A model generated the notes under the pieces. That model worked only from the letters and a program-made list of their open reading frames with translations, was not told the origin of the DNA and made no database searches. A DNA stretch of 53,452 nt from Syncephalis plumigaleata. Its lineage: Eukaryota; Zoopagomycota; Zoopagomycetes; Zoopagales; Piptocephalidaceae. A program made the position numbers and the translations under genes. The number at the start of each line of letters is the position of its first letter. Position 1 is the first letter of the stretch. The stretch is from positions 1-53,452 of the forward strand of contig JAIXMF010000053.1 in the NCBI GenBank assembly GCA_025201365.1, written 5' to 3'. Shown here one piece after another: positions 1-53,452 of the stretch.

Positions 1-124
1 TACTTCCCCACTCACAGATCGCATTTCCTATTAAAGCACCGATCAGGGTGCTATTTCACGTATACATGAATAAAAAGAAATGAATAATTTATTAAATACG
101 TTATTATTATCATGCTGATGCTGA

Positions 125-1267
125 CTAGTAGACGCAGCTATCCATGGTACTTGCTTTCCCGCGAGTAGTCAAGCTATCTGGATCACTCTCCAAATAGTCG
201 ATGGCAGTCAATACTTGTATGTTGTCATTCTTTTCTGCTTGTGAGATATTCGATGATTGTTGACGCGCTACTTGAATACGTGAGTTGCGATACACACTGT
301 AGCACATAATCAGCTGTACGGCGGGATAGGCTACACCATATTGTATCAGCAATACGGCGATGTAAGCCCATTGTGTACGAGCAATCACATCGCTCAATAT
401 GCTAGTGGGCATGGTCACTCCCCAGATAACGACTTTAATCCCTAATAAAGCAAAGAATATATTCCTAAAACTTCTCGCTGCTTGTTTCTCGCTGCTAATG
501 TCGTGCGATTTGAATGTGCTGCGATTGGCGTAAATCCTTAGTATTCGATAGAAGCCGCAACAATAATAAATAGTGGCACACGAGATCATTGCATCAATCG
601 TGATGGCATAGATGTTATGACATGTAATGAGAATGCTCGCCATCTCTTCATAGTGATGTTGTTCGGCCCACCCGATCACTCCACTTAGAATGAGTACGGG
701 GACTAGACTGAGAAATACGAAATAAACATTAATACAATTGCTCACTCGAAGGGATGGCACGTAGATGGTGCATGGATGCAATTTACTTGCTATGGCACAT
801 CTTGCCGCTGCTATACTATCACTGTGATTTGCTTGGTTGACCGTATTCTGTCGAGATCTATAACCGAAGCTGGATCGATGCACGAACACAGAGGGTATAT
901 GACAGGTAATACCGGTGACCGCAAGTACGCCTATCACAGGTATGGTAGCTGTTGCGAGGTCATTCATAAGACGATAGAATATCGGGCTGCTGGGCGGGTC
1001 AGTTAATATGATAGTGTAGCGTACTGTGCGTATCAGTAAATTAGCCGTCAATCCTATCATGAATATATCCACGGGTTTTGGCACGTAATAGCCATCGACA
1101 TAACGAAACGGTGAAGTGGATAAACGATGACGATATCGATAATAAAGTACGGCAATGTACAACACACATACTACCACGGTTACGAGTAAACACGTTAAAT
1201 TGATGTAGAAATACGTTTGATAGGGTTCACAATTGAATTCGTTCAGCGCTGTTGTAGAGCACACCAT
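125..1267 (-). CDS. Seven-transmembrane protein of unknown family
   Basis: Single exon, 380 aa. The open frame extends upstream to a TTG at 1360, but the first ATG is at 1265-1267, which leaves a short outside-type N terminus with an NLT glycosylation site just before TM1. Seven hydrophobic stretches are visible: about residues 19-43, then segments containing FMIGLTANLL, IPVIGVLAVTG, FVFLSLVPVLIL, SILITCHNIYAI, IFFALLGIKVVIWG and IAVLLIQYGVAYP. The loop after TM3 is basic and the C-terminal tail of about 45 residues is polar. The topology fits a GPCR-like receptor, but I see no DRY, NPxxY or other family signature, so function is not assigned. An upstream exon cannot be excluded. Confidence 0.6.
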   Translation of the reverse strand: MVCSTTALNEFNCEPYQTYFYINLTCLLVTVVVCVLYIAVLYYRYRHRLSTSPFRYVDGYYVPKPVDIFMIGLTANLLIRTVRYTIILTDPPSSPIFYRLMNDLATATIPVIGVLAVTGITCHIPSVFVHRSSFGYRSRQNTVNQANHSDSIAAARCAIASKLHPCTIYVPSLRVSNCINVYFVFLSLVPVLILSGVIGWAEQHHYEEMASILITCHNIYAITIDAMISCATIYYCCGFYRILRIYANRSTFKSHDISSEKQAARSFRNIFFALLGIKVVIWGVTMPTSILSDVIARTQWAYIAVLLIQYGVAYPAVQLIMCYSVYRNSRIQVARQQSSNISQAEKNDNIQVLTAIDYLESDPDSLTTRGKASTMDSCVY

Positions 1268-1864
1268 ACTTCTTGGTGTTCGGTCCGTATTAGATGAAGC
1301 ACGAGAAATTGATAATATAAACGAGATGGTATCGGGATAGTTTGTATCATAAAGTGACAAGGATTCCTAGTTAAGAAAGATAGGCATTCGAGTGTTATTG
1401 TTGAGACAAATTAGATGAACAGGAATGAGCAAAAATAGCATGCAGTAATGTGAATTGCTGTGCTTAACTGGTTTTCCTAGTAGCACGAAGAAAAGGCCCA
1501 AGGAACGGAGATAGCTGTCATGCCGGTTATTACCACCATCAGGTGAACGGTTCTCTACCGACTTGTCACCGATACAGGTAAGCATGACTGCATTGTTTAT
1601 TAACTAAATTTGTGTAATTTCTTACAAATAAAAATAGTCATTATTAATTAATAAAAGTTAACAAACTTACTAATGAGAACATTAACAAAAGGTAAGAGGG
1701 AATTATAATGAATGGCATTAATAAAAGTCATTATTATTTGTAATATTTTTTGTTTAGTACAATGGTTTATTGTACGATACATACACACATGCGTTGTTGA
1801 CGCATTAATCACTTTAATATTGATTCCATTTTGATGTAATATATCAGTCAAAGATTTATTAAAG
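1268..1864. other. Intergenic, AT-rich, with a solo copy of a dispersed motif
   Basis: No supported gene. About 1610-1740 carries the AT-rich motif (AAAAGTTAACAAAC, ACTAATGAGAACATTAAC) that recurs as clustered copies at 26.1-26.4 kb and, inverted, at 27.3-27.56 kb. Confidence 0.5.
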
Positions 1865-2326
1865 TTAGCTGGAATATAATACGGTCCAGTAACGGGTAGA
1901 TGAAGCAGGATCGCTTACATTAATTCCAATATTAGTGGCTTTGCTTTCCATAAGTGAATTAATGGTACCCATTCTTTTTAAAGAGTCGACGAATGCACTT
2001 TCGCTCACTAAAGCCGGCATTTGGAATTTCATTATATTATTAAGGCTTGCACTGCATGCGTTACCGTCCGGAGTATACGGCTGGAAATCTACTGAAAGAT
2101 CCGTATTACCATATATTGTCTTTCCAAATTGCTGGTTATTACTTGCTGCAATGGAATTTAAGCATTGGGATACGACTAGTGGAGTAAGCCCGCGTTCACT
2201 CCTCATGCCATTGATAGCATCAATAACAGCTTGTTCTCCACTAATATTGTAATCCTCCTGTGGAACTGGCAGTGCCGAGACGAACGCGGCAAAGAGTGCA
2301 AGGACGATAAGGACGAGGAAACGCAT
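1865..2326 (-). CDS. Small secreted CAP/SCP-like protein (degenerate)
   Basis: Single exon, 153 aa. Residues 1-18 form a signal peptide (MRFLVLIV core ending FVSA) with likely cleavage before LPVPQED. The mature part has the helix-1 pattern of CAP/SCP/PR-1 domains (AINGMRSERGLTPLVVSQCLNSIA) and ends YWTVLYSS, which resembles the terminal CAP strand. The domain is short for the family, and the His and Glu of the usual CAP cavity are not obvious, so this is either a reduced CAP domain or a convergent fold. Two mature Cys residues could pair. It is expected to be extracellular. There are no introns, unlike the conserved genes here. The CAP call is inference from motif spacing. Confidence 0.6.
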   Translation of the reverse strand: MRFLVLIVLALFAAFVSALPVPQEDYNISGEQAVIDAINGMRSERGLTPLVVSQCLNSIAASNNQQFGKTIYGNTDLSVDFQPYTPDGNACSASLNNIMKFQMPALVSESAFVDSLKRMGTINSLMESKATNIGINVSDPASSTRYWTVLYSS

Positions 2327-2790
2327 CTTGATGGATGATGTTGACGGAGAAGTAGTACACTTGACTGATTGATATGTGGAATAGGACCGGCCTATTGACG
2401 AATAAACAGCGATAGTAGAGAATACAATGATCTGTTCAACAGATAGAATAAAAGACGAGTAGAATAAGAGACGAGTAGAATGAGTAAGGTTAACGATACT
2501 AGCGTGATTGTCGGTGGACTATTTGTACTAGCGAGAAAGCACATGGTGATATGTTCAGGTAAATGAACGTTATGGTTACACTGCATGCCATTCTACTGCA
2601 CTCCTGTTTGGTATGTCACATTGCAAGCTTCTGAAACATGCACACATACACACCTATGCTGTGCTGTGCTGTAAGGTAACATAGTATTTGCCATTCCATC
2701 ATGACACTGCACATGTAAAATGAGAGTATACGAGAACATACAAACGTGGATTTTAATAAAATATAACAACGTGCAAGTAGAAGGATGATG
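2327..2790. other. Intergenic region, no gene seen
   Basis: Short minus-strand frames exist but show no family signal. The segment lies upstream of the CAP-like gene and downstream of the two-TM gene. Confidence 0.4.
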
Positions 2791-4350
2791 TTAAAGATTT
2801 AGATTTGATATTATTTGTAGTGTGCTGCGTTTGTTGGCATCAGGTCCGCCTTGCACTTCAAATAAATCGGACGCCAAGTAGAATAGCTCGATACGCTGTC
2901 GGAATGCCTCGAGCTCGGCGAGCCGTGCATTCGTGAACATATTGTAATTTGATGCTCGACTGCTATTCACTGATATATCGACATCGGTCTGGTTACCATT
3001 ATTAATCGCTGACGGAGTAAGATATCGTGCCGTTGATGTAGGTTGAGCATGCAAGTTTATTGATGCCAGTCGCGTCTTCATCTCGTCCACTTCCTCTCTT
3101 AGCTGCTGGAATGCCTCCAAGAGTGAATTCGGCATCCCGGGTACCTGTCTCTGTCGTGGATGCGGGTCATCGGCGAATTGTATCGTTGTATGTGAACGAT
3201 TCGTTTGAATGGCTTCGCTATAAGTCGGTGGAATTGCTGGTGGCCTGGCACTTTCATGAACGGCTTCTTCGATTTGATGCTCGAGAGCTGAATCATGACC
3301 CGGTGGGTTATACTTGGGTGTGCCCCATGCTGATCCAATAACCGCCACAGAGCGTGGTACTTTACTCAGAATCCGCTTGCGTAAAAAGAGCTGTTGCATG
3401 ATACCCCATGGCTTTAATCGTTTTTGCCCGAATAGAAATGTGAACATATACAGCGCGACCGTCAGCGCACCTCCCACGGGACTAACAACATCATACCATC
3501 TGTAAAGTTTTATATCTTCTTGTTCAGGAATCAAGTATAAATCATGTACCATATCCTGCTTATTGTTCGGGCTTATATGCATACCGAGATGAAATTCATT
3601 GATATTATGTGAATCATACGTAATTTGATAGTCAATTGTTGTGTGCTCATCTTTTTTGAAATTACGCTGTTCTAGACGTATGTTCTTTTGTATTCCCCAT
3701 TGAGTCCGAACGACTTTGGCCCAGTTGAGTGAACTAACTGGAAGTGGATTTTTTCGCTTTCGCGCATTGAGCAAAGCATCCATTTCCTCCTGATTTAATA
3801 TGTATGTGGATATACCGGAATTATCCCGCATGCTTGAGGGAGGGAGAGGTTTTTTAGAAAATGTACAAAGAATAGACGAGAAATTACGGTTGTTTGTATC
3901 TATTACCTCACCATCCTGTTTACCTTTAGGTGTGAGGCGCCAATTATTTCCTGGTACTAATACCCAAGCTTCGGTCAAATAGTTTAGTGCTCTAGTAGAT
4001 TTCTCAAGATCTGCAGGGCCACCTTGAATAATATCAAGTCCCCAGGTTAGATTTTTCAAGTGACCTGTCAAATCCTGGATTCGTGGAGTACCATTAAGTA
4101 CGGCGTCGTCATTTTTTCCTTGCATAGTAATATTAGTAACGACTACTGCAAAGTCAGTGACGAATAACACTCCAGGAACGGCTACCGAGCTTTGTTTGTC
4201 AATAGTTTGGCGAGGCCTAGGAGAGTTGATATATCTGTCAAGCTGCACTCCAAAATATACTAGAAGGCCAGTAGCTATGAGAAATATAAATATATGCCGA
4301 ATTATAGTTAATCGTCTTGGTTCGACTGGTGAAGAATATATTTGATTCAT
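2791..4350 (-). CDS. Two-pass membrane protein with PPxY-containing cytosolic tail
   Basis: Single exon, 519 aa, starting at the first ATG of the frame. A short basic N terminus precedes TM1 (about residues 17-37). A luminal or extracellular region of about 240 residues follows with several N-glycosylation sequons (NIT, NLT, NFS). TM2 (SPVGGALTVALYMFTFLFG) is followed by a long tail. The tail has IPPTYSEAIQ, a PPxY motif that typically recruits WW-domain HECT ubiquitin ligases, then a likely coiled coil around LREEVDEMKTRL and a C-terminal amphipathic helix. I do not recognise the ectodomain. Both termini cytosolic is inferred from charge. A role as a surface protein regulated by Rsp5/NEDD4-type ubiquitination is plausible but unproven. 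Confidence 0.6.
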   Translation of the reverse strand: MNQIYSSPVEPRRLTIIRHIFIFLIATGLLVYFGVQLDRYINSPRPRQTIDKQSSVAVPGVLFVTDFAVVVTNITMQGKNDDAVLNGTPRIQDLTGHLKNLTWGLDIIQGGPADLEKSTRALNYLTEAWVLVPGNNWRLTPKGKQDGEVIDTNNRNFSSILCTFSKKPLPPSSMRDNSGISTYILNQEEMDALLNARKRKNPLPVSSLNWAKVVRTQWGIQKNIRLEQRNFKKDEHTTIDYQITYDSHNINEFHLGMHISPNNKQDMVHDLYLIPEQEDIKLYRWYDVVSPVGGALTVALYMFTFLFGQKRLKPWGIMQQLFLRKRILSKVPRSVAVIGSAWGTPKYNPPGHDSALEHQIEEAVHESARPPAIPPTYSEAIQTNRSHTTIQFADDPHPRQRQVPGMPNSLLEAFQQLREEVDEMKTRLASINLHAQPTSTARYLTPSAINNGNQTDVDISVNSSRASNYNMFTNARLAELEAFRQRIELFYLASDLFEVQGGPDANKRSTLQIISNLNL

Positions 4351-5612
4351 GCTGAATATGCTAAGAATGCTGAATGCTAAGAGTGCTGAATGCTGAATGC
4401 TGAATATACTATTGTTTGCAATAAAAATGAGACTAAAGAATGCAATAGAAGTTTTCGTCGACTGGACAAGTGTGTTATCTATAGTTGTCAGTTAACTTAG
4501 GCCCATTGTAGTGATGGTATGGTTACACGGCATATCAATGCCGAATATAGAAAGAGAACAAAGAAATTTCAGTGAATTTATTGTAAAGCTGCCTGTCTAT
4601 ACAAATGAGTTGCAGATGGGCGCAAAGGTATTATGCAAATTCGACGAGGAGCTGCCATGCCAGGATGTTATGCTGGTATAATGGTGATAATAATGCTGCT
4701 CAAATTACTCAATGGTATTGAGGTGCGTCTTAGCAAATGTAAATGGCTTGATCTGTCATATATATAGGCTGAATGACATGGATGAGCAAGCAAGCAAGTG
4801 GTGAAAGGAGTCGTAAGTAATAGGCGCTCCTTTCAATTATTATCATTCATACAGCCAGTAATGGAGGAGGAGGAGAGTATGCATTGTCAGCCTTGACAAA
4901 TAACACCATTATTAATGCTGCAGTTATTTCCTATAGCATGTTGAATAGTATCGCTTATAAATGAGAATGACTAAGATTTAATATCTGATGATCCATTACC
5001 GCAGTATTAGGTATATAGATCAAAATATATGTATGTATATAGTGGATTAACGTGTTGATGACGAGTAGTAAACAATGCATTATTGTTCAATTTATTAATT
5101 CATATAGTAATAACAATAACATCATCATCATGATGATGACATATCTTAGTATTGAATGACATCATTATTATTAGTATTATCGGAAACTATTCTATTTCCG
5201 GGGGGATAACGGATACTAGTACGCTCTAGTGGTCGTCGGAAGGTAAGCGCGTACTGGCCAATTGGTACGCGCTTAGGAAAAAGTGATCATGCCGAGCTTA
5301 GAAGGTAGTTGACGGAAATAACTGCCGATAATGCTCGGTAGACGTATGGACAAAAGGGGTGGGGTAATAGCACACACTCTCTCTCACTCATACACTCGTA
5401 TACAAAAATATCTCATGTCATTCCAAATAAATAGCACTGATAATGCTTGTCAGCCTGTTGTGTACTTTTATTTTGTATTAATTTACCCGTGAAAATTAAG
5501 TTATAAAACGAGCCAACTGCCACCATTCGCGCCTAATCCATCAAGTACTTATTTCGTATTCATTCTCTCGTTTAGTCTCCGTTTATCAATTGAATTATTT
5601 ACCATCAAATCG
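4351..5612. other. Intergenic region with hairpins
   Basis: No supported gene. It contains short tandem copies of GAATGCTGAATGCTGAA (about 4355-4410) immediately upstream of the two-TM gene and an ATCATCATCATGATGATGA palindrome near 5119-5140. A larger perfect inverted repeat at 5245-5274 is listed separately. Confidence 0.4.
5245..5274. promoter_or_regulatory. Perfect 10-bp inverted repeat enclosing CCAATTGG
   Basis: AAGCGCGTAC (5245-5254) and its exact reverse complement GTACGCGCTT (5265-5274) flank TGGCCAATTG, so CCAAT is present on both strands at the centre. It lies about 340 bp upstream of the ATG at 5613. A CCAAT-type operator or cruciform is possible; the function is inferred. Confidence 0.4.
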
Positions 5613-6725
5613 ATGCAAAATATATCGTTCTCAGATAGTTGGTTGCCTCGTCGTCGTGCATCTACGGCAACCATATCATCTTCCATTTCATCAACATCGA
5701 CTACCACCATCAACATGGAAGTCGCGTCCATCAGTAGTAGTAATAGTAGTAGTCCAACTATCAGCAAGCGGACATCTCAACTACGTCGTCCAGCCAGCTT
5801 CAGTTCATTGTCTATGAGCAGCCACGGTAATGGCACTACTAAAGGGAATCCAGCTGCACCCGCTCCCACTCTCGTGTCTACCATTGTCTCGCGTGAAACT
5901 AAATCAACGCGTAGACAACTACTCGGTGAATCACATCGATTAGGCACGCGATTGCGACAACTATTTCGTAAGTTTCCTGTCACCCTGGCCACCATTGATG
6001 CTCGCGGTGAAGAAGAGGATGACGCAACCAGTGTAGATTGCATTGATCATTCCGTACCCGACATTGATGATAGTTATACGTCAGCTGCATCAGCAAAGAC
6101 GATGACGAAGTTACCCAATAACAAAAATACACATTTACCACCACAAATACGCTGGGAAAAGCATGCTCATCGTCCAGCACGCCATTCATATTCACGTAAT
6201 AATAGCAGTAGTAGCAATGATAGTGGCCATTCCCGTTGGCATTTGACATGGCAACGCTCCCCACGTAATTCAACACAAGTGGGACAATTACCACGGGAGG
6301 ATACATCGCAAAAGAACACGACAGCAACTCGTAGATTGTATAACATTTCATATGCACGTCGATCAGAACCAACGGTAGCTGCTACGGATCTCTTCAACAA
6401 TGAGTCATTACTAGGCAACAGGACGCTGAAGATTACTACTACAGCAAATAATGATGATGATGATCATGATGACCTTCTAGCATTGCTACAATCATCTGTA
6501 AAGAATGCAAGGAATGCCTCATCCCGATCATCACCGATGCGCACGGATGTTCGTACTGTCTTTATGGATCCAGCAGCAACGTCATCATTGCCATCATTGC
6601 CATCATCATCACATAGCAATGATTACGATAATAGCATGCCCATGTCATCATACTGTATTCAAAATGAAGATAAAGAATGGCTAGTGCAAATGGAGCCATA
6701 TGACGATCTCATTCTTTCAAACTAA
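5613..6725 (+). CDS. Low-complexity Ser/Thr/Asn-rich protein
   Basis: Single exon, 370 aa. The start at 5613 is the first ATG of the frame. It is rich in Ser, Thr, Asn and Asp with homopolymer-like runs encoded by AGT/AAT and GAT repeats. RRRAS near residue 15 and several RxxS sequences are basophilic (PKA-like) phosphosite patterns. An acidic patch (DDDDHDD) lies in the last third and the terminus is MEPYDDLILSN. There are no membrane segments or recognisable domains, so it is probably intrinsically disordered. Coding status rests on the long frame and on a stop followed by AT-rich sequence. Confidence 0.5.
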   Translation: MQNISFSDSWLPRRRASTATISSSISSTSTTTINMEVASISSSNSSSPTISKRTSQLRRPASFSSLSMSSHGNGTTKGNPAAPAPTLVSTIVSRETKSTRRQLLGESHRLGTRLRQLFRKFPVTLATIDARGEEEDDATSVDCIDHSVPDIDDSYTSAASAKTMTKLPNNKNTHLPPQIRWEKHAHRPARHSYSRNNSSSSNDSGHSRWHLTWQRSPRNSTQVGQLPREDTSQKNTTATRRLYNISYARRSEPTVAATDLFNNESLLGNRTLKITTTANNDDDDHDDLLALLQSSVKNARNASSRSSPMRTDVRTVFMDPAATSSLPSLPSSSHSNDYDNSMPMSSYCIQNEDKEWLVQMEPYDDLILSN

Positions 6726-6969
6726 CATTTATTTAGCATAATCACACATATAATTATATATATGTATATATCTGTATTTTACTAACTGTATATCTATTCA
6801 AACTAAAGCATATCTCTTAATACTTAGCATTATTAGTAGTAGTACACTTGCATTGTACTAATAAACATGAAAATAAACAATTTTGACATTACTAACTCAC
6901 TAGTATAACACCAAGAACAATAAGACAATTTGAATGAACTTATATATTTTTATTAACATTTACTTGTAT

Positions 6970-7160
6970 ATATGAATGATGATGATCATACACTTTGCTC
7001 TAACTGACACTAGCTCCTTCAATATGGTTCTAATAAATATTTAATACATACTATCATGTTCCCCATTACAAAATACATTGAATGAATGTACTTGCAATGT
7101 TCTAGCTTTATTGCCCATACCATGAATAATCGACGAGTACCGTCGACATACTTCATTTTC
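6970..7160. repeat. Dispersed repeat, copy 1
   Basis: The stretch with GATGATGATCATACA, CATGTTCCCCATTACA and GAATGAATGTACTTGCA is recognisably related to 27735-27915 (GACGATGACCATACA, CATGTTCCTCATTTCA, GAATGAATGCACTTGTA), in the same order and spacing. It is diverged and has no open frame, so it is probably a relic of a non-coding mobile element. Confidence 0.55.
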
Positions 7161-7532
7161 ATTACCATACCAACTTATTCACTTTTCTCCTCTTTTATTA
7201 ATGCCATTCCTTATGATTTCCTCCTATCTTTTCCTTATCTTTTGTTAATATTCAATATTATACGGGCAAAATATCGCACAGCATTAACGCTTTCGTCCAC
7301 TTCAATATTTCGTCACAAGTGGCAATGGTTAGGTGATGCTTTAAATGTAAATCCACTCTCATTATCGACTGATGGATAAGATTTGTTAATTTTATTAGTC
7401 AATAAAAACATTATTTCCTCCTCCTCCTTTCTGTTATCATTTGTCGAGATTCGCTGTTGTGGCTTGTTGTTCTTTTTTGTTATATCATTTGGCTTCACTG
7501 TCCCTTGTTGTTCCTCTTCATCTACTATCGCA
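7161..7532. other. Region upstream of YOS1
   Basis: AT-rich with CT-rich stretches (TTCCTCCTCCTCC near 7410-7425) just before the YOS1 ATG. No gene is seen. Confidence 0.35.
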
Positions 7533-7913
7533 ATGGCATTATCTATCGGAAGTGTACTTTACGTGCTTCTTCTACTGATTAACTCGTTGGCCATTCTTAA
7601 CGAGGAACGCTTTCTCGCTCCCAGTAAGTGTCGTGTTCTTCTCTCTTATTTCCAATCTTATGGGTAATTAACCGCTATCATTATCAGTTGGATGGGCATC
7701 GATACCGCAGGAACAGATCTACGCGCATGGTATTGGTCAATCGGTCAGCGTCAAGGCAAAAATCATTAACCTCGTAGCGGCTGTTCGAACATTACTACGT
7801 AGTAAGTAGCGCTGGCAAACACGCTGTATCCTCTTGCTAATACACGTATAGTTCCATTGATTATCGTCAATGTTGTTGTTATCGTCTATGAACTTATCTT
7901 AGGATCGTGGTAG
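7533..7913 (+). CDS. YOS1: Yos1/IER3IP1, ER-Golgi trafficking protein
   Basis: Three exons: 7533-7623, 7688-7801 and 7852-7913, giving 88 aa, close to yeast Yos1 (85 aa). The N-terminal hydrophobic helix leads into LAILNEERFLA. The central IGWAS segment, VKAKIINLVAAVRTLLR, and the C-terminal VNVVVIVYELILG helix are the family hallmarks. Yos1 partners with Yip1/Yif1 in COPII vesicle transport from ER to Golgi. Both introns (64 and 50 nt) start GTAAGT, and the junction codons rebuild conserved Ile residues, which confirms the splice sites. The gene is tail-to-tail with RSE1, about 214 bp apart. Confidence 0.93.
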
Positions 7914-8127
7914 AATACGCGTATTGCAGTTAGCATTGTTATTAGCCTCTACGATAAGACGCGACAATCATTTCTTTTTTGACGCAACATCATCGTTTCT
8001 ATCTATACATTTATATAAATAGTACTCGTTTATGAATCATTAACATCCAGTACAATTGAATAACAAATAGATGAATGAATGAGTGAACATGTAAGGTAAT
8101 ATTTTATTCAGTGTAGACACATAAACA

Positions 8128-11100
8128 TTAGAACGCGACTAGAGTGCGTATATCTTCGAGTTTCTTGGTAATCTCATTGGGAGTACGATCCAACTCATCA
8201 GCAATAGCTTGTTTCTTAGCGGGCGGCAATGCATTGAAATACTCGCATAGATCACCATCAATGACATTCTAATCATCATCATCATAATAACAAAAAAGCA
8301 TATCCATCAGTCTATATCCGTATACTCATTCATAAATCGTTGCACTCACCTTAACTGGAATGTAGGCACTACGATATGCCAGATGATCACGTCCGCAAAG
8401 AGGTGGTGCTTCATTACGCATGTGCAACTCCATCGCCTGGAAGAATTCAACGTCATCGCGCGACACAAATGGAATGAGTATGCCAACTGCACCGCCCAGT
8501 GTAGTATAGAGTACGATATCACGTCCACCTGCCACGAGTGTGGCCTTCTCGATAGATGTGATCGTATCTCCCACATGGTAATTCGTCAAGTTCTTCAGTT
8601 TATGCGATGATCCGTGAAGGTAGCCTCGCTCATAAATCAATCGATTACCGGTGGGATCATCTTCCACTTGATCGCTTATCTCTTGCGGTAATCGATTAAC
8701 GAATAGATTGCCGAACTTGTCGCCGCCCACTACTGTATCGAAATCGATCATCGCGGTGGCAGTTGTGTATCGCGGGATAGTATCATCGGCGAATATAATA
8801 AGACGATTCTCCAATGGCAAATAAGTGACAAAATGTACCGATTCCTGTAGATCGCCCACAACAATACGATTGCCTTGCGTGTGTAGACTAACAATAGCTC
8901 GGGGGAATCCCTTTTTTGTTGTTCATATTCATGAGCAATTACTATTATCACCGAGCATCGTATACATCACACGCTTACCTTTACTTCTGATTTACGCAAT
9001 AGTTTACGCTTGCCCAAATCGTAAATACGCAAGGCATTACCCACTCCTACTAATAAACGATTATGGAATGGGATCATCACCTGTGGAATATCACTGATTT
9101 CTGTCTATAGATGATGAGTGAATGAATGGTCTCTAGTATTAGTATTAGTTTGACGATAACTCATAGAAATAAATACCTTGTGTACGAATTCAAGAGAAGT
9201 GCCATCTTCCGAGAATTTATACAAATGAATGTAGCCCTTACGACATTTACGAGGTGCAATGGTCACATCAGCACCGGTACCCACGGCCAAATAGGTGGTA
9301 TCAGGTTGACCATGGAATATAATGGTAGATACGCTATTATTCAGTTAGCATCGGTATAACTATCTACATCGAATGTGTGTAGAGATGCTTGCTTGCTTAA
9401 CTTACCTAAAGGCTGCTTCATTATCGGTTAGTTCGATGACTTGTAAGGTCTCGCCCTCAAATGGTGACAACAATCGAATGCACGATGCCCATTGACCGGA
9501 TGGTGCTCGTAAATGGTTGAACAATTCAGGTGGGAGATCCAACACTTCTTGATCGACAATATCCCCTTCCGCTGACTAGACATCATTGTAACATCAGTAC
9601 CAACATCCATTGTATAGAAATAAATGGTTGCTTACCTTTTCATTAATGATTCGCTCTCGTTCAGCTGGCGAGTAGACACCATGCTCTGTCTCGATGACTA
9701 CGAAATTACGTGAACCAGGATGAACGGTGAATCGTCGTGGTGTATAATTCAAGGGAATGGATGCTTGATTGAATACAGTGCCCAGTTTATCCAATGATAG
9801 AATACTGTACAAAGAATTAGTAATCAAGCATAGGTGATATTCTACTATTGCTGCCACTACTGCTTACCGTAGAGTGTTGTCTGCAATCGCGACAATACCA
9901 TCACCGCCCTGTGCACCCGACAAGAAACTGGAACCACACTCCAATGCCGTGTAGGAGATGGGAACAAGTTGTGCCCGTGACTGGAAGGTATAACTGAGCC
10001 ATGGCCTACTTGACAATGCAAGTATGGCCGATTGTCCTTGTACGATAACAGGGAATAATTTAACGGGACGTGAACCCAAGAATCTATTAATATTGTTATT
10101 GTTAATAAAAGTATTGTCATGGTTATTAGCATTCTTACCGAAGTCGTGGATCAGTCATTTCACCTGTATGACTATCAAGTACAGTGCGTAGTAAGACACC
10201 ATTACGTAGACCGATGGCGAGGAACAGCGAGGCATGACTACGATCCGACGATTGATCCACCATGGTAGTAATAATAAGCGATTCAGGTTGAGCATTCAAT
10301 GCCTAATCATTACTAATAAGTAATATATACAAATGACAAACATGCAAGCCATTAGTCATTACCTGAATAGCCAACTCTTCAAAGCATCGATCCGGTTCTA
10401 GACTGAATATACGTACGGTTTGATCATCACAAGCAATCGCCTAATTCATCGTCATCATCATAACAACAGTATATACATTGTTACTAGTTGTATCCTACTA
10501 AATAGTCATCACTTACCAGGAATTGGAAGCGTACTCGACCCTCTGGTACTTCACCGAGTGTCAATCCTAATACATTGGCACCGGTGTTTAATCGTTCTTG
10601 ATACTCGTTCAGTTGGCCATGCTCATCAAGTTCAAAGTAGACTAGTTCGCCCGTGTTGAGTGCTACAACTACTTGACGCTGATTAGCGGTACCCCTAACG
10701 ATTAGTCGACCAGATGGTGGTTTCCATTCATTGACACGTTTATCCGCTAGAATGTGTCGTACACCCTCGGGATGCACTTGAATCATCGTGTCCTCGCCCA
10801 TTTGACGAATAAATAGCGTGGGCGTACCAGGTAGCAACCCGCTATCCTGCACCTCCTCCACCGTTTCACCAATCGATAGCACGAGCGTGGCGTTAACGAA
10901 CGACACAATAATATACGCGTCTGCCCCGTCGTCTTGACGTAGTTTCGTCGTCCAAATTGCTGTAGGACGACCGGGTAACTCGGTAACGGCCACTTCCGAT
11001 ATTTCTAGACCATGTCGAAGAATACGTAATGATGAGCGTGCACCACGTCCACACAGCGAGTAAAGTTGCGGTGTCTCCTCATCCGTTAGATTGATCACTT

Positions 11101-12752
11101 TTGTCTCGATTAAGGGACACATGCTCTCCATCTCGTCTACCAAGGCTAGATTCACTAGTTCACGCGGTTTAAAATAGGCCGGTGTACCATCGTCATTATC
11201 ATCGGTATAGTCGAGACTAGAAAATACCAGTTCATCATCGTCATCACCCAGCTGTTGAAACTGATAGAATTGACTAGTATAACATTGTTATTACTCCTAT
11301 TCATATTCATATTATCTTATCACTTACTGATTGCCCATATCTGCTGCAAGGAATAAGAAACCCGATTTGAGAATACATAATGAATTGGCCATGGGTATCG
11401 TGTCAAAGTATTTAATACGAATATCGTTTACTTTGCCATTACTATGATCAACCATGATCTTGTAGATGTCACCGGCTTCACTTTGAGCTAGAATAAAGAA
11501 TGATCGCTATGTACAGCGCGGATATTAGATGGCTATGCTGCTTAATGTCACAATGCAATAGTAGAGTAGCGTACCTTCATTTTATGCACGGTGGCTGTAA
11601 TAATAATAAGACCACGATCCGCATCTTCTAAGGGATTCTCGCGACGTGGTATAGGCACACGACGTGATTCATCTCCATCGTTCATGTAGGTTATCCAGTT
11701 CTCGGAACAGACGAGCACGCCCGATGGACCATCACCGCCACCAGGTACTATGATAATCCGCATTAGTAGCTACACTATGTACTTACAAATGGATGAGTCT
11801 ATGAGTGATTACTCACCTGCGATGATTAGATTGGCCGTCATATCAACTGCTTCACTCCATCGACGTACAACGTGATTGAGACCCAAATCCAATTCGTAAT
11901 AAACCAATGTCTACTCAATAGATTAGTATGTAATATACCAATAGTCATTCCTCCTTTACCTTTTCAGCTTCTGCCAAGGCTTCACCCGTTGGATCTTCAT
12001 CGGCATCCTGATAATTCACTTCTAAACAGGCAAATATCGGATTCTCGTAGCCGACATCGACACCTACACAATCGTGTAGGATGGTGTGTGATTTATGGGC
12101 TTCAAGCGGCGAGGATATCGTCAAATTGGTGGCCGAGTCTCGATTCATCACGTAGACGAGCTTTTGTTTCTCCACCGCAGCTAATCAATACACATAGATA
12201 CATACATAGATAGATAGATACATAGACATACACGTATAACAAATATTCATTAGTGACTATCCAGTATCATCATTGCTAGTAGCAATAGTTACCTATCATA
12301 ATAGCACGTCCCTTGGGATCAGTCGCTAGATATTCGCCTGGTACCACTCGTCTACAACCTGATTTACCAAATGTCTCCATATGAACACGATCAAATCGAT
12401 TATGTTCGACATTATATTCTAGTACGATAATTCGACCGGAATCCGATCCTACTACTAAATAATCTAAGAAACGAAGCGAATATTAGTACAATTACTAAAG
12501 AACTAAAGAACTAGAATGTCACTCACCTTTACTTCCACCAGTGAGTCGGAAGGGTCGTAGCGAACGTACAACACCGAATACATCGTGCGCTAGTGCCACG
12601 CGTACTTTGCCCGTCTCGGCGTTGGGTCGAAGTAGTTCTAGACGTGTTCCACGAGCAGCGATAATCTGCTGTTCACGCGTACCCGTAAAATTACCCACTA
12701 CCGCACTTGTAATCAGTGTTGGTGGCTGCAAAGTTAGATTGTAGAGATGCAT
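8128..12752 (-). CDS. RSE1: Splicing factor 3B subunit 3 / Rse1
   Basis: Sixteen exons, 1200 aa (human SF3B3 is 1217). Exons: 12527-12752, 12293-12463, 11960-12180, 11817-11910, 11575-11747, 11328-11506, 10517-11273, 10363-10440, 10139-10302, 9868-10083, 9636-9804, 9406-9575, 9177-9333, 8979-9104, 8350-8910 and 8128-8268. All phases close to a multiple of three. Three WD-like beta-propellers form the U2 snRNP SF3b scaffold. Diagnostic strings include MHLYNLTLQ at the start, [59 protein letters not shown]-type [10 protein letters not shown], and [10 protein letters not shown] at the end. MHLYNL was chosen over an in-frame ATG 35 codons upstream because orthologues start there. It acts in the nucleus in branch-point recognition. 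The final exon encodes the conserved ELDRTPNEI helix. Confidence 0.96.
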
Positions 12753-12887
12753 CGTGTCCAAACCCGTAACCGCACAAGAAGACAAAAAGGTACAAAGTAG
12801 AAGGAGAGAAGTGAATCGGTGGTGGACGAGAAGAATTAGATCACAAGTGATAGACAAATAAATGAAATATTTTTATTTATTTACTTG

Positions 12888-14087
12888 TTAGGAAATATTC
12901 ATCACCATATCATATAACTTTTGCTGTAATACAGGATCATTCAATTGACGTGGTATCATTGTATTGCTAGTATCGTTGTTGTTGTTTGTTTGCCGTTCCA
13001 TAGTATTAGCATGTGTATCTAGTGGTGGTGGTATATCACCTGATAATGGAATAGGATTAGAAGATGGTATTGTAGTCATTACTGAATCCATCATTGATGT
13101 AGATGCTTGCTTATTTGTTGTTGCTGCTGTTGCTTTCATAGATGATCCATGTTGTTGTACTTGATCAATCATCTGCGTTAATGACTGACATTTACTAATA
13201 GTAATAAGCGTGTCAATAAACGGAACTCATTTGTATTTATATGACTTACGCTAATAGCTCACGAGTAGCCGTTTGTTTCCGTTCTATTTGATCTTGTAGC
13301 ATAAGTTTCAATGTCTCCTTGGCCTAGTTGTATTCAGTTAATAAACAATAGCAGTCATTACTATTACAGTATCTATAGCTAATATACCTGAATGGGTCGA
13401 TATTCATTGATAAGTGCGTAAAAGTTGTTTAACAATAGTCGAAAGTGATCAATCTTTGTCGGATACTGCACGGATAACAGCATAAGTCTTCGAACTACTA
13501 TGTGAAAACATGAACATCACTCACTTGGTCTGGACAACGTTGCAATACGTTAACCAGTTCAATGAAATTAAACACGAGCGAGTGATTGAGTCGTTTCAAC
13601 TCGTCGGCGCGTTTAACTAATTAAAAAGAGACACACACACGCGTTAGCCAAAGTAATATTAGCAATCTAAAAGGCTGTAGTCATACCATTAGGTGCATCA
13701 CTATAAAGTTGTGTGATCCCGGCATCTTTTAACGAGAAGGGTTCCTCGACAACCTGCAAGTATACGCGTAAACTTATTGCATTCCACTACTGCAATAGAT
13801 AATAATAATAACAATAATAACAGCGAGCAATATACTCTACTTACTGGCCACTGTTCGCCAAATAGATGGTAGAAACCTGTGGTTGGTGGGGTAGGCGGTC
13901 GCAATTGAACAAATTCTGCCGGAAGATTAGTTTGCTTCGTCGTTCCTGGTTCTGCATCAGTGCCTGCGGTTGTTGCTTGTGCACTATGCTTCCAACTGTC
14001 ATAGGCTGCTAGTTTAGAGGCAGTAAATGCTTCATAGAACGGGGGAGGAGGAGGGAATGCTGCACTTAAGCGTGGCTGTTCAGCCAT
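12888..14087 (-). CDS. MED7: Mediator complex subunit 7
   Basis: Six exons: 13845-14087, 13687-13753, 13525-13616, 13388-13465, 13250-13323 and 12888-13194, giving 286 aa. Family signatures in order: AAFPPPPPFYEAFT near residues 9-22, LRPPTPP, YHLFGEQWP, then the helical core with LKRLNHSLVFNFIELVNVLQRCP, KIDHFRLLLNNFYALINEYRP and AKETLKLMLQDQIERK. Med7 is a middle-module hinge subunit of Mediator, bound to Med21. The C-terminal extension after the core (about 100 residues, rich in Ser/Thr/Pro/Asn/Gln) is longer than in animal Med7 and looks disordered. It lies 135 bp upstream of RSE1 on the same strand. The upstream in-frame ATG at 14159 adds a hydrophobic leader and was rejected. Confidence 0.93.
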
Positions 14088-14224
14088 GATTATATATAGG
14101 TATAAAAAACAACGAGAGAGAAAAGAGAGAAAGTAAGTGGTAGGTACACATATCAACAATGATTATCATCACTCTTGTAGCTCTAATTAATTAGAATGTA
14201 AATCTTTATTTAAATCAATTCAGA

Positions 14225-15640
14225 TCAACGCATTCTTCTTTCGTATCCGTCCTATACCTACAAGGTGGAGGATTGTGCTCGCTTTTTATCATTGTTATTA
14301 TTAGCTAATAGTAATGAGTTGTGTAACAATTGAACTTACTCTAGGTGGAAGTGTAGGAGAAACACTCTTGCTCTAATGCTAATAATTAGCTAACTATGAT
14401 AAATGAAATACGTGTACTTACTCTTGGCGGTAGTGGAGGTGGCACGTCATTATTGGGAGAAGTGTACGTTGGTGGTGACATATTATTGCTGACAGGAGTA
14501 AGCAATGGAGATGCAACATAGTCTCCACGCTCGTAGGGTGGAAGTGGCTCGTTACGACCTGTATTAGAGAAGAGAACTTGACGATCTACAATATCGTTTA
14601 ACTCCACTCTGATAGCGATGCTCATCTCTCGACCCTTTGCAAACCGTGGTCCGAGTACAGCCTCGGCTAGTTTTTTGAAATCACTATTAGTATAGCATAG
14701 CAGTTGAAAATCTGCAGGTGACCTGTATATCCGTTTAAACTTGTCACGTGAATAGCCTAGCTCTTCAAACATTCTAGTTGAATAGTCTAGATCTACAAAC
14801 TCTGCACTTGAATAGTCTACGATAATACCAGTTCCCGCATCGTCAATGCAGAAATCTACCAATAAAGATTATATAAATTAGAGAGTTCTATAAAAGTGTC
14901 GATGATGTCATGCTTACTGTTTAGGCTATTATTGATGTACCATCCGTAATCAGCAACGCGGAGTGCACCTAGCCAATTTGTGGTTAGTTAACAGTTTACA
15001 AATATAAGCAAGTAAATACCTGTACTAATATGCTTGAATAGCTCGTCAGAACGCTTTTCTCTTACATTCCTTGGCTCATTTGCCAATTCTTTGTAATAGT
15101 CTGAAAGCGGCATTTTACAATTGCTATCGGTAATCCAGCAGATGTAATAGGGGATACTGATCTTCCGGATTGGCTTCTTAAGATATTTCTTAAGATCACC
15201 AATACGATCCTCTGTGGTGCCGCTATACATTCTCTATGATAGATAATAAGCAAGATGATCATGTCTCTTCTTAGTGTTCTGTAAATACCTCGTATATATT
15301 AAAATAGTGTGGTTGTTTAACGGTAGGCTTGTAGGCACATTCTATTCCAACCATCTTCTTATTGTAGGGTATCGCTCCTTTGAATATACCATTGGATACA
15401 CTGTAGTTTTCTACGGAGATGCCAGTATAATACTTGAGATTTTGATTGAATCGCTCCCAGGGAATAGCTGGTAGTTTAAAGCCTAGATAAATAATACAGA
15501 ATAAGCAAATAGTCATACGATGGTTGTAGTTCCTTCTTACTTGGTGCTGGGTCAGCAGCTACTCTATCACCACAAAGTGATAGAACAAGTAGCGTTGTCC
15601 CTATGCCAATTATCTTGCTATATGTATCGTAAAAGTGCAT
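14225..15640 (-). CDS. Secreted kinase-like protein, catalytically degenerate
   Basis: Seven exons: 15541-15640, 15289-15482, 15020-15233, 14918-14968, 14422-14855, 14340-14372 and 14225-14251, giving 350 aa. The signal peptide covers about residues 1-29 (GTTLLVLSLC core). It shares exon order, sizes and phases with the plus-strand gene at 23143-24434. In the paralogue the VAIK-type Lys is K79; here that position is Glu81 (GIECA). The HRD-equivalent is Ile-Asn-Asn (181-183), so the catalytic Asp is lost. The DFG-equivalent is DYS (200-202). It is therefore a predicted secreted or luminal pseudokinase. The tail carries LPPYE, SPPTYTSP and PPPLPPR motifs, and a 33-nt exon repeats the LPPR ending. 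The last two exons are the least certain. Confidence 0.68.
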
Positions 15641-16271
15641 GATTAAAAAAGAGGTCTATTTCGTTAAGGTAAAAGAAAAAGATATGGAGTAGGAGGAGGA
15701 GGAGGAGCATAGAAGGAAAAAAGCGGGCATATATATAGCACTTTTATAATGGCATGGAAAAACACGTACACCTAAGCTCATTATAGTAAAACACATGCTG
15801 CTATTACCTATTACGGAGTAGGAATTTCCTATTGTTTAGATCTCCACCATATGTTTGAATGGCTACATGTGTATTCGGCAAATAAAAAACATGTTAACTC
15901 GAAACAAAAAAAGACGAAAGCAGACCTCATGATTATTCGATGGAACATTTTGCATTACTACACCGGCTAATAAGGAGAGTATCACTCTATCAATTAAGTA
16001 AAACAGATAGATAATAGATCGGATGTTGTTACAGGAACACGGAGTAATGCCGATGCAATGAATCATGATATCGTATGAATCAGCAAGTGACTACCATTGT
16101 AGTATGTCAGTATTCATAGCAAGACATGTAAACGTGTATTACGGATAAAGCATCATCTAATAATAGAATAGAATGAATAGAATGGCAAGATGACATACTT
16201 GCCCATTTAGCATGTGTAGTAACATAACAACAACAATATTATTTATAAATAGATATGATATAGCACAAATG
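15641..16271. other. Intergenic region
   Basis: No supported gene. A GGAGGAGGAGGAGGAG run sits near 15690-15706 upstream of the kinase-like gene. If the CNNM gene has a further 3' exon, it would lie here. Confidence 0.35.
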
Positions 16272-18563
16272 TTAACGCGTGTGTGTACTTATACTATCGA
16301 GATCGCGATCCGGATCCAGATCTCGTGGCCCTATCTCCACCATGTCTTGACGTAATTCCTCGTAAACTACGGTACCAACGGTTGACTCGGATTTCGCTCG
16401 TTTAAGCGGTGGTCTACGTCTTTCGTGTCGTTCACGGCCATTCATGGAAAATACGAAACCACGCAGCTGACTACCGCTGTTACTCGATGGATTAGACGAC
16501 GACAATGGACGACAAGTCCGAGAGGTGACCCATGAGTGAGATCGATGAACGGGCGATGTGTGTGCACTGTCGGTATTACGCCTAGCCGTCCTGTTGCCAT
16601 CCACTTGGGTATCAAGCTCTTGTGCACTTTGATTAAGTGGAGATGCCGAATACACGGGGATATCCAATAGATCCTTGGTCATACTGCGAACACGTATAAT
16701 CGGACGTTGTACCGGACTGGATGGTGTGGCACTCGTCGTGATAATGGTAGGTGCCAGTGGAGTGACCACATTAGCTGGCGGGTTCAATGTTCGAGGTGAA
16801 GTCGTGGGCAAGCCAATGGCCATGGATAGTCCGGTAGCGGATACGGCAGCTGATGCTATACCAACACCAACAGCACCAGCACCACCCGGTTTCTCCAGTA
16901 GAGATGGCGCGGTACTATGCAGTGCTCGTACCACACGTAGCTTAGTGCCAACGTCGACGTATACGTCAGTCTCGTCGACAATCTCCTCCTGGATAAGTTC
17001 TTCGATAACATCTTCCAAGGTAACAATACCCACTGGTGTAGCATTGCCATTGGTAGTACCATTGCAAACTACTGCCATATGACCTAAAGATCATGGATAT
17101 TAGTTGGATATGTGCTAGTGATTCATCGTGGCATGCACTAGCACTTACTGTTGCCTTCTTGGAACTTGTCTAGCATCTCGTATAGCGGGGTAGATCCATC
17201 CACTCGAGGTAGATGGTTTATTTTCAATGCTCGTACAGGAGTGGAACCATTCGGATCAAGCATAATGAGCGATTTAATGAGAATCACACCCACGATATGC
17301 TCAATACTATCCTCGTAGACGGGTACACGACTGTAGCCTGCCTCGACAATGGAGTTCATCGATTCATAATCGAGCATTGTGTTGATGTCAATGGCGAATA
17401 CATTCTCCAGATCCGTCATAATCGTAGCAGCCGTCTTCTCTTGTAGATCCATGGCACCACGAATGATGGTAACCTCATTCTTCGACAATGGTGCTTCACG
17501 ATGATTACCGTGAATAGCCACCAATTCCTTGAGTTCCGCTCGTCGATAGATGACGCCCTCATCTTTACCGAGCATCCAGTCGAGTACTTTTGATATGGGC
17601 CATGCTATAATAAACTAGACAGAATGATCCTATTAGCCATTCATACGTCATCTACACTAATATAAAGTGAAGCAACGCTTACCAGCGTATAAATAAGAAT
17701 GCGCACTGGCCAGGCAAACATAGCCCCTACGCGAAGATTATGACGTGCACAGATAGATTGCGGTAATAATTCGGAGAATATAAAGACTGCTGCGGTAGAT
17801 ACAAGAATTGTAATCACACCACCCGGTAGAACTTTATCGGCTAGAATGGGAATCGTTTCGTTCATTAATGTGTTACATAGCAACAATGTAACTAGCAATA
17901 GGTTGCCATGTTCTCGTATGGGGATAATTCGCTTTGCCCATCGTTTCTCCTGTTCCGTACCGCTAGTGGCGAGAATCTGTAGATTAGTGGTGTCGAGGGA
18001 CATGAATCCAAGTGTTAAACCTGAAATGAACAGCATTAGTTTGTATATCATTATGAATGACTAAATAAATAAATAAAGGGAAACCTACCTGCTATTAATC
18101 CATTGAGAAGAACAACGGCAATTGCACCAAATGTAATCCACCAAAAGGCTGGCGAGTCACCGTGGAGTACTTTATCCTCGGATAGCAGGTCGGCACTGGA
18201 AACAACGGTGGCATTTGTATCGGTTAGGGATGCTGTATTCCGTGTGCCGTCATGTTGAGCTACTAGTGGTTCGTTTGAATTGGGTAATGCATGTGCCGTT
18301 TGCCATTGTAAACATATCGTGGCCAGAAAAGTAATCCATGTCAAAATGCCAAGACTTTTCCTATACCAACTAGGCCGACTATCTCTATTGTGTGTACTCG
18401 TTGTTACTGCGGTGTATGCTACTTCTTGTACAGATATCGAGCCTGTTAACGATACCGCTGTATGCTCAGTCTGACTAGTACGATGGCAATGGTTGGCAAT
18501 AGAATTATGGTCGCCAAACGTGTCGTGGCATGCGGTGACCGTAATACAACTGGGTTTTCCCAT
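16272..18563 (-). CDS. CNNM/Mam3-type DUF21-CBS transporter
   Basis: Four exons: 18089-18563, 17683-18020, 17149-17614 and 16272-17083, giving 696 aa. An N-terminal hydrophobic segment (about 71-92) may be a signal anchor. The DUF21 membrane domain starts near 140 and contains GLTLGFMSLDTTNLQIL, HGNLLLVTLLLCNTLMNE and IFSELLPQSICARH. A CBS pair follows (about 335-450) with IMTDLENVFAID, AGYSRVPVYED and VGIVTLEDVIEELIQEEI. The last roughly 200 residues are Ser/Pro/Arg-rich and disordered. Family members (Mam3, CNNM2/4) act in Mg2+ or Mn2+ homeostasis at the vacuole or plasma membrane. A GTATAAGT near the stop could be another donor, so the exact C terminus is uncertain. Confidence 0.9.
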
Positions 18564-19155
18564 ACAAAATACAGACAGTAATGTCAGGTAAACAACAAGT
18601 ATTACACGATTAGTACTGAAGCAGTTGAACTAGTACAAGTGATGATAAAGAAGTAAAGTGAAAGACCGTTAGCAGAAGAAAGTAAAGCGTAGTAGCAAGT
18701 GAAATGGCAGAAAGAGATATTGAGAGTGAAAAAAAGTGATTGATCGCTATTTAAATCGTTGTAGGCATGCCGACCCAATAAACTGGCATGGTAATGGTGA
18801 TGTACATATTGTGTACTACACAACCTAACATGTAGAACACGCACGTTGATAAATTCATTCTAGGATGCTATTAATAGTACAGCCATGTATCTATACTATT
18901 GTTACAGAATATGCAGTCGCTAAGGAATAACCGCTTATATATAGGGAAGAGAAATGAAAAAGTAGTTCATCATCGTGCAAATGCCTATTACAGCTTAACC
19001 ATAATTTATTCTACTGGATACGAAGAATCAATTACTGTGAGTAACATGATATGAAATGTTTGTGTTCTCGCTTATATATATATATATATACTAATGAAAC
19101 AAAAAGATAGGAACATTTTAATAAATATAAATAAATAAGAATTACTAGTACAGAA
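18564..19155. other. Intergenic region with a TA microsatellite
   Basis: No gene is seen. A (TA)n tract of about 18 bp lies near 19073-19090. Confidence 0.4.
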
Positions 19156-19734
19156 TTAGTCATCGTAGACGCACCACCAGCAACAACAGGTGTAACTTAG
19201 AATACACGGGAAGCATAGTAGGGCACGTAGACCGCGAGAGCGACTTTGCCTACGACGTTTAGCGACTATATCGGTGGCCAGGCCAATGGCTACGGAACAG
19301 CCACGGAGCGATGATTTCTCAATGGGTCGCGCGGTCTGGCCGGTGATCGCCCGCATTTCAAATGTGCTTGATTTGCGATAACTTTCATTAAACAGGACAG
19401 GTGGTTTAGCCGTCTTCCAGTCGCATTGCATCATAGGATCGGTGGAGGCAGACGCCAAAGGGCGACCGGCGAGAAATAACGGAGCTTGCACGCGTGATCG
19501 GCTAGACATATTAGTGGAGACCTTACGTAGTGAACTATTAACCGTATCGTGGATACACGCATCGTCTTCAGGTGTGGTAGGTAATATTGTACTATTGGTT
19601 ACGGTAGTGCTGCTCATGGAGGTGTGGAATGTGTCCGACTTTGCTACAAATGTGGTGCATGTCGTGGTTGTATCAGTTGATTGACGCTGTGAGCGTCGTT
19701 TAGTAAAGAAACGCTTTAGCTTGTTGAACCGCAT
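19156..19734 (-). CDS. Small basic protein with C-terminal Cys/Trp cluster
   Basis: Single exon, 192 aa. The frame opens upstream to 19920, but the ATG at 19734 gives a compact basic start (MRFNKLKRFFTKRR) and excludes a poly-His stretch made by (ATG)n DNA. The middle is Ser/Thr-rich. The terminus is striking: basic KRRRQSRSRG, then hydrophobic LCFPCILSYTCCCWWCVYDD, with six Cys in the last 20 or so residues. This pattern suits palmitoylation and tail anchoring to a membrane. The family is not recognised. Confidence 0.5.
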   Translation of the reverse strand: MRFNKLKRFFTKRRSQRQSTDTTTTCTTFVAKSDTFHTSMSSTTVTNSTILPTTPEDDACIHDTVNSSLRKVSTNMSSRSRVQAPLFLAGRPLASASTDPMMQCDWKTAKPPVLFNESYRKSSTFEMRAITGQTARPIEKSSLRGCSVAIGLATDIVAKRRRQSRSRGLRALLCFPCILSYTCCCWWCVYDD

Positions 19735-19997
19735 AATGGCACTGAATAAATAATGATGATGATGATGATGCAATAAAAAAGTAGGAGAAGGCTTTTCTAG
19801 CGGTGTTTTTTTCGTTACAAATGCCGAGGCAATCAAGCCTAGTTTATAAAGGGAATGTCGGCATTTTACAACGCAAATCTGTGCGTCGACTCGAACGCCT
19901 GTGTCATTGTGGCAATGCATGATTCACGTGTTGCCACTAAATTTAGACGATGCAACGTTGACATTAGCACTATTAGTTAACCACCAATGATAGATCT

Positions 19998-21416
19998 TTA
20001 TTCATCAACTTGATGTACTTCTTTGTCGTTTCCGGTTGGTATCAATTCCGCAAGCCACTGCGCTACTAGTCCACCCATCACTATACCGTGGCCTTAGACG
20101 AGGATAGCCACAGTGTGTTAATGGATTAGCACAGTGATACTACTATGTTTGTTTGGCTAGTCACTCACCTAGTACAAAAGCATGTGGCAAGCCATGTTTA
20201 CACAGATAGATCCGTCCTAGTAATGTAATGGAAATGAATGGAATATGAGAAAACCGCATGCATGTGATCTGGTATGCACTCACCTTCCGGAAATAGTGAC
20301 GCCATTTCTTTGTAATGAGTGATCGGTGACCAGTTGTCGTCAACGCCGTAGTAGAAGAGCAATTTGTCTAGATGCTCGCGAATCATCTCAGTCTGCAACG
20401 CTTTAATGATCTCCATTTCATCGCGTGCCATACTAAGTGAATTGGATACCATGGCTGGTGTAGACGCTAGTAAGGAATCAAGGATAAACAAGAACGAGTA
20501 ATCATAGGGATGGTAAGCTAATGAATATAATAAGGATATGATAAGAATTTAGTGATTGTAACATGTGCTTCATCGGCAGTTTGATTAGCACATATACGAG
20601 TTAGTAGGATACGCAATGATTGCGGTAGCATATGAAGCAGTTTTACACTAAAGTATGTTAGGGTGCATGCCGTATCATTCCAAAGCCACTATTACATCAT
20701 CAATACCGTTAATGTTGAGTGTATGCTGATAATAAACTAGTTACCTGTAGATTATGACCATTGGGTGTATTGCGTATCTCTTGAATAGTAGGAAATAGAC
20801 AAATAACTCGAGCGATACCATGACTTGGACGTGCATTCAATACCTAACATGTGTTACTATTGAGCTGTTCATTTCTATTAAAAGTACTTGAATATACCTG
20901 AAGTGCAATATAGGATCCAACACTATGACCAGCCAGGACAAACTGCGTATTCGTTGGATAGGTTTCGCGTAATCGATCAAGACAGGCAATCTTATGCTCG
21001 ATTTGATACGATAAAGATCTTTGATGCTTGTCTACATCACCTGTGACGGTGGTGTGACCTGGATGCGATACTTGATGCAGTGTAGTCATATTAGATCTAT
21101 ATCAAGTGCTATCTATATCATTGCTTACCACCAACAATATCGATCTGATAGTGCATCAATTCATGAACTGTACTCAAGAATTGCGTATAATAATCGATCA
21201 CACCTGGATTACCTATTCAATTCATGATATCAATGCTGTGCCTTCTCGTTACTTTCATTGCTCTATGGCACACCTACCGCAAATAAACATAAACACTAAT
21301 CCTGGCTTATTTGTCTCATTATTAGTGGGACGCTTTGGCCACCATAATGTATCGGTGTTGCTGTCGTTAACTACCCATGTAGCACGTATCGGTGTCTCCA
21401 ACTGGTGGCCTAACAT
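19998..21416 (-). CDS. Lipid droplet-associated hydrolase (LDAH family)
   Basis: Eight exons: 21278-21416, 21129-21212, 20898-21070, 20745-20843, 20598-20688, 20284-20517, 20169-20216 and 19998-20092, giving 320 aa (human LDAH is 325). It is an alpha/beta hydrolase of the UPF0554/DUF2305 type. IPGNPG-like ICGNPGVIDYY forms the oxyanion loop. SHPGH is followed by the nucleophile elbow AGHSVGS with Ser124, then LFPTIQEIRNTPNG, LLFYYGVDDNWSP (acid) and KHGLPHAFVLG (His). It acts on the lipid-droplet surface on neutral lipids or sterol esters; the substrate is debated. The 5/6 exon junction (donor GTATATGT) was chosen by phase only. The stop overlaps an AATAAA. It is divergent from VPS71. Confidence 0.9.
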
Positions 21417-21724
21417 ATTGAGAATGACACACTACAAGTCAATAGACAGTGTTCCGCGTTGATAAGCACTATAGCCGTATGGGTAGCGTAAGTTGAACGT
21501 AAACGTAAAAAGGTAAGCTGCGTTTAGTGAAGCGGTAATGGAATAACCGACAGTACTTGCACAAAAGAACTGCCAGCAAAAAAGCACGGGAAAGAAAACA
21601 ACAACAGCAAACATCAGCTGATGATTAATGACGTACAATTTAATCCATTCATTTCTATACTTTTTTCTCTTTCTAATACGCTTATTTCCTACGAATAATC
21701 TACCGGACTGCTCACGTGTACGCA
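21417..21724. promoter_or_regulatory. Bidirectional promoter region LDAH / VPS71
   Basis: 308 bp between the divergent start codons at 21416 (minus) and 21725 (plus). No distinct box was identified. The minus-strand open frame here (21432-21743) is rejected as a shadow. Confidence 0.45.
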
Positions 21725-22475
21725 ATGGCTTCGCAACGGCCACAATGTAGGTCAGGCGTGAATCTACAGAACTGCTGGCAACTCATTGATACTACTACTA
21801 TTATTATTACTACTACTATTGCATAGTACGTGGTACGAATGTGCTGACAGCTGACGAACGAGAACGATTTGTACAGCGACAGTTAGATTCACTAGAACGC
21901 GACAACTATACGGAACGTGCAGACACGGTTATTGTTAGTGAAAATGGTAATTAAGCAGTGATTGAGCAAACATATACAAATTACTTGAACATCATACGAT
22001 TTAGCACGTTTATCGCGACGTTCAAAGGGAAAGATGACGGCATTGATGAAGGGTCGCTGGACGCTAGCAGCCTTAATTACTGACTCGGTAAGAAGCTTGC
22101 TACCAATAAGTTGATAGATTTGTGTTAATATGTGCATACATTGGATTAGAGGATAGATAGATTGCCGGTAGATGTGCCAACCTATTTAACAGCAGCAGTC
22201 GGTCCATCGGCACAACCACCGAGAAAGTTTTGTTCAGTTTGCGGATATCCTTGCTAGTTTTAATGGTAATAGTATTGACCTTTATAGTTAATCCTTAACC
22301 CTATTACACGTTTGTTGCAGGCTATCTATGCACGCGCTGTGGTATGCGATACTGTAAGCTTAGTTGTTTAGAGACACACAAGGAAACAAGGTATTGTGCA
22401 GTAGATAACAGTATAGCGTATTGAACTCACTCTATTTATCCTATGAACAATAGATGCATGAAATTTATTATTTAG
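21725..22475 (+). CDS. VPS71: SWR1 complex HIT-zinc-finger protein Vps71/ZNHIT1
   Basis: Six exons: 21725-21746, 21827-21946, 22005-22087, 22150-22252, 22321-22390 and 22454-22475, giving 139 aa (human ZNHIT1 is 154). An N-terminal helix (RQLDSLERDNY) is followed by a conserved basic stretch (SRRSKGKMTALMKGRW) and PTYLTAAVGPSAQPPRKF. The HIT zinc finger follows: CSVCGYPC..YLCTRCGMRYCKLSCLETHKETRC. ZNHIT1 is a subunit of SWR1/SRCAP, which loads H2A.Z. The fourth intron has no usable GT donor: reading on gives TGC TAG. A GC-AG intron (22253-22320) restores the frame but leaves the C-x-C loop one residue shorter than usual, so this junction needs confirmation. First and last exons are only 22 nt. 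Confidence 0.88.
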
Positions 22476-23142
22476 TATTATTTGTAAACGATGTATCGAT
22501 TATATCGCTAACAGGAATGGCAATAAAGTATAATAGCATAGAGACTGCTCATGTATATGTAATGCAATATGACTTGAGATTACGATGAAGCATAATGTTA
22601 GCTAGCTGCATACTAATGCATCATGTAGATCGTGCTATTATTGGAACTATCTCGAATTCCATTCCATTTCAATATCAATCATGCACGTTTCAATTGCAGC
22701 TGAATTCAATACACCATTATGGATTTCATTCACGCTGGCTGTAACAGAATCAAAACGGTAATGACTATCGTAAATGACATTCAAGATCTATAATTCGTAA
22801 TCGCACATGGCAAACGATACTACGTTTTGTTTCCTTGATACCTCGTTTGAAAACGTTCCAGCATACTATTATGGATTTCACGCATGGTAGCTGTAACAGA
22901 ATCAAAACAATGACTATCGTAAATGGCATCCAAGATCTATAATTGGTAATCACACATGGCGAGATACCGTATTCTGTTTCTTTTATATTTTGCTTGACAT
23001 TCCAATACCGTAGCCATCGACTACTCACCTATAAATGAACAGCCATTTGACGTGAACAATTCGATAGCTCACTATTCTCTTCTCATTTACACGCACAATA
23101 CAAGCACATCCACTTCTTTATTCTTAGACCGTAACGAACAAT
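22476..23142. other. Intergenic region upstream of the kinase-like gene
   Basis: No gene is seen. Most of it is the diverged two-copy tandem duplication at 22717-22985. The last 60 bp before the ATG are pyrimidine-rich. Confidence 0.4.
22717..22985. repeat. Two-copy tandem repeat, period about 152 bp
   Basis: Copies begin at 22717 and 22869 with TTATGGATTTCA. They share GCTGTAACAGAATCAAAAC, ATGACTATCGTAAATG, CAAGATCTATAATT and TTCTGTTTC/TTTTGTTTC in the same order with small indels. Confidence 0.75.
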
Positions 23143-24434
23143 ATGCGAGTAACTCCACATTCTGCATTGGCTATTAGCATTTGTGCTCTAGCACTGTTAT
23201 CCCAAATACCTAGTGTTCATCCGTATGGCGGTGTTTTTGAAAATAATGGCAAGCTATGCATATGTGCTCTATCCGATGTCTGCTAACTTGTTTATAGGTG
23301 ATAATACTATCACTACTTATGCCCAGAAATACGTTATGGAACACCTGGAAGAGCTTGGACTATCAAATATCCGCTGGTCCAATAAGAATAAGAAAACCCT
23401 TAGTCTTGCTCGGGTAACATGGGATAAGCAAGTTGCCTTTATGAAATGCGCTATAGTATCTGTATCTAACCCAATAAAGAATCCGGAAATAAATATGTTT
23501 GAAGTAAACACACGAGAAACCAATGCATTCAAGGTAAGTATATCGATCTATTATTCAATAGTCTCACTTATCATATGGCATAAAATAGGCATTGAAGGAA
23601 GTAAAAGACAAGTTGATAGCAAAGAAGTTGGCAGATGTCTACGCAACAGGTCAACGAAATGTTATAGATCCATTGCACCGATTTAGCTTTGATGAAGACA
23701 ATGGCAATAAATATTTCTGCCATCTTTACAGCTATATCGATGGCGTGCTTCTAGAAGACTACTTCAAGAAACATACCATCTCTGAGGCATTTAATACTGC
23801 TGCCATAATACTACCTGAGGTTATTAAAGGTAAGCATTATTGTTGCTTATAGCATGATTACTAATTGCTTTGTAGGTGTGATTTACCTTTACAATGCTGG
23901 CATTTTTCATGATGATCTATTTCCGAAAAGTACGTAAGCATTGATAATCATGAAATACGCTAACAATAGGATGTAGATATTATGCTACAGCTTGATTCAA
24001 CTGGTATAATTGGCGTAAAGATTATTGATCTCGATTTAGTAGAAATATTTAAGAAGGAACAAGGCTGGCAACCTATAAACCCGAATGACCAGGAGAATTT
24101 ATCGTCTAGTCCACATCAGCCACATAGGAGTTGTAATGAGCTTATGCTTATGGTTAAGAGTTTCTTGCTATTGTTTGTTCCGGATTTTGGCTTCAACATG
24201 GAGTATCCATTTGCTCCTAACTATAGATTGGCCGAACAAACAGCACTAGGATACTTGAGAAAGTTTAGGGAATCTCTTCAGTATACTGAATTAGAATTCG
24301 GCAATGTAAAGACAGCCATTCCTGCAATGCTTCGTTTTCTACGAGCAATGTTCACGATACAATTTGATCCATTTACCTGCACCTCTCCTATGCTCGTATT
24401 AAAAGGACTACCACCGCGCAGGATCCGGACATAA
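23143..24434 (+). CDS. Secreted kinase-like protein retaining catalytic residues
   Basis: Five exons: 23143-23230, 23298-23533, 23589-23829, 23876-23929 and 23977-24434, giving 358 aa. The signal peptide is about residues 1-26 (LAISICALALLSQIPSVHP). Kinase landmarks in order: AFMKCAI with Lys79 as VAIK-type Lys; ALKEVKDKL as an alpha-C-like helix; an inter-lobe stretch YIDGVLLEDYF; AGIFHDDLFPKNIML, where HDD (200-202) matches HRD and Asn207 the Mg-binding Asn; and KIIDLDLVE, where Asp224 matches DFG Asp. The C-lobe continues to about 340. Lys, catalytic Asp, Asn and DFG Asp are all kept although the loop is unusual, so activity is possible. It is a paralogue of the gene at 14225-15640. The first intron could alternatively start at 23253. 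Confidence 0.75.
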
Positions 24435-26100
24435 TCGATACATTATTAATATACGGTAAGTACCGAGCAATAACTGATTCATTCTACTAAAATGCTAATA
24501 GGTCATTGAATGAATTAGCAATCATATAGACAATGAGAATGTGATGACACTCACACAGCATGACCATACAACTGCTGATATCGCTGTATGATCTAATGAT
24601 TTCATCATCAATAAAACATATTCACTGTCTCGATACAATAATATTCTAGCTTTTAAATGTACTGCTGCAATGTGATGTGCTCGTTATTAGGAGTATAGTC
24701 AGCAATGGACTTGGCTACGTGTATACAACTGGATATACAATGACTATACAGTATGACTAATGCTAACTGATAATTATGAATGGCGAATAATGAGTGCCCT
24801 AACGAACATTGTTACTGTCAATTAATGCCACGGCAATAAATACGCAAATAACGAATAAACGAGTAACGCGTAACTCGCTACACACCGTCTTCGGCTACAT
24901 AGTAATATGGAACGTACATTGATCGGTTAATGCTACGTGATTCTACGCAAGGTGTACTAAAGGTTTATTGTTATTAACGAGTGAGTCTAGAACAGACCTC
25001 GAGCGTGTCCTATGAGGCTTGACGCTTTCACTTCATCACGACTAACTCCTGTTCTAGAAGGCAGTTTAGCTTCACGATCTAGCATGCATATATAATACTC
25101 GGTCAAAGGGACATTCAGTCGTGTGTCGCTCTGTCTACTATTACCTGATCTACGCCGTTTAACGCCACTCTCTACATATCAACATGCTATGAAGCAACGC
25201 GTGCCATTCTCGACTACGTGCCTATATGCTCCATATATTGACCGGTGCATCCTACGTAAACCTATACCGCGTAACTAACTCGCATGGTTACATATACCTG
25301 GTGGTTAATAGTTCCTATTCATTCCTGGTTATTGGTGAATACCACCTGCTTTACACGTTCACTCCTCACTCTCTATTGTTTACTCTTTCCTTTCTCTCTT
25401 TCTTCGTCGTTCACTACTCGTATTCGTGATGCTCGCTGTACCTGTTCTTTGTTTCTCTTTCTCCTATTCCTTGTATACGCTTACCTTTGCTTAACACACT
25501 CGCGTACTTGTACTTTCTCCTCTCTCGCTTGTTTATGTTTTACTCGCGTTCGCTGTTCACCGCTCCTTCTTGTTGTCGTTGATCTAGCGGTAGTTCGCGT
25601 CATCACCTACGCGTTTGCTGTTCACCACTCCTTCTTGTTGTTGTCGTTGATCTAACGGTAGTTCGCGTCATCATCTACGCGTTCTACTCATCCTGTCTAT
25701 TGTCCTTACCTCTTTGTTGTTTGCGCTGCTTTTCTACGCACGCTCACTACGATCACGCGTCCATACTCACTTTATTCTGCTGTAATCGCCTCCCCTTCAG
25801 ACTGTAGGACTTGTGCACGACAAGGCTACCGTACTGTTCCTACGGGTGCCTTACAGCTGTCATTGCGTCATGATCCACTCGCGCGTTTATTCCTTTGTAC
25901 GTTAACAGTGCTCATCTGCTACTCTTTGTATTGCAAGGTAAGCTGCCGTTTGTTTATTAGATTTCTACTGTGTACTAGCTACGGGTATTGCTTGTGCGTC
26001 TAACGCTATTCTGTATGCTGTTCTGCATACTGTGTAGGCTTCAAGTAAGTTCCGTTTGTTTACTTTTCTATGCTCATTACACTCGTATAAGCCGTTTATT
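24435..26100. other. Gene-poor region with intron-like signals
   Basis: 24435-25150 shows nothing recognisable. 25150-26060 is pyrimidine-rich on the plus strand (TACTCG, TTCTCTCC) and has two GTAAG donors (25937, 26048) separated by a TAG acceptor and the 7 bases GCTTCAA, like the micro-exon gene at 33.1 kb. No convincing protein was found. Confidence 0.35.
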
Positions 26101-26104
26101 AATA

Positions 26105-27565
26105 AAAAGCAATAAAGCTATTAGTACACCTACTAATTGGCCATTAGTATGGTATTAATAAAGTGTTAATAAATTACTAATAGAGCCCTTAGTAAAATTA
26201 ACAAGGGTTAGCAGCTTAAAACTAGCAAAAATTACTAATGAAAGCATTAGTAAAAGTTAACAAATCTGTTAACAAATTCATTAGTAAACAATTAGCAGTT
26301 TAATCCTAACAAAATAGCTGGCAAAAACTGGCAAAATATTACTAATGAAGGTATTAATAAAAGTTAACAAAAAGTTAACAAATTTATTAACATTTATCCC
26401 CCATTATTAACAACCATTTCCCCTATATTGCCACCTATTTATAGCTATATATAGAGCGGCTATATATGCTATATATAGAACTATATATAGATATTACGTC
26501 ATATTTCTATATATAGTACTATTTATAGCTGTTCTATATATAGCTATTAATAGAAACGCAGTCACGGATATTATTTGTATGGCGTTTTACTTTCCCCCAT
26601 TAACTATCGTTGTTGTGGTCCAATCTCGCTGTTTATGCGCTCATTCGACGTATCTCGCTTTTCCGGACCAGAATATGTACCTGTTGCCTAAATAAATGAC
26701 AAATAGGGCGAGTAAAATGCCGATAGTTGTCGTGATTCTTGATTTGGCTGTGCTTTCCACTATCCATGTTTTCCTCCCCCGATATCCATCAGATCGGCAT
26801 GTGGGTGCTACCATTCTGCTGGGCATCACAGAGTGCATAAGTCTACTTATTCGCTAAACCCAGCATTGCATAGTAGTATGGCGAGTAAAGCCGCGGAAAT
26901 CGCCGTGATTCTTGAATTTGTATGGTAGTTTCCCTATAATACCGTGTTTCCCAATGCTATTGCCATAACGCACTTGAAAGCATGCACAAATAGTGCATTT
27001 CGCATGTCCAGACGGCAATAGCGAGTTGATTGATATGCGAGTCGGCTACAATCGATGCATTTCCGGGCAATAAATCGCAAATAGTCTATTTCTCCCATAC
27101 AAATCGCGTTATTTGGGCATCCGGTCCTTTTCATTTTGCTCAAATGGCGTTATTTCTCAATGGCAGTGGCATATTCTGGTCCGGACGGGCCTTCTGACTT
27201 CAATAGGTGCAATACTACCTCCAGAAGACCAGAATTGAGCGAGAAAAATGGATATACCAGAAAAATGATCTGATTCTCCAAGGGCCCCAATGGGCCATTA
27301 ACTCTTATTAATAAGTTTGTTAACTTTTATTAGTAATTCTATTAACTTTTTATTAGCAATTCATTAGCATTTATTAGCCAGACAAGGGTCCGGTCCCCTC
27401 AAGAGCCGCAGAAGAGCCGCAGAAGAGCCCAAATAGCTATTAACTTTTGTTAATAAATTCATTAACTTTTATTAGTAATTTTGTTAACTTTTATTAACCA
27501 GAAAAATGGCCTGGTCCTTCATGAGTCGCAATGGTCCCCCATTGGCCTATTAACTTTTATTAACA
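26105..27565. mobile_element. Candidate foldback-like non-autonomous element
   Basis: The left arm (about 26105-26410) is built of clustered sub-repeats such as TTAATAAAAGTTAACAAA and ATTACTAATGAA. The right arm (about 27295-27560) carries their reverse complements (TTTGTTAACTTTTATTAA, TTCATTAACTTTTATTAG). Inside, the 16-mer at 26662-26677 is exactly the reverse complement of 27170-27185, and a pair of direct copies starts GGCGAGTAAA at 26707 and 26880. No transposase was recognised. Long composite inverted arms around a short core resemble foldback elements. Target-site duplications were not identified. Confidence 0.45.
26430..26565. repeat. Cluster of CTATATATAG palindromes
   Basis: At least seven copies of CTATATATAG or CTATTTATAG variants occur within about 130 bp inside the left half of the candidate foldback element. 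It could form cruciforms. Confidence 0.65.
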
Positions 27566-27734
27566 TGTAGTCATGGCTATACTATTAGCAAGAGACAACA
27601 AAGCAATCTGATGGGTATTAGTAAGCTAGCTGACTTTTATCAACACTTATTAATAACAATGGCTCACATTAATGGGTCTATAGGTATAACCATGGTGATC
27701 ATGTCAACATTCATTATTGTTTCAATACTGAGAC

Positions 27735-27915
27735 ATATGCATGACGATGACCATACATTCTGGCCTTCATGACTATACCTCCTTTTATATCCCTTCAATA
27801 ATAATACAACACATACCAGCATGTTCCTCATTTCAATATGATTGAATGAATGCACTTGTAGTGTTCTCACTTCATTACCCATGTCATGAAAAATTGGCGA
27901 GTGTATTGACATGTT
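27735..27915. repeat. Dispersed repeat, copy 2
   Basis: This is the partner of 6970-7160. A further partial copy follows at about 27961-28010 (TTTTAATAAATACCACCATGTTCTCCATTACA, split here as TTTTAATAAATA and CATGTTCTCCATTACA). Confidence 0.55.
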
Positions 27916-28039
27916 CACTATACACATGGCTCCCATGTCGCTACCTCCTCTAGTATGCTTCCTATATCGTTTTAATAAATACCACCATGTTCTCCATTAC
28001 AATGCTGTAGCTTTGTTACTCGATTTATTATACATTATT

Positions 28040-30900
28040 GCATTCATTCAATGTTGTTATGCTCATTTCTTTACTAATCCCGCTCCTTCCTCGCATGTTA
28101 TATTCATTACTCTCATTCACTCGCTCGCTCTACTCATTCCTTGCATAATCTTGTCACTATACTCACATTCCTCTCACTCAATCTCGTCACTTCCCTCGGG
28201 TTCTACTCACTATACTCGTTCCTCTCGCGTTCTATTCTTTCATCGTGCGTTCTACTCACTTCTCTCACTCAATCTTGTTCTTTATACTTACTATACTCAC
28301 TCATCTCTCTTCATCTCGTCACTATATCCACTCCTCTTGCTCGATCTACTCGTTCGCGGCGTGCTTTACTCCTTCTTCTTACTCGTTCTATTCATTACTC
28401 GTGTGTTCTACTCAATACACTCACTCCTCTCGCTCGGATCTACTCACTATACTCATTACGCTCACGCATTCGTCTTACGTTCCTCGCTTATTCTACTTGT
28501 TTCTCGCTCGATCTTGTCACTATACTCACTCCTCGCGCGTTCTACTCCTTCCACCCACTTCCTCATCCGTTCTACTAATTACTCTTACGTTCGTCGCGCG
28601 TTCTACTCACTTCTCTTGCACTTTTATTCATTCGTCGTGTGCTATACTCATTACATTCAATACGCTTTCTATTGCATACGAACTAATTAACGTTCAGCAT
28701 ATATTCTTTTATTATACGTGTATGCACTCGTTACTATTAACTAACCACACTACTACAGCAACTATTCTTCTCGCTCAATCTCATTTCTCTTGCACGATCT
28801 ACTTATTACACGCGCGTTCTTGTCATACTACTCACTCCTTCCGCTTGATCCTGTTCCTTTGCTCGATCTACACGTTTCCCGCTCAACCTACTCATTCGTT
28901 GCGCGCTTTACTCTCCTTTCTCTCTTGTTCTACTCGCTTCCCTTATACGATCTACTCACTATGCTCGTTTCTCGTGCGCTTCACTCATTCCTCTCGCACG
29001 CTCTTGTCCTTTTACTCACTTCTTTCGCTTGAGCTCACTCCTCTTGCACGATCTAGTTCGTTGCGAGCTTTATTTATTCCTCTTATTCACTATACTTGTT
29101 TCCTGCTCGATCTCCTCGCTCACTCATTATTCACATATCTATTGCCGTGGCATCATAGGAGGTGAATATGCTCACTGGTCCACTTGTGAACGCACTCGCT
29201 TTGTTTACGCGCTACTTCTTTATTCCTCTCACTATTTGATCTGCCAATCATCATTCCTGCTTCCCTTGATTCTTTTGCTTACTCTTCCACCTCTATCCGT
29301 CTTTCCCTGTTAGCCACTCTCCATCTGCTCCTCGCTACGCTAACACTACACGTCTCTTACCTGAATACACTCCCATACCAGTACTCCTCTTCTCATTACT
29401 CGTTTGTTGTTCTCGGTCACCTTCACTATTCGTATATTCCTATTCCGTTGTTGTTATTGCTGCTGCTCTATCAATAAGTCAACGCCACGCCATACGTTTA
29501 CGCGTTCTATTCGTTCTCTCTGTTGCCTTTACTTCTTTGCAGCTTGTGGTGCTTATCTACGGACAGCCACTGCAATTACACGTTATACGCACTTTATTCC
29601 ACTGTGTTTGTCCTCCACTCTATAGCACTCGTACACGATAAGACTACACTGCTTATTTGTATTCTAGTCTGGTGCTTGTACCTGTGCACGATACTACTGC
29701 TACTTGTTGACCCTCTCCCTTGTTTATCAAACTACGATCCTGCACTCTCGTCAGATCCGTACCAGTTACCTGTATTCTATCACTGTATGCTCCTATGGAA
29801 TACTCCACTGTTTGCTTGCCAGTCTGTATTGACTACTAGGAGTAGCTTTGTATGCGTACATGCAGGTTAGTCGACCAGGAATGTACTGCTATAGCTTCTC
29901 CCGGCAGTATGCCACTTGCTAAAGCATATTGTTTGGTTAATATCACTCACAACGAACACTGCTTCTTAATAGTTCATTGACAGCACTGCTTGTTGCTTGT
30001 ACTGATAGCTCGTTCGCTTACTCGTCCACTACTCTATTCATACACTCGTATCTCTATTGTTTATTTGTAATCTACACGGTAAGTGATGTATACGCGATAT
30101 TCACTCTATTCACTAGCTGCTGCTGCTGCTACTCCTCTTTCTTGTCCTGTCAACTCTGTTTATTTATTTATTTGTTTGTATTCTATAAGCATACGTGCTC
30201 ATTCGCTCTACTCACTCCTACTACTATCCATACTATTTGTCCCTCTGCTTCTATCCTCATTCAGCCAATAAACACCATGTCAACCTCATACATATCGCTG
30301 TATTCTCTACACTCTATTGAACATACTTTGCTTTCGACCAATACAACTAGCTACTACTATTGCTATTCCTATTGCATGCTCACTATTTTTATCAATCTAT
30401 CATAGGCTAATCACATGCGTCATTCCACTCTCTTTCTCTTTCTCTCTGTATTGCCTACAATCTATTGCTTTCATTTCCACTCGTGTATATGTATATCACT
30501 ATGCATTGAACACTCTTTCGTTGCTTGCTATTACCTGTTCCTTGTCTTACTTTTGTCATTTGCTTGTTGTCCACACGTACCTTGCTATGTGTAGTGTTTC
30601 TTTTTATCAAGCTCGTTTCCCTCCTTGCTCTGCCGTGCTTGCTGTTGTTTGTCCACTTTACCGTATGTGCCATACTCCCTTCTATCCGATATCGTCCTAT
30701 TGTCTATCACAGCTTGTCAACTATCTTTGTATGTCCTGAATACCGCTGTTTGTTCTGTCATCTTGACCGTGTCTCGCTAGCAGCTATACTACCGTCGGTT
30801 GTGTTTACTCTTCTGCTTTCCTCTTTATTATCGTATTCACTCTATTGCCGTAGCTGCTTCTTGCTCTGTCTCTCCTATTAGTATGAATATATTATGCTTT
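28040..30900. repeat. Pyrimidine-rich degenerate tandem-repeat block
   Basis: The plus strand is dominated by T and C with recurring words such as TTCTACTCACT, ATACTCACTCC, CTCGCTCGATCT and CGCGTTCTACTC. Many overlapping long open frames arise in all three plus frames from this composition, translating to Leu/Ser/Tyr/Thr-rich strings without domains, so none is called as a gene. Similar but shorter blocks occur at 25.15-25.8 kb, 32.95-33.11 kb and 34.97-35.8 kb. Confidence 0.6.
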
Positions 30901-33112
30901 ATGCTTACTCTACTGTATGACTATGCTGCTATACCTAGTCAATAATAATAATGAATAATAATAGGCCAGAGTAGTATGGCTGTATTCAACAGTGGTTCTT
31001 TATTCATATGCTTGCTTGTTAACCAGTGTTTATTCAGTATCAATGATCAAGTATCATACTCATAATAATCACTTCATAGCACGCTACCGGTAGTTGTAAC
31101 AGCATGCTATTGTTGTCTATCGCTTACCATTCTTCAATGGTCATTAACACGCACACACACATTGATTATCTACATGACAGTAAACGCACTAATCCACTTC
31201 ATAATACTAGCACTCGATGTGTCAACCTATATTCATATACATGATGTTCAATACAATGACAATAACAGGTGTACGCGTCATTATTGATGGAGTATTATGA
31301 AATGATGATGATGTGTAGATTCAGACAGTTGACAGAGCATGCAGTTACACGACATGACAAACACTCATCACTAATTGCTATGATGATTAAACAGATGGAT
31401 AGCTTTCCTTACATTTCCATTTTAATCGATACTCATATGCATCGTGTGCATCTAAAAGGGATTAGATAATAGTGGCTATATTTACACTCACCTGATGCAT
31501 GTCTAGTTCAATTGTAATAGCTCATACGATGTGCATTCATTGTGGAGAGAGGAATGGATACATGATACATTGCAAACAAAGGTGACAACGCAACCATACG
31601 GTAATTGACCCGGGTAACTCATGTCGACGTTTCACTTTCTCTATTTGGATTGCATTCGACAATTGACAGAAACAAGCTGGACATGTATTCCTCCATCTAA
31701 TTGGTACTCATCTGCTCGGTGTACTACCACACCAATACTACTTGTCATCTGGTATTCGTCTGTCCATTGTATCCGTCAATGATCACTCGCATATTGACTA
31801 CTACTACTACTATTCATTCCATAATACACTAGTCATGTATACAACAATCAATACAATTATTACAATAATATCATTGTATCATCAATCAATACATAGTAGT
31901 CGATGTATCTGGATGTACAATACAAACAACCAATACCAGTTGATGCAAGTGTACGCGTCATCATTCACCGAATATATCGATAGCTATCAATGATAATGGT
32001 GATACGATATATTCTGGCCATTTGATTGATATCTACGTCATTGCACTAATAGAAACAGGTATTGTAACCTATCAAGGTGTTCAATATCACAAATAAACAA
32101 ACACACTACCAAGCCTCTTTTCATATGCACAGGCCATATACATAGCTTCTCATCCGGAGATGATCAATTGACAAGTTCAACGTCGGACATTCACCAATAG
32201 CAATGGCATTGGTATGTGAACACGGCAGATATATGTTGTACGTCCATGTCGAGAGAGGAATACTACATGGATGTTGCTGATTGGTTCTCAACAGGAATAA
32301 TGATGTGATCATGCAAGGATGGGCATAGAGGATCAACTTGACATTGCTTAACACTGAGCATTCGAACTACATTGCCCATTGACAAATACAAGTTAGTGTT
32401 TGCATTCACCAATAGCAATAGCACTGGTATGCGAATACGGCAGACGTATGTTGTACGTCCATGTGAAGAGAAATACTACGCGAGTGCTACTAGTTGATTC
32501 CCGTACAACTAATGATGCAGCCATATGCCAAAGACTGGTACTGTTCATCCGCTACTTTGCTTTCCTGTACATCTTGCATGTACTGGTAGCTGATAGAGAC
32601 ATGCCGACGCGTACTCCCCTATCTAATTGGTACTGGCTTGCTCGGTGTACTACCGATAAGTAGCAGATTAAAGGCTTGGCTATGTCGCTATCAGTCATCG
32701 ACAAAAGTAAACCAATTGAAGTGGACGTGATTCACTAGCGAATGTCACATCTACTGGTCAATATCCACATGGATGGCATGGTAAACGTGCAGTCTGATGG
32801 ATGTTCCATCATTCCGAGTACAATCCATGTACAGAGGAGAGTATTGTATGAAGATAGTCTGACTGTGGCCTATGGCCATCGTATTATGTCCACTAGGAAT
32901 ATCCGCCATTATTATCTCGGCTATAAATTGAGCACTTTTTGACACACTCGATTTGTCATCTTCATACTCGCTCTTCTACTCTATTCTAGCTGCTACTACT
33001 GCTACTCGTATATACCACTGCTTTCTACTCTCGTTCTATTATACTATCACTACTTTCTACTCTCGTTCTAGCCAGTTTATCTGTCTATCCATTCCACTAG
33101 GCCAACATCAAC
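30901..33112. other. Non-coding region with duplicated segments, ending in a pyrimidine-rich leader
   Basis: No gene is seen. It contains the duplicated segments at 31262-32660. The last 160 bp before the ATG at 33113 are pyrimidine-rich with two copies of TTTCTACTCTCGTTCTA (about 33027 and 33054), probably promoter or 5' UTR of the micro-exon gene. Confidence 0.4.
31262..32660. repeat. Diverged segmental duplications
   Basis: Pairs seen by eye: GTGTACGCGTCATTATTGA (31269) with GTGTACGCGTCATCATTCA (31948); ATCTAATTGGTACT...CTCGGTGTACTACC at 31695-31730 and 32618-32653; and the 62-bp stretch CATTCACCAATAGCAAT...TACGTCCATGT at 32188-32249 and 32403-32464. Confidence 0.65.
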
Positions 33113-34708
33113 ATGAAGCTCTCTGCCGTTCTCGCTATTGCCATCGCCGTTGTCGCTGTCGCCAGTCTGGTCGCCGTTGAAGCCAAGCCCGCATTGGCCC
33201 GTCGTGGTATGTCACAGGAACAACAAGAACAATGATAGTAATGGACACTAGCTGACTCATTAATGATTGCTCGATAGCTGGCAAGTCTACCATCTGACCA
33301 CAATGTCCCGTGTATTAACCATGCTGTATCACTATTTGTACATTTATTCCGTCAATAGTTGGTATGTTGTCAATGTAATAATGATCCCATTCAATGTGCT
33401 AACCGTAATACAATCATGCTCAATCCTCCTGTGTGCGTGTGTGTCTATTCCGATAGTCGAACGTAGGTTTGCCAATCAATAAATAAACCACCTGACATGC
33501 TACTAATCATACTGCCATATCGACACGGTACATGGATCAATAGGCCGTAAGTAGTTGTCATACTATGCTGACCATACCATACAATGAGCTAACCATCCAA
33601 ATGGAATTATTCCACAAATAGGTGGTACGTATGACTACTATGGTCATGTCGATTGATGTACTAATCGTAGTCTATTGTTTCATTGTCCATTGATGATTAT
33701 CGATAGCTCGTAAGTTCATGTGTACCAAGTGGTTGTTTTGACATGCTAATCGCATTGCTATGTTTATTCTATCTATCAATTGTTAGCAAATCCTCGTAAG
33801 CTGGTTTATTGACCATAACAAGTACTATGCTAACTGTAATGTAAATCAAAATAATATGTGGCTACCATTTCAAGAGGATGTAAGTAACCATCTTGATTGC
33901 AATGAATGAGGTACTAACTACGATATGGCACATAACCTACGTATGTTCCTGTATGATAGGAGGTAAGTTATCATCCTGATTGCAATGAATGATGCACTGA
34001 CTACATTATGACACATAACCTACGTATGTTCCTGTATACCAGCCTGTAAGTTATCATCCTGATTGCAATGAATGAGGTACTGACTACGATATGGCACACG
34101 ATTTGCGTATGCTTTTGTATGCTAGACTGTAAGTTACCATCCTGATTGCAATGAATGAGGTACTGACTACGATATGGCACACGATTTGCGTATGCTTTTG
34201 TATGCTAGACTGTAAGTTACCATCCTGATTGCAATAAATGAGGTACTAACTACGATATGGCACACGATTTGCATATGCTTTTGTATGATAGGGCGTAAGT
34301 TACCATTCTGATTACAATGAATGGGGTACTAACTACGATATGGCAAATGATCCATCTACGTTATTGTATGATAGGAGGTAAGTAATTATTCCAGTCGTCA
34401 TCTACGATATGCTGATCACAATACAATACATGTTAATTGAATGATAGGAAGAATAAGCAGTAAGTAACAATCCACAATAATCCACAATAATCATAACCAT
34501 ACTAATCCATTATGATTACAGAACAAGACAAGGACATCATCCAGTAGATATTATAGGTATTCAAGTCAAGAATGGATTGGTGCAAGATCCTCATTTAGTG
34601 TCCATGCCATTCAAGTTATTATTCCTTGGACCAAGAAATATATCTACAAGATCATTCAATCATTTATTGAATAAATATGTCGTATTGATCATTACACTAG
34701 TGATATAA
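33113..34708 (+). CDS. Predicted secreted micro-exon peptide gene
   Basis: Seventeen exons, 115 aa. Exon 1 (33113-33206) encodes a complete signal peptide (MKLSAVLAIAIAVVAVASL to about VEA) and KPALARR, a basic end that may be a processing site. Fifteen micro-exons follow: 33278-33284, 33359-33361, 33457-33462, 33544-33546, 33622-33624, 33707-33709, 33787-33795, 33877-33879, 33960-33962, 34043-34045, 34126-34128, 34209-34211, 34292-34294, 34375-34377 and 34448-34459. The terminal exon is 34522-34708. Nearly every intron starts GTAAGT/GTATGT/GTACGT and ends TAG or AG. All but the first micro-exon are multiples of 3. The spliced frame stays open; the insert adds two Cys (RTPCSK context) and a basic KNK. 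Three-nucleotide exons are extreme, so alternative splicing or skipping is likely. A second terminal frame is also open, so the C terminus is uncertain. Confidence 0.5.
33880..34377 (+). repeat. Tandem 83-bp repeat: 80-nt intron plus 3-nt exon, six units
   Basis: Six consecutive units begin GTAAGT at 33880, 33963, 34046, 34129, 34212 and 34295, each ending in AG followed by three bases (GAG, CCT, ACT, ACT, GGC, GAG). The period is exactly 83 throughout. Units at 34046 and 34129 differ at one position by eye. Each has a CTRAC branch-point-like sequence. It is best read as a tandemly amplified intron. Confidence 0.85.
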
Positions 34709-34772
34709 ATGTAGTTGATTATTCATGTAGATGAAACTACCTGCTACTAACAGCTGCCATTCTACACGATAG

Positions 34773-34909
34773 CTGGACCAGTGGCTGGTAAAAAGGATGC
34801 ACGAGAGATCATGATACAGGGTGACCATGTAAACAAAGTCAAACGGATATTGGCAAGCTATAGCATTCCTGAGCATTACGTCGAGGTGGATAACAAGAGC
34901 AAGAAATAA
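34773..34909 (+). pseudogene. Isolated SUI1-like tail exon resembling eIF2D/Tma64
   Basis: After a 62-nt intron-like segment (GTAGTTG...TACTAAC...CGATAG), a 44-codon frame reads AGPVAGKKDAREIMIQGDHV and continues to a KKK-like end before TAA. EIMIQGDHVNKVKRIL...IPEHYVE matches the last beta-alpha unit of the eIF2D/Tma64 SUI1 domain (pattern VQIQGNQ...LP..HI). No preceding eIF2D domains (PUA, winged helix, SWIB) are in the window, and the upstream sequence in the required phase has a stop at 34701. It is probably a duplicated or stranded fragment. Alternatively it is a 3' exon joined to the micro-exon gene through the GTATTC donor at 34557. Confidence 0.42.
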
Positions 34910-36218
34910 TACAAGTAGTACACGTTTGCATTTCAATAATCGATCATGACCATGATGCTTTATTTTATCCTAATATACGCTTGTGAACACACTCGTTTGT
35001 TTACTCGTTTGTTTACTCGCACGTTCAATAATCACGTAACTATTACCGTGACACTCATAGACGATAGTAATGCTCGTTAATGCACACACTCGTTTATTGC
35101 TTTTTATTCTTTTATTCGTTCTCTAACAACACATACACCACCACAACTCATGCTTTTCCTCTTACTTCACCTTCGTCTACAGTCATCTACGGGCTACGCT
35201 TAGCTGCAAGCGTATACTACTTGTCGTTGTGTTGTTCTCGGTCGGTCGTCTTGTTCCCGTCTAGTCTGCCGCTTTGCCAATGACTACTTGTCGATTATGT
35301 TGATTGTATGCCGCGTACTCGTATTTTGTATCGCTACTTGTTGGCAGCCTCACTCCAATCTGTATGCTCTGTCATAAGCACACTTTGCTCTTCACGCTGT
35401 GTAGTATTTGGTTCTTTATTCGTTGTCGATCAACGTGGCATACACCCCACTGGGTCTTTCATATTGGTCTATCCTCTATTCGGTTCTCTCTTTCTCGCTC
35501 CCTTGTCTACTTGCTTGCGACACTCCCTTGCCCTCACTCATGTATTTCTATTATTTCATACCGTGTCCTTTATTCACGACGTTTGCTTGCCGCGTTGTAC
35601 CACTTTATTCGCGTTGACTTGCTGCTCTTTGCTCGTAGTATGTGGGGACACGTACGCATACGTAACACTCGCGCTATGCATTAGGCACCACACTTGCTTA
35701 CTAGACTACAACGTCTCCACTCGCTGCTTTGCATTACTTACTCGTGACTTATAACTATATATGCAAGTACACGGTACTCGTGTTAATTACTAGCCAGCGC
35801 TGTTTGTTCATCTGATTGCGACATGTATACGTAACGAACACTATGCCTTCTACTCGTGTGTTGTGAAAGTACGCGTACATACATAATATCCGCGCTAACT
35901 ACTACCGATCACGTCGTTTAGCACTTTGTATTTGTAGTGGTACTATCTGACATTGTATTGCATATTGTAAATGTGTCGAGGAAATCCTATATGATGGCTA
36001 TATCTTTATTTGCATAGTACATATCAATAGCTAACATGGCACTAATAGAGGGTTGCTTTATTAACAATAAAGCACTATTGATTACTTGTACAGTTTGTTG
36101 ATGCATAATCTCTTTACATGATCTCATTGACTACTGTTTGCTATGCTCTTTAATGATGACAATTTATTTATTTATTTTTAATTTAAATCAGTAATGCACA
36201 TTAATAACCTATGAAACA
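34910..36218. other. Intergenic, partly pyrimidine-rich
   Basis: No supported gene. 34970-35800 resembles the pyrimidine-rich blocks (repeated CTCGTTTGTTTA, TACTCG) and generates spurious frames. 35800-36218 shows nothing. Confidence 0.4.
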
Positions 36219-38267
36219 TTATCCAAGTACAATATTTGCCGATAAACTACGCGTCTCCATATCGTCCGATACACTGTCTTCGTCGGCTTCATCATGAGAG
36301 GCGATGACCGATGACAAACCAAAGGTAGATGCGTCGAATATCGATTGAGCTAATAGACGATGATTATTACCATCGGGAGATAAGCTCAATGATCGTCCGC
36401 GATGCTTACTAGCACCAATGGCCGGTGCCGTGGATGTCGTTGATGAAGAAGAAGGAGTAACGAGTAGAGGTAGCGCAGACTTTATCGTAGTCACTGGATC
36501 GTCTTTTACTTCCGTATCCTTCTCCTCCTCCTTTTCTTCTTCCTCTTCCTCTTCTTCGGCTAATGTGATAGCCGAGTAACGATGATGCGAAGAAGCCATT
36601 GATTTCCGACGACCGTTTAGTGCGTTGGGTGAGCGTAATGATGTTGATAAATAGGTTCCTTGCTCTTGCTGTTCGAACAAGGTGGCCGCTACTGTAGATG
36701 TGGTTGGCGTAGATGTTTGTGTAGCTGCAGTGGATTCTACTATTTTGTCTTCCGGTAATAATAGTGGCATTCGTTGATCGAAATAATGCTGATGATGATA
36801 ATAAAGATGCTGTGGCGAATAAGACATACCTGACATGCTATAGGCGGCGATTTCTGGTAAGCGCATACCAGTAGCCACACTCATACTGGCCGCTCGACGT
36901 CGTCCATAGATTGTATCGGTATGGTATATGCTTGAGCTAGTGGGATCTGTTGTTACACTGAGTAAAGATGGATCGTTGTAGTCCGCTAATTCGCGTGGCT
37001 GATTGAATGGATCTGCCATAGCTAATAGTGGATCACTTCTATCGTGGTCGTAGACGAGGGAGGCAGTTGGCGGTGCGGATGACGAGCCTTGCGCCTCTTT
37101 AATAGTTGCGCCATTGTTAGTCGCGAGTTGCCAAGCCATCAGACTATTTGCTAATTGTTGCGGGTTCTGTGCGCGATCAGATGATGCTGCCCACGACTTG
37201 CAATTTCTATGCTTATCCACTCCCGACACACCGCTAATAGAGCGTCTTGTATGGCGTGCTGGCGGCAATGGTCCCTCCCATACGACTGGCTTAGATTCGG
37301 GCGTTGATTTTTTCGAGTTGAGATTTAACTGAGGATTATTGGCGTCATTTGCCGCGAGTAAAGAAGAGTCGAACATGTCCTTCGACAATGATTGAGATCT
37401 TGTGTTAGGCGAGGCTGATGGAAGTGGCAATGGTAAGGGCTCGGTTGGCACTCCCGATGCATCTACTGTTTCCGGAGATGCAGGCGACAAATGAAGCGAC
37501 AACGATACCGATGCTGGTGGTGACGATGGAGGAATGGTGGCTGTCACGAATTCCAATGGTGTAGCTACATCCTTGGTTATATCGAGGCAGGTGGCAGACT
37601 GTTGTTCGGTTGCTGTAGGCCAGTTCATGGGCACATGGTCTACAACGTCGAATCCTTGTCCTCCATTCAAGCAGTAGTGCTGTTGATCATTGCAGACACC
37701 GCTGCTGTTGCTATCGACATCGCTGGCGCTTTTATCCTCCAACTCCAATGATGATTTTGCCGATACATTGATTGCTTCGACGCCAACATTACCGGCCGAA
37801 GCACCGATGGCTCCCGCCTCAATAACATCGGTCACCCAATTAGCAATACGCAGGTAGGCATCGCGTTCCGCTTGAGATCGATTGCTGTTAATGCTGACAC
37901 CTAGCACAAACTCCCAACCTCGCTGGAATCCAGACGGAGTGGTTCGCCTCCAGTAGCGTTTCTTACTTGATTGCGACGGCTTGGGCATATCGTCGTGATC
38001 CCATAAACACCAGCCGAATCGACGTGATCCCTGAGCGAAAATACTCGATTTGTTTTCTTTCCTCGGTTTGTCCTCCTCCGGTGGTAGTTGAATACTATCC
38101 GCTAACGGCATATGATGCGGCAAATGCGGAGAATGTGGCGAATACGTAGCCGATCCATGTGGCGTAGTAGTCAACAAAACGGATAGCCGCGACGATCGAC
38201 CACGCTTCCGAGTGGGAATATAGCTAGAATCCCTCGGATAGCGCGACTTGGACGCTTTGGCCCCCAT
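36219..38267 (-). CDS. Large disordered protein with N-myristoylation signal
   Basis: Single exon, 682 aa. The start MGAKASKSRYP fits the N-myristoyltransferase consensus (Gly2, Ser6, Lys7), so membrane association is predicted. A better-folded stretch lies around residues 75-150 (FGWCLWDHDD, GWEFVLGVSIN, RIANWVTDVIE). The rest is Ser/Pro/Thr-rich with many RxxS phosphosite-like motifs (RRRAASMS, GRSLSLS), a His/Tyr-rich patch (HLYYHHQHYF) and a Glu run (EEEEEEEEKEEEKD). No enzymatic domain is recognised. A signalling scaffold is one possibility. It is bounded by an AT-rich region with AATTTAAAT on its 3' side. Confidence 0.6.
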   Translation of the reverse strand: MGAKASKSRYPRDSSYIPTRKRGRSSRLSVLLTTTPHGSATYSPHSPHLPHHMPLADSIQLPPEEDKPRKENKSSIFAQGSRRFGWCLWDHDDMPKPSQSSKKRYWRRTTPSGFQRGWEFVLGVSINSNRSQAERDAYLRIANWVTDVIEAGAIGASAGNVGVEAINVSAKSSLELEDKSASDVDSNSSGVCNDQQHYCLNGGQGFDVVDHVPMNWPTATEQQSATCLDITKDVATPLEFVTATIPPSSPPASVSLSLHLSPASPETVDASGVPTEPLPLPLPSASPNTRSQSLSKDMFDSSLLAANDANNPQLNLNSKKSTPESKPVVWEGPLPPARHTRRSISGVSGVDKHRNCKSWAASSDRAQNPQQLANSLMAWQLATNNGATIKEAQGSSSAPPTASLVYDHDRSDPLLAMADPFNQPRELADYNDPSLLSVTTDPTSSSIYHTDTIYGRRRAASMSVATGMRLPEIAAYSMSGMSYSPQHLYYHHQHYFDQRMPLLLPEDKIVESTAATQTSTPTTSTVAATLFEQQEQGTYLSTSLRSPNALNGRRKSMASSHHRYSAITLAEEEEEEEEKEEEKDTEVKDDPVTTIKSALPLLVTPSSSSTTSTAPAIGASKHRGRSLSLSPDGNNHRLLAQSIFDASTFGLSSVIASHDEADEDSVSDDMETRSLSANIVLG

Positions 38268-40482
38268 GTTGCAAATACGTGTCTGGTCTTACTCTAACCA
38301 AAGCGATATGCAGCGCACAGCGCTTGAAACGATTCTAATATAGCAAAGAGGATTTTTAAAAGGTACTGAAGTGAAAAGCGCAAAAGCTATCGTGCACACA
38401 CAACTAGAATGCACGATATATGGATTGGTTATGATGCCAATCGTCTAAGAGAGAGAAAGAGAGAGAAAGAGAGAAAGAGAGAAAGATAATAACAATAGTA
38501 ATAAAAAAAGGAAAGCAAATAAATGAAATAACAATATATATATATTATTGGTGTAAACCTCTATGATAATAATGAAGTGATACTAACGACAGATAGGAGA
38601 GCAGTAATAGTGATTCTAATGGTTGTAGTGGTTGTATAATAGTAGTAATGACAATATAGCAGTATAATAGTAGTAGTAGGAGTAGTAGGAGTAAACGTCG
38701 AACAACAATACTAAGTCTAAAAAACGTAAAGGAAAGTGGAAAAAAGAAAGAGATGGTAAAGCGACTACACGTGCGGATGTGTTACCTTGGCGAGAAATAA
38801 AAAGGATTGGAATCAAATGTTATGTCTGGCCAAAATAAGTAAGTATCAATGGACGAGGATGGTTGCTGGATTAGCTAGTGGCATGCGATGCGATACCACG
38901 AGGAGGAACAGGTTCCAAGGCAAGTGTGCGTAATAGTAGCGTGCGTGGTTGTGATAGAATAATGCGCAGATTATACACTCACCACTGCCACTGCCACCAC
39001 ACCAACACTACTAGTTGCACTCTTCACTTGCACTTACTTGCACACGTACACGTACACACACGCACACACACACACACTTGAATATAAATGTGGTTATACC
39101 TTCTCCTGATTTCCTCGCGTAACATACAACCTGTTAACCGCGTGGCCACCACGTGAATAAACCAGAGTATGGTTGTAAAAGAGTGGATTGATTGGCAAGC
39201 TATTCGATAATAGCCACTAGAGTACACAAAGAGGTGATCGATGTACGACTAGTATGGTAATGATGATGATGATGATGATGGTGATCACTAGCTCATTGAT
39301 GGATGAACCACCTACTGTGTGTGCGTGTGTATGGGTTGTGTTGTGTTGTGTGGTGCACGCACTACGAGTGTTTACTAATATGGGATAAGAAAAGTCCGAA
39401 TCACTATGACAACGAGCTATAGAATATGCAGAGAGCAAGAGAGAGAGAAAAGAGAGAGGCACGCACGCACGCACACGCAATAATGTCCACACGTTTAGTC
39501 ACTACCAGAATAGTGTTAGTGGTTAGAGTGGCACTCGAGTCAGTCTATTCGTGCCGTGCTGTCATCAGTATGATAGTAAGTGTATATCGTGAACTCTATA
39601 AACCAAGTGACTACACGCTATACTAATAGGAGAATAGGTGATAATAACGGTGTTAAGGAAAAGAAAAGTAAATGACTACGGGATTAGATTCAGCGACAAG
39701 TAATGTAGAAAGAAAAAACACGATAAAGCAGGCTCAGTCGTGTATAGGATAAACACAGCGCTGAACCAAACAGTAAATATTCTAGGTTGAATAAAGTAAA
39801 GAAACGGAAAAGGTGTCAATGTTTAAGCACCTCCACAACGACAATAATATTAGTAGTAGTAACAATAAAGATAATAATAAGATATAATAGAAAATGTCAA
39901 GTAGAAAAAAGAGTGAGATGCCAATTCACGGTACAAGAACGCTACCAAACACTACGCACGCACACACATGCACACACGAGGCAGTGCTACAATTCATAAA
40001 GCAATGTCTACAATTGACATCCGTGTTTAATGGGGTAGATGGTGTTTCAGCCATCTTCTCCTATCACTACTATCACTGCTAGTGCCATTCCTTTCCATTG
40101 ATTCGATTCATAGATTGACGTAAAACCCGATCTACCACAATGTACAGCGGAGCTTAACGTGTCAAGTTGAGTATGAATCAGTAGATGTCACATTTATTGG
40201 CTGACTTGAGATTCAAGTAAGCAAGGACAACATGCAGCTTTATTTGCCACGTCGTCCTCTTCCTCTACTCCCTCTCATTACCAAGCATAAGGTCCTGTAT
40301 CGTATGCACGTTTGTTTGCACAAATCGATTTATTATTATGCTTAATATTAACTATAATAAAGAAAAAACCATGTTGCTACATCATGTCAAGGCTGTCAAG
40401 GCAAATATGGCCTTGAGTCCAAGCATCATTACCATCATCTCATTTTGACACTGTGTACAAAACAGCAACCACAACCACGATC
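38268..40482. other. Long intergenic region with microsatellites
   Basis: No supported gene in about 2.2 kb. It holds an (AGAG/AAAG)n tract near 38450-38486, (TAG)n near 38668-38695, ACAC repeats near 39045-39078, (ATG)n near 39259-39282, and GAGAGA/CGCACGCA near 39430-39478. Small frames with His/Thr or Cys/Val strings derive from these. Part may be the promoter of the myristoylated-protein gene. Confidence 0.45.
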
Positions 40483-41732
40483 CTACAATAAGACTTGATT
40501 CTGTTTGATCTGGCGTGCCTTCATCGCTCCATTCACCGCCAACCTATCGGCTGCTTCATTACCTTCAATGCCAATATGAGCACGTACATGTGTCTAATAT
40601 CCCGTTGTCATCATCAGTAGTAGTAATAGTACTGGTTGGTAGTCATAAACTACTTACCATTTTAACGGGTGACGTATGGGCCATGAGCAGTTCATCCAAT
40701 CGACGGAATAGATCATCGTTCATGACCGGTTTACCATCGGATTTACGCCAATTACGCCGCTTCCAGTTACGAATCCATGAATTTACCGCTAATTGAATCA
40801 TAGACACATTAATGATGGCCATAGTAGATAGTAGCCTACGCTCAATGCATTCTTACCATTGACAACATACGCACTATCTGTACGAATCTCAACAGGCTGA
40901 TGTACACCCGCAGTCTCTAGGGCACGAATAACCGCCTAATTAAATCGAGTAGATCATAGGTAAATAGAGAATGCTAATAGTAATCTAGCATTGACTTACT
41001 GTTATTTCTGCTCGTTGATTTGTTTGTACCGCTCCAGCTAATGGCTCACTAATATTGCTAATCGCATACGGTCATTAGATAATAACTATGACATATATTT
41101 AATAGATGGCTGCTTACCGTGAATCATTTGCGCCAAAATAAACACCTACACCGGCAATAGCATTTTGTTGTCCATTACTTAATCCGCTGCCATCAGTATA
41201 AATAACAAGATGATCTTGCTTCTTATCATCAATGGTATCTAGCGAGACTTTCTCATTCGTACGCTTTACACTGCTACTTAGTTCAAGCCACTTTACCGTT
41301 ATTTATTTCTACTTACAAATAAAGGGTTCAAACTGTTCAGCGAGGCAGTCGTAGCCATTCGTTTCTGTGTCGGTCGTTGATATGGTTTAGCGCGTATTTT
41401 TGCCGCTATGATTGTACGATCGTTCCTTGTCGGTAGATTCCCAGCTGACGGATTAGCAACAGCAGCAGCAGTAGTTCTTGTCGCTGTTTGCGATAATCCT
41501 TCCATAAACCGTTGCGCTTCATTGGCCGAATCAAAGCGTTTGAATACGGCGTTGGGATAGCCGTTCACTTGTGCCTTACACTCATCCCTGTCCGCGGTTT
41601 ATACATACCATTACTACTGCTTTCTCTCTTGTCGAGTACACTCTCCTCAACTTACCACGTATTGTAGACACCTTTCTGCCGTCCATTTCTCACTGCATAA
41701 TACCCTACGCCTTTTGTGCGTTGCTTAGGCAT
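40483..41732 (-). CDS. RNH1: Ribonuclease H1
   Basis: Seven exons: 41656-41732, 41317-41587, 41118-41263, 41000-41057, 40857-40935, 40658-40788 and 40483-40593, giving 290 aa. The N-terminal hybrid-binding domain (about 9-55) shows YYAVRNGRQKGVYNTW, ECKAQVNGYPNAVFKRF and EAQRFM. A Thr/Ala/Pro-rich linker follows, then the RNase H fold from about 135. The catalytic carboxylates are Asp140 (YTDGSG), Glu182 (NQRAEIT), Asp204 (RTDSAYVVN) and Asp270 (GNEAADRLA), with the flexible-loop His260 (HVRAHIG). All are present, so it should cleave RNA in RNA-DNA hybrids in nucleus and/or mitochondria. The acceptor of exon 3 was set at CGT ACG because an earlier AG would leave a 26-nt intron. Confidence 0.94.
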
Positions 41733-41905
41733 ACTATAAACGCGACAATGGCGTAGCGTATAAAATAATAAACGTGGAATGTTGAAAGAGAGAAAGGCGA
41801 AAACGACAAACTAAAAAACGTACACCAAATAGAAAGCGAAGAATAAAGAAAGGCAAATACATTCATACACGCGTATATATACAATCATACAATAGAATAC
41901 TGTGT

Positions 41906-42537
41906 TTATTTCGTTTCTTGTACTGACGTCGAAATCTTGACCGGTTGTAACGGTTGCTCACCGGTATTGCGCGTTTCTGACGATGTATTCGATTCATTCT
42001 CTGCTAGCTTCGTCTCTGCGTGCCATTGAAGCCATTCCTCATCCTCCCATACTATGACAAACCGTATTAGTGTTCCGTATATCGGTGCACTGCTACTAAC
42101 TTACTGGGTCTATCGCGGAAGTCGCGATGTCGCATTGGTTTGGCCATGGTCACTTTGATGGTGCGTCCGTACAATTCGGATAGATGCATGTTATCTAGTG
42201 CTGCTTGAGCATCGGTCGATTCAACGAATTCTACGAAACCAAAACCACGATGTCCATGACCTACGCGCATAAGCAAGTCATCAGTATGTATAGATACGTA
42301 GACACGCGCATATACGACCATAGTTCTATGTACTAACCTTGCTTAGGATCAGTTGGAAGTTCCACATCAGCAATCTCGCCAAACGGCAAAAATGCCCGAT
42401 ACAAGACTTCCTTATTCACTTGCTCGTCGAAACCGCCTTGAGATTGAATACAAGCCAACGTGTTAGTTCATGCTCAAATAGCCAGTACGCGCGCAATACT
42501 CACCTATGAATAGGGTGGAGCGTGTCTTTGTGCTCAT
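41906..42537 (-). CDS. PPIE/Cyp33-like RRM protein lacking the cyclophilin domain
   Basis: Four exons: 42504-42537, 42338-42436, 42105-42260 and 41906-42051, giving 144 aa. The single RRM begins [20 protein letters not shown] (RNP2-like LFIGGF) and continues with [22 protein letters not shown] (RNP1) and [25 protein letters not shown] matches the VWSDDDWLKKF segment that follows the RRM in metazoan PPIE. The protein then ends after about 40 polar residues instead of running into a peptidyl-prolyl isomerase domain. PPIE/Cyp33 binds RNA and is associated with spliceosomes. It is 173 bp upstream of RNase H1 on the same strand. Confidence 0.9.
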
Positions 42538-42984
42538 GATGTATTCAAACAATAAAACGATCTAGACAAAGGAAAAAGTATGAGGCGTAGTGAATAAGGC
42601 GTAAACAACAACAACAAATAAAAATACGTACCACTTTTATTCTGTTAACATACTAGCACAGCTTTCTTTCTATTCCATACGTTAGTCTCTGTACCTCTGT
42701 TGGTTTAGAGCGCCGTTCTTATAGGTTATAGAATATAATGAATAAATTGCCGTAATTACGAGGAAATGCGCTATTAAACTGGTAAATTAGCAATAAAATA
42801 GAGTTTTCTACACGATAACAGGTGACAAGCTGGTGTAACTATCTATAACTATGATAACATGCATTATACGCTAACTGGTAGCATGTACAAGCAGTAAAAA
42901 AGCTCGCCGCGCCCGCGCCGCTCATTTTTTGGCCATTTCAGACCTTCCAGATCGAGTAGTTAATTTTTGCATGCATTTCTGTGA
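42538..42984. other. Intergenic region between RRM gene and tRNA
   Basis: No gene is seen. It includes a GC-rich patch CTCGCCGCGCCCGCGCCGCTC at about 42902-42922 that stands out from the AT-rich surroundings, just 60 bp upstream of the tRNA. Confidence 0.4.
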
Positions 42985-43056
42985 GCCCGGTTAGCTCAAT
43001 GGTAGAGCGTGAGGCTTTTAACCTCAAGGCTGTGGGTTCGAGCCCCACATCGGGCG
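42985..43056 (+). tRNA. tRNA-Lys (anticodon TTT)
   Basis: 72 nt, intronless. Acceptor arms GCCCGGT and ATCGGGC pair (one G-T) with discriminator G. The D-arm is GCTC-AATGGTA-GAGC, the anticodon stem TGAGG/CCTCA encloses CTTTTAA giving anticodon TTT, and the T-arm is GTGGG-TTCGAGC-CCCAC. The A box (TAGCTCAATGG) and B box (GGTTCGAGCCC) are intact. A CTTTTG then TTTTG run follows within 15 nt as a Pol III terminator. CCA is not encoded, as in eukaryotes. Confidence 0.96.
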
Positions 43057-43411
43057 TTTACTTTTGTTTTGCTTTTTGTATATTTTTACTTGCTCTTTTT
43101 GATAGATCGAAAGCGGAGAGCATTATTCCATTATTTTACTATATAATGGTTGCATCGGTGAGTGCATTCGTACAAAGCAGTAGGTGTGTTGTCCACGTGT
43201 ACGGACATATACCAATGTGACCAATAAAGCATTTATCATGTTGCATGTATGCAACCTGTTATCTGTATTATAAGGCCTTGCTCTGACAAAGAAAATAAAT
43301 TATACACGATGGTATAAATGAATACCGAGAGTATTGTTGTTGTTGTTGGTTCTCCTCGTTACTATTTGTTTTTGTTCTAGCATTATTTCTCAAGTTACAC
43401 TCATCAAAGCT
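43057..43411. other. tRNA 3' flank and hydrolase promoter region
   Basis: No gene is seen. T-runs at 43060-43090 serve as Pol III terminator. (TTG)n occurs near 43333-43350. Confidence 0.4.
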
Positions 43412-44643
43412 ATGATGTCTATCAAGGGTGTGTTCAAGGTTACCGATCGTAGTACAGGAAAGCCGGTACAAATAGCGTATGAAATACACGGCAAGGGACC
43501 GAAACATGTTGTATTACTTTGTGGTACTTGCATAATTTGATGGATATCACCGTTAATTGAGATGCATGCTAATGCACATAACATAGGATTGAATACATCG
43601 CGCGAATGGTGGATCCTCCAGGCTGATTTCCTCGTTAAGCACGACTATCAAGTGTTGACCATTGATAATCGTGGTGTCGGTGAATCAGGTACGTATAGAT
43701 GAAGGAAGCTATGTTTACTCCTTGGTACTAATAGTGATAATGCCGCTGCTATTAGATGTGCCCGATGGCAATTACACGCAAGTATTAAACGCTGTACTAC
43801 TCATCAATTATACTGCATCATCTAACCAAATGGCACAACAGCATTAAGAGTATGTCCGAAGATACCGTACAATTGCTAGATCATCTCAACTGGAAGTCGA
43901 ATAATCATGTGGCCGGTGTTAGTATGGGCGGCATGATCGGGATGCAGCTGGCCAGTGACTATCCCGGCTATGTGGCATCGCTTTGTCTCGTTAGTACTAC
44001 CGCGAAATGGCAGCCAACACCCGTAAGCAATAGATCTACCATTTAGTATTGTAGTTGCTTATTATTAATGTATATTTGATATAGGTACCAGGTGCACTGC
44101 CCCGTAAATTAGATCCGTCCAATCCACAACAGGACATTGATATGATCCTTATAGAGTATCCAAAGGTTCGTCCACTAATGAATAGCTGCAACATGAATGA
44201 TTTATTATCATTGACATAATAGACCTGGCTTGAGGGCAGGAACAAGTATAATCCACGGCAAACAAATAGGGAGTATATACTCAAGGTAAGACATAACATT
44301 ATACACATACACACATGCACTAATGATGTCTGTAAAGCTCTACCAAACTCGTCTGTCTAGCAGTAAGCCCCAGACACCGCAAGGATACGAACGACAACTA
44401 TGGGCAGTGGAGCATCATGAACTAGGCGAGAATGGTCTTAACCGCATTGCTCAAGCCAACTTTCCCCTATTGGTGTGCACAGGTGATCAGGATCCGATTA
44501 TCGCATCATCCAACTCGATGTATCTCGCTAAAAGACTAAGGGCTCCATTGGAACTGTTCAAAGTATGCGGTCATGCTATTTGTATACAGGAATCGGATCG
44601 TTTTAATGCATTACTACTAAAACATTTCTGTGCACGCAAGTAG
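43412..44643 (+). CDS. Alpha/beta-fold hydrolase
   Basis: Seven exons: 43412-43523, 43587-43688, 43756-43781, 43849-44022, 44085-44165, 44223-44285 and 44368-44643, giving 277 aa. YEIHGKGPKHVVLLCG (oxyanion loop strand) is followed by DFLVKHDYQVLTIDNRGVGES, LLDHLNW, the nucleophile elbow GVSMGG with Ser105, LLVCTGDQDPII (Asp) and VCGHAICIQ (His). The triad is complete; the substrate is unknown. Exon 3 is only 26 nt. Acceptors of exons 4 and 7 were fixed by frame; exon 7 could start nine bases later. The ATG at 43412 is used because the apparent upstream start is a TTG. AATAAA follows the stop at once. It is tail-to-tail with the carnitine acetyltransferase gene, about 89 bp apart. Confidence 0.85.
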
Positions 44644-44732
44644 CAATAAATAGAAAGGGATACATCATTATCGGCTTTATTCATCATTAGCAAGTGTCAT
44701 TCTTGTTACAGTGTAGTGTGCTATCGCAATAA

Positions 44733-47344
44733 TTACTCGACCAATTGTCCGATATCGTTCATGGCCTTCCATATCTGTTGTCGCATCGTTTGGATGTCTG
44801 TTTCCGTGCATTCATTCCAGGCACTGATGCTGAATTTGACATGTCTCCTGCCAATCGCGTAGTTGATACCGTAGCCATTCTTGACGACGGCGCCGAATCC
44901 GCCCCATAGATAATCGCCAGGTGACATGTTCGAGGTGGATAGTTCAAAGGACATGGAGGACAGGTAGGCAGGATCCGTAAATAGAGTGGCGCGTGCTTGT
45001 TCCTCGGCACTACGGATCTGGCAGCGAAGTCCAAGTAAATGACGATCGACACCCTTGCCCGATGATGCCGCCTTCATATAGTTAACGTGCGACTCGATGG
45101 CCTGCTTCAATAGAGCTCGTTTCTCTTGTCGCTAAAAGTACAATTATTGTTATTAATCGACTTATGATTATAGTAACTACTTACCGAAACATTAGGATCA
45201 TCGAATCCCTTGGTGAACGCTACACTTTCGATGGAACATGAGCGTACAGTCTCGGTACGACCATGTAGGAACAAGCGTGTGGAAGCGGATTCGTACGTGG
45301 GACATGGTCGACCATGCATACGGTAGTACGCCAATTGTAATGCCATTTGAATGGTAGCATCGGGACTAGTGCGTGCTAATCATCATCATCATCATCATAA
45401 CAATTAATCTACTAGTTGTTCGATTTAACAGGGACTACTTACCATACTTCAAATACTCCTGTCCGTATTCTTGATAATGCAACACTATACTATCAATGCC
45501 GCCAATCAATTTGCTGGTCTCTTTCTTTGTCTCATTAATAGCATCGCTAATTGACGAGTCAATGGTCCAGGTAAGATGCTCGGGCGAGGAAAGTGTAGCA
45601 GTGTCATCTGCGTTAACTGGATCGGGAGATGGTTCACTATAGATCCATGAGTGCATCGTATTAGTATATACATATATATATTTATAAAATACATATTCCA
45701 TCATGATTAACTTGCCTTTTCAGTATGGATACAAATAATGAAGCGGGTGTTACTGCATCAGCAGGTGTATGCTATTCATCATATAGATTTAGACGCTTAT
45801 TAGTTTGTTATGTTCATTGTTTCTATAAACTAGTTACCTCTCCATTGACACCTCCTCGTCCATTATTGGCTACGATAAGTTGAATAGGCTTGTCAAACCA
45901 GCGATTATGCGCATCTCCATTATGGAACAGCTCCTTATGTGCATCATCGTAGTTTAATGGTGCCGCATGGTCATCAAGACATATGGCGAATAATGCCGTG
46001 TCAATCGCCTCCAATGACTGACGATTATTCTCGGCCAACGAGACAAGTCGAGCACGCGCCTAACATTCAAATAGATTAAACGACTTGGACATCACATAAA
46101 GCACGCACATCTACATGTGCTGACGCGTAGAGTACTTACAGTGGCCCATCGATCACGATGACCTGCAGTTAGTAGACCCACTGGTGGTTGTACATCCTCT
46201 TCCTTTACCTTCCTCACTACAGATGCTAATTGTCTACACAATCGTATGAGTATGCATCCTCTCTTGTATCATTTACTTGATTGTGACTTACTTTTCCAAT
46301 AACTGAACGGGAACACGCTTGCCATTCTCCGAGATTACTGGCACTTTAAATATTTGATCTCGCGCCAACACGATAATATGACGAGCCAATGCCGGGTAAA
46401 CGGTGACCATTCGATCGGCAGGATTCTCGGCAAGACGTATTGCACCGAATTGACATTGATACTGGCGCATGCACATTGGTTTATCGCGAGCCATCTCCAC
46501 TGGATATGTTTGACTAAGAAGTCATCATGTATAGGGTCGATTGCTATGGTTAGACATGCCTGCGCTATTGCTATTCCTAATGAACACTCACTTATTCAGC
46601 TTATCATTGATATCCAAGAGACCAGACACGAAACTGGCAGCACGACGAACTTGGAATGCGGTGAATTCACCAGAGGGTGGAGCTGGATGGAATAAACCCG
46701 AAGGACCATCTGTGAACTGAGCCCACCAATTGACATTGATAAGCGTGGGTTCTCGCCATTCCAGATAACCTTTATTAAGCCAAATATCCTCAAGCCAAGA
46801 ATTCTAATGAAGGAAAAGATCATCATACAGTTAGCTAACAAGCAAGTAGATGATTGCTACGAGTGCAGTTCATATAGATATAACTTACGGGTGATGTTTG
46901 ATCTAGCTGCTGCAAACGATGCTGTAACTCTTCTCCAAAACCATTTGGTTTAATGAATTCTTTCACGGCAGCCTCCGATCGTTGATAATCGGCGGGTGTA
47001 AGCAACGGCGCTAGTGAGCGTAGGTATCGCTGACTAGTCTCCTTCAGTGTAGGAATAGGAAGACGTGGCATTTTTGACTGGAAATCAAAAGTGCGCGGTG
47101 TTGCGGGTGTATCAGAAGCAGTGCCATACTGGCGCGAGTGCCATTTACTACTAGATAGCAAGTGATATAGCAGCATGGTGGGTTAGCTATACTTTACACA
47201 TAGCAGATACTAAGAAGACTACTCTACTTACGCTGATGAGAGTGCGCGTATACATGAATGAACTTGTAGTCGCGTATGGTTTATTGGAATGTATCCCTGA
47301 GGTACACTACCCCGTGATATTGTACTTAGTAGACGAATAGACAT
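44733..47344 (-). CDS. Carnitine O-acetyltransferase
   Basis: Ten exons: 47232-47344, 46889-47150, 46592-46803, 46292-46513, 46140-46233, 45838-46059, 45716-45771, 45443-45636, 45185-45375 and 44733-45131, giving 654 aa. A basic/Ser-rich leader ([18 protein letters not shown]) suggests mitochondrial import; there is no C-terminal SKL-type signal. Family motifs: [14 protein letters not shown] near the start, [10 protein letters not shown]-like [23 protein letters not shown], the catalytic His376 in [31 protein letters not shown] and the STS carnitine site in [10 protein letters not shown]. It swaps acetyl between CoA and carnitine for shuttling. Intron 7 is GC-AG (donor GCAAGT at 45715), and it corrects an otherwise unlike-family read-through. 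Confidence 0.94.
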
Positions 47345-47612
47345 GGTATATTGATAGGTTCGATAATGGGAAAGAGAGCGATACGAGTAATAGTAACAAT
47401 AGAAGAGGATCGGCAAATGGTAACGTGGATATCCGGATTGGCATGTGTCTGTCTCTTTATGTGTGGTAGTGACAAGCCTAAGCGCGATCCACCAATAAAC
47501 AGGCAAAAGCAAAATCAGAATCACGCGATATTTAATGGATTCCGTGTTACGACGTCATTACTCTTCATTGCTTGACATATACACTCTCAAATACATTATA
47601 AATAACAAATGT

Positions 47613-49076
47613 TTATTCCTTTAATCTCCATAGACGAATAATCCCATCATCTCCTCCTGTAGCTAGTAAATAGCCGTATTCCTCTAGTGGACACCAAATA
47701 GCCACATTGACATCGGTAACACCGTGTGCATTCTCTTTAGTGCAGTAGAGTTGTGTGGCAAGTTCATCATTGGTAGTTGGCTATGGCATATCCATGATTA
47801 GCGTCATTAACACGAATCATGTCCTACACGTAGATTCGTCTAATTAGTTAGTACTTACTGTCACCTCAAATACTCGAACGTGATTATCCGCTGCTGCAGT
47901 TGCTATTCGGTTATGTACCTTTGACCATGACACATAGTAGATGCATCGATCATGCTGTTCATGAACCGTATCTACACACTGCCATAGTGCATCATGACTT
48001 TGATGTCGGAATACAGATGCTATCTCGTCAATATCTCATTAGCTTATTACGCTTTAGGGCAAATCAGTCATGTTATTCACTCATGCTTACACTGTTCATC
48101 TCGTGCACTCTGACGTTCCCATATCTTTAGTGTATTGTCATCGCTACCTGATACGATATAGCGACCCTCCTTATCGAAATCTACAGACCATACCGTGGAT
48201 TGATGACCAGTTAACACGCTGGCACAATACCAGTCATCGTCATCTTCTCGCCACACGCGTATTGTATCGTCGTAACTAGCCGATATTAACATCTAGTATC
48301 CATGTTATTCATTTACCTAGTTGATCAAGCCATACCAATACTTGCCTCTTCTTTCGGATGCCATGCTACCATCTTGACATCTTGCGAGTGTTCCTGCAAT
48401 ACACTCACACATTCAAAATCCTCTCCTTCCTGTCCCACTAATGATCACATTCATTATCGTTGTAAGTTAGGATGGTAGTCGTGTTAACAATGAAGCATCT
48501 TGCCAATAATTACCTTCCCAGATCCATACACTTTTATCTCGACTACATGTGGATAGAAGGGTGCCATTACAGGACCATGCCACGCTCTTTACTTCATTCT
48601 CGTGTCCTTCAAGCGTGGCAACGCATTCAAAATCTAATGAAAGCATAGTGATCTATTAGTAAGTAGCAATGATATACTATGGATAGAGTGCATACCTTCG
48701 TCGCTGCTTGGTTGTTCCCAAATGGCCGTTGATGCATCGAAACTGGCCGTAGCAATGGATTTACCCGAGGGTGAATAAGCTACACTACGTATGGTACGCT
48801 CGTGCACTCCTTCTAATACGTGGGCACAGTGCCATTGCGTTGGCACTTGTCGTTCGCTATCCTCACTATGACCCGTGTCGAGAGGTGACCATACGCGTGC
48901 CGTCTTATCTCCACTACAACTAACGAGGGCGAGTCGTTTAGGGTGCCAGCTTATCTGCCAAACTCGATCATTATGACCTATTATTCCCTTGTATTAGTTA
49001 CTCGCTCTATAAGTATAGACATACACACGCTATGAACTATACCTTTAAGTTCGGTGACCAGTTCTAATGACGGCAT
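47613..49076 (-). CDS. CIA1: CIAO1/Cia1, cytosolic Fe-S assembly WD40 protein
   Basis: Seven exons: 49043-49076, 48696-48977, 48514-48633, 48346-48437, 48091-48292, 47859-48019 and 47613-47780, giving 352 aa (human CIAO1 is 339). Seven WD repeats are visible, among them [12 protein letters not shown]...[39 protein letters not shown]...[29 protein letters not shown] and [12 protein letters not shown]. It is part of the CIA targeting complex (with Met18/MMS19 and Cia2) that delivers Fe-S clusters to cytosolic and nuclear proteins. Intron 4 (48293-48345, 53 nt) uses a GC donor (GCAAGT). It is divergent from the cyclin gene. Confidence 0.95.
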
Positions 49077-49289
49077 AGACGATAGTAAATAGTCACAGCT
49101 AGATCGTGGAAAGAGAGAAAGAGAGTAAACTATTACACAGAATGGTTAAAGGAGAGCAATCTCGGTTTATCTTTTCGTATTCGTGGTGAATAAATGATAT
49201 TTTCGTGTTGTTTCTCTGCTTACTGTATCAGTGTCAGCACTCACTTTCTTGCTTATTTATTTGAATACAACAAGCATTATATATTAGCT
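49077..49289. promoter_or_regulatory. Bidirectional promoter region CIA1 / cyclin
   Basis: 213 bp separate the two divergent ATGs, with a GAGAGAAAGAGAG tract near 49113-49125. An in-frame ATG at 49194 upstream of the cyclin start would add a hydrophobic leader unlike cyclins and was not used. Confidence 0.45.
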
Positions 49290-50824
49290 ATGAATAATAC
49301 AGCTACTATACCTTCAACTAATGATTCAGCAAGTACAGCGACTACTAAAGTCGATAAAGTAGATGTAGCGGTAGATTCATCAACAACCAAGTCTATGCCT
49401 TTATTCGATTATATATTACTATGCGGTGATCTACTTGAACTGTAAGTAAAAACGTAAATAGATAACAAATAACTAGCTAGATAAACATGATTACATATAG
49501 ACCACGTATGACGGTGGCATCAGCTCAAATATACATACACCGATGTCAACGCTATTTAAAGCAAATGTCGCAGGAAGAAGTGCAAGCCATTGATATGGAT
49601 GAACATGTAAGTAAACTGAATACACGATCATTCACCTATACTTACCATAATTCATTGATAGTTGATGGCTATCGCTTGTCTTCATCTAGCATGTAAATCA
49701 ACCGAGACATTACGTAAAGTACGCGATCTAATCAATGTTGGCTATTTGTAAGTAGGTTGATGACATTTGATACTAGAATATTAATCCATAATCTATGCTA
49801 CATATAGGGTACTGAATCCTAAACAACCATATTTAGACCTTGATAGTGTAAGTAAACAATGATGCTCATACAATAGAATGACTCGCTCATATTCTTTATT
49901 AGAAATATCAACGTATGCGTGATTCATTAGTAGCAGTAGAATTGGTCGTTCTACGTATTATGCGATTTGATGTCAATGTACAAACTGTACATTTATGGAT
50001 CATTAATATTATACGACGTCTACTTGGCCCTGAGAAGTATACACAAGATTCAGAGATGGGATTACGCGGCAGTCATCATCATAATGGTGACGTCGACAAC
50101 AATGACGACGACGACGACAATGACGACAGCAATGACGATGATGATATGATGGATACAGATAGTGGTACACTTATACAACAACGGTTACGCACCGCTAACG
50201 AACAAGCAGGTAATTAATCAGTGAATAGGATCATCAATGTTAGATGACTATTGTCTATGAGTGATAGTGACTAATAGACATACGCACGTATTTGTAGCAT
50301 GGCAACGTTTACAGCATCCCATGGCACATGCATTATGGCAATTTGCCTGGTCCTATGCTAATGACAGGTGAGTGAGGAATATATATATATATATATATGA
50401 CTTCATAGTACTCTACTAATCCATGAATGACCCTATTAATTAGTATGCGTTCTGAAGTATTAGCATTGGATTATTCACCATGTGTGGTAGCATTAGCTTG
50501 TACACTCATGGCACTACGTATGTTACAACTCTCATTGCCCATACCATTAACAAAGGTAAGCGTGGCATTATGGTTGATTGATTACTCGCTAATTTCTATG
50601 AATAGTGGTGTGCTAGTTGGGGTGTGTCTCATGTAGAACAAGTACAAGGTAGGTGTATCATCATTCTCACTCACTCACTCACTCATTCTCACTATGCTGA
50701 TTGCGTATCTATTTATGGTATGCCACCTTGATACTCATCAATCTTCTATGCTCTTCTTTTCTGCTCTATGATAGAAGCCATCGAGTGTATCTCTTCACTT
50801 TACGCTTTATCGTCTAGAGAGTAG
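49290..50824 (+). CDS. Cyclin-Q/FAM58-type cyclin
   Basis: Nine exons: 49290-49441, 49501-49606, 49662-49747, 49808-49847, 49903-50209, 50298-50367, 50444-50555, 50606-50648 and 50775-50824, giving 321 aa. After a Thr/Ser-rich N terminus, the cyclin box reads RMTVASAQIYIHRCQRYL, MAIACLHLACKSTE, LRKVRDLINVGY, NPKQPYLDLDSKY and RDSLVAVELVVLRIMRFDV, matching CCNQ (partner of CDK10). A second cyclin fold follows (HALWQFAWSYANDS, VVALACTLMALRML). Between the folds is an Asp/Asn-rich insert of about 25 residues absent from animal CCNQ. It probably activates a CDK10-like kinase; the family could also be described as cyclin-L/K-like. Confidence 0.85.
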
Positions 50825-51660
50825 ACGTGTTTCATACAAGGATGGTAACACTGTCAATAATAGTAGTAACAATAGTCATAATGCCTTAGTTAGTCGCCTG
50901 TAATAAACAACCTTATCTATTTGTATAACATGTGCTGTTCCTCTCTTTCTCTCTTTCTCTCTTGTAGGATGGCTCTTATCTTTAATCCTGGTTTCGTCTC
51001 CTTCATTGCCAATCCTTTTGTGTGCTGTCTCGGACTTTTGGTTATAGCGAGGAAGGAACAACCTACATACACGACGCACACACATGTGCACACCCATTCA
51101 TCCGTACACATACACAAACACACATACACACAAACACGCATTCACTCACACACACAGCATTTAGCCGTCCGATATCGGCTGCATTCGTGCCTTGTCATTT
51201 CAGCTAAAAAATCCAAGCTCCTTTTCTCTCTTTGCGCTCTCGCACTCTTACTCGCTCCTTGTTACCAGCACTACCACTACTACGATTATTATTATCACTA
51301 CTGCTACTACTGCTACTGATTCTTATTGTTGTAAGTGATTATAAAAGTGCTCTATTGACGTTTAAAGAAGTGATTACACTTGTGGTGCGAATTTACGTTG
51401 TTCATTCTTATTATTAGTCCTTTTCTCTTTGTGCCGTCATCCCTCATATGGATGAGCTCATACCACTTTACACTTTCCATTTCAACTGCTTTGCTTTTTT
51501 CACCATAATTCTTTCATTACACTAACCAATCTCGTGCTGATCCGATCTATTGCATATACTCCTGCTCTCTCCTTCCTATTGTTTGTTTGTTTGTTTGTCT
51601 ATTAGTCTGCCTATTCTTCTAAGCACAAGGTACTGCTGGTTGATTACTGTCGAGAATAGT
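50825..51660. other. Intergenic/5' region with CA repeats
   Basis: No gene is supported. It contains ACACAC/ACATAC-rich sequence (51064-51158), CT-rich tracts (CTCTCTTTCTCTCTTTC at 50941-50960) and (TAC)n near 51265-51318. It probably includes the promoter and 5' UTR of the ATF-like gene. Confidence 0.4.
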
Positions 51661-53452
51661 ATGGCGGAGCGCGACTTAACGGGTAAGTTTATTTCTTATT
51701 TATGGCCAAAAGCTATGCTGTCATCATGACGTTATGCTTGAGGGACTTGTGACACACTATATGCACTGAATGAGAGGAGTGGATCAAGGGTCTTTTCATA
51801 ATCTATTGAGGCTTTTGTCTATATGCTGTCTTGGTATGGCAGATATGTTGGCATAGTGCTATCTCGAGTAGATAAGATTGTATAGGATTGTTTATTGAAC
51901 TGAATTCATATATGCATAGAAGCGTTGTGTGTGTATGTGGGTGAGCGGGTGAGCAGGTGAGCGAACCACTGGTAGTGGTTGCCGTGCTCTTCTACTCTGC
52001 ACCGTGTGAATGGATGCTGGTTTGTCTTGGCACTTGTGTGATAGAACGAGCGTCTATCGAGACGATGATTCTAAGGATTAACTCACTAGCTAATTAATTA
52101 ACGAGTTAGCATGTTATAGTAATTCATGTATGCCTTGATACAATGCCATGCGGGATGGTGGTATACTTTTCTTTATTAAGAGGGGAGATGAGGGATATAC
52201 CACCACTGCTACTGCTACACTATCACATGGCGATGTTACTACTCGTGCTTACATCCACCCCTATGCACAAAGGCACACGCAATAACGAGCTAGTCTGGCA
52301 TGTTTGCGGTTCACATTAATGTTTGTGCGTATCTATGATTAGAAGTCTGATAAGCCCAAACGTGTTTATGATGAATGAATGAATAAATGAAGGCAAGGAT
52401 GTACGGATGAGACTAGTGCTCTTCTCTATGTGGGGAGAAATAGACGAAAACGTACTACTTTAAATGTAAACGATGTCATTATGACGTCAAGTTATCGTTT
52501 AAATATTCTGGATGTAATACGAATAGCACACGCCACTTGCCTATTTATTTCCACCCCATCTCGTTTGTGTCGTCTGATGATTAGGACTGGTTATATAGCA
52601 TCGTCATTATCATCATAATTCCTTGTAACTTTTGCATGTTGTTTGCTAGTTGACATTATTGTTTTTCTTGTATCTCTTTACTTGCACATCGCGCTAATCC
52701 CCACGTTTATTTTATGTACAGAGCCGACTATTACGGGCATTGCCGCAACCATTGCCACGGGTCATCTCAATTCTGCTAAGACTCAACTAGCCGAGGTAGC
52801 AGCAGCAGAAGTCGTACCATTGGATCTGGCCGGCCAAACACCATCTCGCTTCTTGACCGCTTTGAACAAGTTGGATTTCGAGCCTAATCCATTTGAACAA
52901 TCTTTCTCGCAAATTGCTTCTCCCGAATCGGAGTCGCCCTTTTTAAATCCAGACACATCATCCGGATCTACGCTGATCGATAGCACGAAGGAAGCGTCAT
53001 TGGTTGAATCACCTACTACCACTACTAGCAGCAACACAAGTGGTACAGCAACATCAACATCAACAGCAACATCAGCTCATTCGCGACGTTCATCTGCCCC
53101 GAATCCAAATATTGCAGCAGACTCTAAAAATCCAGCATCAGCCTCATCAGCCACAACGTCAACGACAGCTTATAAAGCAAATAAAAAGACAACAACCTCG
53201 GTTTCTATAACAAAAACGTCATCATTACCATCGACTATTGCTTCAACGGCACTAGATAGCAATCGTCATCAGCAAACCACATCCTCGCTAACGGCAACAG
53301 CAGCAACAACAACAACAACAACAGTAGTAGAGGAACCCGTGCCTTGAACGACAAACGCTCCTCTGGCATACCACATTCATCCCCACGTATCGTATTACCA
53401 CCGGCTGCCGCCATCGATTCACCGAACCCGGCCATTTCCAACATTCGTTCCT
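51661..53452 (+). CDS. Atf1-type transcription factor with OSA domain, partial
   Basis: The 3' end is outside the window. Exon 1 (51661-51682) encodes MAERDLT; exon 2 starts at 52722 after a 1,039-nt intron, by far the longest here. TPSRFLTALNKLDFEPNPFEQSF is typical of the osmotic-stress (OSA) domain at the N terminus of fungal Atf1/Sko1-related bZIP activators controlled by stress MAP kinases; SP motifs follow (ASPESES). The frame meets TGA at 53345, but the sequence beyond is coding-like in another frame (KRSSGIPHSSPRIVLPPAA). A 59-nt intron 53201-53259 (GTTTCT...GATAG, phase 0) would link them through an Asn run encoded by AAC repeats. The bZIP would lie beyond the edge. Alternatively there is a real frameshift. 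Confidence 0.65.

Follow-up and report, generated by a model that had tools for sequence, protein, structure and literature searches.

Serial micro-exon genes in Syncephalis plumigaleata: a large family predicted to encode secreted peptides almost residue by residue

The window, by which we mean the whole 53,452-nucleotide stretch of DNA analyzed here (contig C333), comes from Syncephalis plumigaleata, a member of the Piptocephalidaceae (Zoopagomycota, Zoopagales). The genus is described, in the available text of the source, as one of mycoparasites (PMC10386755). On the forward strand lies a gene that opens with a signal-peptide exon, continues through a series of very short exons, and closes with a 12-nt stop exon and an apparently untranslated terminal exon (Table 1). 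An initial annotation had read this locus as a secreted-peptide gene with a signal-peptide exon followed by serial micro-exons, a fungal analogue of the schistosome MEG and aphid bicycle genes, and comparison with related loci supports that reading. The signal-peptide exon is present, and the sixteen intron-like segments with GTAAGT-type donors, mostly TAG acceptors, and tiny pieces between them were confirmed; these segments measure 62–95 nt if the last one closes at TTACAG (34521).

Table 1. Parts of the window gene, in the exon order exon 1 (33113–33206), CTG, TTG, TCGAAC, GCC, GTG, CTC, CAAATCCTC, AGGAT, GAG, CCT, ACT, ACT, GGC, GAG, GAAGAATAAGCA.
Feature	Position	Strand	Remarks
Exon 1	33113–33206	+	Signal peptide and pro-region, MKLSAVLAIAIAVVAVASLVAVEAKPALARR + G; ends in phase 1; same exon at 36 other parsed loci
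Intron 1	33207–33277	+	GTATGT...TAG
Exon 2	33278–33280	+	CTG, phase 1, then GC-AG intron (GCAAGT)
GC-AG intron	33281–33358		Donor GCAAGT; conserved, same place as in 14 further loci
Exon 3	33359–33361	+	TTG
Exon 4	33457–33462	+	TCGAAC
Exon 5	33544–33546	+	GCC
Exon 6	33622–33624	+	GTG
Exon 7	33707–33709	+	CTC
Exon 8	33787–33795	+	CAAATCCTC
Exon 9	33875–33879	+	AGGAT (5 nt), phase-reset exon: phase 1 before, phase 0 after
Array	33960–34377	+	Six one-codon phase-0 exons, 80-nt introns between, 83-nt unit
Array exon	33960–33962	+	GAG
Array exon	34043–34045	+	CCT
Array exon	34126–34128	+	ACT
Array exon	34209–34211	+	ACT
Array exon	34292–34294	+	GGC
Array exon	34375–34377	+	GAG
Stop exon	34448–34459	+	GAAGAATAAGCA, 12 nt: E, E, stop TAA, then GCA
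Last intron	34460–34521	+	Within 3′UTR, GTAAGT...TTACAG; parser chose a later TAG (34547)
Terminal exon	34522–34708	+	Conserved 3′UTR without measurable coding constraint

Some boundaries in the initial annotation required revision. The supposed 7-nt first piece, CTGGCAA, is really the 3-nt exon CTG ahead of a GC-AG intron; CTG is followed by GCAAGT in 15 of 37 loci and by GTAAGT in one of 37. The piece read as GAT before the 3-nt run is really AGGAT (5 nt, acceptor CAAG), whose counterparts elsewhere, such as CAAG/CTGAT, CAAG/GACCT, and CAAG/AACAA, hold no internal AG. The corrected series of piece lengths is 3, 3, 6, 3, 3, 3, 9, 5, six of 3, then 12. Together with neighboring bases, exons 2–6 encode AVVERR, a second dibasic site, and the predicted product of the window gene reads signal peptide-KPALARR-AVVERR-APNPQDEPTTGEEE-stop.

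Translation had originally been carried into the terminal exon; however, in the revised frame a TAA already lies within the 12-nt piece, which makes the terminal exon 3′UTR. Across 35 loci, the observed-over-expected N/S values in its three frames were 1.05, 1.37, and 1.66, with a nonsynonymous deficit in none, and codon periodicity was looked for in the alignment (35 of 37 loci) and not found. We did note that two frames remain open over ~50 codons in most of the 35 loci and that gaps of 3 nt are common. Rfam gave no match at gathering score over positions 32500–35500. Directly after the terminal exon, an open fragment on the forward strand (34751–34909) ends in IAGPVAGKKDAREIMIQGDHVNKVKRILASYSIPEHYVEVDNKSKK; the deposited protein P0130 has a similar tail, which matched SUI1 below threshold (E 7e-5, 23.6 of 25.5 bits). 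It seems that the captured 3′ end of a translation-factor gene travels with some family copies.

A DNA search of the S. plumigaleata genome (32.6 Mb, 383 contigs) with the window gene returned at least 170 matches (40 of 260 candidates scored). Beside the window, 38 loci were fetched, and in 36 of them the signal-peptide exon was matched with an E-value of at most 1e-5; the counts that follow are based on 37 loci (the window and these 36), with L043 and L044 left out because they gave no such match. Introns were called with a codon-blind parser: its score combines donor, branch-site, and acceptor signals with intron length and takes no account of multiples of three. The fetched loci include the haplotype pairs L014/L015, L040/L041, L012/L013, L024/L039, and L030/L031, with the window and L010 probably forming another; units share common ancestry, and unit counts are thus not independent.

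The serial micro-exon structure is real and part of a large gene family. The plan shared by the 37 loci opens with a signal-peptide exon, moves through a few short exons in phase 1 to a phase-reset exon, and ends with an array of one-codon exons and a last exon. The blind parse yields 840 internal pieces. Of these, 711 have a length of exactly 3 nt; a multiple of three is seen in 800, and nearly all of the others (2, 5, 14, or 20 nt) are the phase-reset exon. In 34 of 37 loci, exon 1 closes with the codons for RR and a single further base, which is G in 32 and A in 2. One group of loci then carries the exons CTG/TTG/TCGAAC/GCC/GTG, which give A-V-V-E-R-R with their neighbors and are followed by CTC or similar, often with a 9-nt exon thereafter. 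The phase-reset exon is 5 nt in 27 loci, 2 nt in 5, and 14 nt in 3 (none was recognized in 2), and exons are in phase 1 before it and phase 0 after it. The arrays hold between 3 and 73 codons. Of their 616 pieces, 607 measure 3 nt; six are 6 nt long, one is 15 nt, and two, misread in L012 and L013, are 39 nt. The longest array, in L018, was blindly parsed into 83 introns and 73 consecutive one-codon exons without a stop, ending GTT TAA GCA and giving a product that runs from MKFSAV to DFAV before the stop. The last exon is 6–15 nt long in 36 of 37 loci, has a length divisible by three in 36 of 37, and closes with TAAGC(A/G), an in-frame stop, in 32 of 37; variants are a TGA at the exon start (L024, L039), a TGA (L031), and a TAA in another context (L023, L037).

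The family introns (n = 877) have a median length of 80 nt, with 95% falling between 67 and 89 nt, and use GTAAGT (652) or GCAAGT (18) donors, TAG (665), CAG (166), or AAG (46) acceptors, and a CTRAY branch site (820), noting that the parser favors such signals. With GT-AG ends, a branch site, and short length, these parser-selected introns correspond to U2-type spliceosomal introns. When both strands of the same DNA were parsed, 642 of 773 pieces were 3 nt on the forward strand versus 47 of 390 on the reverse complement. Genome-wide, the two-exon pattern YAG-NNN-GTAAGT-(62-82)-YAG-NNN-GTAAG occurs 1,996 times (1,063 + 933), compared to three times (2 + 1) in a reversed control. Its first triplet is TAA or TGA in two cases (one sequence, on C68 and C193; two in the reversed control), TAG in none, and TGC or TGT in 60.

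The signal-peptide exon is present at no fewer than 150 places in the genome, haplotype copies counted (150 of 169 candidates scored). Among the two-exon matches listed, all of which lie on contig C1 up to 2.55 Mb, there are 11 clusters. Seven are preceded, on their own strand and no more than ~1.3 kb away, by a signal-peptide exon; four have none among the 150. The latter four lie at 1383465–1384202, 1411531–1416857, 1663913–1664236, and 2256141–2256396, and are possibly a second family or copies with diverged first exons.

In frame 0, the 607 three-nt exons contain no stop codon, where 8.2 would be expected by composition, and zero was reached in none of 2000 shuffles (bases shuffled within codon positions). 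With one haplotype per locus, the count is 0 of 528 versus 7.6 expected, and zero was reached in none of 5000 shuffles. When the same 607 exons are joined and read in the two alternative frames, 9 and 71 stops appear, and if the misread 39-nt pieces are kept, frame 0 holds two, one each in L012 and L013. The frame proposed in the initial annotation had to be abandoned; it meets stop codons in the arrays of related loci (5 among 613 codons after joining, or 9 when the 3-nt exons alone are joined), compared to 0 of 607 in the frame adopted here. The array exons use 47 different triplets and encode all 20 amino acids. Given the absence of stops in a single frame and the genome-wide avoidance of stops, the 3-nt exons are very probably translated as single codons. 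From the ATG to the last-exon stop, the blind parse is open in 29 of 37 loci. The eight that are not cleanly open are L009, L012–L015, L020, L022, and L045; in L009, L012–L015, and L022, choosing a weaker visible splice site by hand (i.e., not blind) opens the frame to the TAA, which leaves L020 and L045 without a clearly open frame.

We compared 21 deposited proteins, 20 of which were alignable from their MKF/MKL start (P0135 was not). Four (P0124, P0130, P0132, and P0177) could be followed through to their last residue at a fetched locus, and all of these except P0130 just read into intron 1. P0130 (BDF22DRAFT_657452) contains eight of the L022 3-nt exons with the same borders, in another frame, and reads past the TAA. 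P0136 (BDF22DRAFT_657705) carries DDQPAFIMSQPDDEQAQFFMAMQQQ, a 25-residue stretch corresponding to 23 L033 exons in phase 0 (21 of 3 nt and two of 6 nt), with two predicted codons (AGA and CCT) omitted; outside this stretch, it maps partially to L033 (48 of 134 residues from the start). Five words from the stretch (e.g., PDDEQ and FFMAM) were absent from six-frame translations of the fetched loci. The remaining 15 aligned proteins showed no match to the end at the fetched loci and may sit on loci outside this set. Part of the Zoopagales mycoparasite secretome would appear to be hidden, with the mapped deposited models ending in intron 1 (P0124, P0132, P0177) or holding part of the codons (P0130, P0136). 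Of the metagenome relatives, some read into intron 1 (RRGTSGHGHIN) and some are contiguous (RRAPQ..., and RRAVVQRRAP in P0147); the contiguous forms could be either spliced transcripts or intron-poor genes.

The codons and introns of these arrays have evolved differently in part of the family. Where the 80-nt intron flanks of two units are ~8% apart, the triplets show a per-site difference of 51% if both units belong to one locus and 28% if they come from different loci (computed over all 711 three-nt exons, with haplotype copies among them). The largest difference was observed between the paralogs L017 and L021, with an exon divergence of 0.245 per site versus 0.075 in introns, i.e., codons changing three times faster. 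Here, 9 of 34 exons (26%) differ at two or three positions compared to 3.9% of intron 3-nt windows, two of the 14 changed codons in the unit alignment are synonymous, and the introns are equally alike beside changed and unchanged codons (0.92 and 0.93). Other pairs showed a smaller codon-intron difference. The probable pair of the window and L010 has 0.133 in exons versus 0.052 in introns (6 of 30 nt in the unit alignment), and in the paralogs L040/L042, exon changes fall below intron changes (0.030 vs. 0.075). Exon variability does not exceed that of introns in the five haplotype pairs: 3 of 234 exon nt differ, every one of them in L012/L013, and introns are up to ~4% apart. In window/L009, L010/L011, L009/L011, and L017/L018, the introns flanking changed codons are themselves less alike than average, indicating that unit replacement or misalignment explains part of the codon change. 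Gains or losses of whole units separate L030/L031, L012/L013, and the window/L010, and mean intron similarity is 0.294 at lag 1, 0.222 beyond lag 15, and 0.231 between loci. The pattern would fit unit turnover combined with diversifying selection after duplication, rather than constant exon hypermutation.

When each of 454 units was matched to its nearest-neighbor intron in other loci, the codon agreed in 74 by the downstream intron and in 87 by the upstream one, versus 3% by chance, an excess found at high intron similarity and hence explained for the most part by recent duplication. The idea of amino-acid-specific codon-intron cassettes, which came from TGC units with alike introns, was set aside on the same grounds. 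Many TGC units on different contigs share a nearly identical intron start (GTAAGTTACTATTCCCGATGATAACGTATG...), which suggests that cysteine positions share descent across genes.

The predicted products are diverse. Peptides of the form C-Xn-CC-Xm-C, unlike in sequence, occur at four loci (L027, L032, L036, and L037); others are histidine-, glycine-, or proline-rich, with longer products at L017, L018, L021, and L038. The predicted mature peptide of L024 and L039 consists almost only of histidine and glycine, as in metal-binding peptides. Pfam gave no family above cut-off, whether for five of the predicted products, for four relatives, or for P0130, P0153, P0165, and P0166, and a PDB sequence search with one predicted product gave no match; the L032 product showed a sub-threshold match to the chitin-binding CBM_14 domain (E 0.017). 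A signal peptide is present as judged by sequence appearance and conservation, and it is followed by a dibasic site (RR, 34 of 37 loci). The genome holds a partial match to a kexin-type P-domain (P_proprotein, 66.2 bits, positions 1–57 of 86) with one TAA in frame, perhaps an intron. Both features are those of a kexin-processed peptide. Yeast alpha-factor maturation is the model for the predicted cut after RR and the putative trimming of an AP start.

Taken together, we consider it highly probable, from the sequence features described, that S. plumigaleata possesses a large family of short secreted-peptide genes with the mature part encoded almost residue by residue. Each 3-nt exon would constitute one phase-0 codon between ~80-nt spliceosomal introns with GTAAGT donors, CTAAC-type branch sites, and TAG acceptors. 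As a 3-nt exon is too small to hold both splice complexes at once, splicing would proceed intron by intron through intron definition. The peptide would then be freed by signal peptidase together with a kexin-type protease that cuts after RR. Whole codon-intron units may be gained or lost, which would lengthen or shorten the peptides, and positive selection may diversify them. On the basis of secretion, diversity, and lifestyle, from which the role is drawn, they are likeliest to be effectors or toxins acting between the mycoparasite and its fungal hosts or rivals.

The arrays could instead be composite introns, with the 3-nt pieces being ratchet points lost from the mRNA as splicing intermediates and the product comprising the signal peptide and a short tail. 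While AG/NNN/GTAAGT does look like a zero-length recursive exon, and the deposited ORFs P0124, P0132, and P0177 do run from exon 1 into intron 1, this is difficult to reconcile with stops being absent in one frame only, with a stop at a constant place after the array, with triplets for all 20 amino acids, with a paralog pair diversified in codons but not introns, and with GenBank models that keep the triplets; we consider it quite improbable. Still less can be said for a decaying 83-nt satellite with chance GT..AG ends that is no longer a gene, which appears extremely improbable given the open frame, the genome-wide avoidance of stops, the conserved signal-peptide exon, and the splice signals of the 877 introns (GTAAGT in 652 and CTRAY in 820, though the parser selects for them), despite units that are tandem, ~83 nt long, and variable in number between haplotypes.

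Other alternatives leave the peptides themselves in place. The one-codon exons may have arisen by insertion of mobile, introner-like introns between the codons of an ordinary peptide gene, as opposed to unit duplication, an origin suggested by introns that are alike beside codons that are mostly unrelated and by metagenome relatives that are contiguous at the same place (P0147, P0153, P0165, and others, though these may be cDNA). However, haplotypes differ by whole units and neighboring introns are more alike than distant ones, such that we regard this origin as somewhat unlikely. Introners are otherwise recognized by duplicated target sites or by movement into unrelated sites. Regarding function, allorecognition and antimicrobial peptides diversify similarly, and real peptides serving self-recognition, development, or antimicrobial defense rather than attack on fungal hosts are a credible, if lesser, possibility; the family size, diversity, and mycoparasitism suit effectors or toxins at least as well.

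The secreted-peptide genes proposed here resemble several known systems in part. Conotoxin-type genes combine a conserved signal and introns with a hypervariable mature part in one exon, cysteine frameworks, and dibasic processing. The Syncephalis genes share the conserved signal and introns, variable mature part, cysteine frameworks, and dibasic sites, but give each residue its own exon. Yeast alpha-factor precursors are kexin-processed and contain a signal peptide, a pro-region, a dibasic cut, and tandem peptide copies. The signal peptide, pro-region, and dibasic site recur in Syncephalis along with an X-Pro start in many products, which a Ste13-like peptidase could trim, whereas tandem copies are lacking and the micro-exon architecture is added. 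Recursive splice sites and stwintrons have adjacent AG and GT sites and stepwise intron removal that leaves no codon behind; the adjacent sites are shared, but each Syncephalis step would leave one codon.

As far as the available text of each source describes them, micro-exon systems differ in other respects. The short exons of schistosome MEG genes span 6–36 bp and make up ~80% of the coding region (PMC5825161); a signal peptide (by appearance and conservation), coding mostly in short symmetric exons (800 of 840 pieces here), secretion, and diversified families are held in common, whereas Syncephalis exons are mostly 3 nt (711 of 840), in phase 0, up to 73 in a row, with ~80-nt introns and a stop exon. 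Alternative splicing gives rise to variant proteins in MEG genes. Aphid bicycle genes are likewise, in the text available, a large, fast-evolving family whose secreted products are putative effectors and whose many micro-exons keep to one phase; their internal exons are almost all phase 2, with ~17 exons on average (PMC9168663), unlike the phase-1 exons before the reset exon and the phase-0 one-codon array after it. CYC motifs are a further mark of bicycle genes. Thus, the Syncephalis genes work like MEG and bicycle genes and, with 3-nt, phase-0 exons, fall under neither definition; we claim no relationship to the MEG genes. Single or paired 3-nt exons are known; the Dactylellina haptotyla lipS genes, for instance, have two (PMC5639578). 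These are isolated exons that, in the accessible part of that report, belong to no serial array or secreted-peptide family. Similarly, the functional microexon of Trichoderma virens Xlr2, described in the portion available as single, regulated, and in a transcription-factor gene (PMC11121469), shares the fungal setting but not the array. Among the matches listed in open full text (most subscription journals and bioRxiv lie outside), neither these genes nor serial one-codon exons were found, and the gene design is more extreme than the micro-exon genes we found described. Exon size here is at the coding limit, with one codon per exon for as many as 73 consecutive exons, and the family counts at least 150 signal-peptide exons. 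Such arrays make it testable whether and how the spliceosome can accurately join tens of 3-nt exons, and whether an intron-rich structure speeds the gain, loss, and replacement of single residues in peptides.

Since nearly every exon is a whole phase-0 codon, any subset could be skipped with the frame kept, and the secreted-peptide genes might conceivably act as combinatorial writers, with exon skipping letting one gene of tens of one-codon exons produce many peptides, each a single residue apart from others in the library. This we regard as rather unlikely; if true, the library would be tuned by donor strength, and skipping of the last exon would add a ~50-residue tail from the terminal exon. 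In the deposited model 657705, both missing codons have GTAGGT donors, and a third exon of the same run with a GTAGGT donor was kept.
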